Source: Mariniphaga anaerophila (GTDB lineage Bacteria; Bacteroidota; Bacteroidia; Bacteroidales; Prolixibacteraceae). From it: DNA of 64,000 bases. The position numbers and the translations under genes were made by a program. Positions 1-64,000 of the stretch are shown here, one piece after another; position 1 is the first letter of the stretch; the number at the start of each line of letters is the position of its first letter. Location of the stretch: positions 310,001 through 374,000 of the forward strand of contig NZ_FQUM01000001.1 of NCBI RefSeq assembly GCF_900129025.1. The letters run 5' to 3'. A model generated the notes under the pieces. That model saw only the letters and a program-made list of their open reading frames with translations, did no database searches and was not told where the DNA came from.

Positions 1-995
1 CTTAACGGTTTCATTAAAGCAGTTGGCAGGGCAGGCGTAAAATCAGTGTTTATTCCCAACTGCTCAAATCCCCAGGAGAATCCGGCAATCAACCACTCCA
101 TCGCCCCCGATGCCCTGAAAACACCGATGGCCACAAGAATTGCCACAAGATAAGGGATAATCTTCACAGCGGTTTTAAACCCGTCTTTTGCACCGTCAAT
201 AAAAGCTTCGTAAACATTTACCCTTTTGCGAAGAGCCATCAAAATAAAAACAATGATAACCGAAAACAGAATAAAATTGCTTGCCAGGTTGGAAACCCGG
301 GTTATTTCATCTTTATCCAGTGCCGAAAAATACCAGATAATGGCCGCGATTACTGCTGTTAAAACGCCCAAATAACTTAAAACAACTTTGTCGAGAAGAT
401 TGATTTTCTGGTAGATTGCAACGGAAATTAAGCCGGCCAGGGTAGAAAAATAGGTCGCTAATAAAATCGGGATAAAAATATCGGACGGATTTACTGCCCC
501 CAATTGGGCGCGGTAAACCATAATGCTTATTGGTAAAAGTGTTAACCCCGAGGTATTTAAAACCAGAAACATTATTTGTGCGTTGGAAGCCGTTTTTTTG
601 TCCGGATTGGTTGCCTGCATCTCTTTCATTGCTTGCAGTCCGGTTGGGGTAGCTGCGTTGTCAAGATTCAGCATATTGGCAGCAATGTTCATCATAATAG
701 AACCGTAAGCCGGATGCGATTTCCCCAACTCGGGAAACAGCTTGTTAAAAAACGGACCAATTACCCTTGAAAAAACATTTACGATTCCGCCCTTCTCTCC
801 TATTTTCATGATGCCCATCCACAGGGTTAGCACCCCGGTTAACCCGAGTGAAATTTCGAAACCCGTTTTAGCCATGGAAAATGTTTCGTTTACCATATTC
901 GGGAAAACTTCTGCATCGCCAAAAAAAAGCAGTCGGATTAAGCCAATCACGAAAGCCGCCAGGAAAAAAAATATCCAGATGTAGTTTAGTGCCAT
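1..995 (-). CDS. SpmA/SpmB-like nucleoside-recognition (Gate) membrane protein, 3' end cut off by the window
   Basis: The reading frame starts at the ATG on 995-993 (MALNYIWIFFLAAFVIG) and stays open for 331 codons to the window edge, so the C-terminus is missing. The protein is a multi-pass membrane protein with the features of SpmA/SpmB fusions: an N-terminal stretch with GLTGVLTLWMG and GIMKIGEKGG, the NIAANMLNLDNAATPTGL segment about residues 93-110, and a second Gate half starting around residue 240. In Bacillus SpmA and SpmB act in spore core dehydration. Bacteroidota do not sporulate, so the role here is unknown, possibly nucleoside or ion movement across the inner membrane. Family assignment is fairly secure; function is not. 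Confidence 0.8.
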   Translation of the reverse strand, partial: MALNYIWIFFFLAAFVIGLIRLLFFGDAEVFPNMVNETFSMAKTGFEISLGLTGVLTLWMGIMKIGEKGGIVNVFSRVIGPFFNKLFPELGKSHPAYGSIMMNIAANMLNLDNAATPTGLQAMKEMQATNPDKKTASNAQIMFLVLNTSGLTLLPISIMVYRAQLGAVNPSDIFIPILLATYFSTLAGLISVAIYQKINLLDKVVLSYLGVLTAVIAAIIWYFSALDKDEITRVSNLASNFILFSVIIVFILMALRKRVNVYEAFIDGAKDGFKTAVKIIPYLVAILVAIGVFRASGAMEWLIAGFSWGFEQLGINTDFTPALPTALMKPL

Positions 996-1125
996 AATTT
1001 TTCAAATGGTGGTTCCAAGATAACAAAAAAGAGGAACCCGCTTTTTACATAAATCCGTCATTCTTAAAAAATTATATTTTGAACGAAAAAATTTCAAAAT
1101 ACTTTCTGCTAACAATCAGTTATCT

Positions 1126-1917
1126 TCACCCATTCAGATGTATTTTTTGCCCGTCATATGCAATAAACACATTATCGGGCAACATCGCCTGAATTTCCTC
1201 GTGAGTACCAAAAGCGTGACTTACATGGGTTAAATATGCAACGCCGGGATTTACCCTGGCAATAACTTCCAAAGCCTGCTGCAAATTGAAATGAGAAATG
1301 TGTTTCTCTTTCCGGAGGGCGTTTAGTATTAAAATCTGTGTTCCTTTTAGCTTTTCCAGCTCCTCGTCGGGTATAAAATTGGTATCGGTAATGTAACTAA
1401 GCTTCCCCACCCGGTAACCATAAACAGGCAATTTATAATGAAAGCATCTGATCGGTACAAACTCAATCCCGTCAATGTCGAACGGGCGGTTTTCCACCTG
1501 ATGCAACTCCATCATCGGAACTCCCGGGTATTTGTTTTCTGCAAATACATAGTCGAAAATACGCTTGATGGAATTTTGAACCCTTTTTTCTGCAAAAATA
1601 TCGGTGGGGCGCTTTTGAACCCAGTTAAATGAACGAATATCATCAAGCCCGAAAATATGATCAGCATGTTCGTGCGTTAACAGAATTGCCCGTAGGTGAT
1701 TGACGTTCTCCCTCAGCATTTGCTGCCTGAAATCGGGGCCTGCATCAATTACAAAATTTTGTCCGTTTATTTTCAGCAACAGGGATGAACGAAGTCGATT
1801 ATCGCGGGGGTCAGCAGATTGACAAACATGACAATTACAAGCAATTACAGGCACTCCCTGCGATGTCCCGGTTCCTAGAAAAGTGGCTTCAATTTCAAAT
1901 GTATTGTTATTTAACAT
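1126..1917 (-). CDS. PhnP-like MBL-fold phosphodiesterase
   Basis: A 263-residue metallo-beta-lactamase-fold hydrolase. The N-terminus shows GTGTSQGVPVIACNC followed by a second Cys, the pattern of PhnP-like proteins. The metal motif THEHADHIFGLDD (about residues 81-93) supplies HxHxDH, with further ligands expected in the FVIDAGPDFR and SYITDTNF stretches. PhnP hydrolyses 5-phosphoribosyl 1,2-cyclic phosphate in phosphonate breakdown, but no phn genes are near, so this is probably a general cyclic-phosphate or nucleotide phosphodiesterase. It is divergent from the methyltransferase at 1984. A TAATTTTG box lies only four bases upstream of the ATG, so the transcript may have almost no leader. 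Confidence 0.82.
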   Translation of the reverse strand: MLNNNTFEIEATFLGTGTSQGVPVIACNCHVCQSADPRDNRLRSSLLLKINGQNFVIDAGPDFRQQMLRENVNHLRAILLTHEHADHIFGLDDIRSFNWVQKRPTDIFAEKRVQNSIKRIFDYVFAENKYPGVPMMELHQVENRPFDIDGIEFVPIRCFHYKLPVYGYRVGKLSYITDTNFIPDEELEKLKGTQILILNALRKEKHISHFNLQQALEVIARVNPGVAYLTHVSHAFGTHEEIQAMLPDNVFIAYDGQKIHLNG

Positions 1918-1921
1918 GCTG

Positions 1922-1929
1922 CAAAATTA
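1922..1929 (-). promoter_or_regulatory. Candidate -7 box of the PhnP-like gene
   Basis: On the minus strand the sequence reads TAATTTTG, a perfect match to the Bacteroidota TAnnTTTG -7 element, ending four bases before the ATG at 1917. No clear TTTG is seen at the expected upstream distance, so this is a weak call. If real, the messenger would be leaderless or nearly so. Confidence 0.35.
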
Positions 1930-1937
1930 ACAAAAGG

Positions 1938-1967
1938 TTGCCGAAACCATGATTATCTGTAATTTTA
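1938..1967 (+). promoter_or_regulatory. Candidate promoter of the RsmI-like methyltransferase gene
   Basis: TTG at 1938-1940 and TAATTTTA at 1960-1967 are separated by 19 bases, close to the Bacteroidota TTTG/TAnnTTTG consensus with one mismatch in the -7 box. The start codon lies 16 bases downstream. It overlaps the divergent promoter region of the PhnP-like gene. Confidence 0.4.
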
Positions 1968-1983
1968 CCAAAAAATTTTTCTG

Positions 1984-2685
1984 ATGGCAGAACTCTTTTT
2001 GGTACCCAATATTTTGAGCGATGGCGACTGGCAAAATGTTTTGCCGGCACGTATTTTTTCTGTGCTGACCAACACCCGGTTTTTTATAGTCGAAAACATT
2101 CGTACTACCCGTAGATTTTTAAAGCAGGTAAATCATGAAATAGATATCAATCAATTGGTATTTTTCGAGCTGAATAAACACACCCGGCAACAGGATTTGC
2201 CTGATTTTTTGGCACCACTGGAGCAGGGCAACAATGTAGCAGTAATTTCGGAAGCCGGTTGTCCGGGGGTGGCAGACCCGGGAGCAAGCGTAGTACAAAT
2301 CGCCCACCAAAAAGGATATAAAATAGTTCCGCTGGTGGGGCCATCGTCTATTGTGTTGGCACTAATGGCATCAGGATTAAATGGCCAAAACTTTGCTTTT
2401 AACGGATACCTTCCGGTAAAACCGCACGAACGCACCAAAGCAATTTCGAGTTTGGAGAAGCTGACCAAAAACAACGGACAGACCCAAATTTTTATTGAAA
2501 CACCATACCGGAATAACCAGTTGGTTACTGACCTTTTAAAAGCCTGCGCACCTGCCACTCTGCTTTGCATCGCCGCTAATATTACCGGAGAAAACGAGTT
2601 TATTGCCACAAAAACAATTTCGCAATGGAAAGGCAAAGTGCCCGACTTACACAAACAGCCTGCAATATTTTTAATAGGAAGCTAA
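1984..2685 (+). CDS. RsmI-like SAM-dependent methyltransferase (tetrapyrrole methylase fold)
   Basis: A 233-residue protein with the tetrapyrrole-methylase fold of 16S rRNA 2'-O-methyltransferase RsmI. Seen motifs are LFLVPNILSDGD at the N-terminus, VISEAGCPGVADPGA about residues 90-104 (the RsmI SDAGxPxISDPG equivalent), VPLVGPSSIVLALMASGL about 114-131, and FIETPYRNNQL about 167-177. It is shorter than typical RsmI (about 280 residues), lacking the C-terminal extension, and the opening PNILS replaces the usual TPIGN. Bacteroidota often carry such a short paralogue beside true RsmI, so the target (rRNA or other) is uncertain. Convergent with the YciB-Nudix gene, 19 bases apart. Confidence 0.78.
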   Translation: MAELFLVPNILSDGDWQNVLPARIFSVLTNTRFFIVENIRTTRRFLKQVNHEIDINQLVFFELNKHTRQQDLPDFLAPLEQGNNVAVISEAGCPGVADPGASVVQIAHQKGYKIVPLVGPSSIVLALMASGLNGQNFAFNGYLPVKPHERTKAISSLEKLTKNNGQTQIFIETPYRNNQLVTDLLKACAPATLLCIAANITGENEFIATKTISQWKGKVPDLHKQPAIFLIGS

Positions 2686-2704
2686 AAACGGTAGCCAGAA
2701 TATC

Positions 2705-3772
2705 CTAAATCAACCCCTTGTTTTTAAGCAACAGGAATTCCTGTTCGAAATTGGGAGTAAAAAAACCGTCTCCCAACCGGGCTTCAATTTGCTTTTTGGT
2801 CCAGAATCTGGCTTCAACAACTTCATCTGAATGCACATTGAAATTTTTGTGATCGTGTGTTACAAACAGATAGACCAACTCACTTTCCACCTCCGATTCC
2901 CACTTGTACACATGAAGCAGTCGAGCAGAAAAACCGGCCAGTCCTATTTCCTCATAGGCCTCTCGCTGAAGTGCCTGTTCCAGATTTTCTCCGGCAGAAA
3001 TATGTCCTCCAACAGCAGTATCCCATTTCCCGGGTTGAATGAGTTTTGAATCGGGTCGTTTCTGCAACAGAATAGCTTTATTCCTGTTTAAAACCTGTAA
3101 ATGAACCACCGGATGCAGCAATTTACTTCCGTTGTGCACCTGGCTGCGCGGTGCCTGCCCGGTAACTTTTCCGGTTTCATCTACCAGAGGAACCCACTCT
3201 TCTTTTGACAATTCTTTTTGTTTCTTTTTTTGTTTGACAAACTCATACAAAAAATATGCACCAAACAATAAGTAAAACAAGCCGCCACTCACAAATGCCC
3301 ACGCTTCTTTACTCATAAAAAACGTGGAATAGAAAACCAGGAGTGTGTGCCCCAAAAATATAAAAAACAGGCTTTTCAGGCTTTTTCGCATTTGGGCAAC
3401 CTGCGCTTCATTCAACTGAATATCTTTCAGGTAGCGTCTGCTCATCAACCCGATAATATTCACTTTCGAAAAAGCGGAGATTGCCAAAACAGTTACCAAA
3501 ATAAGTTCGATCAATCCCGGCTTCAGTTTGAAGAACAGGTCGTTATCCAAAAGAATGGACACAGCGCCAAGTACGACCAAAAGCAAAGTGTCGAAAAGGA
3601 TAAATTTGTCGAGCCGTTTTTCCTTAACAGCTACCCAAACCATTTCGAGCAGACCAACACCAACGGCCACAAATAAACCGGTTTTGGTTCCCCATATTTC
3701 GTCAGCAGCAATAAAAACAAAAAGGGGAATAAAACCGGGCAATAATTTTTTCAGGAGTTCAGTCCCTGACAT
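2705..3772 (-). CDS. Fusion of a YciB/septation-protein-A-like membrane domain with a Nudix hydrolase
   Basis: A 355-residue two-part protein. Residues 1 to about 185 hold roughly six hydrophobic segments resembling the inner-membrane protein YciB (IspA/septation protein A), including a NDLFFKLKPGLIE segment matching the family's NDxFIKxKP signature. A lysine-rich linker (KQKKKQKEL) leads to a cytosolic Nudix domain from about 195. The Nudix box is complete: G-HISAG-E-NLEQALQ-REAYEEIG-L, i.e. GX5EX7REUXEEXGU. The WVPLVDETGKVTGQAPRS opening resembles Nudix proteins related to isopentenyl-diphosphate isomerase and YfcD. It is the last gene of the NrnA-FKBP-FKBP run, 20 bases after its neighbour. 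The substrate is unknown; membrane tethering suggests lipid-linked or envelope precursors. Confidence 0.8.
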   Translation of the reverse strand: MSGTELLKKLLPGFIPLFVFIAADEIWGTKTGLFVAVGVGLLEMVWVAVKEKRLDKFILFDTLLLVVLGAVSILLDNDLFFKLKPGLIELILVTVLAISAFSKVNIIGLMSRRYLKDIQLNEAQVAQMRKSLKSLFFIFLGHTLLVFYSTFFMSKEAWAFVSGGLFYLLFGAYFLYEFVKQKKKQKELSKEEWVPLVDETGKVTGQAPRSQVHNGSKLLHPVVHLQVLNRNKAILLQKRPDSKLIQPGKWDTAVGGHISAGENLEQALQREAYEEIGLAGFSARLLHVYKWESEVESELVYLFVTHDHKNFNVHSDEVVEARFWTKKQIEARLGDGFFTPNFEQEFLLLKNKGLI

Positions 3773-3792
3773 CAGAAAATTTCGTTCAGTTG

Positions 3793-4347
3793 TTATTCAG
3801 TTGTTTCTTCTTCCTTCTCTTGTTCAGGAGACTGTGTTGGGTAAACTTTGTAAACCTCCACTTCCATCATTAAAGAGGTGAAACCTCCGGCACCGTAGGT
3901 TCCATACTGTCCAAAACCCAGATTTGAGTCGAAAATAAGGAGCGCTTTCGATCCTTTTTTCATGTAGGTAAGCGCCTCGTGCAACGCTTTCAACTCACTC
4001 ACTGAGGAAGGAGACGTTGATAATTGAGTAGGAGGAAGAACAATCAAATCAAGAGGTTCGTATGCACCGGTAGAAGCTACATATCCACTGTCGAGTGTGT
4101 AAGTTGTATGAAATACCTGTACCCGATCACCCATTTTTATGGAATCTCCGATCCCTTCTTCCTCAGGTAAAAAATATAATCCGGATGGTTTTTCTTCCAA
4201 CTCCGGAGTTTTTGAATAATGTGCGCGAATAAACTCGTCCAGCTTTTTTAACTCGTTCTGGCGTTGTTTTTCCAGACTGTTTTCTTTACACGAAAAAAAA
4301 GCAACGGCAACTGCCACAAAAAATAATCCTGTAATTATGCGTTTCAT
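3793..4347 (-). CDS. FKBP-type peptidyl-prolyl isomerase-like lipoprotein, degenerate active site
   Basis: A 184-residue protein with a lipoprotein signal (LFFVAVAVAFFSC, Cys about 20), so it should be anchored in the periplasm or outer membrane. The C-terminal half is FKBP-like: a DRVQVFHTTYTLDSG strand region and a KGSKALLIFDSNLGFGQYG segment. Residues that are strongly conserved in FKBPs, such as the GWEEGL and IPPxxxL elements, are replaced (LHEALTYM, GAGGFTSLM), so isomerase activity is doubtful and a chaperone role is possible. It lies 26 bases after the related, better conserved FKBP gene. The tail is acidic (EQEKEEETTE). Confidence 0.78.
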   Translation of the reverse strand: MKRIITGLFFVAVAVAFFSCKENSLEKQRQNELKKLDEFIRAHYSKTPELEEKPSGLYFLPEEEGIGDSIKMGDRVQVFHTTYTLDSGYVASTGAYEPLDLIVLPPTQLSTSPSSVSELKALHEALTYMKKGSKALLIFDSNLGFGQYGTYGAGGFTSLMMEVEVYKVYPTQSPEQEKEEETTE

Positions 4348-4373
4348 CTGTTTTCTATATTAAAATTAAAAAA

Positions 4374-4898
4374 CTACGAAGGTTTTATGTCGTATAGTTT
4401 TGTTACGAAAATAAGCGTCTGATACGGAGGTATTGACCCCCACCCCGTGCTTCCATAGGCCTGCCCGGAAGGAATTACAAACTGAAATTCTGCTCCTTTA
4501 TTCATTTTCTTCAACCCTTCTTCCCAGCCGAGAATCATCCTCGATTTTTCGCCTTCCAAAACAAATTCCATTTTACCGTCTGAATAGTGCAGTTCAGAAG
4601 AATCGAACAATACACCATCAATAAAATAACCGGCATACCCTACAATCAGCGTGTCACCTGATTTTGCAAAATCGCCTTCGCCTTCTTCCCTTATCACATA
4701 ATAAACTTGGTTAGCCGTGGTATCAATGTCATGTCCTTTTGCCACCAGGCTGTCCAAATAGGCTTCTCTCAGCAAAATTTCCTCCGCTGCGGTGTACACT
4801 TTTTCGTCACCGTCCTTCAAACACGAAGAGACAGCCAATGCAACCACTGTTGCAAAAACCAGGTTAATCAATAATCTCATCTTCATTCTTTCTATCAT
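4374..4898 (-). CDS. FKBP-type peptidyl-prolyl cis-trans isomerase lipoprotein
   Basis: A 174-residue protein with a lipoprotein signal ending at VALAVSSC. The FKBP domain covers about residues 65-172, with GDTLIVGYAGYFIDGVLFDSS, then GWEEGLKKMNKGAEFQFVIP and AYGSTGWGSIPPYQTLIF, which match the core FKBP active-site region well. It should speed proline isomerisation during folding of exported proteins. The ATG at 4898 directly abuts the stop of the NrnA-type gene (TAAATG), indicating translational coupling; internal Met codons at 4886 and 4880 would fit the signal peptide equally well. GldI-like FKBPs of gliding Bacteroidota are the nearest known comparison, but no gld genes are here. Confidence 0.85.
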   Translation of the reverse strand: MIERMKMRLLINLVFATVVALAVSSCLKDGDEKVYTAAEEILLREAYLDSLVAKGHDIDTTANQVYYVIREEGEGDFAKSGDTLIVGYAGYFIDGVLFDSSELHYSDGKMEFVLEGEKSRMILGWEEGLKKMNKGAEFQFVIPSGQAYGSTGWGSIPPYQTLIFVTKLYDIKPS

Positions 4899-5933
4899 TT
4901 AAATTGTTGTTTCCAATAATTGATGCTTATAGTCGCTTAAAAGTTGCTTGAACTTTTCAACTGATTCGTCAAGTGAAATTTTTGTTTCGCCTCCGGCCGC
5001 GTTCCGGTGTCCTCCTCCTGAAAAATGTTCCCTTGAAAACTCATTAACCGGGAAACTTCCTTTGGACCGGAAAGACGCTTTTACATAGTCTTTCTTCTCA
5101 ATGAATAACGCGCTAAATACAATATTATTAATCGACAACGGATAATTAACGAAACCTTCGGTATCGCCGGGTTGAAATTTGTATTCCTGAAGTTCTTTTT
5201 GAGAAAGCCAGATAACTGCTGCCCGGTATTCTGGAAACACCTGCATTTTTTCTGCCAGGCAATGCCCCAGCAATTGCATGCGTTGAGCCGAGAAATTATG
5301 GTAAACCGCTGCATGAATCTTTTCGGAATCAATTCCGGCTTCCATTAGTTTAGCAACAACCTGAAATGTATTTGGCCTCGAAATATTGTGGCTGAAACAT
5401 CCCGTATCTGTCATAATTCCCGTAAAAAGTCCTTCTGCAGCATCGTGATTCACATAACCAGACAGATTTATGCGGCTCACCACATCAAAAACCAACTCGG
5501 CAGTTGAACTGTATCCCGGTTCAGAAATCATCAGATTACAAAAATCAGATGGATACGGATGATGATCGATTAACACTTTTTGGTTGGAGAATTCCAAAAT
5601 CGCTCTCTCCATTCGCGCGGTGCGCTTGGGCTCATTAAAATCGAGACAAAACAAAACCTGGGCGTCCTGCAAAATAGTTTTGCACCTGTTTTTCTTTCGC
5701 TCGTAAATCAATATTTCCAGTTCGGAAGAGAACCACTGCAAAAAAGCAGGGTAATCGTTCGGAACAATAATTTTTACGTCGTGCCCAACGTTTTTAAGCA
5801 CTTCACCTAACCCAATAGCCGAACCAATGGCGTCGCCGTCGGGATTTTCGTGCGTTACCACCACAATTTTTTGTTTGGGGTGACTAACCAACGCTTCTAA
5901 AGACGTAAAAATCTCATTTACAGTATTTTTCAA
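4899..5933 (-). CDS. DHH/DHHA1 phosphoesterase, NrnA-type oligoribonuclease/pAp phosphatase
   Basis: The DHH-family core is plain: VVVTHENPDGDAIGSAIGLG (motif I), LFCLDFNEP (motif II), VLIDHHPYPS (the DHH motif), and a C-terminal DHHA1 domain ending GGGHRNAAGG. Proteins of this type degrade short oligoribonucleotides and dephosphorylate 3'-phosphoadenosine 5'-phosphate in the cytoplasm. An ATG at 5999 would add 22 residues unlike the family. A promoter-like pair (TATCTTTG at 5962-5955, TTTG at 5984-5981 read on the minus strand) sits between that ATG and the conserved region, so the TTG at 5933 (giving 344 residues) is preferred. First gene of an operon with two FKBPs and the YciB-Nudix fusion. 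Confidence 0.85.
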   Translation of the reverse strand: MKNTVNEIFTSLEALVSHPKQKIVVVTHENPDGDAIGSAIGLGEVLKNVGHDVKIIVPNDYPAFLQWFSSELEILIYERKKNRCKTILQDAQVLFCLDFNEPKRTARMERAILEFSNQKVLIDHHPYPSDFCNLMISEPGYSSTAELVFDVVSRINLSGYVNHDAAEGLFTGIMTDTGCFSHNISRPNTFQVVAKLMEAGIDSEKIHAAVYHNFSAQRMQLLGHCLAEKMQVFPEYRAAVIWLSQKELQEYKFQPGDTEGFVNYPLSINNIVFSALFIEKKDYVKASFRSKGSFPVNEFSREHFSGGGHRNAAGGETKISLDESVEKFKQLLSDYKHQLLETTI

Positions 5934-5954
5934 AACTACAAAAATTTGAATTGA

Positions 5955-5984
5955 CAAAGATAAGAAATCTGCCTCGTGGGCAAA
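5955..5984 (-). promoter_or_regulatory. Candidate promoter of the NrnA-FKBP-Nudix operon
   Basis: Minus-strand TTTG (5984-5981), 18 bases, then TATCTTTG (5962-5955), a perfect TAnnTTTG -7 element. Transcription would begin about seven bases downstream, inside the reading frame that begins at the ATG on 5999, which argues for the downstream TTG start. Confidence 0.55.
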
Positions 5985-6045
5985 GGCATCTTTCCTCAAT
6001 TTTTGTTAATATTGCGGCACTAAAAACATTTTAAAAATTGGAAAA

Positions 6046-6465
6046 ATGGCAGGAAACCAGACTTTCACAATGATTAAGCCAACGGCTTTCAAAAAGAATT
6101 ATGCAGGTGCAATTTTAAAAATGATAACCGAAGCCGGTTTTCAGGTTAAAGCGATGAAATTGACCCGGCTGACAACCGAACAGGCAGGTGCTTTTTACGC
6201 AGTGCATAAAGGGAAACCGTTTTATCAGTCGCTGGTGGATTTTATGAGTTCGGGGCCAATCGTGGCAATTATTCTCGAAAAAGAAAACGCAGTACAGGAT
6301 TTCAGAAATTTTATTGGGGCAACCAATCCTGAAAACGCTGCAGAAGGAACCGTTAGAAAACTGTATGCAACCAGCTTGCAGGAAAATGCGGTACATGGCT
6401 CAGACAGTGATGAAAATGCTATTATTGAAGCAGACTTTTTCTTCTCTAAACAGGAAAGATTTTAA
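6046..6465 (+). CDS. ndk: Nucleoside diphosphate kinase
   Basis: A 139-residue protein of the usual Ndk length. It begins [19 protein letters not shown], matching the family's TxxMIKPDxxxxxxxG opening. The active-site histidine lies in the ENAVHGSDS motif about residue 117 (NxxHGSDS signature). Catalyses transfer of the gamma phosphate between nucleoside triphosphates and diphosphates in the cytoplasm. Single gene, followed by a strong hairpin at 6494-6548. The start is fixed by the family N-terminus and AT-rich leader. Confidence 0.96.
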
Positions 6466-6493
6466 TTCCGAAGAATTTATATTTCGATACTAA

Positions 6494-6548
6494 AACTGCG
6501 TTTTAAAGAGCTCGAATTCTGAGTTTTTTAAAACGCAGTTCTTTTTTT
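6494..6548 (+). terminator. Rho-independent terminator after ndk
   Basis: AACTGCGTTTTAAA (6494-6507) pairs perfectly with TTTAAAACGCAGTT (6527-6540), loop 19 bases, followed by CTTTTTTT. It stops ndk transcription before the convergent ftcD gene. Confidence 0.85.
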
Positions 6549-6598
6549 GCAAAAGCTTTTTCAATCCGATTAGAATGGATTAGAAAGCCGATTCTTTC

Positions 6599-8290
6599 CT
6601 AAATTTTGCCTTCAACAATTTTCAGAATCTCCGACTCTTTTTTCCGGGCAGAAGAAGCAAGTTTTTCAGCCTTTTGCAATACCAGTTCAAGAAACTTTTT
6701 ATCGTCACAACCCGAAGCATTTATTTTAACATTCAGATAAGCTCCTTCAACTGCCGTGCGGGCACAAAGTGCACCAACACCGGCATCTGAAACAGAGTTC
6801 GGATTTCCAATTTCTGCCATCGTGTGCATTACCTCCAGCGAATCGTGAGCCAGCTGCATAACTTCCAACGGTACTTCAATGGCATTTTTTGTTGCCTGCT
6901 GAATTGCCTCTCGGCGTTCTGCTTTTTCCTTTTCGGTTGATTTTGGCAACCCGAATGCTGCCATAATTTTGTTAAATGCTTCAGTGTCTTCGTCCACACA
7001 TTTCAACAGTGCCTGGTGATACTTTTTGCCTTTTCCCGCCCAAACGGAAAACTCATCCCAGCGGTGGTCCCAACCGCGTTTGTGTGCAGAAAGATTGGCA
7101 ACCATTGTTCCCAACGCAGCACCAAACGCTCCCACTGCCGCCGACACAGAACCTCCCCCGGGTGCCGGAGATTCAGATGCAGTATTTTGCACAAATTCCT
7201 CTAAAGTATTATTTACCAATTTCTTTTCGCTTCCTTCAGCAATAAGGTACTCAATAATTTTTTTCTTCGGGTTAAACGGGCGCAACTCATCCAATCCCAT
7301 TGATTTAACTGCTATTTTTATAATTTCTTCGTCGGAAATGCCGGTTGATCGCTTCTGTTTACGCAAAAAATATTTTCCTGCTTCGAGCATCGCTTGTAAC
7401 GGAATTAGCCCCACTAATTCAGAACCGGTAACTCTGAGTCCCCGCTCGCGAGCCTTGTTTCGCACTTCGTCGAACGCCACATACACAGGAGTTACCGAAA
7501 TATCGGTAAGGTTCATTGAAATTTGTGCAATTCCGTATTCTTCAATGTACCAGCCAATGGCACGAGTTTTTTTCAATGTTCCCGGAATACGCACCGGATG
7601 GCCATTTTCGTCGGTCACTATTTTTCCGGTTACCGGGTCTCCTTCTCTTTTTACCCGGCCGGCTTCGCGCACGTCAAAAGCAATGGCATTTGCTCTGCGC
7701 GTGGAAGTGGTATTCAGATTTACATTGTACGCCACCAGGAAATTGCGGGCGCCAATTGTCGTTGCCCCTGTTTTTGCAATGCTTTCCGACCAGACTGCCG
7801 GGCCAAAATCGGGCTTCCATCTTTCTGATGTTATTTTTTCTTTCAGTCCTTCATATTCACCCGAGCGGCAGTTAGCCAAGCTTCTTCGTTCTTCAACAAA
7901 AGCAGCATTTTCGTAACAATATACCGGAATGGACAACTCATCTCCCACCCGTTTTGCCAGTTTGCGCGCAAATTCAGTAGCTTCTTCCATCGAAATATCA
8001 GATACCGGCACAAGAGGACAAACATCTGTAGCGCCATAACGCGGATGTTCTCCGTGGTGCTTGCTCATGTCAATTACCTGCGCAGCTTTTTCTATTCCCC
8101 TGAAAGCAGCTTCAACAACAGCTTCGGGCTCTCCCACGAAAGTAACAACAGTCCTGTTGGTTGCTTTTCCCGGATCGACATCCAAAAGCTTTATTCCATC
8201 AACACTTTCAATAGCGTCTGTTATCTCTTTTATAACTTCAGGATTCTGACCTTCCGAAAAATTCGGCACGCATTCTAGTATTCTTTTCAT
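6599..8290 (-). CDS. ftcD: Bifunctional glutamate formimidoyltransferase / formimidotetrahydrofolate cyclodeaminase
   Basis: A 563-residue fusion of the two last folate-linked steps of histidine breakdown. Residues 1 to about 330 are the formimidoyltransferase (MKRILECVPNFSEGQNP start; HHGEHPRYGATDVCP with His82 in the place of the catalytic His of the pig enzyme). Residues from about 360 are the cyclodeaminase, with the glycine-rich SPAPGGGSVSAAVGAFGAAL segment and the C-terminal four-helix core. The protein moves the formimino group from formiminoglutamate to tetrahydrofolate and then releases ammonia to give methenyl-THF. Next to hutI upstream on the same strand; hutH and hutU are not in this window. 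Confidence 0.95.
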   Translation of the reverse strand: MKRILECVPNFSEGQNPEVIKEITDAIESVDGIKLLDVDPGKATNRTVVTFVGEPEAVVEAAFRGIEKAAQVIDMSKHHGEHPRYGATDVCPLVPVSDISMEEATEFARKLAKRVGDELSIPVYCYENAAFVEERRSLANCRSGEYEGLKEKITSERWKPDFGPAVWSESIAKTGATTIGARNFLVAYNVNLNTTSTRRANAIAFDVREAGRVKREGDPVTGKIVTDENGHPVRIPGTLKKTRAIGWYIEEYGIAQISMNLTDISVTPVYVAFDEVRNKARERGLRVTGSELVGLIPLQAMLEAGKYFLRKQKRSTGISDEEIIKIAVKSMGLDELRPFNPKKKIIEYLIAEGSEKKLVNNTLEEFVQNTASESPAPGGGSVSAAVGAFGAALGTMVANLSAHKRGWDHRWDEFSVWAGKGKKYHQALLKCVDEDTEAFNKIMAAFGLPKSTEKEKAERREAIQQATKNAIEVPLEVMQLAHDSLEVMHTMAEIGNPNSVSDAGVGALCARTAVEGAYLNVKINASGCDDKKFLELVLQKAEKLASSARKKESEILKIVEGKI

Positions 8291-8395
8291 TTCAGACTAC
8301 ATTTATAAATACGGCAACGCAAACATTGCGCTGCCATTTTTCGCAGTCAAAATTAAAAATCTGTTGCCAAAAAGCACATGATTTAATTCACAGAA

Positions 8396-9649
8396 TTAAT
8401 GCTCCTGCACTTCGCCGTTAAGAATAACTGTTTCTACCAGGTTGGAACCGAAAGAATAAGGCAGATATTCTATTCCCGGCACTTCGGATGTAATAAAAAG
8501 GTTGGCAATTTTACCGCGGGCAATACTTCCCAGCCTGTCACTAATCCCCATGGCATAAGCCGAATTTATGGTGGTAGCATTGATCACCTCTTCAGGCATC
8601 ATTTTGTAATTAATACATCCCAGCGAAGAAATAAAATTCATGTTCCCACTGGGCGACGAGCCTGGATTATAATCGGATGCCAAGGCCACCGGAAGCCCTG
8701 CTTCAATCATTTCGCGCACCGGAGACAACCTCATTCCCAGGAAGAAAGCAGCTCCGGGCAAAACAGTAGGCATGGTTTCCGTATCCTTCAGGCATTCAAT
8801 TTCATTCACGCCCATGTGTTCGAGATGATCAACAGACAGCGCATGGTATTTTACGCCAACCTGAACACCACCGGTTAACCCCAGCTCATTGGCATGAATT
8901 TTCGGACGCAACCCGTATTTAATTCCGGCCATCAAAATGCGCTCGGTATCTTCTACCGAAAAGAAGCCTTTATCGCAAAAAACATCAATAAAATCGGCCA
9001 ATTCTTCTGCTGCAACCTGCGGAATCATTTCATTGATAATTACATCTACATAACCGGAAGGGTTGTTTTTATATTCGGCAGGAATGGCGTGAGCGCCCAA
9101 AAAAGTAGAACGAATGCACACCGGTGCAGTTTCTTTAATCCACCTTATTATTTTGAGCATGCGGATTTCTTCCTTGGTGCTTAGTCCGTATCCGCTTTTA
9201 ATTTCTACTGCTCCGGTACCGGTTTTTATGATCTCCATAACCCGGCTCATTGCATCGTAATACAACTCTTCATCAGAAGTTTTCTGCAAAATTTTCGACG
9301 AATTAAGTATTCCGCCTCCCCGCCGCGCAATTTCTTCGTACGACAGCCCGCGAACACGGTCGACAAACTCTTTTTCGCGTGGCGCCGGAAAGACCAAATG
9401 TGTGTGTGAATCACAATACGATGGATAAACCAATCGGTCTCTACAATCTATTTCAATCAAAAAATCATCATCTCTGTATACGTCTTTCAGATGGCTCATT
9501 GTGCCGAAATCCTGGATAACCTCGTCCCTGATTATCAAAAAAGCATCTTTAATGGTATTCAACTTTGCCATTTGCTTTCCGGATCTGAATAAAACCGGAT
9601 CGTCCTCCACCTGAACCAGCTCTTTTATATTTTCGAGAAGTAATTTCAT
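8396..9649 (-). CDS. hutI: Imidazolonepropionase
   Basis: Amidohydrolase-superfamily enzyme opening the imidazolone ring to N-formimino-L-glutamate in histidine degradation. Seen are the metal-binding YCDSHTHLVFPAPREKEF segment, RGGGILNS, the KSGYGL loop, HANELGLTGG and the C-terminal ALASDYNPGSSP. The Met at 9649 (MKLLLENIKEL) is preferred over the ATG at 9679, since the ten extra residues are not family-like; that gives 417 residues, the usual length. The product feeds FtcD, whose gene lies 105 bases downstream. The two genes may share a transcript. Confidence 0.95.
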   Translation of the reverse strand: MKLLLENIKELVQVEDDPVLFRSGKQMAKLNTIKDAFLIIRDEVIQDFGTMSHLKDVYRDDDFLIEIDCRDRLVYPSYCDSHTHLVFPAPREKEFVDRVRGLSYEEIARRGGGILNSSKILQKTSDEELYYDAMSRVMEIIKTGTGAVEIKSGYGLSTKEEIRMLKIIRWIKETAPVCIRSTFLGAHAIPAEYKNNPSGYVDVIINEMIPQVAAEELADFIDVFCDKGFFSVEDTERILMAGIKYGLRPKIHANELGLTGGVQVGVKYHALSVDHLEHMGVNEIECLKDTETMPTVLPGAAFFLGMRLSPVREMIEAGLPVALASDYNPGSSPSGNMNFISSLGCINYKMMPEEVINATTINSAYAMGISDRLGSIARGKIANLFITSEVPGIEYLPYSFGSNLVETVILNGEVQEH

Positions 9650-9801
9650 TTTTATGATTTTAGCGTCTTTAAGATACAAATTAGTTGTGAAAAAATATGG
9701 TTGTCATACTTTGAAAACGAGAAAACTTTTTTCATAACCCAGTCTTTTTTAATAACTACAAGAAAAAGGTTTTATTATTTTCGGCTTTAAAATAGAAAAA
9801 C

Positions 9802-11397
9802 ATGTTGAAAAAAGTACCTCACACCTATGTCATAATTTTTTTATTGATTGTGTTTTGTGCAATGTGCACGTGGTTTATTCCGGGCGGAGAGTTTGAACGT
9901 GAACTGGTTAACGTAAATAACGTGGAGCGGGAAGTTATTAAGCCGGGATCTTTTAAATATATTGAGAGCCACGACCAAACCTGGCAGGTATTTTCAGCTT
10001 TTTTTGACGGTTTTATAAATACGGCAAATATTATTGCATTTATTTTAATGATAGGCGGGGCTTTCTGGATTCTGAACGAAAGTAAAGCCATCGACATTGG
10101 AATTTATTCGTTTCTGAAGTTCTCAGAGAAATGGAAACGCTCAAAGTTAATAAGAAAACTGGGAGTAAACAATATCATTTTAACCGGAATAATGTCAATT
10201 TTCAGTCTTTTTGGCGCTGTTTTCGGCATGAGTGAAGAGACCATCGCGTTCACCATAATTTTTGTACCGCTGGCTATTTCAATGGGTTACGATTCAATAG
10301 TCGGGGTTTCGTTATGTTTTGTTGCCGCCGCACTGGGATTTGCCGGAGCCTTCCTCAATCCGTTTACCGTTGGCATTGCGCAGGGGCTTTCCAATATCCC
10401 GCTGTTTTCGGGCATTGAATATCGCCTCATTATGTGGCTCATAATAAATGCAGTCGGGTTCACCTTCATTTTACGATATGCTGCAAAAATTCATAAAAAC
10501 CCGAAAAAATCATTGGTTTACGAAGAAGATGCATACTGGCGTAATCGTAACAAAAACAGCAATACGAATTTTGTTCCATCGGTTACCCGGGGCGCCTGGG
10601 TAGCTTTTATTCTTCTCTCGGTGTTTCTGATTCTTTTTTCTGTTTACTATTTCGAAAGCAGCCTAAAAATAGGAAATAAGGAGATTGTTTTTCCGGCTGT
10701 TCCGGTTGCAACATTGTTGTTTATTGGTGCAGGATTCCTCACATTACGCAAGTCATTTCACTATTTTATTCTCAACCTGTTAACTTTTACCATTGTGTTT
10801 CTGATTATTGGCGTAATGGGATACGGCTGGTACGTAATGGAAATAGCCACTCTGTTTCTGGCTTTAGGTATTTTTTCAGGAATTGCATCGGGAAAAACAG
10901 CCAACGAAATTACCAAGTTGTTTATTGAAGGCGCAAAGGATATTCTCTCCGCCGCTATGGTGGTTGGGCTTGCCGGCGGAATTGTTGTCATCCTCGAAAA
11001 TGGACGAATCATCGACACCATTCTTTTTTATGTTTCGCAAACCATGGAAGATTTAGGCAAAGTAGGCTCTGTTAGCGTCATGTATGTGATCCAGACCTTC
11101 CTGAATATTTTCATCCCCTCCGGCTCGGGAAAAGCGGCACTTACAATGCCTATGATGTCTCAATTTTCAGATTTAATCGGCATTTCGAGGCAGGCCACGG
11201 TAGTTGCCTTTCAGTTAGGCGACGGCTTTACAAACCTTATTACTCCCACTTCAGGGGTGTTAATTGGTGTTTTGGGAATTGCCCGCATTCCTTACGAAAA
11301 ATGGGTAAAATGGGTGGCTCCGTTTATTGTAATTCTGGGCGTTTTGGGCTTTTTACTATTGCTACCCACCGTATTGCTCGATCTTAACGGATTTTAA
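9802..11397 (+). CDS. YfcC/DcuC-family membrane carrier
   Basis: A 531-residue inner-membrane protein with at least twelve hydrophobic segments. The N-terminal VPHTYVIIFLLIVFCAMCTW with FIPGGEFER, and the C-terminal FIPSGSGKAALTMPMM and QLGDGFTNLITPTSGVL segments, are the hallmarks of YfcC-family carriers (C4-dicarboxylate/arginine-ornithine antiporter superfamily). Divergent from hutI with about 150 bases between, so a role in importing an amino acid such as histidine or exporting a breakdown product is an inference from position only. A strong terminator follows at once. Confidence 0.85.
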   Translation: MLKKVPHTYVIIFLLIVFCAMCTWFIPGGEFERELVNVNNVEREVIKPGSFKYIESHDQTWQVFSAFFDGFINTANIIAFILMIGGAFWILNESKAIDIGIYSFLKFSEKWKRSKLIRKLGVNNIILTGIMSIFSLFGAVFGMSEETIAFTIIFVPLAISMGYDSIVGVSLCFVAAALGFAGAFLNPFTVGIAQGLSNIPLFSGIEYRLIMWLIINAVGFTFILRYAAKIHKNPKKSLVYEEDAYWRNRNKNSNTNFVPSVTRGAWVAFILLSVFLILFSVYYFESSLKIGNKEIVFPAVPVATLLFIGAGFLTLRKSFHYFILNLLTFTIVFLIIGVMGYGWYVMEIATLFLALGIFSGIASGKTANEITKLFIEGAKDILSAAMVVGLAGGIVVILENGRIIDTILFYVSQTMEDLGKVGSVSVMYVIQTFLNIFIPSGSGKAALTMPMMSQFSDLIGISRQATVVAFQLGDGFTNLITPTSGVLIGVLGIARIPYEKWVKWVAPFIVILGVLGFLLLLPTVLLDLNGF

Positions 11398-11402
11398 GAC
11401 AT

Positions 11403-11444
11403 AAAAAAACCTGACTCAAAAGAGTCAGGCCTTCTAATTTTTTT
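11403..11444. terminator. Bidirectional terminator between the YfcC-type gene and ferredoxin gene
   Basis: CCTGACTC (11410-11417) pairs with GAGTCAGG (11422-11429) with a four-base AAAA loop. A T-rich run follows on the plus strand to 11444, and seven A's at 11403-11409 give a T7 run on the minus strand, so it serves both convergent genes. Confidence 0.88.
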
Positions 11445-11456
11445 ATGTCGTCCGGA

Positions 11457-11645
<189 letters not shown>

Positions 11646-11660
11646 TTAACAAGTATGGCA

Positions 11661-11690
11661 CAAAAGTACAAAGTTTGATAAAATATCAAA
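11661..11690 (-). promoter_or_regulatory. Promoter of the ferredoxin gene
   Basis: Minus-strand TTTG (11690-11687), 18 bases, then TACTTTTG (11668-11661). Both elements match the Bacteroidota housekeeping sigma consensus exactly. The expected start of transcription leaves an untranslated leader of about 25-30 bases. Confidence 0.7.
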
Positions 11691-11781
11691 GAACATGAAT
11701 AATATATTTGCAACTGACGCGCAAACATTTACATAAAAACATAATAATCAAACGATTACCATATTAAATTAAACAAAAAAA

Positions 11782-11810
11782 CAAAAGTAATCTACTTTTT
11801 ATTACTTTTG
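11782..11810 (+). promoter_or_regulatory. Heptad-repeat operator candidate overlapping the zupT -7 box
   Basis: CAAAAGTAAT (11782-11791) is a perfect inverted repeat of ATTACTTTTG (11801-11810). Within it the heptad TACTTTT occurs at 11793-11799 and 11803-11809 as a direct repeat with 10-base period, and inverted as AAAAGTA at 11783-11789. The last copy is the TACTTTTG -7 element itself. A regulator bound here would block RNA polymerase. The zinc-carrier context suggests a metal-responsive repressor, but no repressor gene is near. Confidence 0.5.
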
Positions 11811-11824
11811 GAAGCAAAAATTAA

Positions 11825-12649
11825 ATGGATGTTTCTAACATAACCTACGCGTTACTGCTGACAGCATTTGCAGGACTTTCTACCGGAATAGGAAGTGCAA
11901 TTGCATTTATGGCTCGAAAAACAAACACCAAGCTGCTAACGGTTTCTCTGGGATTTTCTGCCGGTGTTATGATTTATATTTCTTTTGTTGAGATATTTGC
12001 AGAGGCCAAGCACAGTTTCATAAGTGATTTTGGCGAATTCTCCGGCACTTTATATACCATCGCTGCATTTTTTGCCGGGATTCTGATAATTGCTCTCATT
12101 GATAAAATTATTCCATCGTTCGAAAACCCGCATGAAATGCGGCCACTGGAAGATATGGCCACTCAGAGCCGGAAGAAGCCCAAGAAAAATCTATTTCGCA
12201 CGGGAATATTTACTGCGTTGGTGGTTGCTATTCATAATTTTCCGGAAGGAATTGCCACATTTATGACCGCATTAAACGATCCTGCCGTTGGGATTGCCAT
12301 TGCCATAGCCATTGCTATTCACAATATTCCGGAAGGAATTGCGGTTTCAGTACCCATTTTTTATGCAACCGGAAACCGAAAAAAAGCCTTTTTCTACTCA
12401 TTTTTGTCGGGATTAGCAGAACCTGTAGGAGCAGTTCTGGCCTATTTTTTACTGATGCCATTTATAAGTGCCGGCGATTCTGATGTTATTGTTTCCAGCA
12501 CAATGGCGGCGGTTGCCGGAATTATGGTATTTATTTCGCTGGACGAACTACTCCCCTCTGCCGAAGAATACGGAGAACACCACCTGGCAATTTACGGATT
12601 GGTTGGAGGCATGGCAGTAATGGCAGTGAGTTTACTTTTGCTCACCTGA
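11825..12649 (+). CDS. zupT: Zinc transporter ZupT (ZIP family)
   Basis: A 274-residue ZIP-family protein with about eight membrane segments. Both metal-binding signatures are intact: HNFPEG starting at His137 and HNIPEG starting at His166. A FVEIF segment about residues 54-58 fits the third conserved stretch of the family. ZupT imports zinc and some other divalent metals across the inner membrane. Transcribed alone; a repeat that may be an operator covers its promoter. Its last 18 bases overlap the convergent nth gene. Confidence 0.93.
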   Translation: MDVSNITYALLLTAFAGLSTGIGSAIAFMARKTNTKLLTVSLGFSAGVMIYISFVEIFAEAKHSFISDFGEFSGTLYTIAAFFAGILIIALIDKIIPSFENPHEMRPLEDMATQSRKKPKKNLFRTGIFTALVVAIHNFPEGIATFMTALNDPAVGIAIAIAIAIHNIPEGIAVSVPIFYATGNRKKAFFYSFLSGLAEPVGAVLAYFLLMPFISAGDSDVIVSSTMAAVAGIMVFISLDELLPSAEEYGEHHLAIYGLVGGMAVMAVSLLLLT

Positions 12650-13279
12650 TTTCAGGTAATATTTGCAAACAGAAGTCAGTCCGCACTTTTCACATTTTGG
12701 TTTGCGTGCCAGACAGGTGTACCGACCATGCAAAATCAGCCAGTGATGTGCTTTAGGCACTATTTCCTCGGGAATATATTTCATCAGTTGCATTTCGGTA
12801 GCCAACGGAGTTTTGGCATTTGTTGTCAGACCAATTCGGGCAGACACCCTGAATACATGCGTATCAACCGCCATAGCAGGTTTATTGTATACAACCGAAG
12901 CAATTACATTGGCTGTTTTCCGTCCTACTCCCGGCAGTTTTTGCAGGTCATCAATATCTTCCGGAACCTGGCCGTTAAAAAGCTCTACCAGCTTCTGCGC
13001 CATTCCTACCAGGTGCTTTGCTTTATTATTGGGGTACGAACAACTCCTTATGTATTCAAAAACTTCGGCAGGTTCTGCCAATGCCATTTTTTCGGGAGTC
13101 GGATATCTTTTCAATAGATCGGGAGTAATCTGATTCACCCTTTTATCGGTACACTGTGCAGAAAGTATTACGGCAACAATAAGCTGAAACGGATTTTCAT
13201 AATCCAGTTCGGTTTCGGCCACCGGCATTGTTGTTTCAAAATATTGTATGACTTTCTCAAAGAGTTCTTTTTTGCGCAT
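12632..13279 (-). CDS. nth: Endonuclease III (DNA glycosylase/AP lyase)
   Basis: A 215-residue base-excision repair enzyme that removes oxidised pyrimidines and cuts the abasic site. The helix-hairpin-helix LPGVGRKTANVI carries the catalytic lysine (Lys121), and the catalytic aspartate is Asp139 in AVDTHVFRV, each one residue from the E. coli positions. The C-terminal [4Fe-4S] ligands C-X6-C-X2-C-X5-C are present in CLARKPKCEKCGLTSVC. It overlaps the 3' end of zupT by 18 bases tail to tail. Confidence 0.96.
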   Translation of the reverse strand: MRKKELFEKVIQYFETTMPVAETELDYENPFQLIVAVILSAQCTDKRVNQITPDLLKRYPTPEKMALAEPAEVFEYIRSCSYPNNKAKHLVGMAQKLVELFNGQVPEDIDDLQKLPGVGRKTANVIASVVYNKPAMAVDTHVFRVSARIGLTTNAKTPLATEMQLMKYIPEEIVPKAHHWLILHGRYTCLARKPKCEKCGLTSVCKYYLKSGEQK

Positions 13280-13431
13280 TATATCACTATATTTTTCTCA
13301 AAATAACTCATTTTTTTAATGAATTGTGTAACAAAACCAGATTTAATGGGTCGTATAAACAGAATCGATGCACAAGTCTATTTTCTCCCCATGATTAAAT
13401 AGTTTCGAGTTAGTAAATTAAACAGACCTGG

Positions 13432-13476
13432 AAAAGCCGGCCGACACCGGCTTTTCATTTGCATTTGCTATTTTTG
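13432..13476 (+). promoter_or_regulatory. Hairpin and -7 box upstream of the ABC-F gene
   Basis: AAAAGCCGG (13432-13440) and CCGGCTTTT (13447-13455) form a perfect 9-base inverted repeat with a six-base loop. A TATTTTTG -7 element follows at 13469-13476, 14 bases before the ATG. No TTTG is seen at the -33 position, where the hairpin arm sits instead. It could be a terminator for readthrough or an operator; the sequence does not decide. Confidence 0.45.
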
Positions 13477-13490
13477 CCAAAATTTTATTC

Positions 13491-15377
13491 ATGAGACCAT
13501 TTATTCAGGCTGAAAATCTTTCGAAACGCTGGGGAGAGCTTATGCTTTTCGAAAACATTTCGTTTACCGTTTTCGAAGAACAAAAAGTAGCGCTTATTGC
13601 CCGAAACGGAACAGGAAAATCAACACTGTTGGATTTGCTGGCCGGAAAAGACACCCCCGACGAAGGAGTAATTACCATTACCAACGATATTAAAGTAGGG
13701 TATTTCGAACAGGTTCCGCAATTAAACCCCGAGCACAGTGTTTTGGAAGAGGTGTTTGACACTGACAACGAGAAACTGCGTGCGGTAAAACAATTCGAAC
13801 TGGCTGTGGCACAAAATAACCAGCAAAAAATTGCCGAAATATCCGTAAAAATGGACGAACTGAATGCGTGGGATGCCGAAGTTGAAATAAAGCAAGTGCT
13901 CACTCAGCTCAAAATAGTAGATTTGGAGCAACAGGTAGGGCAGTTGTCCGGAGGGCAACAAAAAAGGCTGGCACTGGCAAAAGTACTGATGCAGAAACCT
14001 GATTTGCTGATTCTTGATGAACCAACCAACCACCTCGATCTGGAAATGATTGAATGGCTGGAAACTTACCTGGAAAAGACAAAGTCAACTTTACTAATGG
14101 TTACTCACGACCGCTATTTTCTTGACCGCGTATGCACCGAGATTATAGAAATGGAAGACAACCAGATTTACCGTTACCAGGGGAATTACTCCTATTTTCT
14201 GCAAAAAAGAGACGAGCGAATAGAGATGCAGCAAGCATCGGTTGCCAAAGCAAAAAACCTGCTTCGCACCGAACAGGAATGGATGCGGCGTATGCCCAAA
14301 GCCCGTGGTCACAAGGCAAAATACAGAGTCGACTCTTTTGAGGAAATCAAAGAGAAAGCCAGCCGGAGACTGGGAGAAGAAAGCGTTGAACTGAGCGTAA
14401 AATCTGCCCGGCTTGGAAAAAAGATTGTTGAAATTGAAAATCTGTCTAAATCGTTTCCGGGAGTTAAATTGATCAATAACTTTTCTTATAAATTCTCGCG
14501 ATACGAAAAAGTGGGCATTGTTGGAAAAAACGGAACCGGGAAAAGTACTTTCCTGAACCTGATTACCGGCGCCATGCAACCGGATGCCGGTAAAATAAAA
14601 ATTGGACAAACCATAAAATTCGGATACTACAGGCAGGAAGGTATTAATTTCGACCCGCAGGAACGGGTAATTGATGCGGTGAATAAAATTGCAGAATTCA
14701 TTATTTTCGAAGACGGTTCGCGCATGACCAGTTCCCAACTGCTAACCCGTTTTCTTTTTCCGCCCGACACGCAATACAATTATATTGAAAAGCTGAGCGG
14801 TGGCGAGCAGCGCAGACTCTACCTGTGTACCGTTTTAATGCAAAATCCGAATTTTCTGATTCTGGATGAGCCTACCAACGATTTGGATATTCTGACACTA
14901 AATGTTCTGGAAGATTATCTGAAGGCTTTTGAAGGATGTGTTGTGGTAGTTTCGCACGACCGGTTTTTCATGGATAAAATTGTAGATCATCTTTTTGTTT
15001 TTGACGGGAATGGAACTGTTACCGACTTCCCTGGAAATTACACCATTTACAGAAACGAAGAGGAAGAAAAACTTAGGTTAGAATCTGCCAAAAGTCCGGC
15101 AAAAACTACCGACAAAAAACAAAAGGCAGAAGAAGCAGAAAACAGCCGGAATTCCAAAACAAAAAAGCGACTTTCGTTTAACGAAAAACGGGAATTCGAA
15201 CAGCTTGAAAAAGATATTCCGGAACTGGAAAAACAGGTTGCAGAACTGGAAAAATCGATGAATTCAGGAACACTGCCGCACGATGAATTGTATGAAAAAT
15301 CGCTCGAATTAGAAAAAGTAAAAACGCTGCTCGACGAGAAAGAATTTCGGTGGCTGGAGCTGAGCGAGCTGGGGTGA
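13491..15377 (+). CDS. ABC-F ATPase, Uup-type
   Basis: A 628-residue protein with two fused nucleotide-binding domains and no membrane segment, as in ribosome-associated ABC-F translation factors. First domain: Walker A ARNGTGKST (Lys43), signature LSGGQQKRL, Walker B LLILDEPTNHLD. Second domain: GKNGTGKST, LSGGEQRRL, FLILDEPTNDLD. The linker between them is charged and basic (RMPKARGHKAKYR). The C-terminal 100 residues form a Lys/Glu-rich coiled coil, the mark of Uup. The first Walker A begins with Ala in place of Gly. It likely acts on stalled ribosomes or on DNA-branch structures as Uup does; an antibiotic-resistance role has no support here. Confidence 0.9.
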   Translation: MRPFIQAENLSKRWGELMLFENISFTVFEEQKVALIARNGTGKSTLLDLLAGKDTPDEGVITITNDIKVGYFEQVPQLNPEHSVLEEVFDTDNEKLRAVKQFELAVAQNNQQKIAEISVKMDELNAWDAEVEIKQVLTQLKIVDLEQQVGQLSGGQQKRLALAKVLMQKPDLLILDEPTNHLDLEMIEWLETYLEKTKSTLLMVTHDRYFLDRVCTEIIEMEDNQIYRYQGNYSYFLQKRDERIEMQQASVAKAKNLLRTEQEWMRRMPKARGHKAKYRVDSFEEIKEKASRRLGEESVELSVKSARLGKKIVEIENLSKSFPGVKLINNFSYKFSRYEKVGIVGKNGTGKSTFLNLITGAMQPDAGKIKIGQTIKFGYYRQEGINFDPQERVIDAVNKIAEFIIFEDGSRMTSSQLLTRFLFPPDTQYNYIEKLSGGEQRRLYLCTVLMQNPNFLILDEPTNDLDILTLNVLEDYLKAFEGCVVVVSHDRFFMDKIVDHLFVFDGNGTVTDFPGNYTIYRNEEEEKLRLESAKSPAKTTDKKQKAEEAENSRNSKTKKRLSFNEKREFEQLEKDIPELEKQVAELEKSMNSGTLPHDELYEKSLELEKVKTLLDEKEFRWLELSELG

Positions 15378-15483
15378 AAAAGGAATAGTGTATTCAGTTG
15401 ACTCAGAAATTGGCCCCACTATTTTGCCTGTTATTGTTGTATTATTGCTAGTCAGTCAAATGAAAGATGGCGTAAGTATGCTT

Positions 15484-15529
15484 ATTGGCAGGTTGTGGCC
15501 GAGAAAAAAGCCGTGTGCAACCTGCCAAT
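15484..15529. repeat. 12-base perfect inverted repeat at the edge of the accessory stretch
   Basis: ATTGGCAGGTTG (15484-15495) and CAACCTGCCAAT (15518-15529) are exact inverse copies around a 22-base centre that itself holds a weak GGC/GCC stem. No T tract follows on either strand, so it is unlike a normal terminator. It sits between the ABC-F gene and the 3' end of the SPFH operon. Confidence 0.6.
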
Positions 15530-15552
15530 GTGTATGACCGTATTACGTCGAA

Positions 15553-16305
15553 TTAAGCTTTCTTTTGCCGAAGCATTGTCCGAATTGATTGAACTGCTTT
15601 ATCAACGCGAGATGACATTTCAGAACTTGTTTTTAAGGTTGAGTCATTTGTAATAACAGAAACTTCATCACCAGCTAATTTTAGAATAAACTGTTGTGCC
15701 TCTTCCAATCTCTGTCCATCTTTTAATGTATAAGCACTTGAAGCTGTTGCTGTTTTTACTGAAACAACATCCTTGTAAAAGAATTCATTCGTTGATTCAT
15801 TAATTGATGTATTTTTAAGCCAGTTGTAATCACACTCATAACTGCCAAGAAAATTTTCAGTGAATAAGAAAATTTGAATTTTCCAAACAGAATATCTAAA
15901 AAACCCATCGTTTCCTTTTCTTCTTTTAACATCGTCAATATCGAAACCGCTAACCCGCCAAAATTGAGGGCCAGGAATTACAAGAGATTCTGCAACTAAA
16001 TCTTCCTTATCTACACCAACCTTATCAAGAGCATCTTTCTCAATAATTGATTTAGTGTCTTCCCAAAACCATTCATCCATTTGAGAATCAGCAGGACGAG
16101 CCTCATAACGTTTTTTAGCTTTAAAAAACTTTAAAATAGGTATCACTGCAATTAGCAAACCAACAATTATCAATACTGGTGTAACTGTAGATTTTTCAAT
16201 TACAGCACCAACAACAATGGCAACTATTCCTAACAGGAACAATTTCACACGAAATTTTGGTTTCGGTGCATCAAAATACTCTTGAATTTGTTGTTTTTTA
16301 TCCAT
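15553..16305 (-). CDS. Two-helix membrane protein of unknown function in the SPFH operon
   Basis: A 250-residue protein not recognised as a named family. It starts with a polar MDKKQQIQEYFDAP segment, then two adjacent membrane helices (about residues 20-36 and 42-62). The rest, about 185 residues, is soluble and probably cytosolic, with aromatic-rich strands (PGPQFWRVSGFDID, FFRYSVWKIQIFLFT) and an acidic/lysine mix suggesting a beta-sandwich or PH-like fold. The last gene of a four-gene run, 32 bases after the zinc-ribbon gene. Codon use is visibly AT-rich compared with genes before 15.4 kb. Confidence 0.75.
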   Translation of the reverse strand: MDKKQQIQEYFDAPKPKFRVKLFLLGIVAIVVGAVIEKSTVTPVLIIVGLLIAVIPILKFFKAKKRYEARPADSQMDEWFWEDTKSIIEKDALDKVGVDKEDLVAESLVIPGPQFWRVSGFDIDDVKRRKGNDGFFRYSVWKIQIFLFTENFLGSYECDYNWLKNTSINESTNEFFYKDVVSVKTATASSAYTLKDGQRLEEAQQFILKLAGDEVSVITNDSTLKTSSEMSSRVDKAVQSIRTMLRQKKA

Positions 16306-16337
16306 TTTGTACAGATTTAATAGTTATAAAAAATTAA

Positions 16338-16943
16338 TTAATTTTGAATTATTGATAGCAACTGATCATCTCTGATAATTACATTTTTAACAAGAACATC
16401 TAGTTCGTCTGGCTCTTTCTCTGCAGTTTGAGCATCAGAAATCAACTCATTATAATTCGGCTGTGGTACTTTAAGCCCATTGCAAGCATAATAATCATAA
16501 TTTATAATTGCAGCTAAATAAAAGTACTTCTCTTTATCATCAAGCTGCATTGCAGTATTCAGGTACTCTTCAATTCTCCTAATATCCTTAAGGTTCATAG
16601 ACTTTGGGCGTTTCCCCCTTATTAAGGATAAAGCGTAGTAATAGTAAACGTCTGCTTCGTCAGGGAGTTGAGTAATTGCAGCTTCAAAATTTTTGATAGC
16701 CAAATCATAAAGCTTTAAGTTTAGATAAAACATCCCCAAAGCAAATAAAGCTTCACCATCACTTGGATCTTCTTTAACCTGAGCTTTAAAATAATTGGCA
16801 ATCTTTTTCGCTTGTTTTTCTTCAACATTCAGTGGATGGCTGTTTGAAACTATAATATTTTCACTCTGACAATAAATACATGTTGTATTGTCTGGCGAAA
16901 GATTAGCTCCACAACCATTACATTGTAAAATTTCTACTTTCAT
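16338..16943 (-). CDS. Zinc-ribbon plus TPR protein in the SPFH operon
   Basis: A 201-residue soluble protein. The N-terminus has a zinc ribbon with CxxC pairs at Cys8/Cys11 and Cys22/Cys25. Residues about 45-130 form TPR-like helical repeats (EALFALGMFYLNLKLYDLAI, EADVYYYYALSLIRGKRP), a scaffold for protein-protein contact. The C-terminal third is acidic. Zinc ribbons followed by TPRs are common in adaptor proteins, so it may link the SPFH protein to the membrane partners. Starts six bases after the stop of the upstream membrane gene. Confidence 0.8.
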   Translation of the reverse strand: MKVEILQCNGCGANLSPDNTTCIYCQSENIIVSNSHPLNVEEKQAKKIANYFKAQVKEDPSDGEALFALGMFYLNLKLYDLAIKNFEAAITQLPDEADVYYYYALSLIRGKRPKSMNLKDIRRIEEYLNTAMQLDDKEKYFYLAAIINYDYYACNGLKVPQPNYNELISDAQTAEKEPDELDVLVKNVIIRDDQLLSIIQN

Positions 16944-16949
16944 ATAACA

Positions 16950-17684
16950 TTAGTTTAATGAATTAATATAAAATATGGTGTCGTTAACAATTTCAGTTAT
17001 CTCTGTTTGAATTGCTTTGCCATCAGATTCAACTTTTTTTAGCTCATCCAAATTATTCTCTATTGCACTTAAAGAATCGTTAATTTTCGAGTATGAGTTA
17101 TTGTTTTCAATAATTTTGGGATTGCCAAATTGAATTTTATTGGTCAGTTTACTAATAATTGAATCATGTTCAGATTCAAATGATTCAGAAATGCCTTTTT
17201 TCGATAATTCAGATTTGTACTTGCTTTCTAAATATTTAAGCTTTTGAACTAAAGTTGACTGGGAAGCAAAAACGTTTTCGGCCTTTTCATTTTCGACAAC
17301 TACATTGTTGTTTAGTTTTAATGTAAAACCAGTTGCAATCACCCCGAATAAGGTACCAACAACAATTACGGAGTAATACCACTTTACTGAAATAAGGAAA
17401 AGCAGGAATAAGTTAAAAATAAGAATGACTGCAATTCCAAAAATCAGGTAAAAGAACAAGATTGAACCTAATACAGAATAGGTTGAACCAAGAACTTTCT
17501 TACTACTAAATCTTGTAATGTAAATAAATCCGTAGAAAAGTAGTTCAAGAAAAATTGTGTAGCCAAGATTAAATGCAAATAAGGTCGTTCTGCTTTCTGC
17601 CTTCGACCAATATAGAAATAGGAAAACAGTAACTGCAATTGTGCATAACAGCAGTATTAATGAGATATTTATCTTCCGTTTCAT
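16950..17684 (-). CDS. Four-helix membrane protein with a C-terminal coiled coil, SPFH operon
   Basis: A 244-residue protein not recognised as a named family. The first half holds about four hydrophobic segments (residues roughly 5-24, 34-56, 70-99, 103-123). The second half, from about 130, is polar and rich in Lys, Glu, Asn and Ser with heptad-like spacing, fitting a cytosolic coiled coil. The gene lies 11 bases downstream of the SPFH gene and six bases upstream of the zinc-ribbon gene, so the four proteins are probably made together. Confidence 0.75.
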   Translation of the reverse strand: MKRKINISLILLLCTIAVTVFLFLYWSKAESRTTLFAFNLGYTIFLELLFYGFIYITRFSSKKVLGSTYSVLGSILFFYLIFGIAVILIFNLFLLFLISVKWYYSVIVVGTLFGVIATGFTLKLNNNVVVENEKAENVFASQSTLVQKLKYLESKYKSELSKKGISESFESEHDSIISKLTNKIQFGNPKIIENNNSYSKINDSLSAIENNLDELKKVESDGKAIQTEITEIVNDTIFYINSLN

Positions 17685-17695
17685 ATGCCAAATAT

Positions 17696-18889
17696 TTAAG
17701 GGTGAGGAAATGGCGGTGGTGGTGGAGTTGAAGTACCAAACAAGTGCTTAATTTCAGGCAAATTCTCAGCTTTGTCCCATTGTGCCATACCTTCTTTCCA
17801 AACAAAAGTTTCTTTAGTAATTTGACCATTTTGGACATATGATTTTAGCTGTTCCAAATTAAATGGACCTTCTTGCTTGTTATTTACTAAAACAAAAATT
17901 GCAGAAACAGGTGGAGGAGGTGGTGTTGCGTGTAGTTGATTCTGACCAGTATTTAACTGGCTGCCCATATTCCCCATTTGATTTCCCATTGCGCCGCCAA
18001 TGCCAAATCCCATTCCGAGCCCCATTCCTGCCCCCATTAGATTTCCAGAATTGCCTTCATTTTGGGCAGCAGAATCCATAACATCAAACGAACGTTCTTG
18101 CTGATAAGTGTATCCTTCGATATCTCGTTGTAATTTATTGGCTTGAGCTTGGTTAATTTGTTCAACCTGTGGATGATCTTCAGGATAATTAATTGATTCA
18201 GCGTAAAAATTGGTAATTAGTATTCCATATTTTTCGAATTCTTCACTTATCCTTTCTTTACAGGTTTTAGAAATATCGTCAACATGAGCTGGAATATCTA
18301 CGACCGAAACTTTTCGTTGAACGATATATTTCGAGATTGTATCGGTTACTTTTGTAATAATCAGCGAGGTAAAGTATTGCTGAATTGTTTGGATGTCAGC
18401 AGTATGCAATGTCCCAACAATTTGCGTCATAAAACTTCTTGCCTCACTTATTTGAATCCCATATTCTCCATAAGCGCGAACAGGAATAATAAACCCATAA
18501 AGAGGGTCTCTCAAACGCATTGGCGTTTTTGTTCCCCATTTTAAATCTCTTTTAACGGTTTTATTAATGTACCAGACTTCTGCTGAAAAAGGAGTCTTGC
18601 TGCCAAAGGGCAAATTAATCAGTTTTTGGAGTAATGGAATATTCGCAGTCGAAATGGTATGAGTTCCAGGTCCAAATGAGTCCAAAGCTTTTCCACCTTT
18701 GTAAAAAATCGCTTCTTGACTTTCGTTTACAATTAATTGAGCTCCAATAGTCAGGTTATCATAAGGAAACTTCCAGACTAATTCATCCTCTGGTCCATCA
18801 TATTTTATTCGGTCAATTACCCCTTTTCGGGAATTATCAGTACCGTCAAATGTTCGACCATCCGTTCGATTTCTGTTAAATAGGCCCAT
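17696..18889 (-). CDS. SPFH-domain protein (YdjI/virion-core-like) with C-terminal GYF_2 domain
   Basis: A 397-residue protein. Residues about 30-270 match the SPFH/band-7 group called virion core protein or YdjI-like: ELVWKFPYDNLTIGAQLIV, QEAIFYKGGKALDSFGPG, HTADIQTIQQYF. There is no N-terminal membrane helix, so membrane binding would be peripheral. Residues about 280-315 are a Gly/Met/Asn-rich linker, then a proline run, then a GYF_2 (DUF4339) domain about 328-385 (EGPFNLEQLKSYVQNGQI and a WKEGMAQW motif), then a PPPPP tail. In Bacillus subtilis the SPFH gene ydjI is next to the PspA gene; no pspA is seen here. First gene of the operon. Confidence 0.88.
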   Translation of the reverse strand: MGLFNRNRTDGRTFDGTDNSRKGVIDRIKYDGPEDELVWKFPYDNLTIGAQLIVNESQEAIFYKGGKALDSFGPGTHTISTANIPLLQKLINLPFGSKTPFSAEVWYINKTVKRDLKWGTKTPMRLRDPLYGFIIPVRAYGEYGIQISEARSFMTQIVGTLHTADIQTIQQYFTSLIITKVTDTISKYIVQRKVSVVDIPAHVDDISKTCKERISEEFEKYGILITNFYAESINYPEDHPQVEQINQAQANKLQRDIEGYTYQQERSFDVMDSAAQNEGNSGNLMGAGMGLGMGFGIGGAMGNQMGNMGSQLNTGQNQLHATPPPPPVSAIFVLVNNKQEGPFNLEQLKSYVQNGQITKETFVWKEGMAQWDKAENLPEIKHLFGTSTPPPPPFPHP

Positions 18890-19762
18890 AGTTATTAATA
18901 TTTATGATTAAATAATAGTTTGTGTGGTTCTAAGAAAAGGGGAAAAACAAATGTGTCGCAATTTTGTATTGGCTTTTGGCGCTGACAATTTGCAACTCTT
19001 GTGTTTGTGCGTTAGCTTTTTCTAGGTTCATTCTCATTATAATATGTTTAGTAACGGCTGAATGAATGTTTACAGAGCTAATTCCGAAAAGATTGTCCGT
19101 CTGAAGGACGAAGAAAATCGAAACGAAAATCCACGGCTGGCAAAATGCCAACCCCGCCATGAAACATTGTTACAACTCGTTTTTGTTTTTATTTCTTATC
19201 TATTTTGTCGAGTTTTAAAAGGTCGTTTTGGGTTATTTCTCTCAGTCATTCACTTTTTACTATTGTCTTTTCCTTGTCATACTGATTTGTAGGAAAAGCC
19301 GATGTGTGGTCGTTTTCATTCATTAGTTGTCTGTCGATTTTTGGACCAAATTTATTCATTTTTCAAACAATCTGGGAACCAATAATCAATGTTTTTTCTA
19401 CTATTTTCAATGCTTCGCTTCCTCAAATACATTTCATTTGTTTTTGAGGAATAATATTTTCTGCTTCGCTCTTTTCTTTGTTTTCTTCTTTTCCACTCAA
19501 AACCTGGTTAACTGTCAAAAAATACGTTGTTTATGTTTTGACTTTTTCTTTTCTGCCTTCGCTTTTATCTTGTTGAAATAGATTTTTATTGATTAATAGG
19601 CACCTCTTTAAAATGCGCTGGGAACAGTTATTATAAATGTTGCGTAAGCAGGTCAAACGAGAGTCTTATTACCCGCTCGAAACCGAAGCAGGCACGAGAT
19701 TAACCTGTATCGAATCTGCACAAACCAAGACGTGCCTTACAACACATTTTATACATTGTTTT
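18890..19762. other. Gene-poor 873-base gap in the accessory stretch
   Basis: No convincing gene is seen. Frames are broken and the open stretches are low-complexity, Phe- and Lys-rich on opposite strands. The segment holds small hairpins, for example GTCC..GGAC near 19088-19105 and TGGCAAAATGCCA near 19138-19150, and the long imperfect repeat at 19638-19744. The promoter of the SPFH operon must lie in its left part, but no clear TTTG/TAnnTTTG pair was found. Confidence 0.5.
19638..19744. repeat. Long-range imperfect inverted repeat downstream of the MuiA-like gene
   Basis: TGTTGCGTAAGCA (19638-19650) is a near inverse of TGCCTTACAACA (19733-19744), and the match extends outward with ATAAATG on the left and CATTTTAT on the right. 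The 82-base centre contains further short stems. The shape, terminal inverted motifs with a structured centre beside an accessory gene, recalls recombination sites such as attC, but no integrase is present and no established core was identified. Confidence 0.4.
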
Positions 19763-21643
19763 CTATTCTATGGTCAAGTCCCTTGATTTCGGATATTTCA
19801 CTGAATATTTCAAATCAAAGTCCTTTTTCTCCATTGGTTTTAACGCAAACTCCCACCTAACTTCTCCACTTTCTTTGTTTAGCTTACCGCCAGATACATT
19901 TTGAATGGTTACTTCAATTTCTTCGAGTTTTGACACGGGAGCTTGGTCAAGTACGACCATATTAATCTCTTGGCTTTTGTTATTTCTAATGGTTGTTTTC
20001 CAAGATTTTGATTCTTCTTTCTTTGAACCAATAAATTGTCTGGTTTCAAAATCCTTTTCTTTTTCCCGGTTAACAATTACATTTTTGTCTTTACCTAACG
20101 AAAGCTGCAAAGTGTCTGATGCAAACCGAACATCTAAAAGTGATTTTCCAACAAACGTTCCTTCGAAAAAAATATTGGCTTCACCTTCCAGCAAGTTAAA
20201 TTTTTCCCAGTCAGTTATATTTGCAATTAAGTAAGCTTCTTTTTCAATTTTGGGTACTGAATAATATTGGAAGAATGCAGGTACCTGATATACTACCATG
20301 TCAACCGAATAGTTTTTATTGTCTGAATTGACTGAATATGGAGTTGAAATTTTAAAATTTATAGACGTTTGATTTTCCGTTTTTTCAAAAGGAATTGCAA
20401 TACTTTCTACATCTCTGCTTCTAGTTTTATTTACTGAAACTCCTGCTACTCTGCTTTGAAGTGGTTTTGATATTTCAGCGTCGTTCTGAATGCCATAACC
20501 AACCACAACAGTTTCTTGCAATGCTGCATCATCTTCAAACATTTTTACATTAATTACAGAACTTGTGATTGGTAAAGTTTGAGTTTTAAAACCAATAAAT
20601 GAGAAAGTTAAATAACCAGCATTGTTTGGGAGTGTAATTGAATAATTTCCGTTCATATCTGTGACGGCACCAATTGTTGTTTCTGGAACCATTACCGTAG
20701 CACCTGGCAATGGATTATTCTCCTGATCTAAAACCCGACCACTGACAGAATTTATTGATTTATTGTAAATCGGCGGCAAACTGTAGTAGTCGAGATAATA
20801 AGTCTTAAGTTCCGGAGCAACTCCCGATGAATTTGGATTTGAAGAGGAAAAACTAAGTTTTACATTTTTCCAATCAACTTTAGTGTCTTGCCGTAAATTT
20901 GCTTTATAAATAATCTCTACGGGGTCATTTATTGTATTTGCACGAATATCATATGTTGGATACCACCCTGCGTTGTCAACAATGTACGATAATTCGAAAG
21001 ACGGATTTGTTTTAATTTTACTTTGAACCTTTACTAAAATTTCACCCGAAGCAAATTCTTTCTTGCTTGTTAATGTATTTAATTGGTTTTGAAGTTCGTT
21101 CTTTTGTTTTCTTAATTTTTCTAAAGCATTGTTTCTTTCTATTTCTTTGAGTTTTAATGCAGTCAGTTTGGTGCTATAGAATTCAGAAGCGTCTTTGAGT
21201 GTCGAAATATTTAATTCATTGTTTTTACCACCAATAACCCTATTGTCATTTAAAAAAGTCAGTTCATCTTTTAAAATCGAAAGGTAGGTTTCTTCTAATT
21301 TGATTTGATCGTTTAGGTCATCAAGTTTTTCTTCAATTTTTTTTACTTCTTCAGATTTTTCGAGTTTATCAATAAAGTTTTGCTGATGATTTACTGCCAA
21401 AACAGTCACCTCTCCACTCGCTTTAACCTGAATACTTTTTGCGTCAATGAAAGGAGAAAGATTTATAAATTTTAAAATTGTGATTCCAGAGTTAACGTCA
21501 ACCGTTTTTTGTCGTGTAACTTGTGCTTTGTCAATAAAAACAGTTACTTCATTAACTTCTGTTTTGATTTCTTTTTCTACAATTTCTTGTGCAAATAAGT
21601 TGCTGAAAATTAGGCTTAATAGTAAAATAGTTATTGCTTTCAT
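19763..21643 (-). CDS. MuiA-like DUF4139 exported protein with an inserted carboxypeptidase-regulatory domain
   Basis: A 626-residue secreted protein with signal peptide MKAITILLLSLIFSNLFAQ. Residues about 25-125 are the DUF4140 N-terminal region (EVTVFIDKAQVTRQKTV), 85-210 a coiled coil, and 215 onward DUF4139 (SYIVDNAGWYPTYDIRA, DTKVDWKNVKLSFSSSNP). Between about 300 and 400 it carries an inserted CarboxypepD_reg-like beta domain (SGRVLDQENNPLPGATVMVP) followed by ETVVVGYGIQ and LQSRVAGVSV, sequence normally found at the start of TonB-dependent receptor plugs. The family is named from a mucoidy inhibitor; the true role is unknown. Single gene in an AT-rich setting. Confidence 0.85.
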   Translation of the reverse strand: MKAITILLLSLIFSNLFAQEIVEKEIKTEVNEVTVFIDKAQVTRQKTVDVNSGITILKFINLSPFIDAKSIQVKASGEVTVLAVNHQQNFIDKLEKSEEVKKIEEKLDDLNDQIKLEETYLSILKDELTFLNDNRVIGGKNNELNISTLKDASEFYSTKLTALKLKEIERNNALEKLRKQKNELQNQLNTLTSKKEFASGEILVKVQSKIKTNPSFELSYIVDNAGWYPTYDIRANTINDPVEIIYKANLRQDTKVDWKNVKLSFSSSNPNSSGVAPELKTYYLDYYSLPPIYNKSINSVSGRVLDQENNPLPGATVMVPETTIGAVTDMNGNYSITLPNNAGYLTFSFIGFKTQTLPITSSVINVKMFEDDAALQETVVVGYGIQNDAEISKPLQSRVAGVSVNKTRSRDVESIAIPFEKTENQTSINFKISTPYSVNSDNKNYSVDMVVYQVPAFFQYYSVPKIEKEAYLIANITDWEKFNLLEGEANIFFEGTFVGKSLLDVRFASDTLQLSLGKDKNVIVNREKEKDFETRQFIGSKKEESKSWKTTIRNNKSQEINMVVLDQAPVSKLEEIEVTIQNVSGGKLNKESGEVRWEFALKPMEKKDFDLKYSVKYPKSRDLTIE

Positions 21644-22115
21644 AATATATTCATTTTCATAGGATACAAAAATCTCATAAATATCTTTATTAAAGTTCTG
21701 ACTAACATCAGAAAATACAATTGTGGTTCACGAGTTACCTAATTCAATTTCGTCAGGTTTTATGTCAAATTTAGCCATTTGTTTTAAATTCTTTTAGCTA
21801 TTCCCATCTTTCTTTTTTTTGGGTCGAAGGGCAGGTATTCTTTAGGTGTATTACACCGTACTTTTTTGACCAGCAGTGTCTAAATAATTCCGACTAGCAT
21901 AAAAATTAGTCATTGATTTACAACTGTTTCGTTAGTCAATTTTGTTATTCCCTGACTCATTCCTGCTGTCCCTTATACGTTAGCGACAGGATTAATAATC
22001 CGCTTTTACTTATACACATTATTGCGCATTCTTTTTTATTGTTTTTAATATTCTGACATACTAAAACTATTGATAGAATTATTTGAAGTAACCGAACCAA
22101 CAACATCTAGCAATT
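21644..22115. other. Gap of 472 bases with short hairpins, no gene seen
   Basis: AT-rich sequence without a credible reading frame. It includes a small perfect stem GGTGT/ACACC at about 21844-21856 and a CTGTC...GACAG stem near 21968-21987 that encloses CGTTAGC, a motif resembling an integron core site. It marks the left edge between the MuiA-like gene and the U32 gene; nothing more can be supported. Confidence 0.35.
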
Positions 22116-23951
22116 TCAGCTTTTATTTTCAAGCCTTATAGTCATAAAACAATTTTTACAATCAAATTGCAGTAAATATTTTCTGTTTTTGTCCTCGAGA
22201 TAAAGCGGTTCCGAAGGTGTGTTCCTAGCTCCTTGAAATCGTTCACAAAAACCTAACTCGTACTTTAAACAGTAACGCGAAGTCATTAATAGCTGGTTCT
22301 CTTTTGCTGAGCTTACTTCAACAGCCTTTTCCTGCTTTTCTACGCCATGTTCCTGATAAAACTGCCCGGCCTTTTTATTTGAAATATTCTCAGAGAAATC
22401 AACCTCCTTTTTGGGAAAATCAATCATTTTCGGCTGACGATCTGTATCTTTTCGCGCAAAAGCTGCTGTTCTGGCAGCCATGTGCTTCTCAAACAGGATT
22501 CTCCTTATTTCATTCAATTCAGAAATACGGAAAAAATAGCTCGTTTTGCATTTGTTTATCACTTCAGTGACGTTAAACATCGAACTACCCGATTTAGAAA
22601 GCTGTGAAATTAGATTTCTCTCAGCTAATTCAGGGTCTTTGGCCGTTTCAGGCAATTGCTCAACAATGTAACTCGAAGTTAGTTTATCTTCATCGGTTAA
22701 TTCAAAGTGCAGGTTGTTATCCTTTTCCGACACACGGATGCTGGCAGTTACTTTGCGAATAGATTTATCTGATTCCAGCAATTTAATGAAGTCATGATCA
22801 TAATTGCGATAAAGAACTGTTCCGGAGGAAAAATTTGAAGTGTCGGCTATAAAAACCTTGTTATCAACAACTTTTTCAATTCTAAATCCAATTAGCTCAT
22901 TGTTCAAAATAAAACACATTCCATCGCCATTGTTTACTTTATCATTAGCATTCAATGTAATGTAACCTGAACCGACTGTGTCAACCGTTCCAATCTTTTT
23001 GCCTATCGATTTAGGTGAATAAGTGTTTATCAGATTTTTTGATCGTCCAAACAAAAAATAATTTGTGCTTTGCCTGTTGAAGCTCCTTTCAGGATCGGGT
23101 TCAAAATTTATCTCCGTGTTTCCTGAAGATGATCTAACATATTGCGGTTCGGATTTAAAAATATCATTAAGTTTTTTTCTGTAATAACTTACCACATTCT
23201 TGATATAGTTGATATCTTTTAACCTTCCCTCAATTTTCAGGCTTGTTATCCCGGCATGAATCAATTCTGATAAATTACTGCTTAGGTTTAGGTCTTTCAG
23301 CGAAAGCAGATGGCTATTAAGGATTATTCTTTTTCCATTACCATCAACTAAATTGTATGAATGTCTGCAAGCCTGAGTACACATTCCTCTGTTTGCACTT
23401 CTTCCGGTTGTTACCTCACTAAAGTAACACTGGCCACTGAGGCTAACGCATAATGCCCCATGAACAAAATATTCCAGATCGATTTTTGTCGCAGCTCTAA
23501 TCTTTTGCAACTCCGCGAGTGATAACTCACGCGCCAGAACTATCCGGTCAAAACCAAGCTGATCGAAAAAGCAGATGCGTTCAGTTGAAAAATTATTGGT
23601 TTGTGTGCTGGCATGAAGAGGAATGGGAGGAATATTCATTTTTAAAATGCCCATATCCTGAATAATTAAGGCATCGGCTCCTGCGTTGTAAATCTGATGA
23701 ATTAGTTTCTCTGCCTCTTCTAATTCGTTGTTATAAAGGATAGTATTTAATGTAACATAAACTTTCGCCTTGTACTTATGTGCAAACTGAACCAAGGACT
23801 CAATATCAGCTAAAGAATTTGAAGCTGCTGCTCTCGCTCCAAAACGACTGGCTCCAATATATACTGCATCGGCTCCATAGTTTATTGCAGCCTTTCCCAA
23901 TTCAAGGTTCCGTGCCGGAGCTAAAAGTTCTATTTCTGTTCTGTTTTTCAA
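22116..23951 (-). CDS. U32 family peptidase/hydroxylase-like protein
   Basis: A 611-residue protein. The N-terminal half is the U32 TIM-barrel region: ELLAPARNLELGKAAINYGA, then the signature LEYFVHGALCVSLSGQCYFS about residues 158-177 and further cysteines in RGMCTQACRH. U32 members such as RlhA and TrhP carry out rRNA or tRNA hydroxylation, with iron-sulfur clusters bound by these cysteines, while older members were called collagenases. The C-terminal half is a divergent beta domain and a Cys-containing tail (YCLKYELGFC, CKNC). It lies 34 bases after the pseudouridine synthase gene, so a joint RNA-modification role is plausible. Confidence 0.87.
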   Translation of the reverse strand: MKNRTEIELLAPARNLELGKAAINYGADAVYIGASRFGARAAASNSLADIESLVQFAHKYKAKVYVTLNTILYNNELEEAEKLIHQIYNAGADALIIQDMGILKMNIPPIPLHASTQTNNFSTERICFFDQLGFDRIVLARELSLAELQKIRAATKIDLEYFVHGALCVSLSGQCYFSEVTTGRSANRGMCTQACRHSYNLVDGNGKRIILNSHLLSLKDLNLSSNLSELIHAGITSLKIEGRLKDINYIKNVVSYYRKKLNDIFKSEPQYVRSSSGNTEINFEPDPERSFNRQSTNYFLFGRSKNLINTYSPKSIGKKIGTVDTVGSGYITLNANDKVNNGDGMCFILNNELIGFRIEKVVDNKVFIADTSNFSSGTVLYRNYDHDFIKLLESDKSIRKVTASIRVSEKDNNLHFELTDEDKLTSSYIVEQLPETAKDPELAERNLISQLSKSGSSMFNVTEVINKCKTSYFFRISELNEIRRILFEKHMAARTAAFARKDTDRQPKMIDFPKKEVDFSENISNKKAGQFYQEHGVEKQEKAVEVSSAKENQLLMTSRYCLKYELGFCERFQGARNTPSEPLYLEDKNRKYLLQFDCKNCFMTIRLENKS

Positions 23952-23985
23952 TCAGAATTTTTTTGAGTTATTCTTTACTACATCC

Positions 23986-24693
23986 CTATTCATTAACCAA
24001 CGTTTTAATGTATGAAGGAATCTCTGCTTTAAAAATCATCTCTTTATGGGTATAGGGATGTAAAATTTTAAGCGATGCAGAATGCAATGCTAATCTTTTT
24101 GCCGATTTATCTTTTTCTCCATAGATTTTATCGCCCACAACAGGATGTCCAATTTCCGAAAAATGAACACGAATTTGGTTTTTTCGTCCTGTAAATAAGG
24201 TTATTTCCAGCAGACTGTATTTTTCCGATTCTTTAAGGACCTTATAGCCGGTTTTTGATAACTTTCCCATTTCCGGGTTAGTGACAGAATACATTCTAAA
24301 ACTGCTGTTCTCGGCTAAATAGGAAGTAATGGTACCATTCTTTTCCTGAAGAATACCATGCACAACGGCGAAATATTTTTTATTGAAATTCGCCCAATTA
24401 TCCTGTAAATAACGTTTTGCTTTTTCGTTTTTTGCAAAAACCAACAATCCCGAGGTATCTCTGTCAAGTCTGTGAACTATAAAAATCCGTTCTCTCGATC
24501 GGGGATTTCCTTTTCTCACATAATCATTCAGCATGAAATAAGCGGTGTTCTCTTTCTCACGGCCTGTTCCCATGGTTAATAAACCAGCGGCTTTGTCAAC
24601 AACAATAATATCCTTATCTTCATAAAGAATGGTCATTCCCCTTGGCTGGTGTTTTACAGTTTTATTGGGGTAAGATGTTTTTTTTTCGTGCAT
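23986..24693 (-). CDS. RluA-family pseudouridine synthase
   Basis: A 235-residue protein with the RluA catalytic motif HRLDRDTSGLLVFAKN (catalytic Asp77), the LLEITLFTGRKNQIRVHFSEIGHP stretch split by short insertions, and GDKIYGEKDKSAKRLALHS. It converts uridine to pseudouridine in rRNA or tRNA. The S4 RNA-binding domain seen in RluC and RluD is absent, as in short RluA-type enzymes. Upstream of the U32 gene on the same strand. The position of the target uridine cannot be told. Confidence 0.93.
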   Translation of the reverse strand: MHEKKTSYPNKTVKHQPRGMTILYEDKDIIVVDKAAGLLTMGTGREKENTAYFMLNDYVRKGNPRSRERIFIVHRLDRDTSGLLVFAKNEKAKRYLQDNWANFNKKYFAVVHGILQEKNGTITSYLAENSSFRMYSVTNPEMGKLSKTGYKVLKESEKYSLLEITLFTGRKNQIRVHFSEIGHPVVGDKIYGEKDKSAKRLALHSASLKILHPYTHKEMIFKAEIPSYIKTLVNE

Positions 24694-25160
24694 CTAATGT
24701 TACCGATTTTTGTACAAAAATAAACTGTTTTCAACATTTTTCTTTTTCAAGAAAATAATTTATAAAGCAAGCGTCTCTTAGTACTAATAAATCAGTATTA
24801 GCACCAAGTTCGGCCAACCAATTACACTTCTGCCAATCAAATACTTAATCTTTCGTATTAGTATCTAATTTATAATTCTACCAATTATTTTAAATTATGA
24901 TTAACGGTTATTTTATCGTCTTAGTTTCTTTCGCTAGCTTAAAAAATAAAAAGAGTTTCTACGAGAATGGTTTCCAGTGGAAAATTGCAAGTTGTCGTTG
25001 CGGGAATCAGAGGTGGCACCCTGCCCCGAATTCCGCAATGCAATTTACCAGATGATTGCATTAGTTGTTTAATATTATTTACAGATTTGTAATCTACCCA
25101 CTTATATCGGATTATTTTTAGCTGGACCCTTTTCTTTTAAAAACATGACACAGCCATAAC

Positions 25161-25185
25161 AAAAAATGCCGGAAAAATTCCGGCA
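25161..25185 (-). terminator. Second terminator after the DUF4855 genes
   Basis: TGCCGGAA (25167-25174) and TTCCGGCA (25178-25185) form a perfect 8-base stem with a three-base loop. On the minus strand it is followed by six T's (A's at 25161-25166). Confidence 0.75.
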
Positions 25186-25202
25186 GTTTATGACATAGTG
25201 CT

Positions 25203-25236
25203 AAAAAAACCGCCTCACAAACTTGTTATGAGACGG
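25203..25236 (-). terminator. First terminator after the DUF4855 genes
   Basis: CCGCCTCA (25210-25217) pairs with TGAGACGG (25229-25236) with one mismatch and an inner ACAA/TTGT stem. On the minus strand seven T's follow (A's at 25203-25209). It is the first hairpin met by polymerase after the gene ending at 25372. Confidence 0.75.
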
Positions 25237-25371
25237 CCTTTTCTTTATACATATTACAAAACTAGTACTTCAGCTTTTTTCCAATTTTATTTGTCCATTT
25301 ACATCAAAGTCTCACTATGTAATAGTTTACACACATGAGAAAACACTATTGGTTTCAAATACGTGACAGTA

Positions 25372-26457
25372 CTACTCAGCCCGGGTATTTGCAAAATCCA
25401 TCTTTTGCCTTTTTGCAATTATTTTTGCCAACTGAAGGTAAAGCTCATTGTCTTCCGGATCGTTGGAGTGATGCAGTTTGAAAAATGAATCTCCTCCTTG
25501 GTAATAGGCCACTTCCATTTTATCCCAAACATCGTATTGGTCAAACACACGGATATAGTCTTTCATACGATACCCCCAACCATGTTTAGCTAAAGCTCGA
25601 TCATCAAATTCCATCTCCATGCTCATACCATATTTCATAGCATTTTCACATGCTTCTTCTATTTGAGAAATAGGTCTGTCTTCTTTAAAAAAGTAATTCG
25701 GCTGATAAAAGGCCTGATCGAAGCCAAGTTCTTGCCATTCGTTATATCCATCTGAATTGAAATAAGGTATCCAGTACAACTTATAACCACGTTCATTTGT
25801 GTATTCGGCAACGTGCTTCACCAAATCCCGGCTGTTGGTAGCCTCTTCGGCAACCCAATAGAACCCTGCTAACTCAAGATTTTCAGGGTCTGCTTTTTTA
25901 AATGATGCAATGGCATAATCGATGACCCATTTACATGCTTCTAAGCGGTCTTCCTTCTTCGAAAAATTCATGGGTTCACCTTTTATTTCACCCCAATCAG
26001 TTTGATTTGGAATTGGTTCGGGAACAGTAAGCACTATTTTACGTTTAAAGGGCATCTTTGCAGCAGAACTCTCTAAAACTTCCGAAATCTGCTTATCTAA
26101 AGCCATAACTGCATTATCTTCAAGAAAGTAATTATCTATCAATCCTTTCCATTCTACTTTTCTTGCTGCCGAGTCTTGATAATACGATGCAAATCCTCTA
26201 CCCTTTCCATCATGAATCTCTAGAAACAAAAATCCATCGAATAACCAGTCTACACTTCCATCTTCATTCTCAAGAGAAACATATGGCGCAAAATGGTCTT
26301 TGTTCCATTTTATACTTCGGTGTGCTCCCCCGTCGTATATCAGAACCATATCGCGTATAGCCTGATCTTGTTTTGGAGTGCATGAATAAAAAGAAGCCCC
26401 TGCCATAAGTAAGAAAAAAGACAGGAAGAGTTTATACGTAATTTTAAATTTTAACAT
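25372..26457 (-). CDS. DUF4855 family lipoprotein (second of a tandem pair)
   Basis: A 361-residue protein with a lipoprotein signal ending FYSC (Cys about 26). The rest matches DUF4855: DMVLIYDGGAHRSIKWN, WLFDGFLFLEIHDGKG, LELAGFYWVAEEATNSRDL, YKLYWIPYFNSDGYNEWQ, QAFYQPNYFF and MSMEMEFDDRAL. The order of acidic and aromatic motifs looks like a TIM-barrel glycoside-hydrolase-like fold, with the Glu pair of VAEEATNS and the Glu/Asp of MEMEFDD as possible active-site residues; that reading is an inference. It follows its paralogue by 45 bases and is the last gene of the utilisation locus. Confidence 0.87.
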   Translation of the reverse strand: MLKFKITYKLFLSFFLLMAGASFYSCTPKQDQAIRDMVLIYDGGAHRSIKWNKDHFAPYVSLENEDGSVDWLFDGFLFLEIHDGKGRGFASYYQDSAARKVEWKGLIDNYFLEDNAVMALDKQISEVLESSAAKMPFKRKIVLTVPEPIPNQTDWGEIKGEPMNFSKKEDRLEACKWVIDYAIASFKKADPENLELAGFYWVAEEATNSRDLVKHVAEYTNERGYKLYWIPYFNSDGYNEWQELGFDQAFYQPNYFFKEDRPISQIEEACENAMKYGMSMEMEFDDRALAKHGWGYRMKDYIRVFDQYDVWDKMEVAYYQGGDSFFKLHHSNDPEDNELYLQLAKIIAKRQKMDFANTRAE

Positions 26458-26502
26458 ATCGATATATTATGTTTATATGATTATTGTAATGATTTTAGAA
26501 GT

Positions 26503-27666
26503 TCACATCTGATATTCTTCGGGATCGATTCTGATATTATTGTTTTTAATTTGCCTTTCTGTTACAAATTTGCAAAACTTGTGATAAAGCTGTTGATCTT
26601 CCTCTTCATTCGACTTAAAAAGCTCATACAAGGTTCTGTTTCCCTGGTAGTATGCTAATCTTTTTGATTCCCATATTCCGTACTCTTTGAAAGCTTTCAT
26701 GTAATTTTCGAGCCTGTACCCCCAATTTCCACGATCAATCATGACTCTATCGTCAAACTCTATTTCCATATCCATTCCGTTGGCTTTCGCGTCTTCGCAA
26801 GCTTTGTTGAGAAATGAAACAGGCCTGCTGTCATTGAAAAAATAGTTGGGTTGATAATAGGCATAATTAAAGGTGAGTCTTTCCCAGTCGAAAGCGCCAT
26901 CAGAACCATGATAAGGAATCCATACAAAACCATATTTCAAATTATTTAGATAAGCTGATAGATCGGCCAAAATACCCCTTGAATTGGTAGCTTCTTCCGC
27001 AATCCAATAAAAACCGGCCAAATCAATGTTTTCATAGTTCATCTCTTTAAACTTCTTTCTTGCATAATCGATGTACCACTGACAGGCACTTATCCGATCG
27101 TCTGGTTTTGAAAAATCCAATAGGGCACCATTACTAACGCTTCCCCAATCTTTTTGTGTTTTTATAGGTTCCGGAATTCCGATTACTACTTTTCGTTTTT
27201 CTGTAGGTTTACCCAAGCGCTCTTTGGCACTCTCAACTGACCTGTTTAAAGCCCCCAGGCAGTACCGCGACTGAAAATAGTAATCAAGCAGTTTTTTCCA
27301 GTCGTATTGATTGGCCGGAACAGGAGTATATCCTGAGGCAAATGTTTTACCCTCGCCATTGTGGATCTCCAAAAATAAGAATGAATCAAACATCCAGTGT
27401 TCATTGCCCGATTCATCGACATTGGTAACGTATGGTTCCACATATTCTTCGTTCCATTCATGGCCCCGGTGTGATCCGCCGGCATACAGAAGAACCATGT
27501 CTTTGTTCTCTAAAAGTTCAGTCCTGTTTTTCTCCCATTCATATAATGAATTATCTTCCTTTTCTTCTTCTGGAGAAGGAACATAACTTGGAGCATTCTC
27601 CGAACATGCAGCGAACATAGAAAATATAACAAATAAAAACAGAGAATGAGTTCTCATTTTTTGCAT
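26503..27666 (-). CDS. DUF4855 family lipoprotein (first of a tandem pair)
   Basis: A 387-residue paralogue of the downstream protein, with lipoprotein signal FSMFAAC and a serine/glutamate-rich spacer. Shared blocks are DMVLLYAGGSHRGHEWNEEY, MFDSFLFLEIHNGEGKTFAS, DLAGFYWIAEEATNSRGI, FVWIPYHGSDGAFDWERL, QPNYFF and DMEIEFDDRVM. The pair keeps these blocks but differs widely elsewhere, so the duplication is old and the two may act on different parts of one substrate. A very strong hairpin lies between this gene and the SusCD genes upstream, so it may be expressed at a lower level or from its own promoter. Confidence 0.87.
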   Translation of the reverse strand: MQKMRTHSLFLFVIFSMFAACSENAPSYVPSPEEEKEDNSLYEWEKNRTELLENKDMVLLYAGGSHRGHEWNEEYVEPYVTNVDESGNEHWMFDSFLFLEIHNGEGKTFASGYTPVPANQYDWKKLLDYYFQSRYCLGALNRSVESAKERLGKPTEKRKVVIGIPEPIKTQKDWGSVSNGALLDFSKPDDRISACQWYIDYARKKFKEMNYENIDLAGFYWIAEEATNSRGILADLSAYLNNLKYGFVWIPYHGSDGAFDWERLTFNYAYYQPNYFFNDSRPVSFLNKACEDAKANGMDMEIEFDDRVMIDRGNWGYRLENYMKAFKEYGIWESKRLAYYQGNRTLYELFKSNEEEDQQLYHKFCKFVTERQIKNNNIRIDPEEYQM

Positions 27667-27716
27667 TAGATAAAAATTAGATAACGATCAAATGTTTTCT
27701 GAAACGAATATTTATT

Positions 27717-27860
27717 TTAATGACATATTCTCCTTTCGTACTTATAACCGATTAGCGGAAGCGATACGACCAACAACATACTGCAAATAAGCCATATATA
27801 ACCAAAATAGAAGAAATTAATTTCTACTCTTATGCCTTTATAAAAAAATTCAAGTAACAT
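27717..27860 (-). CDS. 47-residue membrane ORF of uncertain status, possible remnant
   Basis: Read on the minus strand, an ATG at 27860 opens 47 codons ending at TAA (27719-27717). It begins MLLEFFYKG and contains a hydrophobic helix (about residues 20-40, IWLICSMLLVVSLPLIG) ending in a basic YKYERRICH tail. This looks like the last membrane segment of a transporter or acyltransferase, so it may be a gene remnant rather than a live small protein. The start codon lies inside a 16-base perfect inverted repeat, which would hide it in a hairpin. No ribosome-binding sequence is clear. Confidence 0.3.
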   Translation of the reverse strand: MLLEFFYKGIRVEINFFYFGYIWLICSMLLVVSLPLIGYKYERRICH

Positions 27861-27886
27861 AAAAACTAATGTTTTTATGTTACTTG
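27842..27886 (-). terminator. 16-base perfect hairpin after the SusCD genes
   Basis: CAAGTAACATAAAAAC (27851-27866) and GTTTTTATGTTACTTG (27871-27886) are exact inverses with a TAAT centre. On the minus strand AATTTTTTT follows the stem (A's at 27842-27848). It lies 20 bases after the stop of the 28800-27907 gene, so it should end or strongly reduce the SusCD transcript before the DUF4855 genes. Confidence 0.8.
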
Positions 27887-27906
27887 AAAAAAGCTAAACA
27901 TAGAGT

Positions 27907-28800
27907 TTATTTATTCCATGCCCATAAAGACAATTCGCAAATTGAAATGTTGGTCAACGGAGGAGAAGTCCTCCAGTTTTGTCTGTTAATAATACGAAGA
28001 TACCTAACACTTGGGCTATCATCCTTTTCAAAATGGACATTATCCCCTTCTGCGAAATCGGTTATGGTTGATGAAGAGTTATCAATATCAGCCAATTTTG
28101 TCCAATCCGACCAGTCACCGCTTGCTGGCGGCTCACCCGGTAACATATAGCCCCACAACTCATACTCTTTAGGACACGTGTGTGTATAAGCCCAATATAA
28201 ATGAACTTTGAATTGCTTTAAGTCATAATAACTTCCATCATAACGCGTACCAATATCAAAAGTAAATGAACTTGTAGTCCAATAGTTTCTATAACCAATC
28301 GAGGCATAATCTTCCGGTTTAGACATATAGCCACCATCCCACAATACGCTCATAGGATCACCTCCCTGTGGTGAATCATTATTCAGATTATAAGCCATAA
28401 ATTTTGATTTATCGATAAAAATAAACTCAGGTATTGATGCCGTTATTGTATAAGTTACATCGCCATAAAGATTGTTTACAGTAATCTCGTAGGGCTTGGT
28501 CAAATCAAGTGTCAGAATCGTATCTGTAGGGGCAATTAGTTTTGCTCTTTTTGAAACATTTAGCTTAACTTTTACTTCCTTCAGGCTTTTTAAATTGAAT
28601 AATTCCAAAACAATTGTTTTGTTCTTATCTGATATTTCTGCATTCACAAATTCAGATCCATCTTCTGCTGTGACGGCTTTAAAAGGTGTCAGAACAGGGT
28701 TCAACGGAATCGACTCGTCCAGTTTATCATCACTACAGGATGAAAATAAAACAATTCCACTGCAAAGAATAATACTCCAATATAGAAATAGCTTTTTCAT
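27907..28800 (-). CDS. Surface lipoprotein with a C-terminal F5/8-type C-like (DUF5000-like) domain
   Basis: The Met at 28800 (MKKLFLYWSIILCSGIVLFSSC) is preferred; the ATG at 28830 would overlap the susD stop and spoil the lipoprotein signal. The product has 297 residues. Residues about 40-125 form a beta domain like the ones following SusD genes (KTIVLELFNLKSLKEVKVKL). The C-terminal half has the discoidin-like pattern GGYMSKPEDYASIGYRN, FTFDIGTRY, YELWGYM, VRYLRIINRQNW. Such proteins sit on the cell surface and bind glycan beside SusCD. The exact DUF number is uncertain. Confidence 0.75.
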   Translation of the reverse strand: MKKLFLYWSIILCSGIVLFSSCSDDKLDESIPLNPVLTPFKAVTAEDGSEFVNAEISDKNKTIVLELFNLKSLKEVKVKLNVSKRAKLIAPTDTILTLDLTKPYEITVNNLYGDVTYTITASIPEFIFIDKSKFMAYNLNNDSPQGGDPMSVLWDGGYMSKPEDYASIGYRNYWTTSSFTFDIGTRYDGSYYDLKQFKVHLYWAYTHTCPKEYELWGYMLPGEPPASGDWSDWTKLADIDNSSSTITDFAEGDNVHFEKDDSPSVRYLRIINRQNWRTSPPLTNISICELSLWAWNK

Positions 28801-28820
28801 ATTTATTCGCTTTTTTTTTA

Positions 28821-30794
28821 TTACCACCAAGGATTTTGAACCAGTTTATAACTCTTGTTTATTTCATCTTCAGGTATCGGGAACAAATAAAATTCTTTTT
28901 TGAAAACACGGGTTTCAAAAGGTACCCTTTCGTAAAAACCAGTAAAAGAAAAACTATTTGCTGCCGCATCGCCTGCGCTGATGGCCATGCCCCACATACG
29001 TCCGCCGTCGCCCCACTTACGGGTGTCGGTTTCTGAACCCTCATCAGGCGTATGAGCGAGCCACCTTCTGCGTGAGGTCATGTAACGATCGCCTTCCATG
29101 CACAACTCAATTTGCCTCTCTCTTAAAATAAATTCGCGTTGAAGCTCTTTACTTCCAGCAATTTCAGGATTTGTTTCAAAAACACTTGGCACACCTGCTC
29201 TTTCCCGAATCATATCCCAATATTTGCGTATGTCAGCATTGCCCGGATCATATTCATTCAGTGCCTCTACATAATCCAACAAAATCTGAGCATACCGTAT
29301 AAATACATCCATATACTGTTGCGGATAGGTGCGGTCGTATAAATTAGCCATCGGATCCACTCTCTTCTGGGCTAAGTAGCCTGTTCTTGAAAAGAAGGTA
29401 TAAGATCCGGACTGACGCGATACTCCCCCATAATACAGTTCTGCGCGAGCATAACCATCCTGCTGACCAGTGCTGTTGTAAAAATTTCGTTTAGCAATAT
29501 CATCCGGAATCTGGGGGATAATGCGCTTATTGTAAAGTATTGATGCGTAGAAACGAGGTTCGCGGTTCGCATACATGTTCCAATCTCCTTCCCAATGTCC
29601 CCACGCGTCACATTCCCGAATATCTGCAATCATTTGTTTACGCCCTTCTTCGGTACCAACAGCCCTGTTATTCGGATTCCAATGAGAGTTAGGCGATGTT
29701 GCGAAACCACTTTCCACATACCCCGATGTTGGATCCTCAATGGTTTTTCCATTTTCCATTAAGAAAGCATCAACAAGACGCTGTGTTGGGCCAACTCCGC
29801 CAAGTGTTTTCGGACCGGGAGTAGTATGTATCATCCAAGCCTCTGTATTTCCTATCCCATATTTTCCCCAAATAACCTCACTATTCCACTTTTTCAAGTG
29901 AACATCCACACATGATTTATACGGGTTAAATGCACCATCTCCGTTCTCGCTGTTCTTGTATAAACGAAGGTTGGCTTCCGGATTGTTTTCCGAGATATTG
30001 ATGACCGCCCGGCTAGCTTCAGCTGCTCTTCTCCATTTTGATTCATCGTAGGTTGTATTGACCAGCAATGTGCCATCAGGGTTTTTAAAATTTGCATACT
30101 CTGCATTTCCGTTCCATTGCGGACTGGCAGCAAATGTCAGAACAGTTGATTTAACCGATTTACAAACGATCTTATTAGGTTTCCCCATCCATGTGGTATT
30201 GTTTTGCCAGTGAAGCGGTAGATCTTTCTCTGCCTCATCCATCATTTCCAAAATGTAGTCAACACATTCGTCAAATGGAGCTCGGCCCATATTAGCAAAG
30301 TCGGCGTCGTTTGGTTGCAGCTCTTTCATCAGGACAAAAGGTCCCCATTGACGAAGAAGTAACCAATAGTAATACCCACGAAGAAACTTCGATTCAGCCT
30401 TATATTGAATCTTCAAGTCTTCACTTAATTCACCACACTGATCAACATTACTTTCAAATACGAAAGAAGATCGGATTGCTCGATACAACTGTCTGTAGTA
30501 GGAATGATAATAATTTAAAGAGGGCGACCAGTTTCCCAAATTAAGTCCGTATGTAGAATATACTGTCCAGCTTAAATCAATTTCATCAGCTAATCCTATC
30601 CATGGTGCCTCCTGCTCTAGCCTCTCTATAGGAATGGTAGCATAGACATTAGCAAGGTATTTTTCAACTTCTACTCTGGAACTCCACACCATGTCATCTG
30701 TTTTCATATCATCGGGAAGTTTATCTAAAAAATCTGAGCAACCCGAAAAGAATAACAGTTGAGCTAAAAACAAACTTATAATAATTTTTTTCAT
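28821..30794 (-). CDS. SusD/RagB-family nutrient-binding outer-membrane lipoprotein
   Basis: A 657-residue SusD-like protein with a lipoprotein signal ending LLFFSGC and the usual SDFLDKLPDD opening. TPR-rich helices include YRQLYRAIRSSFVFESNV and ESKFLRGYYYWLLLRQWGPF. The C-terminal RagB region has YAQILLDYVEALNEYDPG, ILRERQIELCMEGDRYMTSRR and a final FPIPEDEINKSYKLVQNPWW. It caps the SusC barrel on the cell surface and hands the ligand to it. Starts 11 bases after the SusC gene ends, so the two are cotranscribed. Confidence 0.96.
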   Translation of the reverse strand: MKKIIISLFLAQLLFFSGCSDFLDKLPDDMKTDDMVWSSRVEVEKYLANVYATIPIERLEQEAPWIGLADEIDLSWTVYSTYGLNLGNWSPSLNYYHSYYRQLYRAIRSSFVFESNVDQCGELSEDLKIQYKAESKFLRGYYYWLLLRQWGPFVLMKELQPNDADFANMGRAPFDECVDYILEMMDEAEKDLPLHWQNNTTWMGKPNKIVCKSVKSTVLTFAASPQWNGNAEYANFKNPDGTLLVNTTYDESKWRRAAEASRAVINISENNPEANLRLYKNSENGDGAFNPYKSCVDVHLKKWNSEVIWGKYGIGNTEAWMIHTTPGPKTLGGVGPTQRLVDAFLMENGKTIEDPTSGYVESGFATSPNSHWNPNNRAVGTEEGRKQMIADIRECDAWGHWEGDWNMYANREPRFYASILYNKRIIPQIPDDIAKRNFYNSTGQQDGYARAELYYGGVSRQSGSYTFFSRTGYLAQKRVDPMANLYDRTYPQQYMDVFIRYAQILLDYVEALNEYDPGNADIRKYWDMIRERAGVPSVFETNPEIAGSKELQREFILRERQIELCMEGDRYMTSRRRWLAHTPDEGSETDTRKWGDGGRMWGMAISAGDAAANSFSFTGFYERVPFETRVFKKEFYLFPIPEDEINKSYKLVQNPWW

Positions 30795-30805
30795 TTTCTT
30801 TTTGC

Positions 30806-33800
30806 TTAAAATGTTGTTCTAATACCGAAATTTATTTTTCTTGGAATTGGGTACCTGCTCCCATTTGATGATGCGGTTTCAGGATCCCACATGTCCCAAG
30901 GTGCAAACACGGCAACATTACTGGCTAACACATGCACCCTAACAGACCGAAGACCAACACGAGAAACTAATTTATTATTGAATGAGTAGCCTAACTCCAC
31001 GTCAGCCAATCGAAGTAAACTTCCATCATAAATATTGCGGGTAGAAGGCTGCCAGTTGTTACTTGATCTCCCATCAGAATGTCGCGGATAAAACGCATTC
31101 GGATCTGGATTATCCTCTGTCCATCTGTCCAGAGCTTTTTCGAATACATTACCTTTCCCCACACCTTCACTGAATGGAACGAAAGTGCTTCCTCCCAATC
31201 CATATGAAACTCTTGCCTGACCGCGGAAAAAGATACCGAAGTCAACTCCGTTCCACATAAGCTGTGTACCAAAACCATAAATAATTTCAGGAATATTGGT
31301 GTAACCGATGGCCGTTTCATCATCAGCGTCAATAACGCCGTCCTTGTTGATATCTTTATATTTTACATCCCCCGGACGAACAACTCCAAATTTCTGCTCA
31401 GGACTATCGTCTATTTCTTTTTGATCTTTAAATAATCCTTCTGCAATAAGACCAAATTGTTGCCCCAGCGGATGCCCTGTCCTCATACGATATTCATACT
31501 CCATCTGAGGTTCATCCATTTCTATAATCTTATTGCGAGTGAAGGAAAAGTTACCATAAAAACGATAAGAAAACTTATTGATAGTTTTGCTTAACTCCAA
31601 TGTTGTTTCTACACCTCTATTCTCCATAATCCCCATATTGGCATACGGAGTCTGATTTAGACCTGCAATAGCAGGCATAGAACCACGTTGAATTAAAATA
31701 TCAGATCTTCTTTCATGAAAAAGGTCTACATCCATATTAAACGCATTCTCAAACAATCCAAGTTCAAAACCTACATTCTTCTTTAATCCTTTTTCCCACG
31801 TAAGGTTCGATACTCCAATTTGATCTTCTCCAATACCGGAAACTACAGTAGGATTAAAGCCAAAGGCGTAACTACCTAGACCACTGCCCCAAGTGGATAA
31901 ATAACCGTAACGGTAGTTATTTGGCAATGCATCTGATCCCACTAAACCTAGAGAGGCTCTAATTTTCAATAGATTAATCACTTCTGGATTCCAAAACGAT
32001 TCATTTGAAATAAGATATCCTACGGCACCTGCGGGGAAAAGGCCGAAACGATTTTCTTTGGGAAAGTTTTCAGATCCGTTGTATCCCAAATTAAATTCTC
32101 CGAAATAGGTATCTTTAAATGAATATGTTCCTCTAAAAGCTACTCCTTGCTTTCTGTAGGGCAACGCCATAATTGAACTACCTGCGGATCCGTTAATGTA
32201 ATCTCGCTGATAATACATAAACATTCCACCAACCCGGTGATTCGTGCCAAACGACTTATCGTAATTCAATTGGGCTTTTGCTTCGATAGCTCTATCTGAA
32301 CCAGCACTACTTGAGTATCCGAGAAATTCTTGCCCTACATTCACTTCTTTTACAATCAAATCACCTGTTTCATCATCTATGCCATCAACAGAATAAGATG
32401 AAGAAAGCTTATTCCTGCGCTGTATGGTATTGTTGTTGGAGTCGAAAGAGAAAAATCCTTTAAAGTTCAACCCATCCAACAACATCGACAAATCCTGATT
32501 CAGTACCACCTGACTCGTTATTTGGGTATTAAATCGGGTGTTATAACCAGAACCATGTAAACGTTCCGCAGGGTTCAATTCGCCTACCTGACTGGGCGCT
32601 CCCCATCCCCACTCTACAGAACCATCAGAATTTTTACCTACAGGAAGACGGACAGGGCTTGACAAAGGTGTTGACAGATACGCCCAATAAAACAATTCGT
32701 CGGAAGGACTACCAAACCACCTACCATAAAGCGATCTGTTACCTACTCCCGGTTCATGAATATCTATAAGGTTAGCGCCCAGTTCCAGATTAACTATTGT
32801 AGATTTCGTTATCGTAATATCAACATTTGAACGGAAGTTATATCGCTTTAGATTAATATTTGTGTTATAATCATTCAAGTCATAATCTTTAAAATTCCCG
32901 TTATCTTCCATAAAACCACCACTTATAAAATAACGAGCTCTTTCTCCACCACCTCTGATTGTAATGTTTGCATTGGTATTGTTAGACCATTTTTTAAAAA
33001 TCTGATCAAACCAATTGACATTGGGATATAAAAAACGATTTACATCTTTTTCAAGATAGTTTATATATTCTTTAGAATAGTTTTCCTGGCCAAAAGCTTC
33101 GTTGTAAAGTCTGGCATAATCGGCTCCCCCCACAAATTTTGGCATATTAGGCAGGTCTGAAATCCCTGATTCTAACTTAAACTCAACGACCGGTTTTTGT
33201 GCAACTCCTTTTCGTGTTGTTACCAATACAACGCCGTTGGCTGCCCGAACTCCATAAACAGCTGTTGCAGAAGCATCCTTTAATATAGAGATAGATTCAA
33301 CCTCTTCAACCGAGATGTTGGTCATATCTCTTTCAACTCCGTCCACCAAAACCAATGGACTTTTATTTGATCCCAGCGTTGCAATACCACGAACCCAAAA
33401 CGATGCATTGTCATAACCGGGTTCCCCGGATCTTTGAACAATAGTTGCACCTGCAATTCTACCTGAAAGTGTTGAAACAAGTGACCGCTGAGGGATTGCT
33501 AGTTCTTCCGTTTTTATAGACGAGATTGAACCAATAACACTGGCCTTTCTTTGAGACCCCATCCCTACGACAACGGCCTCTTCCAGCAATGTAACTGCTT
33601 CTTTCAAAATTATATCAATCGCTAATTTTTCTGTTACTTCTACGGTTTGTTTTTCAAACCCAATAAAGGAGTAAACTAAAACATCTCCTTTTTTTGCTTG
33701 AATAATATAGTAGCCGTCAAAATCCGTAATTGTTCCTTTTAAGGTTCCTTCAACCGTGACGTTAACTCCGGGAACGGGCTGCCCATTTACATCCGTTACT

Positions 33801-34246
33801 TTACCTCTAATCTGTAACGAACCGTCCTGCTGGAACTGAATACCATTTGTTGCGCGACCATCAATCCCTTTATTTCCTCTCTCTCCTTCTCCCAAAACAA
33901 CTATCTGCCGATCGTAAATATGGTAGAGATTACCGGTATTTCTAAAAGTCTGATCAAGAACTTTTTCAACGGTTTCATCTTTTACATTTACGCTTACCCG
34001 ACGATCTATGTCAACCCATTTTTCGTTATACAGCAGAATAAATTCGCTATTCGCTTCGATATACTCAAATACCTCCTGAATTTTTACATCTTTCAATTTC
34101 AGATTAAATTTGGCAGCCTGCGAATAACTTTCAGCTGAAGAAACAATCAGCACAGAAAACATTAGGATTGTTAATAGCTTCATTTTTAACACAATTTTAG
34201 ACAAACTTCCCCTTGGAAAGCAGCGTAATTTTTGCTTTTTCTTCAT
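30806..34246 (-). CDS. SusC/RagA TonB-dependent outer-membrane receptor with N-terminal STN signalling domain
   Basis: A 1146-residue transporter. After a long signal region (MKKKQKLRCFPRG... to SAESYSQ) comes an STN domain about residues 45-118 (FNLKLKDVKIQEVFEYIE), then a CarboxypepD_reg domain about 140-215 (RGKVTDVNGQPVPGVNVTVE), the VVVGMGSQRK TonB-box region, a plug with LSGRIAGATIVQ and LVLVDGVERDM, and the 22-strand barrel to the final PIPRKINFGIRTTF. The STN domain is the contact for the FecR-type anti-sigma factor encoded just upstream, so ligand capture should switch on the ECF sigma factor. It imports oligosaccharides of unknown kind with its SusD partner. Confidence 0.96.
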   Translation of the reverse strand: MKKKQKLRCFPRGSLSKIVLKMKLLTILMFSVLIVSSAESYSQAAKFNLKLKDVKIQEVFEYIEANSEFILLYNEKWVDIDRRVSVNVKDETVEKVLDQTFRNTGNLYHIYDRQIVVLGEGERGNKGIDGRATNGIQFQQDGSLQIRGKVTDVNGQPVPGVNVTVEGTLKGTITDFDGYYIIQAKKGDVLVYSFIGFEKQTVEVTEKLAIDIILKEAVTLLEEAVVVGMGSQRKASVIGSISSIKTEELAIPQRSLVSTLSGRIAGATIVQRSGEPGYDNASFWVRGIATLGSNKSPLVLVDGVERDMTNISVEEVESISILKDASATAVYGVRAANGVVLVTTRKGVAQKPVVEFKLESGISDLPNMPKFVGGADYARLYNEAFGQENYSKEYINYLEKDVNRFLYPNVNWFDQIFKKWSNNTNANITIRGGGERARYFISGGFMEDNGNFKDYDLNDYNTNINLKRYNFRSNVDITITKSTIVNLELGANLIDIHEPGVGNRSLYGRWFGSPSDELFYWAYLSTPLSSPVRLPVGKNSDGSVEWGWGAPSQVGELNPAERLHGSGYNTRFNTQITSQVVLNQDLSMLLDGLNFKGFFSFDSNNNTIQRRNKLSSSYSVDGIDDETGDLIVKEVNVGQEFLGYSSSAGSDRAIEAKAQLNYDKSFGTNHRVGGMFMYYQRDYINGSAGSSIMALPYRKQGVAFRGTYSFKDTYFGEFNLGYNGSENFPKENRFGLFPAGAVGYLISNESFWNPEVINLLKIRASLGLVGSDALPNNYRYGYLSTWGSGLGSYAFGFNPTVVSGIGEDQIGVSNLTWEKGLKKNVGFELGLFENAFNMDVDLFHERRSDILIQRGSMPAIAGLNQTPYANMGIMENRGVETTLELSKTINKFSYRFYGNFSFTRNKIIEMDEPQMEYEYRMRTGHPLGQQFGLIAEGLFKDQKEIDDSPEQKFGVVRPGDVKYKDINKDGVIDADDETAIGYTNIPEIIYGFGTQLMWNGVDFGIFFRGQARVSYGLGGSTFVPFSEGVGKGNVFEKALDRWTEDNPDPNAFYPRHSDGRSSNNWQPSTRNIYDGSLLRLADVELGYSFNNKLVSRVGLRSVRVHVLASNVAVFAPWDMWDPETASSNGSRYPIPRKINFGIRTTF

Positions 34247-34284
34247 ACTTTTGTACAGTTTAGATTAAAATTTTTAATTTATGC

Positions 34285-34320
34285 AAAAGACCGGTGGGCG
34301 GGCAGGCCTGCTGGTCTTAC
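34285..34320 (-). terminator. Hairpin between fecR-like and susC-like genes
   Basis: AAGACC (34287-34292) pairs with GGTCTT (34313-34318), enclosing GCAGGCCTGC, a second small palindrome. Four T's follow on the minus strand. It lies just after the anti-sigma gene and before the receptor start, in the spot where ECF-sigma-driven SusCD operons begin, so it may separate the two transcripts. Confidence 0.5.
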
Positions 34321-34331
34321 TTTCTTTTACT

Positions 34332-35564
34332 TCAACGCCGGTGCATTTTCTCCATCTTTTTTTCTATTATAATTCTATTTTCAACTATTCTAAAATTAAA
34401 ATCTGCAGCGTCAGCCAAAGCTCTCATCACTATATCCAGAGAATTTTTCAAATCAAGTTTTCCTGAAATTTTATCATCAACAGGGTAACTGGCAGGATAT
34501 TGTATTTGAACATTATAATATCTTTCCACCTTCTTTAATACAGAGATAAGACTTTCCCTACGGTATTGCAGCCATCCATAGATCCAGGAAACGTATAAAT
34601 CCACGTCAGGTTCATCAGTCACAATAAATTCATTTTGCCCCTTTTCAAAACTTGCTTTTTGGTTGGGCTTCAATACAATTCCATTTTTTTCAATTCCAAA
34701 AGCGTTAGGCTTATTTAATACCACACTTCCTTCCAACAAAACAGTCTCAATTTTCGCATCACCCGGGTACGCAGAAACGTTAAAATGAGTTCCCAAAACT
34801 CGGATATCAACATCACCCGTTTTCACAATAAAGGGATGTTCTTCATTTTTCGACACCTGAAAACATGCTTCACCTTCGAGATAAACCTCCCTGTTTTTTT
34901 TGGTAAACCTCGACGGAAAAGCCAGCCGGCTTCCTGCGTTAAGCCATACTTTAGTACCATCAGCCAGCAGAAGCTCAGACTTTTTGCCAAAGGGAATGAC
35001 TACCTCGTTCATCTTTATTGTCCTGGCTTTTACATTTGAAGTTTCATCCATTTGAATAATGCTATCATTTACTAAAATACGAGCATTAATGTCATTAAAC
35101 GCAATAATGGAGTTATTCCTTTTTAAAAAAACTTTTTCACCGGAAGGAAAAATCATCCGAGCTTCATTCTTTGAGTATTCAGAAGATGAAACGAACTCGT
35201 ACTTTTTATCTTTATCAGACAAATAAAAAAAACTAAAAGTCCCCAACGAAACAATAATCAATACAGAAGCAGCCCAGCTGAGTCGTCTTCTATTTTTCAG
35301 CTTCCGCACTTTTTGTTTGTACCCTTGCTCATATTTATCGATACTTCTCCAAATTTCCAAAACTGATTCGTCTCCGAGTGAATCATATTCATCCTGTAAC
35401 AAAAGAACTATTTCTTTTGCTTTCAGTGCCCGTGAATAAAAGTCAGAATTCGAAGCAAAAAACCTTTCCCATTCACTCTTGTTTTCCCCTCGCAGAGCCC
35501 ATGATCTAAAAGATTTTTCCTCAATAAGCTGTTCTTGGCTATATTCTAAAAAATTTTGTTTCAT
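34332..35564 (-). CDS. FecR-family anti-sigma factor
   Basis: A 410-residue inner-membrane regulator. The cytoplasmic N-terminus (about 1-90) should hold the sigma factor; a single membrane helix follows (LSWAASVLIIVSLGTFSFFYL, about 93-113); the periplasmic FecR domain covers about 180-290 (VVIPFGKKSELLLADGTKVW, LNAGSRLAFPSRF, EVYLEGEACFQVSKNEEHPF). The DUF4974 C-terminal domain (ISGKLDLKNSLDIVMRALAD) contacts the receptor STN domain. It lies between the ECF sigma gene (254 bases upstream) and the SusC gene (85 bases downstream), the usual order. Confidence 0.95.
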   Translation of the reverse strand: MKQNFLEYSQEQLIEEKSFRSWALRGENKSEWERFFASNSDFYSRALKAKEIVLLLQDEYDSLGDESVLEIWRSIDKYEQGYKQKVRKLKNRRRLSWAASVLIIVSLGTFSFFYLSDKDKKYEFVSSSEYSKNEARMIFPSGEKVFLKRNNSIIAFNDINARILVNDSIIQMDETSNVKARTIKMNEVVIPFGKKSELLLADGTKVWLNAGSRLAFPSRFTKKNREVYLEGEACFQVSKNEEHPFIVKTGDVDIRVLGTHFNVSAYPGDAKIETVLLEGSVVLNKPNAFGIEKNGIVLKPNQKASFEKGQNEFIVTDEPDVDLYVSWIYGWLQYRRESLISVLKKVERYYNVQIQYPASYPVDDKISGKLDLKNSLDIVMRALADAADFNFRIVENRIIIEKKMEKMHRR

Positions 35565-35633
35565 TCAATTTTCTAACAGTTTTATATTAACAGAAAGACA
35601 TCTCCGTTATTTTTGTGGACAGAATTACTCATC

Positions 35634-35658
35634 AAAAATTAAAAACTTTTTAATTTTT
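35634..35658. repeat. AT-only 12-base inverted repeat upstream of the fecR-like gene
   Basis: AAAAATTAAAAA (35634-35645) and TTTTTAATTTTT (35647-35658) are perfect inverses around a single C. With no loop it suits a protein-binding site better than a stem. It lies 70 bases upstream of the anti-sigma start. Confidence 0.35.
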
Positions 35659-35739
35659 TCTTAATCAATTTTCGATATTCTTTAAACAGAACTCGACAAT
35701 CAATAAATATTTCAATAAAAAACACAATTTACACAACGC

Positions 35740-35768
35740 GTCTTATGAGTCATATACTCACGTCAGAC
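35740..35768. repeat. Dyad TGAGT/ACTCA between sigma and fecR-like genes
   Basis: GTCT (35740-35743) with AGAC (35765-35768) encloses TGAGT (35746-35750) and ACTCA (35756-35760) around CATAT. The layered dyad is 51 bases after the sigma stop. No T tract follows, so it may be an operator rather than a terminator. Confidence 0.35.
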
Positions 35769-35818
35769 AGGTAAATATGACTAAATAAGCTTATACAGGA
35801 AAAGCTTTCTGAGAAGAA

Positions 35819-36397
35819 TCATTTTTGGGTAAAGCCAGTAAAAAACAAAAAAAGCTCAGATGGGGGAAGAACCTCTTTCAACGCTTTCAGCGCCCTCGAG
35901 ACCTGCTTCCGGGCCGAATTGTACTGCAGCTCCATAATTTCGCAAATTTGCTCGTAATCGAAATTACAGGTAAACTTGTAAAACAATACTTCTCGCTGTT
36001 TAGGAGTAAGTTTCAACAATGCATTTTTTATGGTTTTTTCTCGTTGAGATAGCACTTCTTTATGTATAAAATCATGCTCGGCAGAATAAACAATTTCGGC
36101 AGTCAGTTCATTATCATCTGAATATTCCAATGGCAACCTTTGTTTAATAGCTCTGGCCAGTTTGCGTCGAAAAGACGCCATCAGGTAAAAACTGATGTTG
36201 TCAGTTTCACCCAAATTATCTTTTGTTCGAATGAGATCAAAAAACAAATCCTGTATCACATCTTTCACCAGTTCATCGTCCTGCGAGAATTTTTTCCCGT
36301 AGCGGTAAAGCATTTGAATATATTGAAAATAAATGTGGGACAAAGCGTAGTTCTCTCCATGTCGAAAGTCGTCCCATATTTTCTTGTCAGGTTTCAT
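35819..36397 (-). CDS. ECF RNA polymerase sigma factor of the SusCD locus
   Basis: A 192-residue sigma-70-family protein. Region 2 covers about residues 10-80 (ALSHIYFQYIQMLYRYGKKF, DDELVKDVIQDLFFDLIRTK), region 4 about 125-180 (LKLTPKQREVLFYKF, EICEIMELQYNSARKQVSRA). It should drive the SusC promoter when freed from the FecR-type partner. A consensus promoter lies just upstream, partly inside the preceding oxidoreductase gene, so basal supply is independent of the upstream operon. The C-terminus has a short extra FLFFTGFTQK tail. Confidence 0.94.
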   Translation of the reverse strand: MKPDKKIWDDFRHGENYALSHIYFQYIQMLYRYGKKFSQDDELVKDVIQDLFFDLIRTKDNLGETDNISFYLMASFRRKLARAIKQRLPLEYSDDNELTAEIVYSAEHDFIHKEVLSQREKTIKNALLKLTPKQREVLFYKFTCNFDYEQICEIMELQYNSARKQVSRALKALKEVLPPSELFLFFTGFTQK

Positions 36398-36418
36398 TTA
36401 GTATTCATACAAAAAGGA

Positions 36419-36449
36419 CAAAGATAAATTCAAAAAAAACGCTATCAAA
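36419..36449 (-). promoter_or_regulatory. Promoter of the ECF sigma gene
   Basis: Minus-strand TTTG (36449-36446), 19 bases, then TATCTTTG (36426-36419): an exact TTTG-N19-TAnnTTTG match. The -33 element lies within the last codons of the upstream Gfo/Idh gene, which separates the two operons. Confidence 0.75.
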
Positions 36450-37446
36450 ACTTATCTGTGTGCCTGTAACAAATTTTGATACTGTCCAGTGCCGATTCGG
36501 GCGTACATTTATCCGGCCACTTGTTTTCATTTGCACATGCTACAAAGTAATTGAGCTCGTCTGAAAAACCATCATTTGCATCGCCGGCCGGAACAAGGCT
36601 TGTTTCAGTGTCGGTTGCCACAATAATGTTCTCCGGGTCTTTCGGGGAATACGAAATACTTGCCTTTTGGAAGCGCGCTGAAAAACCGGCCTGGAACGGA
36701 AACCCGGCATGAAATATATTACCGCCTTCTACTCTCACCCGAAGTTTTTTGCCGTTGTACTTCCAGGTTCCGGAAACATAATCGTGGTTGCTTAACTGCC
36801 CGGGCAGGCAATCAGCTGCAATTTCGTCTGGAATTCCGCAAACACTTTGTGCAAAATCAATATCGTGAATAACCAAATCGAAAAGGGCACCACCAGACGA
36901 GCCGAAGTTTTTCTGCCGCTCTTTCCATTGTCCCCATGAAGGAACTCCGGAAAAACGCGACAATGAAAGAAACTCCAATTCACCAAATTCATTCGTATCG
37001 ATCCAGTTTTTTAGCGTCTGATAGGCCTGCATAAACCTCACCACCTGCCCAACCATCAATATTCTTTTTTTCGAACGGGCAAGTTTAATCAGTTCGTCAC
37101 CTTCTGCAACATCGAGACAAAACGGTTTTTCAACAAAAACATGTGCACCAAAATTAAGGGCAAGCTTAGCCAAAGGAAAATGCAGATTGGTATGCACCGC
37201 AATAATGCAGGCATCGGGGTTTTCCGTTTTCAGGCACTCCTCAAAATCCGAATAAATCTTAATCCGGGAAAGCTGCTCTTCACTTATGGAACCGGTGGAA
37301 AAATTACCCGACTGCTTTTTCAGGTTACTAAAAATAATATCAGGATTTTTATCGACGATGGCCGCCAAATTTAAATGTGGGTTTTTGAGAATATTTCCGG
37401 CATGCGTCATTCCCATAAACCCGAAACCGACTACTACAATGTTCAT
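36445..37446 (-). CDS. Gfo/Idh/MocA-family NAD(P)-dependent oxidoreductase (cytoplasmic)
   Basis: The Met at 37446 (MNIVVVGFGFMGMTHAGNIL) is the start; an ATG at 37539 would read through the lactonase gene's end. The product has 333 residues. The Rossmann motif GFGFMGMTHAG is at residues 8-18, and the EKPFCLDVAEGDELI segment about 105-120 holds the family's catalytic EKP lysine. Such enzymes oxidise sugars, inositols or glycosides, often at C1, C2 or C3. No signal peptide, unlike the Tat-dependent relative two genes upstream. It begins two bases after the SMP-30 gene's stop, so it is translationally coupled to it. Confidence 0.9.
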   Translation of the reverse strand: MNIVVVGFGFMGMTHAGNILKNPHLNLAAIVDKNPDIIFSNLKKQSGNFSTGSISEEQLSRIKIYSDFEECLKTENPDACIIAVHTNLHFPLAKLALNFGAHVFVEKPFCLDVAEGDELIKLARSKKRILMVGQVVRFMQAYQTLKNWIDTNEFGELEFLSLSRFSGVPSWGQWKERQKNFGSSGGALFDLVIHDIDFAQSVCGIPDEIAADCLPGQLSNHDYVSGTWKYNGKKLRVRVEGGNIFHAGFPFQAGFSARFQKASISYSPKDPENIIVATDTETSLVPAGDANDGFSDELNYFVACANENKWPDKCTPESALDSIKICYRHTDKF

Positions 37447-37448
37447 TT

Positions 37449-38330
37449 TTAATCTACTCCTTTTACGTTCATTTTTAATGTATAAACTGAGGTTCTGGCC
37501 GTAACAAACAAAACATTCCGTTTTTTGCCGCCAAAACAAACGTTCGACGGATTTTCGGGAAACTCAATCTCCCGAACCAGCTCTCCCCCGGGAGAATAAA
37601 CCCAAACTTTTCCCATAGTGAGATAAACGTTGCCTTTATTATCGATTGTCATTCCATCGGAGCCGTGAGGTGCAAAAAAAGTTTTGTTCGCCAGCGTTCC
37701 GTCAGGCTGAATATCGTATTTCCAAATTTTCTTATCATTGATATCGGCTACGTATAGCGTTTTCCCATCGGGCGTACCAATTAATCCGTTTGGCTGTTTA
37801 TAATCGTCAATAACGCGAATTATTTTACCCGCCGGATTCAGATAATAAACACCGCGCACATCCTGTTCTTCCCCGCGGCCTTCTTTCCACCATTTTCGGT
37901 GGTAATACGGGTCGGAAAAATAAATACCTCCGTTGGGAGCAATCCACAAATCGTTAGGTGCATTCAGCAACCCATCGTTGTAACCTTCGTGAATAAGGTG
38001 GAAATTTTTATCATCGTCAAAATACCCCAGTTGGTTATGCAAGTCGGCGCAGGTAACCAATTGCTGTTTTGCATTGAAATACAATCCGTTTGAACGACGG
38101 GCACCTTCCAACCACATCGAAATGCCGTCTTTTTCGTCCCAAACAAAAATTTTATCGTTGGGCTGATCCGTAAAATACACTTTGCCATCAGCGGCAACTG
38201 CCGGCCCTTCTGTAAAAGAAAAACCGGTTCCGGCTTTTTCCACAACTGCTTTTTTCGCTACAATCTCATTTTTCTGTGCAAAAACCAAAGCGGGAATCAA
38301 AAACAAAATCGAAGTAATAAATATTTTCAT
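37449..38330 (-). CDS. SMP-30/gluconolactonase-family protein, exported
   Basis: A 293-residue six-bladed beta-propeller with an N-terminal signal (MKIFITSILFLIPALVFAQ), so it acts in the periplasm. Family blocks are GFSFTEGPAVAADGKVYFTD, NGLYFNAKQQLVTCAD, LNAPNDLWIAPNGGIYFSDP and QPNGLIGTPDGKTLYVADIN, which carry the metal-binding Glu, Asn and Asp residues. It should open sugar lactones made by a sugar dehydrogenase, fitting the Gfo/Idh genes on each side (22 and 2 bases). Confidence 0.9.
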   Translation of the reverse strand: MKIFITSILFLIPALVFAQKNEIVAKKAVVEKAGTGFSFTEGPAVAADGKVYFTDQPNDKIFVWDEKDGISMWLEGARRSNGLYFNAKQQLVTCADLHNQLGYFDDDKNFHLIHEGYNDGLLNAPNDLWIAPNGGIYFSDPYYHRKWWKEGRGEEQDVRGVYYLNPAGKIIRVIDDYKQPNGLIGTPDGKTLYVADINDKKIWKYDIQPDGTLANKTFFAPHGSDGMTIDNKGNVYLTMGKVWVYSPGGELVREIEFPENPSNVCFGGKKRNVLFVTARTSVYTLKMNVKGVD

Positions 38331-38352
38331 TTTTTAGGATTTTAAAATTGGA

Positions 38353-39636
38353 TTAAACTTCCGGTCTTTTGTAACCTTGTCGGTATGGTCTGGCTAACAG
38401 TTTCTCCGCCGCTGAATTGCCTCTGACTGTTTGCGCAGCAGCATCCCATTTCACGTCACTTTCAGTATAATACGATGCCATTGCCAACTGCACTGTTGTT
38501 GTCGATTTCCACGCATCTTCTATTTTACAACTCAGCACCTTACTGTTTCGCTCCTGAACCGCACGAATAAACTCAGCCACATGATTTTGCTGCATATCGG
38601 GCGAAGGTATGTTCATTTCCTGCTGCTGTTGATTCTTGCCTGCAGGCATCAAAACCAGTTTATTGTCTGACGCAAAAAGTGTCGCCTTTTCCCCGTAAAA
38701 GAAAACGCCATTGTTAAACTGAGGATTCAAATCACCGCTTCCCCAAAGCCGGTGCTGCCAGATAACCGGACATCCGGCAAAATGCATTGTTGAATTCAGC
38801 GTGTCGGGCGTGGTAATTTTTCCGTGCAAAATATCGAGGCTACCGTTAGTTTGAAAAGACTCAGGAACATCAAAACTCATTATGGTTCGGATAATATCGA
38901 TGTGGTGAATGCCCCAGTCTACCAAATGCCCGTTGCCATACTCTTTTTCCAGCCGCCACGCTTTGTGGCCGATGCTTGGCCGGTAAGGCAGCTTTGGCGC
39001 CGGGCCGCACCACGCATCCCAGTCGAGCGATTGCGGCGGCTCCTGAACAGCAGTGTCGCCGGGCGCCGGATTGTAATGAATCTGTGCCCCAATCTGATGT
39101 ATTTTTCCGGTTGTGCCATCTTCAATCAATTGTTTGGCTTTTTTAAATGCAGCGCTTTGTCGCCGCTGAAACCCAATCTGAACAATGTTCCCGGCCTCTT
39201 TTGCAGCTTTCATCATTGCTTTACCTTCCTCCACATCGTAGGCCAGCGGTTTTTCGCAATATATGTCAAGACCTTTTTTGCAAGCCGCAATAAACTGCAA
39301 TGCGTGCCACTGTGGCGGCGTTCCAATCATCACTGCATCCAGGTTTTTTAGCTCCAATAAATCGCGGTAATCCTTAAATTCTTTGGGACGATTCCCCTGT
39401 GAATTTTCAATTTCGCCGGCACTTTTTTGCAGGTGTTCCGAATCCACATCACAAACGGCAACAACCTCTGCCCCGCCCGCTTTCAATGCAGCCGTTGTAA
39501 TTACCATGCCATACCAGCCGCAGCCAATAAGCCCGATTTTAATTTTTGTATTCCGGGAGAAAGCAGACACATGAAATGCCGCAACCATGCCCGCAGTTCC
39601 GGTTGCAGTTTTTTGTATAAACGACCTTCTGTCCAT
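38353..39636 (-). CDS. Tat-exported Gfo/Idh/MocA oxidoreductase
   Basis: A 427-residue protein beginning MDRRSFIQKTATGTAGMVAA, a twin-arginine signal, so it is folded with its cofactor before export to the periplasm. The Rossmann motif is KIGLIGCGWYGMVITTAA, with EKPLAYDVEEGKAMM as the catalytic EKP block and WDAWCGPAPKLPYRP as the exported-subgroup signature. Relatives with this layout (glycosidase-type GH109 or 3-keto-glycoside-forming enzymes) hold NAD tightly and work on glycosides. Whether this is a dehydrogenase or an NAD-dependent glycosidase cannot be told. Next to a GH2 gene and a lactonase gene. Confidence 0.88.
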   Translation of the reverse strand: MDRRSFIQKTATGTAGMVAAFHVSAFSRNTKIKIGLIGCGWYGMVITTAALKAGGAEVVAVCDVDSEHLQKSAGEIENSQGNRPKEFKDYRDLLELKNLDAVMIGTPPQWHALQFIAACKKGLDIYCEKPLAYDVEEGKAMMKAAKEAGNIVQIGFQRRQSAAFKKAKQLIEDGTTGKIHQIGAQIHYNPAPGDTAVQEPPQSLDWDAWCGPAPKLPYRPSIGHKAWRLEKEYGNGHLVDWGIHHIDIIRTIMSFDVPESFQTNGSLDILHGKITTPDTLNSTMHFAGCPVIWQHRLWGSGDLNPQFNNGVFFYGEKATLFASDNKLVLMPAGKNQQQQEMNIPSPDMQQNHVAEFIRAVQERNSKVLSCKIEDAWKSTTTVQLAMASYYTESDVKWDAAAQTVRGNSAAEKLLARPYRQGYKRPEV

Positions 39637-39682
39637 ATTTTAAGTTTTATTTTTTTCTGAAAAGCAATTAATAACTGAAAAA

Positions 39683-42076
39683 CTATTGACTCGTGAGTTC
39701 TACTTTTGCCGGGCTCAATCCACGGGAAGTAGCTTTAACAACAATGCTTCCCGAAGTATTCTTTTGGGAACGGATGATGAGCATGGCTTTCCCGTTAAAC
39801 AGTTTCCGATAGTTTGCCCGAAACGGCTCGTACGAACGTTGATCACCATTTCCAACTCCGGCAATCTCTGCCGGCCCGTCAATTTCAAAATTTATAAGAT
39901 TGTCTGCCAACGGGCACGGATTGCCGTCTTTATCGAACACTTCAACCAAAACAAAACTCAAATCATCGCCGGTAGCATTTAGTATTGTCCGGTCAGGAGA
40001 AAGCTTAACAGAATGCGGTTTTCCAGCGGTTCTTACCACATCCTCGCCCACTACCTTTCCTGCTTTGTAACCTACAGCTTTCAGCTCGCCTGGTTCAAAA
40101 ACCACATCTGACCACATCAAGCGGTAACGCCCGATAGAAGTTTCGGAAGTTGGATTTTTAAATTTTTTACCCAACGATTTGCCGTTTAAAAACAGCTCCG
40201 CACCATCGCCGTTGGTGTAAACAAACACCGGAATTTTTTCGCCTTCTCTGCCTTTCCAGTTCCAGTGTGGTAAAATATGAACCATGTTCTTTTCCGGGCG
40301 CCAGTAGCTTTGGTAAAGGTAAAACCGGTCTTTGGGAATTCCGACTAAATCCACAATTCCAAAATACGAACTGCGCGAATTCATGTATGGTGTTGGCTCA
40401 CCCAGGTAGTCAAAGCCGGTCCATACAAACTCCCCAGCAATGTATTTCCCTTCTTCCTGCCACATAAAATCGTCGTCCGGAATTTCGGCCCAATAAGGAG
40501 CGTTCAAATCGTAAGAACTCACGTATTCCGACTCGGTAAAATCAGTTTTTTCGGCAGGCAGCGGAAGCTCGTAAAAACCACGTGTACTAACGGTAGATGC
40601 GGATTCACTTATCACAACCGATTTGGATGGATCTAATTTGTGAGCCGGCTCCCAGCGTTGATCGTAATTCCATGAGTGCACATCGTAATAATCGAAATGC
40701 CGCCATTTCGCGTTTCCGTCCTGATCGCACGCCATGGTAACCGGCCGGGTAATATCGTATTTTCGCACGAAGCCAACCATGGCAGCCAGCTTTTGCAAAC
40801 CGTAATCAGAATTGGTCTGAATGTCACCCATTTCGTTTCCCACGCTCCAGATTACTACCGACGGATGATTACGATCGCGTTTCACAAAGTTGCGGATGTT
40901 GCGTTCGCCGAACTCATAAAAGTCGGTTTCAGGAGTAATATCAGCCTTGTCGTCCCACTTATCAAACGCCTCGTTAAAAACAATCAGGCCCAATTTGTCG
41001 CACAGTTCCAGCACCTCCGGAGCTTCAATATTATGACTTGTACGAATGGCATTCACGCCCATTTCTTTCATGATTTCCAGTTTCCGTTCCATCGAACGAT
41101 AATTAAATGCTGCACCAAGCGGGCCGTGGTCGTGATGAAGATTCACCCCTTTTAGCTGCACCCGCCGTCCGTTCAGATGAAAACCGTCGGCAGCAGTAAA
41201 TTCAAACGTGCGAAAACCAAAGGACGTGGTTTTTACATCGGTCACTTTTTCTCCTTCTTTTACAACCGTTTTCAAACTGTACAGGACAGGATTATCCACA
41301 TCCCAAAGCGATGGCTGAACTACCTGCATCCAGTGGTCAAACTGGCGGGAAGTGCCGGCAGCAATTACTTTTTTTGTTTCTGAAGATGCGATTTCAATGC
41401 CGTCGGGACTTAAAATTGTTGCTTCAACAGTAATCTCTTTCTCAGCGTTACTAAAATTATTGATGTTGTTCAATACCCGAATTTCGGCATGTGTTTTTTC
41501 AACTACCGGTGTGGTAATGTAAGTTCCCCAAATTTCTGAATGAACAGGATCAGTTACCAGCATCCTGACTTTACGATAAATACCTGCGCCGGGGTACCAG
41601 CGGCTACCGTGTTTGCGGGTATCCACATAAACAGCAATAGTATTTTCTTCGCCAAACCGAATCAAATCTGAAACCTCCAGGTAAAAAGAATTGTACCCGT
41701 AATCCCACTGTCCGGCGAGGGTTCCGTTGACGTATATTTTTGGAAAAGCCATTATTCCGTCAAAAAGAAAATAAACCAGCTTTCCCAGGTTGGCCTTATC
41801 AACCTTAAATGTATTCCGGTACCAGCCTTCACCTTTCCAGGGTAGTTTTCCGGTGTGCCCGGGTTCGGCTTCGTTAAACGGACCTGAGATGGCCCAGTCA
41901 TGCGGAACATTGACGCTCTCCCATCGCGAATCGTCAAAATCTACTTTTTCAGCGCCCTGTGGATTTCCTTTTGAAAAAAGCCAGTTTTCGTTAAAAGCTA
42001 TCCAGTTGCGATTTTCGGCAAAAGAAGTCAAAAAGAAAAAAGTTACGATTAAGGCAGCCAGTATTCGGTTCATCAC
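39683..42076 (-). CDS. GH2 beta-galactosidase-like glycoside hydrolase with DUF4982
   Basis: A 797-residue exported enzyme (signal ILAALIVTFFFLTSFA). Sugar-binding jelly roll about 25-175 (NWLFSKGNPQGAE, VPHDWAISGPF), Ig-like domain about 180-290, TIM barrel about 295-590 with acid/base Glu415 in VIWSVGNEMGD and probable nucleophile Glu491 in VVISESASTVSTRGF, then a DUF4982 and a further Ig-like domain to the end. Acts in the periplasm on beta-galactosides or related beta-linked sugars released after SusCD uptake. First gene of the four-gene operon upstream of the sigma factor. An ATG one codon later is an equal start. Confidence 0.92.
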   Translation of the reverse strand: MMNRILAALIVTFFFLTSFAENRNWIAFNENWLFSKGNPQGAEKVDFDDSRWESVNVPHDWAISGPFNEAEPGHTGKLPWKGEGWYRNTFKVDKANLGKLVYFLFDGIMAFPKIYVNGTLAGQWDYGYNSFYLEVSDLIRFGEENTIAVYVDTRKHGSRWYPGAGIYRKVRMLVTDPVHSEIWGTYITTPVVEKTHAEIRVLNNINNFSNAEKEITVEATILSPDGIEIASSETKKVIAAGTSRQFDHWMQVVQPSLWDVDNPVLYSLKTVVKEGEKVTDVKTTSFGFRTFEFTAADGFHLNGRRVQLKGVNLHHDHGPLGAAFNYRSMERKLEIMKEMGVNAIRTSHNIEAPEVLELCDKLGLIVFNEAFDKWDDKADITPETDFYEFGERNIRNFVKRDRNHPSVVIWSVGNEMGDIQTNSDYGLQKLAAMVGFVRKYDITRPVTMACDQDGNAKWRHFDYYDVHSWNYDQRWEPAHKLDPSKSVVISESASTVSTRGFYELPLPAEKTDFTESEYVSSYDLNAPYWAEIPDDDFMWQEEGKYIAGEFVWTGFDYLGEPTPYMNSRSSYFGIVDLVGIPKDRFYLYQSYWRPEKNMVHILPHWNWKGREGEKIPVFVYTNGDGAELFLNGKSLGKKFKNPTSETSIGRYRLMWSDVVFEPGELKAVGYKAGKVVGEDVVRTAGKPHSVKLSPDRTILNATGDDLSFVLVEVFDKDGNPCPLADNLINFEIDGPAEIAGVGNGDQRSYEPFRANYRKLFNGKAMLIIRSQKNTSGSIVVKATSRGLSPAKVELTSQ

Positions 42077-42153
42077 AAAAAGTTTAGTTCATTATAATTG
42101 GGTCAAAATAACAATTTTTTGCGGGAACAGGAATTGATTGTGTCTGCTATAAA

Positions 42154-42188
42154 ACAAAAAAATCCCGAAAGCCGAAGCCTCCGGGATT
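42154..42188 (-). terminator. Terminator after the oxaloacetate decarboxylase operon
   Basis: On the minus strand AATCCCGGAGGC, a TTCG tetraloop and GCTTTCGGGATT form a 12-base stem (42188-42161) with two G-T pairs, then seven T's (A's at 42154-42160). Confidence 0.88.
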
Positions 42189-42219
42189 GATTCTTTTTAC
42201 TAAGTTATAAAATGGTTTA

Positions 42220-43425
42220 CTACACCAACGAGATTAGTATGCCGGCAGCAACCGCCGAGCCAATAACGCCCGAAATGTTGCTGGCCATGCAATATTGCAA
42301 AATGTGGTTGGCAGGATTGTGTTTCAACGCCATTTCGTTAGCCACACGCGAAGCCATTGGCACCGCACTTAATCCTGTTGCTCCTACCAGCGGATTAATT
42401 TTTTTCGTTACGAAAAGGTTGTAAGTTTTCACTGCGAAAATTCCACCGGTTACCGATAGCGCAAAAGCAATAAAACCGCCAACAATAATACCTATTGTTT
42501 TGCCTGTCAAAAACACTTCTGCGGTCATGGTAGCGCCCACTGCCAATCCAAGGAAAATGGTTGCTGTATTCATAATCGGGCCGGTTGCAGCTTCGGCAAG
42601 CCGGCTTGTTGATGTTCCGATTTCCTTAACAAGGTTTCCGAACAACAACATTCCCAACAACGGAACCGATGACGGAACAAAAATGGCAACCACTGTTCCT
42701 AAAGCAATCGGGAAAATAATTTTAACCGCCTTCATGTTTTTAATTTGATGTTTTGGCGGATATTTTTTATCCATTTCCCGCATATTTATTTGAAACTCTT
42801 TCTTTGAAATAAACATGTTGGCAATTAACGGAATAATTACCGGAACCAGCGCCATGTAGGAATAAGCTGCAATGGCAATCGGGCCTAAAAGGTGCGGAGC
42901 CAGCTTAATGGTTGTGTAAATGGCTGTTGGACCATCTGCTCCCCCGATAATTCCCAGCGATGCTGCTTCGTTCATGTTGAAACCCAAAAGAATAGCACCA
43001 ATCAGAACGGTAAAAATTCCAATTTGCGCAGCGGCACCGAAAAATGCCAGTCGCAAATTCCTGAGCATCGGGCCAAAGTCTGTTAAAGCGCCCACTCCCA
43101 TAAAAATGATAGGAGGCAAAAACCCGGTTTTGATGAGCGAGAAATAGAGAAAATTCAAGATTCCGTACTCATGTGCTATCTCAAACAGGTTTTTATAGCG
43201 GCCGTCTCCAACTTCGATGAGCGATGCATCGACAATTCCCATTTGTGCTCCGGGAAAGTTGGCGAGCAAAACGCCAAACCCGATTGGTACCAGCAAAAGC
43301 GGCTCATATTTCTTTTTGATGCCAAGGTACAACAACACAAATGCAATAGCCCACATAATGACAGTTTGGTAAGTAATTGCCCCAAAAGCTGTCATGTTAA
43401 ATAATTTCGAAAATATTTCCTGCAT
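42220..43425 (-). CDS. oadB: Sodium-pumping decarboxylase beta subunit (OadB type)
   Basis: A 401-residue inner-membrane protein with about nine to eleven helices. Family blocks are GFGVLLANFPGA, GVGALTDFGPML, the LLGFNMNEAASLGIIGGADG segment with the Asp of the sodium path, and VSGVIGSAVAAGIL-like end (ISGVIGSAVAAG). It decarboxylates the carboxybiotin on the alpha subunit and moves sodium outward. It starts six bases after the alpha gene. Methylmalonyl-CoA decarboxylase beta subunits are very similar; the alpha-subunit type next door favours oxaloacetate. Confidence 0.94.
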   Translation of the reverse strand: MQEIFSKLFNMTAFGAITYQTVIMWAIAFVLLYLGIKKKYEPLLLVPIGFGVLLANFPGAQMGIVDASLIEVGDGRYKNLFEIAHEYGILNFLYFSLIKTGFLPPIIFMGVGALTDFGPMLRNLRLAFFGAAAQIGIFTVLIGAILLGFNMNEAASLGIIGGADGPTAIYTTIKLAPHLLGPIAIAAYSYMALVPVIIPLIANMFISKKEFQINMREMDKKYPPKHQIKNMKAVKIIFPIALGTVVAIFVPSSVPLLGMLLFGNLVKEIGTSTSRLAEAATGPIMNTATIFLGLAVGATMTAEVFLTGKTIGIIVGGFIAFALSVTGGIFAVKTYNLFVTKKINPLVGATGLSAVPMASRVANEMALKHNPANHILQYCMASNISGVIGSAVAAGILISLV

Positions 43426-43431
43426 ACTCTT

Positions 43432-45321
43432 TTACTGCAATTTTATAATTACGTCGTCTTCGTCAACAGAATCTCCGTTGTTCAGACAAATTTCTGCAAC
43501 TCGTCCCGGTTCTTCAGCAACAATTGCGTTGTATGTTTTCATGGATTCAATGTATCCAACAACGTCGCCTTTGTTCACGTTATCGCCGGTTTTAAGTGCT
43601 TTTTCAGAAGCGTCTTTTGTTAAAAAGAATTTACCTTCAAGCGGAGCAATTACTTCTTTCAACTCACCTGAAGCAGCTACCGGTTGTGCATTTGCTTCTT
43701 CGGTGGCAACAGCAACGGTTTCTTTACCATTGTGTCCGTTTGAGCCGTTTGTTCCGTATGAAACATTAACAACATATTTTACGCCGTTTACATCGATATT
43801 GAGTTCTTTCGGCTCAAAATTGGCTGCAGCAACAGGAGCAGGTGTTTTTGCATTTGCTTCTTCGGCTTTCTTTTCAGCCAAATCAGCTTCGAAAGCAGCT
43901 TTTGCCTGTCCCGATTTGTATGCGCGGTACTGTTCAGGGTGCATTGCCAGTTCGAACAACTCTTCGTCGTCCTGCCCAAAGTCCCAGTTATTCTTTTTCA
44001 TTTCTGCACGGAATGAATCCAGATCATCCGGATACAGATCCTGTGGATTTCCGGTGTAGAATTCTTTACCCTGTTCTTTTGCCAGCTTAATAATATCAGG
44101 ATGCAATTCTCCGGGCAATTTGCCTGATTTACCCAAAATCATATCCCAAATGTTATCGGCAATCATCGACCAGCGTTCTTTTCCTTTTTCCAGCTGAATA
44201 ACATTCATCAGAGCCAGGTTTTTCACATACTGACTAAAAGGAGTTACCAGCGGCGGATAACCCAGCATCGGCCAGATGTGTGCCACTTCGTCGAACAACT
44301 TAATCAACAAATCGTCTTGTGTTATTCCCGGTTTTCCGCGTTTTGCAAACCATTTGTTCAGGCTGGCCAAATTGTTTTCCAGGTCGGCCATTAAACTTCC
44401 CATCATACCACCCGGCAGTCCCGGTGCAATAAGCAGGGAGTTCATCAACCTGTTTTTAGGATTGATATAATATCCCAGAAAATCGTCGATAAAACTCTGA
44501 GTCAACGCACGTACTTCCATGTACGCTTTCATATTAATATCCGGAACTTTAAAACCAGCGTCTTTCAACATTGCCTGAACAGCCAGTAAATCGGCGTGGC
44601 CTGTTCCCCATGAAAGCGGTTCCATACCTACATCAACGAAATCGGCACCGGCGCGGGCAACTTCCAAAATTGAAGCCATTTGGAATCCGGGGCCTGCATG
44701 TCCGTGGTACTGTACCGGAATATTGGGATGCCTGTCTTTGATCACTTTTACTATTTTTCCAAGCGAAACAGGACGGCCAATTCCGGCCATATCTTTTATA
44801 CAAATTTCATCGGCTCCCATTTCAATTAACTGGTCGGCCAATTTTGTATAATACTCAACCGTGTGTACTTTCGAAGTAGTTAAAGAAAGTGCTGCCTGAG
44901 AAATCATGCCGCCTTCTTTAGCGTATTTGATGGAACCTTCGAGGTTACGCGGGTCATTCAATCCACAGAATGAGCGAGCGATATCGGTTCCCTGTTTTTT
45001 CTTTACTTTATACATTAAACGGCGAACATCTGCCGGTACCGGGCTCATCCGAATTCCGTTGAGCGCTCTTTCCAGCATGTGTGTCTGAATCCCGACATCG
45101 TTAAAAGGCTGCGTCCACTGACGGTTAGCCACGTTCGGGTTTTCGCCAAATAAAAGGTTAATCTGCTCAAAGCCGCCACCATTGGTTTCAACACGTGCAA
45201 AACATCCCATGTCGATAATTGCAGGTGCTACTTTCAAAAGCTGGTCAACCCTTGGGACGTATTTCCCGGACGATTGCCACATGTCGCGATACAATAAGCT
45301 AAATTTAATCTCTCTTGCCAT
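43432..45321 (-). CDS. oadA: Oxaloacetate decarboxylase alpha subunit (carboxyltransferase plus biotin carrier)
   Basis: A 629-residue protein. Carboxyltransferase TIM barrel about 1-300 (FSLLYRDMWQSSGKYVPRVD, CIKDMAGIGRPVSLGKI, PVQYHGHAGPGF with the zinc histidines), a PYC_OADA helical domain to about 460, an Ala/Glu-rich linker, and a C-terminal biotinyl domain about 555-629. The biotin lysine is Lys595 in VVGYIESMKTYNAIV; the usual motif is A/E-MKM, here MKT. It transfers CO2 from oxaloacetate to biotin. The opening motif RDMWQSSG replaces the commoner RDAHQS, as in other Bacteroidota members. Confidence 0.94.
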   Translation of the reverse strand: MAREIKFSLLYRDMWQSSGKYVPRVDQLLKVAPAIIDMGCFARVETNGGGFEQINLLFGENPNVANRQWTQPFNDVGIQTHMLERALNGIRMSPVPADVRRLMYKVKKKQGTDIARSFCGLNDPRNLEGSIKYAKEGGMISQAALSLTTSKVHTVEYYTKLADQLIEMGADEICIKDMAGIGRPVSLGKIVKVIKDRHPNIPVQYHGHAGPGFQMASILEVARAGADFVDVGMEPLSWGTGHADLLAVQAMLKDAGFKVPDINMKAYMEVRALTQSFIDDFLGYYINPKNRLMNSLLIAPGLPGGMMGSLMADLENNLASLNKWFAKRGKPGITQDDLLIKLFDEVAHIWPMLGYPPLVTPFSQYVKNLALMNVIQLEKGKERWSMIADNIWDMILGKSGKLPGELHPDIIKLAKEQGKEFYTGNPQDLYPDDLDSFRAEMKKNNWDFGQDDEELFELAMHPEQYRAYKSGQAKAAFEADLAEKKAEEANAKTPAPVAAANFEPKELNIDVNGVKYVVNVSYGTNGSNGHNGKETVAVATEEANAQPVAASGELKEVIAPLEGKFFLTKDASEKALKTGDNVNKGDVVGYIESMKTYNAIVAEEPGRVAEICLNNGDSVDEDDVIIKLQ

Positions 45322-45342
45322 GATAATCTTTATTTGTGTTAT

Positions 45343-45600
45343 TTACTTTTTTTCAACTTTTGTAATTTTTCCTCTCCCCCCGGTAACTGTATCCACAGCG
45401 GCAACAATGGCAGCCATTGTTCCTGCAGGAATTGCACCGGAACTATTTCCTTTTTTTACAGGTCCGTCAGGAAGCGGCCAGAATTTATTGGTAAGCCGGA
45501 TTAGAACATTACCAACCACTACCACAAGACCCAGTATCAAAATAACCGTAATCATCCCAATCACCAGGATTGATAACGCATTGCTTAATATATCCTCCAT
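45343..45600 (-). CDS. oadG: Oxaloacetate decarboxylase gamma subunit
   Basis: An 85-residue single-helix membrane protein: MEDILSNALSILVIGM, then a helix to about residue 40, then a soluble tail with Pro/Lys and a final ITKVEKK. It matches the short gamma subunits (OadG/MmdD) that hold alpha and beta together and may bind zinc. First gene of the operon, 21 bases before the alpha gene. Sequence alone would be weak evidence; the position makes the call firm. Confidence 0.85.
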   Translation of the reverse strand: MEDILSNALSILVIGMITVILILGLVVVVGNVLIRLTNKFWPLPDGPVKKGNSSGAIPAGTMAAIVAAVDTVTGGRGKITKVEKK

Positions 45601-46162
45601 ACTATAATCATGTTAAATTTTTCATACAAATACACCGTTCGCAACTCTTGAACTGCAACGTCTGTTTAAATAAGTTATGGCATTTATGAAATTGAAAAGT
45701 GAATGAGTGGAAGCTTCCGGCAACTCTCGTTTACGTTAACGAATACTTCACTTCAACTTCTTCTTCAAATCATCTTCTAACTCCCGGTGGAGAAACACCA
45801 GACCTAGAAAATGTGAAAACTACTATTTTATCTCTAAAAAAAATCAGGTTCATGATGGCAAAAATGTAGGATTTTGGGGAATTCTCCTTCTAATTTGAAA
45901 TTAAAACGCTAAAACTTAAGACAGTTTTAATAAACAAGAAGAAAATTGTGAACAAAACACAACAGTCGGTTTTAACGCAAACAGAAAGGCTGTTTTTGCG
46001 TGGCACAAAGAAAAAGGATTTCCGTCTTTTAAAGGAAATTCTGAACTAAAGTTTGGGGAAATAACAAAAAAAATAAAATTGCAGAACGGATGTAATGAAA
46101 ATTTTTCCTGTGCGTCTTAACTTTGAAAACCGCTAAAAAAGCAATGGAAAAGCAGAAAATAA
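45601..46162. other. Divergent regulatory gap of 562 bases
   Basis: Holds the promoters of the oad operon (minus) and of the sigma/DUF4252 operon (plus). A TAACTTTG box at 46118-46125 matches the -7 consensus and lies 37 bases before the sigma start, without a clear -33 partner. ACGCAAACAG and CTGTTTTTGCGT near 45979-46004 form an imperfect stem. Short open frames around 45930-46120 overlap each other and have no ATG; none is called. Confidence 0.45.
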
Positions 46163-46705
46163 ATGGGTGACAGTGATTTCAAGATACAGGTTCTGCCACT
46201 GAGCAAAAAGTTACTCAGGTTTGCAGCACACTTCCTGAAAAATGAGGACAAAGCCAGGGATGTGATTCAGGATATTTTTCTGAAGCTCTGGCAAAAAAGG
46301 GATGAGCTGGACCGGGTTGAAAATATTGAAGCTTTTGCCATGCGAATGACGCGAAACCGCTGCCTCGATATTCTGCGGGCAAACAAAGTTGTTCCGATTG
46401 ACGCAGAAACAGATCGCAAAATGAAGCAGGAAAGCACTGATATTCATTCACAATTTGAAATGAGCGAAGCTGCCGGACAAATTAAAATGCTGATTGGGCA
46501 ACTGCCGGAAGTACAACAAAAAGTAATGGTAATGCGCGATATTGAGCAACTGGAATACGAAGAAATATCAAAGGAAACCGGATTGCAAATTAACGCCATA
46601 AGGGTGAACTTGTCGAGGGCACGGAAAAAAGTACGTAATGAATTTATAAAGTTGAATTCAGATGAAAAAGAACGAAATAAGACAATTGCTGCAACGCTAT
46701 TTTGA
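46163..46705 (+). CDS. ECF sigma factor of a DUF4252 operon
   Basis: A 180-residue sigma-70-family protein. Region 2: LLRFAAHFLKNEDKARDVIQ, DIFLKLWQKRDELDRVENIE; region 4: LIGQLPEVQQKVMVMRDIEQ, EISKETGLQINAIRVNLSRA. Unlike the SusCD sigma at 36397, it has no FecR partner. The next gene overlaps its end by 44 bases and encodes a small one-helix protein that fits an anti-sigma factor. The tail after region 4 (NSDEKERNKTIAATLF) is translated from the overlap. Confidence 0.92.
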   Translation: MGDSDFKIQVLPLSKKLLRFAAHFLKNEDKARDVIQDIFLKLWQKRDELDRVENIEAFAMRMTRNRCLDILRANKVVPIDAETDRKMKQESTDIHSQFEMSEAAGQIKMLIGQLPEVQQKVMVMRDIEQLEYEEISKETGLQINAIRVNLSRARKKVRNEFIKLNSDEKERNKTIAATLF

Positions 46706-47198
46706 AGGGGAAAGCACGCTGAATGAGGAAGCGGTTCTGAGAAATTATTTTGCCGGCGATAATGTGGCAGACGAATTAGAAGAATACACCGAATTCTTTT
46801 GCGGATTCGGCGAAATAAACGAAACAGAACGGGATGCACAGTTGGAGCATGAAATCATGGATTTCATTACAGAAAATGAGTCGAAAAGAAAAACGCCGTC
46901 AATTTCGATGTGGAAAACAGTTTCGGGAATTGCGGCATCAATAGTAATTGCAGTGGGAGGAATACTATTTTTCCAACACGAAGAAGAACCGTTTAAAGAC
47001 ACTTTTGATGATCCTGAAACGGCATACGTTTATGCAGAAAAAACGCTCGAATTCGTTTCCCAAAAATACAGCAAGGGACTGTCTGCTCTGGCAAATTTCG
47101 ACAAAATTGAAACAGCAACACAGCCCATAAAAAAAGGCGTTAAACCAATAAATAAATACATGAATAAAATAGAAATGATAACTGAACACCAACGCTAA
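46662..47198 (+). CDS. Probable anti-sigma factor, single-pass membrane protein
   Basis: A 178-residue protein not matched to a named family. The acidic cytoplasmic N-terminus (MKKNEIRQLLQRYFEGESTLNEEAVL) resembles the start of many Bacteroidota anti-sigma proteins. One helix is at about residues 88-106 (GIAASIVIAVGGILFFQH). The periplasmic tail includes DPETAYVYAEKTLEFVSQKYSKG, a motif seen in proteins beside DUF4252 genes. The 44-base overlap with the sigma gene indicates tight coupling. Confidence 0.8.
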   Translation: MKKNEIRQLLQRYFEGESTLNEEAVLRNYFAGDNVADELEEYTEFFCGFGEINETERDAQLEHEIMDFITENESKRKTPSISMWKTVSGIAASIVIAVGGILFFQHEEEPFKDTFDDPETAYVYAEKTLEFVSQKYSKGLSALANFDKIETATQPIKKGVKPINKYMNKIEMITEHQR

Positions 47199-47255
47199 TA
47201 TTACAGAAGGATGATGAGTAAAAACACTGAAATTAAATTAATAAAACGAAACGCG

Positions 47256-47765
47256 ATGAAACGATTATTCCTGCTTTTTGCAATTGTACTGCCCATGGCG
47301 GTGCTTGCACAGAAGTCACCTGTTGACAAACTATTTGAGAAATATGCCAACAAAGAAGGATTTACCACGGTAAATATTTCAGGCAAGCTTTTGGGATTTG
47401 CCAGCAAATTGGAGACTGGCGATGACGAAACAAGCGACATGCTTTCCCAACTAAGCGGAGTTCGGGTGCTTACAGCAGACAACGAAGAACTTACCGGCAA
47501 ACTTGACTTTTACGAAGAACTGAGAAAAGACGGCTTTTTTGACAACAACGACTACGAAGTATTGATGGAAATTACGGAAGCCAACGAAATAGTTCGTTTT
47601 CTGGGCAAAGATGGCGGCAACGGAAAATTCTCGGATCTGATTCTGGTAATCGGTGGAGGCGACAACACGCTTATCAGTATTCAAGGGGTAATTGACCCGG
47701 AGAACATCGGAAAAATCACCAAATCGCTGGATATTGACGTGGTTTCCAACAAACAAAAAGAATAG
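47256..47765 (+). CDS. DUF4252 exported protein
   Basis: The Met at 47256 gives a clean signal peptide (MKRLFLLFAIVLPMAVLAQ) and a 169-residue product; an upstream ATG at 47211 adds a polar 15-residue lead that a signal peptide would not need. The mature part has the DUF4252 pattern VDKLFEKYANKEGFTTVNIS, SQLSGVRVLTADNE and the ending with DNTLISIQGVIDPENIGKI. Function is unknown; the family is usually controlled by the sigma/anti-sigma pair next to it. A terminator follows. Confidence 0.88.
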   Translation: MKRLFLLFAIVLPMAVLAQKSPVDKLFEKYANKEGFTTVNISGKLLGFASKLETGDDETSDMLSQLSGVRVLTADNEELTGKLDFYEELRKDGFFDNNDYEVLMEITEANEIVRFLGKDGGNGKFSDLILVIGGGDNTLISIQGVIDPENIGKITKSLDIDVVSNKQKE

Positions 47766-47793
47766 CAATAACACAAAAAAATATCTAAAAAAG

Positions 47794-47827
47794 GCTTTCC
47801 CTGTTAAATACAGAGAAGGCTTTTTTT
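47794..47827 (+). terminator. Terminator after the DUF4252 gene
   Basis: GCTTTCCCTGT (47794-47804) pairs with ACAGAGAAGGC (47810-47820) with one mismatch and one G-T pair, loop about five bases, followed by seven T's (47821-47827). Confidence 0.82.
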
Positions 47828-47885
47828 ATGCCTCGTGCCGAAACAAAATCTTTCGTATTTTTAGGGCTTTCTTTAAACGAATTAA

Positions 47886-48656
47886 ATGACTCAAAAATCC
47901 ATTTTCGGAAGACATCAGATTTTGCCCGGCGAGCACGATTTTTTTTATGCCGGCAATTTTTACCTCGGCGCCAAACGCGAAAAAGACGGCTGGCTGCTTC
48001 TGCAAACTGACAATGCAGATTACACCGAAAACGCAACTCCCGATTTTTCAGGGGCAGATTTTTTTCAAAGCGGAAAATCAAACAAGCTGTTCATTGCTCC
48101 TTCCCTGCCTGAAAAGCCACTGGTTTTTAAAGGCACCCGACTGCACGTTTCTCCCGGTCAGCGGCTGAACTTCTTTCTGAAAATTCCGCTAACCATACAG
48201 GTTTACTTTTCGCGAAAGCAACCGGAAAACCTCTTAAAAGAGTTCCCTGTGCAGCGTCTTTCAGACACATGGTTTGGAGACACATTCAGCGGAGAACCTG
48301 CTTTTGCATTGGGCACTGAATTTTTCCCTTCGCTGAATGAAGTAAAAAGTTCTGATTTTGAAGCCATTTGCCCCATCTCCATTTTCAACGATGCACCGGG
48401 AGTACTGCAAGTAGAACGATTAATCATCAGGGTTGAAAACCTGGCGTTGTACCTGTGCAACGGGAAAATAATTGCCAGCCAGGTAGCCATAGAATACAAA
48501 GGGAAAGACGTTATCAGTTCTGCCAGTTATCATTTTTCAAAAAATATTCATGGCGAAAAATCCGAACTTCTTGTAAAACCGCGCAACGGCGTTTCTAAGA
48601 ACCTGTTGAAAATTAATTTTCATTTCATTAAGAACTTATATAAAACAGAAGAATGA
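47886..48656 (+). CDS. DUF432 protein coupled to an MscS channel
   Basis: A 256-residue soluble, beta-rich protein of the DUF432 type: GRHQILPGEHDFFYAGNFYL, GTRLHVSPGQRLNFFLKIP, DTWFGDTFSGEPAFAL and the closing VAIEYKGKDVISSASYHF. No signal or membrane helix. Its last four bases overlap the start of the MscS-family gene (ATGA), so both are translated together and probably act together. In archaea and bacteria DUF432 genes are often beside mechanosensitive channels, suggesting a channel-modulating or osmolyte-sensing role; that role is not proven. Confidence 0.82.
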   Translation: MTQKSIFGRHQILPGEHDFFYAGNFYLGAKREKDGWLLLQTDNADYTENATPDFSGADFFQSGKSNKLFIAPSLPEKPLVFKGTRLHVSPGQRLNFFLKIPLTIQVYFSRKQPENLLKEFPVQRLSDTWFGDTFSGEPAFALGTEFFPSLNEVKSSDFEAICPISIFNDAPGVLQVERLIIRVENLALYLCNGKIIASQVAIEYKGKDVISSASYHFSKNIHGEKSELLVKPRNGVSKNLLKINFHFIKNLYKTEE

Positions 48657-49480
48657 ATACTGATTGGTCTGAATACCTGAATGCAGCAACTTTCGAAAAA
48701 ATATTGAGGGTGCTGATTATTTTGGCCGTGGGAATTGCAACGATATATTTTATTGCATTTCTGCTAAAAAAAATATTGCCAAAAAAATGGTCGCGCCAGC
48801 GAAAAATGATAATCGACCGGGCTTTTCAATACACCGGGTTCATCATTCTTTTTTTTATTCTGATTGCTGAACTGAACATCAACCTGGCTCCGATTTTTGG
48901 CGCGGCAGGAGTTATCGGGCTGATTGTGGGTATTGCATCTCAAACCAGTATCGGAAATATCATCAGCGGTTTTTTCCTGGTGTCTGAAAAATCATTCGAA
49001 ATTGGCGACGTCATCCGGTTGGGAGACAAAACCGGAACTGTTTACAGTATCGATTTGCTTTCCATAAAAATCAGAACTTTCGATAACCTGCTGATTCGAA
49101 TTCCCAACCAAACGGTAATCAGTACCGAACTAACCAACGTAACCCGTTTTCCCATTCGCAGGATGGACGTGTTGGTGAGCGTTGCTTATAAAGAGGATTT
49201 GGAACGAGTGAAAACAATACTTGAAAACGTGGTTAAGGAAAATCCGCTCTGCCTCGACGAACCGGAGCCTGTCATTATTTTCCAGAGTTTCGGCGCCAGC
49301 GGAATTGACATTCAACTGGGAGTTTGGACCGAACGGGTTAACTACCTGAACGTAAAAAATTCGGTTTTCAGGGAAATAAAAGAAGCATTCGACAAAGAAG
49401 GCATTGAAATTCCGTTCCCGCATATCAGTCTGTATTCGGGAGAGGCAACCAAACCATTTCCTGTTAATCTGAAAAAGTAA
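48653..49480 (+). CDS. Small-conductance mechanosensitive channel, MscS family
   Basis: A 275-residue MscS-type channel. Three hydrophobic segments: about 15-40, 57-80 and the pore-lining helix 83-108 (FGAAGVIGLIVGIASQTSIG). Then the beta domain FFLVSEKSFEIGDVIRLGDK and the alpha/beta C-terminal cage (RMDVLVSVAYKEDLERVKTI, EGIEIPFPH). It opens under membrane tension to release solutes after hypo-osmotic shock. Translationally coupled to the DUF432 gene. Confidence 0.94.
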   Translation: MNTDWSEYLNAATFEKILRVLIILAVGIATIYFIAFLLKKILPKKWSRQRKMIIDRAFQYTGFIILFFILIAELNINLAPIFGAAGVIGLIVGIASQTSIGNIISGFFLVSEKSFEIGDVIRLGDKTGTVYSIDLLSIKIRTFDNLLIRIPNQTVISTELTNVTRFPIRRMDVLVSVAYKEDLERVKTILENVVKENPLCLDEPEPVIIFQSFGASGIDIQLGVWTERVNYLNVKNSVFREIKEAFDKEGIEIPFPHISLYSGEATKPFPVNLKK

Positions 49481-49483
49481 CAA

Positions 49484-49517
49484 AAAAAGGCAGCCGGAAA
49501 ACACCGGCTGCCTTTTT
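49484..49517. terminator. Bidirectional terminator between mscS-like and M3 peptidase genes
   Basis: AAAAAGGCAGCCGG (49484-49497) is the exact inverse of CCGGCTGCCTTTTT (49504-49517), loop six bases. A/T tracts on both sides allow it to serve both convergent genes. Confidence 0.92.
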
Positions 49518-49536
49518 CAATATAGTTATCAAATTT

Positions 49537-51660
49537 TTACTTCAATCCTTTTTTCATCAGGAAAGGATCAATGGATGGTGCTTTTCCACGGAAGTTTTCA
49601 TAAACGGTCATGCCGTCGTCAGCGCCACATTTTTCGAGCAGTGTTCTGAATTTTGCTGCCAGTTCAGGATTAAATAAATCCCCGGTTTCTTTAAATGCGT
49701 AGAATGCGTCAGAATCCAGAACGCCGGCCCAGTAGTACACGTAGTAGCCGGCAGAATAACCACCGCTAAAAATGTGTGCGAAATAAGTACTGCGGTACCG
49801 GGGCAGAATTTCTTCAATCAACCCGATGTGATCCATTGAGGCTTTTTCGAATGCGCGAACATCTTCGATTACCGGGTTTTCTGTAGTATGAAAATCCATA
49901 TCGAGTAAAGCAGCAGCTACAAATTCACCGGTTTGGAACCCCTGGTTGAATGTTCCGCTCATTTCAAGCTTTTTAATCAATTCGTCAGGAATCGGTTCGC
50001 CGGTTTGGTAGTGCGTAGCATAAACTTTCATTACTTCCGGTTCTGCAGCCCAATTCTCCATAATCTGAGAAGGCAGCTCCACAAAGTCACGCGGAACGCT
50101 TCCTGCGGTACGGTCGTATGGGCCGTCGGCAAATAAACCGTGAAGTGCATGTCCGAATTCGTGGAAGAAAGTAGAAACTTCATCGAAGCTAAGCAGCGCC
50201 GGAGTATCGCCGGCAGGACGGGTAAAATTCATTACAATGGTTCCGATTGTTGGCACCCGTTCTCCGTTACGGTAAGTGGCGTTTCTAAACTGGGTTGACC
50301 ATGCTCCTACCCTTTTCCCGTCACGCGGATGGAAATCCATGTACAAAACACCGAGTTTCGATCCGTCGGCTTCCAGTACTTCGTAAACTTCTGCTTCTTT
50401 ATTATATGTAGGCCAGTCGCGTTTTTCGAACTTCAGGCCATACAATTTTTCAACCACGTAGAAAATTCCTTTTTTGGCATTATCCAGGCTGAAATAGGGT
50501 TTTAGTTCGGCTTCGTCGAGGTCAAATTTTTGCTTGCGCAGTTTTTCAATGTAATACCACCAGTCCCACGATGCCAGTTTAAAGTCGCCCCCTTCTTTGT
50601 CGATAATGGCCTGCATCTCTTTCAAATCGTGCTTGGCCATTTCCATTGCCGGATCCCAAAGTTGCATCAGAAATTCATAAACTGCCTCGGGAGTTTTGGC
50701 CATGTTCACATCAATTACGTAGGCAGCGTGATTTTTAAAGCCCAGTAATTTAGCCCGCTGGTCTCGCAGCTTTACAATTTTCTGAATGATTTCCTTATTG
50801 TCGAATTCATTGTCGTTATTGCCGCGCATAAAATAACCGCGGTACAGTTTTTCGCGCAAATCACGATTGTCGGCGTACTGGAGGAACGGAAGCATGCTTG
50901 GTTTTGCCAGTGTAAAAGCCCATTTGCCATCTTCGCCAAACGATTTGGCATCTTCGGCAGCGCGTGCAATTACATCGTCAGGCAGCCCGGCCAGGTCTTC
51001 TTCTTTGTCGACTACCAGCTTGAAATTCCGATTGGTTTCAGCCAACAGGTTTTCGCCAAAATGCAGGCTCAGCTTCGATAATTCTTCATTCAGTTCTCTC
51101 AGCTTTGTCTGGTCTTCGGCAGAAAGGCTGGCACCATTCCGAACAAAATCATCGTAATACTTTTCGGTAGCACGCATTTGTTCTTTGTCGAGCCCCAACT
51201 CATTGCGTCTGTTGTAAACGCTTTCTATCTTTTTAAACAACCCCGGATTCATTGAAACGTTGTCGCGGTGCTGGGTCATCAACGGAGACACCTCGCGCGC
51301 CACGGCCTGCATTTCGTCACTGGTGTTTGCAGAGTTCAACGGATAAAAAGTACCGGTAACTTTGTTAAGCAACTCACCTGATTTGTCGAGCGCCAGTATT
51401 GTATTTTCAAATGTCGGCTCCGAAGTGTTTGCTACAATGGTTTCAACTTCTGCTTCTCTCTGCTTAATACCTTCCTTTATTGCCGGAAGGTAATGCTCAA
51501 TTTTAATTTCGTCGAACGGAGGCACTCCATAAGGAGTAGTCCATTCCGTAAAAAAAGGATTATCCATATCTGCTTGTGATTCTTTTTTCTGATTTTGGCA
51601 TGAAAACATCACTGCGCCAAATGCACAGATTAAGATAAAGGATCTCTTCATTTTATTCAT
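49537..51660 (-). CDS. M3-family zinc metallopeptidase (peptidyl-dipeptidase Dcp-like) lipoprotein
   Basis: About 707 residues with a lipoprotein signal (FILICAFGAVMFSC), so it is periplasmic or outer-membrane bound. The Met at 51660 is chosen; 51651 is as good, while the ATG at 51684 only adds eight residues. The thermolysin-like zinc motif HEFGH is near residue 500, with the third ligand Glu in the PSQIMENWAAEP block, and the Dcp-type ending GYSAGYYVYYWAGVLDSDAF is present. It trims dipeptides from the C-terminus of oligopeptides. A TATTTTTG -7 element lies at 51691-51684. Monocistronic. Confidence 0.94.
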   Translation of the reverse strand: MNKMKRSFILICAFGAVMFSCQNQKKESQADMDNPFFTEWTTPYGVPPFDEIKIEHYLPAIKEGIKQREAEVETIVANTSEPTFENTILALDKSGELLNKVTGTFYPLNSANTSDEMQAVAREVSPLMTQHRDNVSMNPGLFKKIESVYNRRNELGLDKEQMRATEKYYDDFVRNGASLSAEDQTKLRELNEELSKLSLHFGENLLAETNRNFKLVVDKEEDLAGLPDDVIARAAEDAKSFGEDGKWAFTLAKPSMLPFLQYADNRDLREKLYRGYFMRGNNDNEFDNKEIIQKIVKLRDQRAKLLGFKNHAAYVIDVNMAKTPEAVYEFLMQLWDPAMEMAKHDLKEMQAIIDKEGGDFKLASWDWWYYIEKLRKQKFDLDEAELKPYFSLDNAKKGIFYVVEKLYGLKFEKRDWPTYNKEAEVYEVLEADGSKLGVLYMDFHPRDGKRVGAWSTQFRNATYRNGERVPTIGTIVMNFTRPAGDTPALLSFDEVSTFFHEFGHALHGLFADGPYDRTAGSVPRDFVELPSQIMENWAAEPEVMKVYATHYQTGEPIPDELIKKLEMSGTFNQGFQTGEFVAAALLDMDFHTTENPVIEDVRAFEKASMDHIGLIEEILPRYRSTYFAHIFSGGYSAGYYVYYWAGVLDSDAFYAFKETGDLFNPELAAKFRTLLEKCGADDGMTVYENFRGKAPSIDPFLMKKGLK

Positions 51661-51860
51661 TTTACTATGTTTTATAAAAAACACAAAAATATTATTTTTT
51701 TAAGGCATTTTAATGATTGTTGACAGGTCTTTGGTATTTTAAGATTCAAATTGAAACAGACAAGGCATCTAAATTTATAAATCCATCAGAATAAAACTGA
51801 TGTAATACGATGTTTCACAAAACAGTAAATTAAACGATTATTACCCCGTTAACAATTATT

Positions 51861-52268
51861 TCAGTTTGGCGGCAGCCGGTCGAACTTTGGTAGTTTATCC
51901 AGCTGGTGTTCCCATTTTGCTTTACCTGCATAGTAAATATGGCCTTGAGGAACAATAGGAGCATCGGTGTCCAGACACCCGGCGGGAACTACCAGCAACG
52001 CGCCGTCCATCTGAATGTTTGGTAATGCAGAACCGCAAACCGCACAGAAACTCCGCATATGTTGAGTAGACTTCAACCTGAAAGTTTTCACGTTGTTTTC
52101 GCCCGACAACCATTTTAGTTTTGCTGTTGAAGAAAACATGTTTGCTGCATGCGCCGAACCGGTATCTTTGCGGCAACGTTTACAATGGCACAGCAAAAAA
52201 TTCTCAAAATCTCCGTCTACCTCAAAAACAACTTCGCCGCAAAGGCAAGAACCTCTGTGTTTGGTCAT
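51861..52268 (-). CDS. GFA/CENP-V-family zinc protein
   Basis: A 135-residue protein with the family cysteines: GSCLCGEVVFEVDG, LLCHCKRCRKDTGSA and SFCAVCGSALP, enough for two zinc sites. Named after glutathione-dependent formaldehyde-activating enzyme; most members have other or unknown roles, and no formaldehyde genes are near. It starts 18 bases after the last rhamnosidase gene, so it may be cotranscribed with that run without being part of its pathway. Confidence 0.9.
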   Translation of the reverse strand: MTKHRGSCLCGEVVFEVDGDFENFLLCHCKRCRKDTGSAHAANMFSSTAKLKWLSGENNVKTFRLKSTQHMRSFCAVCGSALPNIQMDGALLVVPAGCLDTDAPIVPQGHIYYAGKAKWEHQLDKLPKFDRLPPN

Positions 52269-52286
52269 AATTCTTTTTAATTTATA

Positions 52287-55076
52287 TCAGTTCTGGTATT
52301 TACAGGAAATTTGGTAAACACCCGAGCCCAGCAACAATCCGGTTTTTTCTTCTTCGGTTTTATGTAGCGCATTGGCTGCCGGTTTTTCGCCATTCACTAT
52401 TATTGCACTGACATTGCCGGTTGGCAAAACAAATGTTGCTGCGGTGTTATGTGGAATTTCTATTTCAAACTGAATGTCTGAACCTGATTTTTCCCACTGG
52501 GAGCGAATCAATCCGTATGGCGACTGAAATGAAGTTTTTACAAAAGTTAAATCATTTACCAACTGCGGCTCAATAACAATCTTTTTGTAAGCTTTCGAAT
52601 CCTCTGCCTGCCCTATGCCGCCAAGTCCGGTATAAAACCACTCCATAACATGGCCCAGCATCAGATGGTTGTTGGAAACAACTTCCAGTGCCGCCCACGA
52701 TTCGGTAAGTGCCGTTGCACCTTTTTTCAACTGGTAGCCATACCCAGGAACATCGTCCCGGTTTATCATGTCGAACATCAGTTGAGCCGCTCCTCCACGT
52801 GTAAGCGCTTCCACCAGGTAATGAAATCCCACATCGCCGGCAGTCAGTGCTTTGTTGCCTGCAATAATAGAATCCACCAGATTTTCAAATATCTTTGCGC
52901 GGTCATTTTCTTCCGGAATACCTACGCATAAAGGCATTGCCATTGCAGTCTGGCTGCCGGTTGAATATACTTTTGTTTCAGCATCGAAGAATTTTGTATT
53001 AAACGCCGAACGAATTTCTTCGGCCCATTGGTGAAGTTTCCTTTCTTCCTGTTTTTTAAGCAGCTTGGCCATTTTAGCCATCAATTTCACATCGTAATAA
53101 TAAATGGCTGTGGCTGTTAACGAGATGGGCGTCAATTGGGATTTCCCTGGTGATTCCGGTCCCAAATCAAACCAGTCGCCCAGCCCGTGATCCAAAATAT
53201 GTCCCTGCGATTTTCCTTTCAGGTATTCGACGTAACGAACCATCATGGGCCACGCCTCATCAATCACCTGTTTATCGCCGTACCATTTAAACAAAAGGTA
53301 AGGCAAAATAACCGCGGCACTTCCCCATTCCGGAGAATCACGAAATCCGCCTAAAAATTCGACATATTCAGGCGCAATATCGGGAACCAGTCCGTCGGCT
53401 GTCTGGGCATCCATCATATCGGCAACTAATTTGCGGTACAAATGGTAATTTTCGTACCTGAAGTGAACCCCCTGCCCCATCAAAAAGCTCTGCTCCAGCC
53501 ACCCGAGTTTTTCACGGTGCGGACAATCGGAAAGCACACTTTGGTAATTGCTCCGGATGCCCCAGTCTATCAGCTCATGAATGTTATTCAGCAATTCGCT
53601 GCTGCACTCAAAGGTTCCGTTTGTTGGTGACGAGTTCCGGGTGTGAACGAAAGTCAGCTGATCAATTTGCGGAAGTTCCCCCGCATTTTCTTCCCCGGCG
53701 GGAACACCTCCTTCAACCTGAACGTACCGAAATCCGTAGTAAGTGAATTCGGGTTTCCACGTTTCAACGCCGTCGCCTTTTAGTGTGTAAGAAAAATAAT
53801 ATGGAGCCCCCGAAGCCTTCTGATTTGCCGTGCTGTCTGTATTTATTAATTCCGCAGGCCAGAGTTTTATCTGCTGCCCCCGCTTTCCCTTTACAGAAAG
53901 TTGTACAATTCCGGACGCATTCTGCCCGAAATCATAAAGAAATGAACCGTCTGCCAGTTTACTCACCAACTTTACTTCAATCCGTTCCATCTCTTTCAGC
54001 GGATAATCATTCTCGGCAACAAGGCTGCCCCCTGGGCCACGGGATATTTTCACCGACTCCCAGCTTTTGTCGTCAAATCCGGTTTCTTTCCACCCGTCTT
54101 GTTCCAGAGTAGCATCATAATCTTCGCCTGCGTAAATGCTCGAAAAAGTGATGGGCGACGGAGCCGTTTTCCAGCTTTCATCAGTAACAATAGTTTCTGA
54201 AGTTCCGTCAGTATATTCTACCTGCAAATGTGCAATCATTTGTGGCATTCCGTAGGCAATTACCAATTTGCAGTAGCGCTCCCTGTTAATATTGAAAAAG
54301 CCGTTGCCAACCACCGCGCCAAGCACATTGTTGCCGCTTTTTAAAAATGGCGTTACATCGTAGGTATTGTAAAAAACCGTTTTATCGTAATCGGTCCAAC
54401 CGGGAGCCAGAAACGAATCTGAAGGCTTTTTTCCATTCAGAAACACCACATAATGCCCTAATCCGGAAATAGAAAGCGTTGCGTGTTTTATGCCTTTTTT
54501 AAGTTCAAACTGTTTTCTGAATTGCGGCACTACCGGCCTTTGCAGTGCTTTATTTCCCAAATCATCGCCGGAGCCGTGTATTCCGGGAACCAAACGCAAA
54601 TCCTCATCCAATAACTCAGCTGCTACCCATTTTGCGCCCTGCCAGTCTTTTGACGAAAACAATCCGTTTTGCCACCATTGAATTTCACTCCAACTTGATT
54701 CCAGGCCATTTTCATCCCAGATTTTCACTTTCCAACAGTAGCGATTCCCTGCACTCAGGGCTTTTCCTTGGTAAGGAATATTAATAGATTCTTCGGAATT
54801 AATTTTCCCGGAATCCCAAACCGAACCATTGTCGCCGGACAGATCTTCGGGGGTTTCGGCAACCAATATACGGTAAGCCGATTGCCTGACGTTGTATTGC
54901 GAAGAGACGATTTGCCATGCAAACAAAGGAGCTTTCGCGTTAATACCAACGGGATTTTCTTTAAAATTAACGGTGAGCCTGTTGGTTGAAATATCCACCT
55001 GCGGGGCGCAACTTTCCAGCAGGAATACCGTAAAAACAATTCCAAAAACCAATTTCAAAAAAGTCTTTTTCATCAC
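52287..55076 (-). CDS. GH78 alpha-L-rhamnosidase-like lipoprotein, variant catalytic site
   Basis: A 929-residue GH78 protein with a lipoprotein signal ending LLESC (Cys23). Domains: beta-sandwich N about 30-150, the GH78 sugar-binding beta domain about 180-350 (FFNINRERYCK region), a further beta domain to about 480, the (alpha/alpha)6 catalytic barrel about 485-830, and a C-terminal beta domain. In the catalytic block DCPHREKLGWLEQS the Asp517 and Glu522 are kept, but the position of the third acid (Asp579 in BsRhaB) is Gln529. A GWLEQ form occurs as a GH78 subgroup, so activity is probable though perhaps on another linkage. Last of three tandem paralogues. Confidence 0.9.
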   Translation of the reverse strand: MMKKTFLKLVFGIVFTVFLLESCAPQVDISTNRLTVNFKENPVGINAKAPLFAWQIVSSQYNVRQSAYRILVAETPEDLSGDNGSVWDSGKINSEESINIPYQGKALSAGNRYCWKVKIWDENGLESSWSEIQWWQNGLFSSKDWQGAKWVAAELLDEDLRLVPGIHGSGDDLGNKALQRPVVPQFRKQFELKKGIKHATLSISGLGHYVVFLNGKKPSDSFLAPGWTDYDKTVFYNTYDVTPFLKSGNNVLGAVVGNGFFNINRERYCKLVIAYGMPQMIAHLQVEYTDGTSETIVTDESWKTAPSPITFSSIYAGEDYDATLEQDGWKETGFDDKSWESVKISRGPGGSLVAENDYPLKEMERIEVKLVSKLADGSFLYDFGQNASGIVQLSVKGKRGQQIKLWPAELINTDSTANQKASGAPYYFSYTLKGDGVETWKPEFTYYGFRYVQVEGGVPAGEENAGELPQIDQLTFVHTRNSSPTNGTFECSSELLNNIHELIDWGIRSNYQSVLSDCPHREKLGWLEQSFLMGQGVHFRYENYHLYRKLVADMMDAQTADGLVPDIAPEYVEFLGGFRDSPEWGSAAVILPYLLFKWYGDKQVIDEAWPMMVRYVEYLKGKSQGHILDHGLGDWFDLGPESPGKSQLTPISLTATAIYYYDVKLMAKMAKLLKKQEERKLHQWAEEIRSAFNTKFFDAETKVYSTGSQTAMAMPLCVGIPEENDRAKIFENLVDSIIAGNKALTAGDVGFHYLVEALTRGGAAQLMFDMINRDDVPGYGYQLKKGATALTESWAALEVVSNNHLMLGHVMEWFYTGLGGIGQAEDSKAYKKIVIEPQLVNDLTFVKTSFQSPYGLIRSQWEKSGSDIQFEIEIPHNTAATFVLPTGNVSAIIVNGEKPAANALHKTEEEKTGLLLGSGVYQISCKYQN

Positions 55077-55126
55077 ATTCTTCTCAAATAGTGAAACCTC
55101 AAATTACAATTTGTTTTGTGGGCGGA

Positions 55127-57826
55127 TTATTCCCTGATATCAAAAAAATACTCACCCGGGTTTAAATGAAGGACAAACATTTCGTTTTCGGCCTGTTGCA
55201 AAAATATTCCCGAATTTTCGTCAATTGGCCTGCCGTTTTCTTTTATCTTTTCCCCATTTAAATAGACCACAGCAGAACTATTATCAGGAACCGAAACCGA
55301 ATACTTCACGGTTTTCCCTTTTCTTTTCCACGAAGAAACAATGTTCCCGTAAGGGCCTTCGTGACTAGCCTCGAAGTGCTCCAGCCCCGGCACAAAATGC
55401 GGTTTCAAAACAATGTTTTTGAATCCCGGATTGTTTTCGTCGGGGAAAATTCCGCCCAACGCTTTGTAGTACCACGCACTAATTTCGCCAAACATAATGT
55501 GGTTCAACGAAATGTCGCGGTTTGCATCCAGCGGCCAATTTTCGTAAAACGTAGTAGCCCCGTTTACAATCCACCATCCCCACGACGGAAATGTTTCCTG
55601 AGAAGCCACTTCCCAGGCAAGACCGGGATACCCGTTTTCGCTCAGCGCATTTAAAATGGTTTTGGTTCCCAGCAATCCCACGTCAATATGTTTGCTGTCG
55701 GCTTCCACCCTTTTAGCAAGATTAGCCGCCACTTTTTCTTTTGCGCCGTCGGGCACCAGCCCCCAGTGAAGTGCTGCGCTCAACTCGGTTTGCAATCCGC
55801 TGCCGTAAATTCCTGTTTCGCTGGTAAAATACTTTTCGTTTACCGCGTTCTTAATTTTGTTGGACAGAGCTTGGTATTTTTGAAAGTCAGCTTGCTTGCC
55901 CAGTACTTTGGCTGCCTTCGATAAAATAACCGCATCGGCATAATAATAAGCAGTAGAAGTAAATTCTTTCGGCGCTTTTGATTTTACCGGAACCCAGTCG
56001 CCAAGTCCCCAGTCTGTAATTCCCGACGGATAAGTAGCATCGATGTAATCGACATACCGTTTTATATTGTCATAATTCTGTTCCAGAATTCTTGCATCGC
56101 CGTAAAAGAGGTAAACATTCCACGGAATGATGGCAATGGTACTTGTCCAGTCCGGACCATTGGCCCAGTGGTAACCCCATCCGTCGGTGGGAATAATGGC
56201 AGGCAGCACACCGTTGGGTTGCTGCTCGTCCCGATGGTCGTCCAGCCATTTTTCGTACACGGTAATACCATCGAAGTTGTACAGTCCGGTTTCAATGGCA
56301 ATGTGTGCATCGCCCGTCCAACCGTTTTTCTCGCGTTGCGGACAATCAGTAGGATAACCAAAAAGATTGGAAAGATACGACGCGTTGGCCGCTTCCCAGG
56401 CTTTGTTTAACGTGTTGTTCGAAGAATGGACACTACCAACCGGCGGCACATCGCTGTGCATAAAATAGGCAGTCAGACTCTCCTTTGTAAGTTCCAGCGG
56501 CTTATCGGACGTGACTTCCACATACTGAAACCCTTTGTAATTAAACCGGGGTATAAACTCATCTTCTCCTTTTCCGCTCAAAATAAGTATATCGGTTTGA
56601 AACGGGTCAGAATCATCTGTGGGAACGTAATGCACATCAATATTTGACATGTCAGCCCGGCCTGCTGAATCTAATTTCTCCACATGTTTCAACCGAACAA
56701 CAGTTCCTTCTTCTCCCGAAACTTTTATCCGGGTTACACCAGCCATATTTCTTCCAAAGTTAAACAGCCAGGTTTTTTCGCCCTGTTTTATCATTTCCAC
56801 GGCAGAAATTTCAGTTACATGACGAACCGGATGCAACGCCTGCGCAGTAATATTCTGCGACGGCGCCCCGGTGTTGGTTGCATTTTTCCATCCTTCGGCA
56901 TTAAACCCGGGCTCGTTCCATCCCGGTTGTTCCAAACGGGCATCGTAATGTTCGGCGGTGTAAATGCTATTAAAAATAACCGGGCTGAGTGTGGTTTTCC
57001 AGTTCTGATCGGTTGAAACTACCTCTTGTGAACCATCAGCATAAACAATTCGCAAGTCCAGACAAAACTTAGGGCGCGCGCGCCAGGGAGCCTTATCGAA
57101 GTACCAAACCGCAGTTGACTGGTGGTTGTACCAGCCGTTGCCTAACAACACGCCAACGGCATTTGTTCCTTGGTTCAGCGCTTCTGTTACATCGTAAGTC
57201 ACATACAAATTACGCCTGTCGAAACGGGTGTAAGTAGGATCCAATTGATGATCCCCAACGCGCTTTCCGTTAATGGAAAGTTCGTAAAATCCCGCAACAG
57301 CAACGTAAGCACGAGCCGACTCAATTTTTTTACCGGCATTAAACTCTTTGCGGAAATACGGGGCAGGCTTCACATCATAGTCATAAGTATCAGTAATCCA
57401 TTTTCCCATCCAGTTGGTTTGATTTATCATTCCGGTTTCGAACCAGGCAACAGGCGACCAGTCAGACCAGTTTCCGGCCTCATCCTTTACCCGAACGCTC
57501 CAAAAGTAGCGGGTAAATGGTTCCAGTCGGGAGCCATCGTAAACAGCAGGAATTACAGCAGAATTTACAGTTTCTGAATTCCACACATCGCCGTTTCCGG
57601 AGGCAACGGCTTTTTCAGAAGTTCCTACAACAAGCTGAAACGCACTTTGGAAAAAGCCCGGCTTTTGGGATTTTATCTGCCAGGTAAAACGTGGGTTTAT
57701 TTCATCAATTCCCAATGGATTTTCGAGATACTCGCACCTGAGTTTAACAATTTCTGTTTGTGAGTAACCGACCAGGGTTAACAACACTAAAAAGGCAATC
57801 GCGATTAAAGCAACCGGTTTATTCAT
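55127..57826 (-). CDS. GH78 alpha-L-rhamnosidase, periplasmic
   Basis: An 899-residue GH78 enzyme with a cleavable signal (MNKPVALIAIAFLVLLTLVG, then YSQ), so soluble in the periplasm. It has the same domain order as its two neighbours. The catalytic block DCPQREKNGWTGDAH keeps all three acids (Asp494, Glu499, Asp506), and the far catalytic Glu should lie in the C-terminal barrel near GATTFYENWPLD. It releases terminal alpha-L-rhamnose from oligosaccharides. It lies between the other paralogues with 50 and 30 base gaps. Confidence 0.95.
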   Translation of the reverse strand: MNKPVALIAIAFLVLLTLVGYSQTEIVKLRCEYLENPLGIDEINPRFTWQIKSQKPGFFQSAFQLVVGTSEKAVASGNGDVWNSETVNSAVIPAVYDGSRLEPFTRYFWSVRVKDEAGNWSDWSPVAWFETGMINQTNWMGKWITDTYDYDVKPAPYFRKEFNAGKKIESARAYVAVAGFYELSINGKRVGDHQLDPTYTRFDRRNLYVTYDVTEALNQGTNAVGVLLGNGWYNHQSTAVWYFDKAPWRARPKFCLDLRIVYADGSQEVVSTDQNWKTTLSPVIFNSIYTAEHYDARLEQPGWNEPGFNAEGWKNATNTGAPSQNITAQALHPVRHVTEISAVEMIKQGEKTWLFNFGRNMAGVTRIKVSGEEGTVVRLKHVEKLDSAGRADMSNIDVHYVPTDDSDPFQTDILILSGKGEDEFIPRFNYKGFQYVEVTSDKPLELTKESLTAYFMHSDVPPVGSVHSSNNTLNKAWEAANASYLSNLFGYPTDCPQREKNGWTGDAHIAIETGLYNFDGITVYEKWLDDHRDEQQPNGVLPAIIPTDGWGYHWANGPDWTSTIAIIPWNVYLFYGDARILEQNYDNIKRYVDYIDATYPSGITDWGLGDWVPVKSKAPKEFTSTAYYYADAVILSKAAKVLGKQADFQKYQALSNKIKNAVNEKYFTSETGIYGSGLQTELSAALHWGLVPDGAKEKVAANLAKRVEADSKHIDVGLLGTKTILNALSENGYPGLAWEVASQETFPSWGWWIVNGATTFYENWPLDANRDISLNHIMFGEISAWYYKALGGIFPDENNPGFKNIVLKPHFVPGLEHFEASHEGPYGNIVSSWKRKGKTVKYSVSVPDNSSAVVYLNGEKIKENGRPIDENSGIFLQQAENEMFVLHLNPGEYFFDIRE

Positions 57827-57856
57827 TTGTATTTTGTTTTATATTGAATTCCTGAT

Positions 57857-60664
57857 TTATTTTTTCCCCATCCTGAAATGGTATGTTCCGGAGCCGGTCC
57901 GAACAAATAGTTTTCCCTGTTCCATTTTCACATCATGTACGCCGGCAACACCTTCGATAAACCGGTTGTCGTCCCAGATTTTTGTTTCGCCTTCCCACAA
58001 AGTAACCGAATTATCGCCCGGGGTTGAAAAGACAACGGTTGATGAACTGTTTCCGGGAATTTTCACTTCATGGAAAAAACTTTCGGGTTGCTTCTTCCAG
58101 TTCGAAACAACTGTTCCGGCAACGGTCTCCAACGATGCATTCACATGATTGAGTCCTTCAGGAATAACAGGTTCAATATGAATCTGTTTGTACCCGTTAG
58201 TTGTATTTCCTTCCATTGGTGATTGAATTCCGGCAAGAAATTTATAAAAATATTCGGTTATGGAACCAAACATCTGGTGGTTATGGGAATTTACACCCGA
58301 CCATTGTTCCAGAAGCGTAGTTGAACCGTTTTCAATCCAATATCCAAAGCTGGGATATGTGGTTTGTGTTGCAATTTTATATGCCAACTCGTTCTCCCCG
58401 CCTTCAACTAAAACAGGCCAGAGGTATTTGGTTCCGATAATTCCGGTATTCAGATGATCATTCCGAGACTTGATATCATCAACAACAGTTTGAAAAACCT
58501 TATTCTGATAACCCTCCGGAACCAGGTTTCCCACCAACGCAAGCAACTGGTAGGTCTGAAAAGCTTCGTCGGTTCCGTATAAAGCAGTTTCAGTATTGAA
58601 AAATTTGCTGTTAAAATGCTGTTTAATGGTGTCTGAAAGAGTCTTGAAATACTTTGCATCATCCAAATGCCCCAGCTCATTTGCAATTTTTGAAAATAGC
58701 AGACTGTTGTAATAGTAGTAAAAAGTATTTACCACCGGATGGTTCGGACAATCGTTTTTCGAACCGGGCGCACACCACTCTCCTAACGAATACCAGTATC
58801 CGTCAAAGTTATCAATGATGTACGGTTCAGACGGGTCTTCATCTTTTGAGCCCAACTCCCGAAGATAATTCAGGTACCTTTTCATGGTAGGATAATGCTC
58901 CTGCAAAATGCGGGCATCGCCGTAATAATGGTACATCCACCAGGGAATAAGAACGTAGGCACTTCCCCAGGCGACGCCACCACCCATGCCACCTACCAAA
59001 ACCGGCGAAGTATTGGGAATGCGGCCATTCTCCTCCTGTGAGTCGCGCATATCGTTCAACCATTTGGTGTAAAATGGAGCCATGTGAAAATCGTGCATGG
59101 ATGTTTCTGCAATTACCTGCCCATCGCCATTGTATGCTCCTTTTTCCCGGTGCGGACAATCGGTAGGATAGCTCTGCATATTGCCCATTTGCGACCACAC
59201 CCCTGCCCTGTAAATTCTGTTCAGCAGCGAATCCGACGACTCAAATGTGCCGTTTCGCTCATTGGCAGAGCGTGCCACCCGGCCTTCAATTTTCAAATAT
59301 TCAGGGTTCTGCTTGTTACTTACAACCACTTCGACATAACGAAAACCGGTATAAAAAAAGCGCGGCTCGTAACTTTCAGGTTCGTTACTTTTCAATGTAT
59401 AATCAGTCCAGGTTTGCGCATGGTATTTAAACTTTGTACTCAGTTTATCTCCGTCTTCCAGCGGTTTGGCAAAAAGCGAATCATTCAGAGTTTCTGCACC
59501 CCTGATACGAATTACCTGCCCGGGAGTTCCCTTTATTTCAACCCGCCACCAGCCGGCAATATTCTGCCCCAAATCGAAAAGAAAAACGCCCGGTTCAGGA
59601 TTAATCTGTTTTACCGGCGCCAGAGTTTGGGTAACTTTTATGGGCGGGGTGAGTTGCGATTTCAACGTACCTCCGAGCCCTTCTGCTTCTGCTACAGCAA
59701 GCCAGTGTGAGTCATCAAAATTTGCAGAAGCCCAACCGGGCAGCTCTTTTTGTGCGTTGTAATCTTCGCCACCGTAAAGGTTGTTGAACGTAACCGGTCC
59801 GACAGCAGTTTTCCACGTACCGTCAGACACAACCAATTCTGTACTGCCATCGGAATAGGTAATCATTAACTGCACCCACAAAAGCGGATTGCCAAAAGCA
59901 GTTCCGCCACCGCCCCAGCTCCAGCGGCCTTCTGTTTTGTGCAGATTCCAGGCTCCGTTCCCCAACATGGCGCCGGCAGCGTTGGTTCCTTCCTTCAACA
60001 GCGAAGTAACATCGTAAGTAGAATAGAGAATGGTTTTCCGGTAATCGGTTACTCCCGGGTCTAAAACGTGGTCGCCCACTTTTTCGCCATTAAGGAAAAA
60101 CTCGTAAAAACCACACGCCGTAATATAAGCGTAAGCTTCGGCAACATTCTTGCTAACCACAAAATCTTTCCTGAATAACGGACTGGCGTCTGTAATTTCG
60201 TTTTGGGTAGTTATCCACTGCGCCTGCCATTCGTTCTTATCCAGAATGCCGGTATGGAAAGATGACGGTTCACTCCAAACTGAGGTGTTTTCATCCATCC
60301 ACACGCGCACCCGCCAAAAATATTTCGTGTTGCTTTGCAGTGGAATGCCTTTGTATTCCAGGTTCAGCATTTCAGAAGAAATTACTTTGCCGGTATCCCA
60401 AATCCTGCCTGTTCCTTTTTCTATTTCGGAAAGGTTTTCTCCTACAATAACCTGAAACGCTGCCTGCGAAACATCGCGCCGGCCGGTTTGAAGTTGCCAG
60501 GAAAAGCGAGGCTGCGGAACATCAACGCCCAAAGGTTCTGTGAGGTATTCCACACGTAAGTTACACGGGAAATCAGAGTCGGACGGAGTACATCCCAGAA
60601 ATCCTAAAAGAATTGCCAGAGAGACACTCCAAAAGTTTGTTTTGGTTCGGTTCAGATATTTCAT
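57857..60664 (-). CDS. GH78 alpha-L-rhamnosidase lipoprotein
   Basis: A 935-residue GH78 enzyme with a lipoprotein signal ending LLGFLGC (Cys25). N-terminal beta domains include FPCNLRVEYLTEPLGVD and FSWQLQTGRRDVSQAAFQVI, then the catalytic barrel from about 470. The block DCPHREKGAYNGDGQ keeps three acids (Asp502, Glu507, Asp514) but has AYNGD where most have GWTGD. The far Glu is expected in GSTTLLEQWSG. The lipid anchor suggests outer-membrane attachment. First of the three large paralogues in transcription order. Confidence 0.94.
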   Translation of the reverse strand: MKYLNRTKTNFWSVSLAILLGFLGCTPSDSDFPCNLRVEYLTEPLGVDVPQPRFSWQLQTGRRDVSQAAFQVIVGENLSEIEKGTGRIWDTGKVISSEMLNLEYKGIPLQSNTKYFWRVRVWMDENTSVWSEPSSFHTGILDKNEWQAQWITTQNEITDASPLFRKDFVVSKNVAEAYAYITACGFYEFFLNGEKVGDHVLDPGVTDYRKTILYSTYDVTSLLKEGTNAAGAMLGNGAWNLHKTEGRWSWGGGGTAFGNPLLWVQLMITYSDGSTELVVSDGTWKTAVGPVTFNNLYGGEDYNAQKELPGWASANFDDSHWLAVAEAEGLGGTLKSQLTPPIKVTQTLAPVKQINPEPGVFLFDLGQNIAGWWRVEIKGTPGQVIRIRGAETLNDSLFAKPLEDGDKLSTKFKYHAQTWTDYTLKSNEPESYEPRFFYTGFRYVEVVVSNKQNPEYLKIEGRVARSANERNGTFESSDSLLNRIYRAGVWSQMGNMQSYPTDCPHREKGAYNGDGQVIAETSMHDFHMAPFYTKWLNDMRDSQEENGRIPNTSPVLVGGMGGGVAWGSAYVLIPWWMYHYYGDARILQEHYPTMKRYLNYLRELGSKDEDPSEPYIIDNFDGYWYSLGEWCAPGSKNDCPNHPVVNTFYYYYNSLLFSKIANELGHLDDAKYFKTLSDTIKQHFNSKFFNTETALYGTDEAFQTYQLLALVGNLVPEGYQNKVFQTVVDDIKSRNDHLNTGIIGTKYLWPVLVEGGENELAYKIATQTTYPSFGYWIENGSTTLLEQWSGVNSHNHQMFGSITEYFYKFLAGIQSPMEGNTTNGYKQIHIEPVIPEGLNHVNASLETVAGTVVSNWKKQPESFFHEVKIPGNSSSTVVFSTPGDNSVTLWEGETKIWDDNRFIEGVAGVHDVKMEQGKLFVRTGSGTYHFRMGKK

Positions 60665-60706
60665 AAAATATAGTTTTTAGCACACAGGCCCGGTTTTACA
60701 TATTAT

Positions 60707-62470
60707 CTATTTTTTAGCAACAACAACTTCAACCCCGGCCGGAGCACGAAACGTTGTTTCCACTTTTCCTTTTGAGTTTTTTCGATGTTCGATTTCGATG
60801 ACACCACGAGGCGTTGGAAATGTTCCTTTTACCCATTCCAAATCGCCAAGGTCGGGATCCAGTAAAACTTTTCTGCCTCCGGGCTCCAAAATATTTACTC
60901 CCAGCACATATTGCGAAAGCCAGCTTGTTGGTCCGGAAGCCCAGCCGTGGCAGAAACTATGACGAAACTGCTCATAGCAATAACCGCCGTAAGTTTTATG
61001 AATATCCACTTTTCCTGCCGGAACAAGCTCATCTATTCTGCCGGCATTTTTTGCCCAGTCGATATCAAAATCTTCCCAAAAAGTTGTTGCTCCCAAGTCG
61101 AGCATGGTGCCCCAATAATTGCGGATATTGTCAATCGCTCCCTGATAATCGCCGGCCATTGCCCGCGCAATTAGCATGTAATAGCCGTAAAAAGTAGACA
61201 TTTTGTGCGCTCCATCTTTCGCAAGAACCTGACTGTTTGCCTGTTCAGGTTTTACCAAACCGGACATGGCCAGCAAGGCAGCAGCTTGTTTGGAATCGGC
61301 CATGGAAGGAACATGTTTCTTCAGCCTAGCTACAGACGCATCACAAAGACTTACGGTTTTTTCGTCGCCAAGCACTCTGCATAAATCGGCACCGGCTTCA
61401 AAAGTCATCACCATCATCGATTGCAATCCTGCATGAACAGCCTCCTGATTTTCGCTGGAAGGCCAATCGAGAAAACGGTTGCCATCAAGTATCTCTTTTC
61501 CGTTATCATCAATTTTTGTTGAAAGATGCTTCAGCAAAGCAGTTAAGTATTCCTTTTGCTCCTTCAAATAGTCGATATTTCCCTGATAATAGTACCAGTC
61601 GCGATGAAGAATGACCCACCACATGGAATAGGAACTGATGCCGTTCATCCAGTTTGGCAGTGGCGTAAGATCCCGTGCAAGATCTAGACTTTTCGGAACC
61701 ACTTCGTTATCTCCAAAAACCGAATTCACAGTCATTACCTCCGGGTGAAGATCGCCAACCCAAACCAGTCGGTCGCGTTTCACGCCATCCCATAAATAGT
61801 CCTGCATATTCAGGTGAACAGTGTACGCGCCGGTCATCCATATTTTATTCAACCGCTCGTCGTTGCACGTAAACGAACCCAGGTATGGAATATCGCGGTA
61901 CCTGAATGCGGCACTAATTTCTTTTATTTCAAGCTTTGCATCCGCGTCAACCAGGTCGATCCGCACAAACCGGAAGCCCGACTCGCCAACAGACAACCTC
62001 CCCAACCAGGGAAGCTCCACCACAAAATCGCGCATTGCATGATCGTTGGTAGCGCCATCAACACCAGCGTCGCTCATTGCTTCGCTTACCGATTCACCAA
62101 AACGAATGCGAACACGGCCGGCCGGTTTTTGATTGTTTCTGGTAGTTACAATTTCAATCCCGCCCTGTATTTCGCAGCCAAAGTCAAGTAAAATGCCTGC
62201 CTGTCCTTCTTTTTCGTTAACCAAAGTAAGGTACTCTCCCCGGTTGAGATCCGCCTGCCCAATTCCGGAATTCAGAATACGTTCAGCATTTAATACCCGG
62301 CTTCCTATATTATCCGATTTCCAGACAATTCGTGTTGGGCTCAAAAATTTCTGTGTTAGTGAAGTGGACCGAATAGAACGGTTAGTCGCTTCCACAACAG
62401 GAGGAACTTGCGCATAAGCACCAACAGAAATACCTAATAAAGCCAGGAGTAGTAAGATTTTGTTATTCAT
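60707..62470 (-). CDS. Short alpha-L-rhamnosidase-like six-hairpin glycosidase
   Basis: A 587-residue exported protein (signal MNNKILLLLALLGISVGAYA). It has a single N-terminal beta region (about 35-195), then the (alpha/alpha)6 barrel, and lacks the extra N-terminal domains of the large paralogues. The catalytic block is DGVKRDRLVWVGD (Asp228, Asp233, Asp240) rather than DCPxREKxGWTGD, the form seen in a short GH78-like subgroup. The barrel includes GYCYEQFRHSFCHGWASGP. Activity on rhamnosides is likely but could be on a related deoxy-sugar. Second gene of the run, after the esterase. Confidence 0.88.
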   Translation of the reverse strand: MNNKILLLLALLGISVGAYAQVPPVVEATNRSIRSTSLTQKFLSPTRIVWKSDNIGSRVLNAERILNSGIGQADLNRGEYLTLVNEKEGQAGILLDFGCEIQGGIEIVTTRNNQKPAGRVRIRFGESVSEAMSDAGVDGATNDHAMRDFVVELPWLGRLSVGESGFRFVRIDLVDADAKLEIKEISAAFRYRDIPYLGSFTCNDERLNKIWMTGAYTVHLNMQDYLWDGVKRDRLVWVGDLHPEVMTVNSVFGDNEVVPKSLDLARDLTPLPNWMNGISSYSMWWVILHRDWYYYQGNIDYLKEQKEYLTALLKHLSTKIDDNGKEILDGNRFLDWPSSENQEAVHAGLQSMMVMTFEAGADLCRVLGDEKTVSLCDASVARLKKHVPSMADSKQAAALLAMSGLVKPEQANSQVLAKDGAHKMSTFYGYYMLIARAMAGDYQGAIDNIRNYWGTMLDLGATTFWEDFDIDWAKNAGRIDELVPAGKVDIHKTYGGYCYEQFRHSFCHGWASGPTSWLSQYVLGVNILEPGGRKVLLDPDLGDLEWVKGTFPTPRGVIEIEHRKNSKGKVETTFRAPAGVEVVVAKK

Positions 62471-62512
62471 TTCGTAAAATTACAAATATCAATTTTGCAG
62501 AACGGCGCTAAA

Positions 62513-63421
62513 CTAGTCGGTTAATCGCTGTTCGTTCATCCACATAAAAACGTAAGATAACCAATTGGAGGCAGCCGGTTCCAGCGGATAACCATGTTTT
62601 CCTTTTGAAAACAGGTGCATGTCTGCTGAAACATTTTGGGCTTTCAATGCTTCAAAAAAGCGAATACTGTTTTCCACGAGAACAACATCGTCATCTTCGG
62701 CGTGTGTTATAAATGCTGGCGGAGTTTTTTCCGTAACCTGTTTTTCATTGGAAAAAAGCTCAACCAATTCATTATCCGGGTCTGTTCCGAGAAGATTATC
62801 ACGCGAACCTTTGTGGGTTAAGTCGGCCTGCATGGAAATCACCGGATAAACAAGTATCATGAAATCGGGACGTAAACTTGTCCCCTCCTTATTCTCGATA
62901 TAGTTTTTTGAAAAGTGCGTGCCGGCAGTAGATGCCAGATGACCTCCGGCCGAAAATCCCATAATTCCAATCCGCGTTGGATCAATGCCCCATTTATCGG
63001 CATTATCACGAACAATTTTTATGGCTTGTTGTGCATCCTGCAAAGGGGCAATTGTTTTATTGCTGCTTGTATTATCATCGGGCAAACGGTATTTAAGCAC
63101 AAAAGCGGCCACACCTTTTTGGTTCATTTCGCGGGCAATTTTATGTCCTTCGTAACTGGCACAAACTGCGCTGTAACCACCTCCCGGACAAATTACCACG
63201 GCTGTCTTTTTAGTGTCACTATTTTGAGGAAGATAAACTGTAAGGTCAGGTTTCGAAACTGCAAAATATATCCCGTTCTCGTTGCGCTCGCCATTCACAT
63301 GCACCTTTTCTCCGGGAATTTCACTTTCGTACAAAGGCATTACTGTTTGCCCATTAACGGAAGAAAAATTCAGAAATAATATAGAAAATACGAGCACTGC
63401 AAATTTCATTTGATTCGACAT
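62513..63421 (-). CDS. Alpha/beta-hydrolase-fold esterase (xylan/pectin acetyl-esterase-like), exported
   Basis: The Met at 63421 (MSNQMKFAVLVFSILFLNF) gives a proper signal peptide; an ATG at 63466 would add a polar lead. The mature enzyme has an oxyanion block VICPGGGYSAVCASYEG, the nucleophile elbow IGIMGFSAGGHLAST, the acid in FITHAEDDDVVLVENS and the His in LFSKGKHGYPL. Enzymes of this group remove acetyl groups from plant polysaccharides such as xylan or rhamnogalacturonan. As the first gene of the rhamnosidase run, it fits de-acetylation before rhamnose removal. Confidence 0.9.
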   Translation of the reverse strand: MSNQMKFAVLVFSILFLNFSSVNGQTVMPLYESEIPGEKVHVNGERNENGIYFAVSKPDLTVYLPQNSDTKKTAVVICPGGGYSAVCASYEGHKIAREMNQKGVAAFVLKYRLPDDNTSSNKTIAPLQDAQQAIKIVRDNADKWGIDPTRIGIMGFSAGGHLASTAGTHFSKNYIENKEGTSLRPDFMILVYPVISMQADLTHKGSRDNLLGTDPDNELVELFSNEKQVTEKTPPAFITHAEDDDVVLVENSIRFFEALKAQNVSADMHLFSKGKHGYPLEPAASNWLSYVFMWMNEQRLTD

Positions 63422-63466
63422 TTTTTTGGTTTTCCGATTTAAAGTTGTTGGGTTCATATAATTCAT

Positions 63467-63844
63467 TATTTATTCAGTTCCCTTTTTTTCATCACTTTAA
63501 CAGTCTTCTGGAAGATTAAATCGCCAATCAGACGATCTTTTCAACCTGATTTCATCTCCAGTTACAAACTCAGTAATATATTGATTTTTTCTGTTTACAA
63601 AATCCCCATAATACGCAATTAAATATAAGTTTTAAAGTAATGTATCCTGTGGTATCCGTGTAGAGTGTTGAGCGGCGTAGTTGTTTTAAATCCGGTTTTT
63701 GTCACTTTTTTAAAGAAACGATGGAACGAGATATTTTGAAGCGGGTCTACCGGTTTTTCTGTTTCGTCATTGCTCAAAAACCATTAGGCCTAAGATACAT
63801 TTCATCTTAAAAATCAACAAACCACGTATTTTTAACACATCAAA
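63467..63844. other. Gap of 378 bases upstream of the esterase gene
   Basis: No gene is supported. The minus-strand promoter of the esterase-rhamnosidase run should lie here, but no TTTG/TAnnTTTG pair of good spacing was found, so control may depend on a regulator encoded elsewhere. A short plus-strand frame near 63720 (29 codons) has no support. Confidence 0.4.
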
Positions 63845-64000
63845 TCACTCGTTGATTCTAATTACCAGTCCGCTCTTCCCGGTGACCTTTCCGTTTTCCA
63901 GAATAAAAACCACTTTTCCCAAATATACGGGTCTGTCGTCTGAAACAATATGTGGATTTCCACCTGCCTGAGCAACCAAAACACTGTTTATTACCAGAGG
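63845..64000 (-). CDS. C-terminal end of a metallophosphatase/5'-nucleotidase-like protein, start outside the window
   Basis: The last 51 codons of a minus-strand gene: PLVINSVLVAQAGGNPHIVS, then RPVYLGKVVFILENGKVTG, stop TGA at 63847-63845. The VAQAG...YLGKV pattern is typical of the part of the bifunctional metallophosphatase/5'-nucleotidase family where the metallophosphatase domain ends. The start and the metal-binding residues are beyond the window, so the call rests on this short segment. Confidence 0.45.
   Translation of the reverse strand, partial: PLVINSVLVAQAGGNPHIVSDDRPVYLGKVVFILENGKVTGKSGLVIRINE

Follow-up and report, generated by a model that had tools for sequence, protein, structure and literature searches.

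A four-gene SPFH/GYF_2 operon of Mariniphaga anaerophila as a candidate PspA-independent membrane scaffold

Four neighboring genes in a 64,000-nucleotide stretch of the Mariniphaga anaerophila genome (the window; contig NZ_FQUM01000001.1, positions 310,001 to 374,000) are well supported by sequence comparison as a real module and not a chance grouping, and we propose, at a probability of roughly 0.5, that their products form an SPFH scaffold, independent of PspA, on the cytoplasmic side of the inner membrane, where it would serve membrane upkeep. The layout (Table 1) agrees with a first-pass annotation that had placed four minus-strand open reading frames 11, 6, and 32 bases apart, exactly in coordinates, strand, and gaps. 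Its reading of one transcription unit holds as far as spacing and conserved gene order only, as a promoter scan of the operon returned promoter-like sites at a frequency no higher than that in shuffled sequence.

Table 1. Features of the operon and its surroundings, in positions of the window
Feature	Coordinates	Strand
Gene 1, YdjI-type SPFH (Band_7_1) protein with GYF_2 tail, 397 aa	17696..18889	-
Gene 2, membrane protein, four predicted helices and helical tail	16950..17684	-
Gene 3, soluble zinc-ribbon/TPR protein, 201 aa	16338..16943	-
Gene 4, two-helix membrane hairpin and domain of PH-like predicted fold, 250 aa	15553..16305	-
ABC-F gene, flanking the operon and outside it	13491..15377	+
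Low-GC stretch, from 14401 through the operon into the DUF4139 gene	14401..22000	n/a

The product of gene 1 is a member of the Band_7_1 family (PF13421; E 2.7e-49, 168.1 bits against a Pfam cut-off of 24), and its GYF_2 domain at residues 332-379 is likewise a member (E 5.7e-18, 64.9 bits against a cut-off of 25.8) and also matches the solved domain 7z3c. Together with two flanking proline runs, these matches bear out the earlier description of a YdjI-type SPFH protein with GYF_2 set between proline runs. The linker is rich in glycine and methionine, the protein has no membrane helix, and an N-terminal extension of about 22 residues is common to relatives that have the same operon. In a tree of SPFH proteins, those encoded in the Bacteroidota operons cluster, with the proteins of loci L223 and L032 inside the cluster and those of L094-L096 adjoining it.

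Gene 2 had been described as a coiled-coil membrane protein; the membrane part stands, and the description is corrected to four helices predicted by hydropathy (approximately residues 7-25, 36-54, 71-89, and 92-110) followed, in a structure model of low confidence (pLDDT 69), by a C-terminal helical tail that presumably lies in the cytoplasm. The protein has no Pfam match over the cut-off, and a Foldseek search with the low-confidence model returned nothing usable. Its profile finds the gene that adjoins SPFH in Firmicutes, and in hhalign the gene 2 profile and the Firmicutes partner profile align over 198 columns at 99% probability (E 2.2e-18). Counted with both gene 2-type profiles, the family adjoins SPFH in 55 of 77 loci (45 at +1 and 10 at -1) and is found among none of 515 background genes lying further from SPFH, figures that describe a strong trend and not a probability, given that 19 of the 55 adjacent loci served as profile seeds and the loci are not independent. 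On this profile evidence, gene 2 is a member of a wider unnamed family that stands beside YdjI-type SPFH genes in many phyla.

The zinc-ribbon and TPR content assigned to gene 3 is upheld: the Pfam matches are weak, but all four cysteines are invariant in ten relatives, and the product is a probable adaptor. A zinc-ribbon neighbor lies within three genes of SPFH in 67 of 77 loci, compared with 30 of 515 background genes; a class-wide search with the zinc-ribbon/TPR profile returned many generic TPR matches, among which only the host's own genome and genome G144 stand out. For gene 4, the label of a two-helix protein is right about the helices and incomplete beyond them, as a C-terminal domain of PH-like predicted fold has to be added. 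In the model (pLDDT 78.7, with residues 188-201 and 218-229 poor), strands span residues 107-218 and a helix residues 229-248, giving the seven-strand barrel closed by a C-terminal helix that characterizes PH-like domains. The top Foldseek matches were hSac2 and a bacterial PH domain (probability 0.98-0.99, E only about 0.01), and VIA-align gave Z up to 9.4 with an rmsd of 2.7 over 95 residues; PH or PH-like domains make up the leading Foldseek matches and most of the VIA-align list, including the bacterial 3hsa and 3dcx. The soluble part of gene 4 is thus predicted to be PH-like. At one locus (L029), a single protein joins family 3 to the soluble domain of gene 4, its residues 1-197 matching the zinc-ribbon/TPR profile, built without L029, at 1e-47 and its residues 517-616 matching the gene 4 profile at 1.8e-5.

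Searching named bacterial genomes with gene 1 yielded 80 loci; among the closest of them, all four families occur together on six other Bacteroidota contigs (L025, L026, L028, L030, L031, and L034; L026 and L027 are two records of one contig and were counted once). Gene order is that of the window operon in L025 and L026, and gene 4 sits upstream of SPFH in L028, L030, L031, and L034, which are from Bacteroidales; in L034, gene 4 is spread over two frames. An acidobacterial locus (L096) has SPFH, gene 3, and gene 4, and where gene 2 would stand it has a four-helix gene. This gene was assigned by its place and topology and afterward served as a profile seed, which makes its later profile score circular. 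L029 adds SPFH and a gene 2 found by profile at 1.8e-53 (L029 was no seed) to the gene 3/gene 4 fusion. Another genome of the host's taxonomic family (G015; L019, L197) also has, at a contig end, genes 2 and 3 together with a GYF_2 tail, and the operon type therefore exists elsewhere in that family. In the class sample, most genomes with a GYF_2-tailed SPFH have no match to genes 2 and 4, and the four-gene form is therefore one version of a loose toolkit. That most of the class GYF_2 SPFH genes examined have other partners would also be expected if the four genes were unrelated neighbors with no joint role, a reading we regard as highly improbable in view of the linkage repeated across phyla, the conserved order, and the gene fusion. 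The joint module of the first-pass annotation is thereby strengthened, as its families recur together across phyla and are neither rare companions nor a constant housekeeping set.

Two kinds of mobile carriage were considered for the module and set aside. Among the genes of a Bacteroides finegoldii match filed as a plasmid are obgE, adenylate kinase, hpt, and rny, and the record is typed as non-mobilizable; it is probably a chromosomal piece and is not evidence of mobility. Phage carriage is limited to three distant phage records and three IMG/VR contigs. Two of these IMG/VR contigs, filed as viral (L211 and L212), hold a Firmicutes-type pair of SPFH and four-helix genes, with two SPFH frames in L212.

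The closest described system is the membrane-stress complex of B. subtilis, where YdjI, a soluble SPFH protein, requires the membrane proteins YdjG and YdjH to form membrane foci and brings PspA to the membrane (PMC8581546). A survey of PSP systems describes the ydj operon with PspA and assigns a TPM domain to YdjH, and zinc ribbons, an NTF2-like domain, and a membrane helix to YdjG (PMC11237479). Like pspA-ydjGHI, the window operon sets a soluble SPFH gene beside two membrane-protein genes and has zinc-ribbon content; unlike it, operon and genome are without PspA, the main repair protein of that complex, a GYF_2 tail replaces the zinc-ribbon tail, and TPR and PH-like parts are extra. Compared by published features only, genes 2-4 have no Pfam match to TPM or to the zinc-ribbon plus NTF2-like combination. 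In the Firmicutes cassettes (within L035-L089), homologous SPFH and gene 2 are adjacent, mostly in the same order, with a zinc-ribbon protein next; the SPFH tail there is a zinc-ribbon array whereas that of the window is GYF_2, and no relative of the gene 3 TPR part or of gene 4 was found in them by profile. Beside one such cassette, in Clostridia, the zinc-ribbon protein (L060:10665-11300) probably carries a ribosomal L7/L12 C-terminal domain. With flotillin/NfeD and HflKC the operon shares the SPFH domain and the idea of a membrane scaffold, yet it has four genes without an NfeD or FtsH partner, and gene 1 is without a membrane helix; there is no NfeD-like gene among the four operon genes or the neighbors scanned, which sets the operon apart from the flotillin/stomatin-NfeD type.

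The lack of PspA, which the first-pass annotation had reported for the locus, extends to the entire genome, and the notion of a set self-contained without PspA is supported at that level: PspA_IM30 (PF04012) has no match anywhere in the host genome (99.99% complete), and control genomes were positive. Across a class sample of 247 genomes, with tail classes set by match coordinates, PspA scored over the cut-off in 1 of 40 genomes with a GYF_2-tailed SPFH and in 16 of 21 with a tail-less or SHOCT-tailed one (match ending before GYF_2). The difference is marked per genome (Fisher p 1.5e-9) and by genus (1/23 vs 9/12, p 2.8e-5), although these statistics ignore kinship and descent accounts for part of the contrast, one genus supplying seven of the 21 tail-less or SHOCT-tailed genomes. 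All seven tail-less SPFH genes examined at the DNA level (7/7) have a SHOCT-like end segment. The association of SHOCT with PF13421 is published (PMC3581485); such proteins, in Bacteroidia and others, belong to the same SPFH family and differ from gene 1 in their short C-terminal module, in a genome that usually bears PspA, and in their neighbors. In Bacteroidia loci L215-L221, SHOCT-tailed SPFH and PspA share a genome, and several of these loci have a conserved gene, about 170 aa long, ahead of SPFH. The co-occurrence of SHOCT-tailed relatives with PspA, and the recruitment of PspA by the same SPFH type in B. subtilis (PMC8581546), would suit a docking platform for a PspA relative or ESCRT-III-like protein missed by Pfam PspA_IM30. 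We consider this quite improbable, since the host genome has no PspA_IM30 match and neither PspA nor TPM is among the 25 Pfam families listed for 133 SPFH neighbors, mostly outside Bacteroidota, which were chosen via similarity to the window SPFH and do not represent B. subtilis-like operons; a further 11 families, with one member each, rank below 2.4e-6, and a true PspA would be expected to give a much stronger match than that.

The genomic placement of the operon points to an accessory element. Its GC content is 34.3%, compared with 41.0% for the window, and lies in about the lowest 2% of 3.3-kb segments over 124 kb. The ABC-F gene is the last in genus synteny, and the operon comes next here; in three congeners, the gene after ABC-F is a short conserved one (about 130 aa), which by eye we take to be PUR/DUF3276-like, and folD and ffh come after it. 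None of these three occurs in the window or within 60 kb beyond it. A simple island insertion predicts them on the far side of the operon; they were found instead on another host contig (C29), and a rearrangement with or without insertion is therefore indicated. Single-sequence searches, which a divergent copy could escape, found gene 4 in none of 35 other members of the host's taxonomic family, the three congeners included, and a search of the same kind found no gene 1 in those congeners. The operon thus looks accessory in this genus, and low GC together with the synteny break fits acquisition from outside plus rearrangement at the same place. The same low-GC stretch holds a DUF4139/DUF4140 protein with an inserted CarboxypepD_reg-like domain (19763-21643). 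Further along the window, two tandem DUF4855 genes (25372-27666) lie close to a locus of SusC/SusD and sigma/anti-sigma type, and alpha-L-rhamnosidases are found beyond it.

The operon's sporadic occurrence, its accessory character, and its low-GC position at a break in synteny would also suit an anti-phage or conflict module, in which membrane damage or phage proteins, once sensed by the scaffold, would set off a membrane effector. In the same direction points a gene 3 relative in G144 (L193:6667-8166), where EAD11 (E 1e-9) replaces the zinc ribbon and a gene 4 relative follows directly; that gene 3 relative and the SPFH gene of its genome are on different contigs. EADs are described as adaptors of predicted conflict systems (PMC8195603). 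Against this reading, the PADLOC models (2023) gave one weak TPR match only for the four proteins, clear defense-type matches among 61 proteins of the module loci were limited to a type IIG restriction enzyme (L034) and one candidate family (L030), and no toxin or nuclease domain is recognizable. The loci have no common defense neighborhood of the kind that the first-pass annotation had named as possible support for a module, and we judge a conflict role unlikely. In that annotation's alternative of membrane repair or envelope defense, repair would hold by analogy with YdjI, and defense finds little support from PADLOC or the neighborhoods.

An accessory gene seen in several loci bears on another reading. 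YidD, a membrane protein insertion factor, is encoded between family 4 and SPFH in Bacteroidales (L030:7555-7977, also L214; L031:7530-7976; weaker in L034), adjoins family 4 in G263 (L194:7758-7970), and stands by SPFH in an alphaproteobacterium (L094:2195-2485). These positions, along with the known part of HflKC and prohibitins, both related to SPFH, in quality control of membrane proteins, would fit a function in membrane-protein biogenesis or quality control in which SPFH would gather the machinery of inner-membrane insertion and clients would be delivered by the zinc-ribbon/TPR and PH-like proteins. YidD is, however, missing from the window operon and from L025, L026, L028, and L096, its role is itself only partly known, and no FtsH-like protease was seen nearby; we therefore hold this function to be rather unlikely, noting that it could be a specific form of the scaffold explanation. 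The YdjI analogy and YidD point to membrane upkeep and the EAD11 relative to conflict signaling; the clues are unequal, and upkeep is ranked first.

Under the preferred scaffold reading, the soluble SPFH protein would oligomerize like other SPFH proteins, and the four-helix protein would anchor the oligomer at the membrane, its helical tail projecting into the cytoplasm. The GYF_2 tails may bind proline-rich segments, the simplest being the GYF_2-flanking proline runs of neighboring subunits, in a predicted contact that could act as a reversible clasp or as a docking site for clients. The zinc-ribbon/TPR protein would be the soluble adaptor and the hairpin/PH-like protein its second membrane partner, a pairing we infer because families 3 and 4 are fused in one relative. 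Under stress, in cells that have no PspA, such a complex may organize or stabilize the inner membrane or the proteins in it.

The SPFH domain, GYF_2, zinc ribbons, TPR, and the SHOCT-PF13421 association are already known; our literature search, which was not exhaustive, returned no account of the four-gene operon, the four-helix family, or the tail-PspA split, and no experiment on any member of the module. SPFH function varies widely among subfamilies. We tentatively put forward, as a possible broader reading, that YdjI-type SPFH and an unnamed four-helix anchor constitute a widespread undescribed membrane system in which the choice of working partner depends on the tail (GYF_2, SHOCT, or zinc ribbons), SHOCT leading to PspA and GYF_2 to proline-binding and to TPR/PH-like adaptors that replace PspA. 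Most of what is known of YdjI-type SPFH proteins comes from the Bacillus operon linked to PspA; the split between SPFH tail and PspA in Bacteroidia, together with the four-helix partner shared across phyla, suggests that many of them work without PspA. They would then be a family of membrane scaffolds open to experiment, both in Bacteroides and in other bacteria with little-studied responses to envelope stress.
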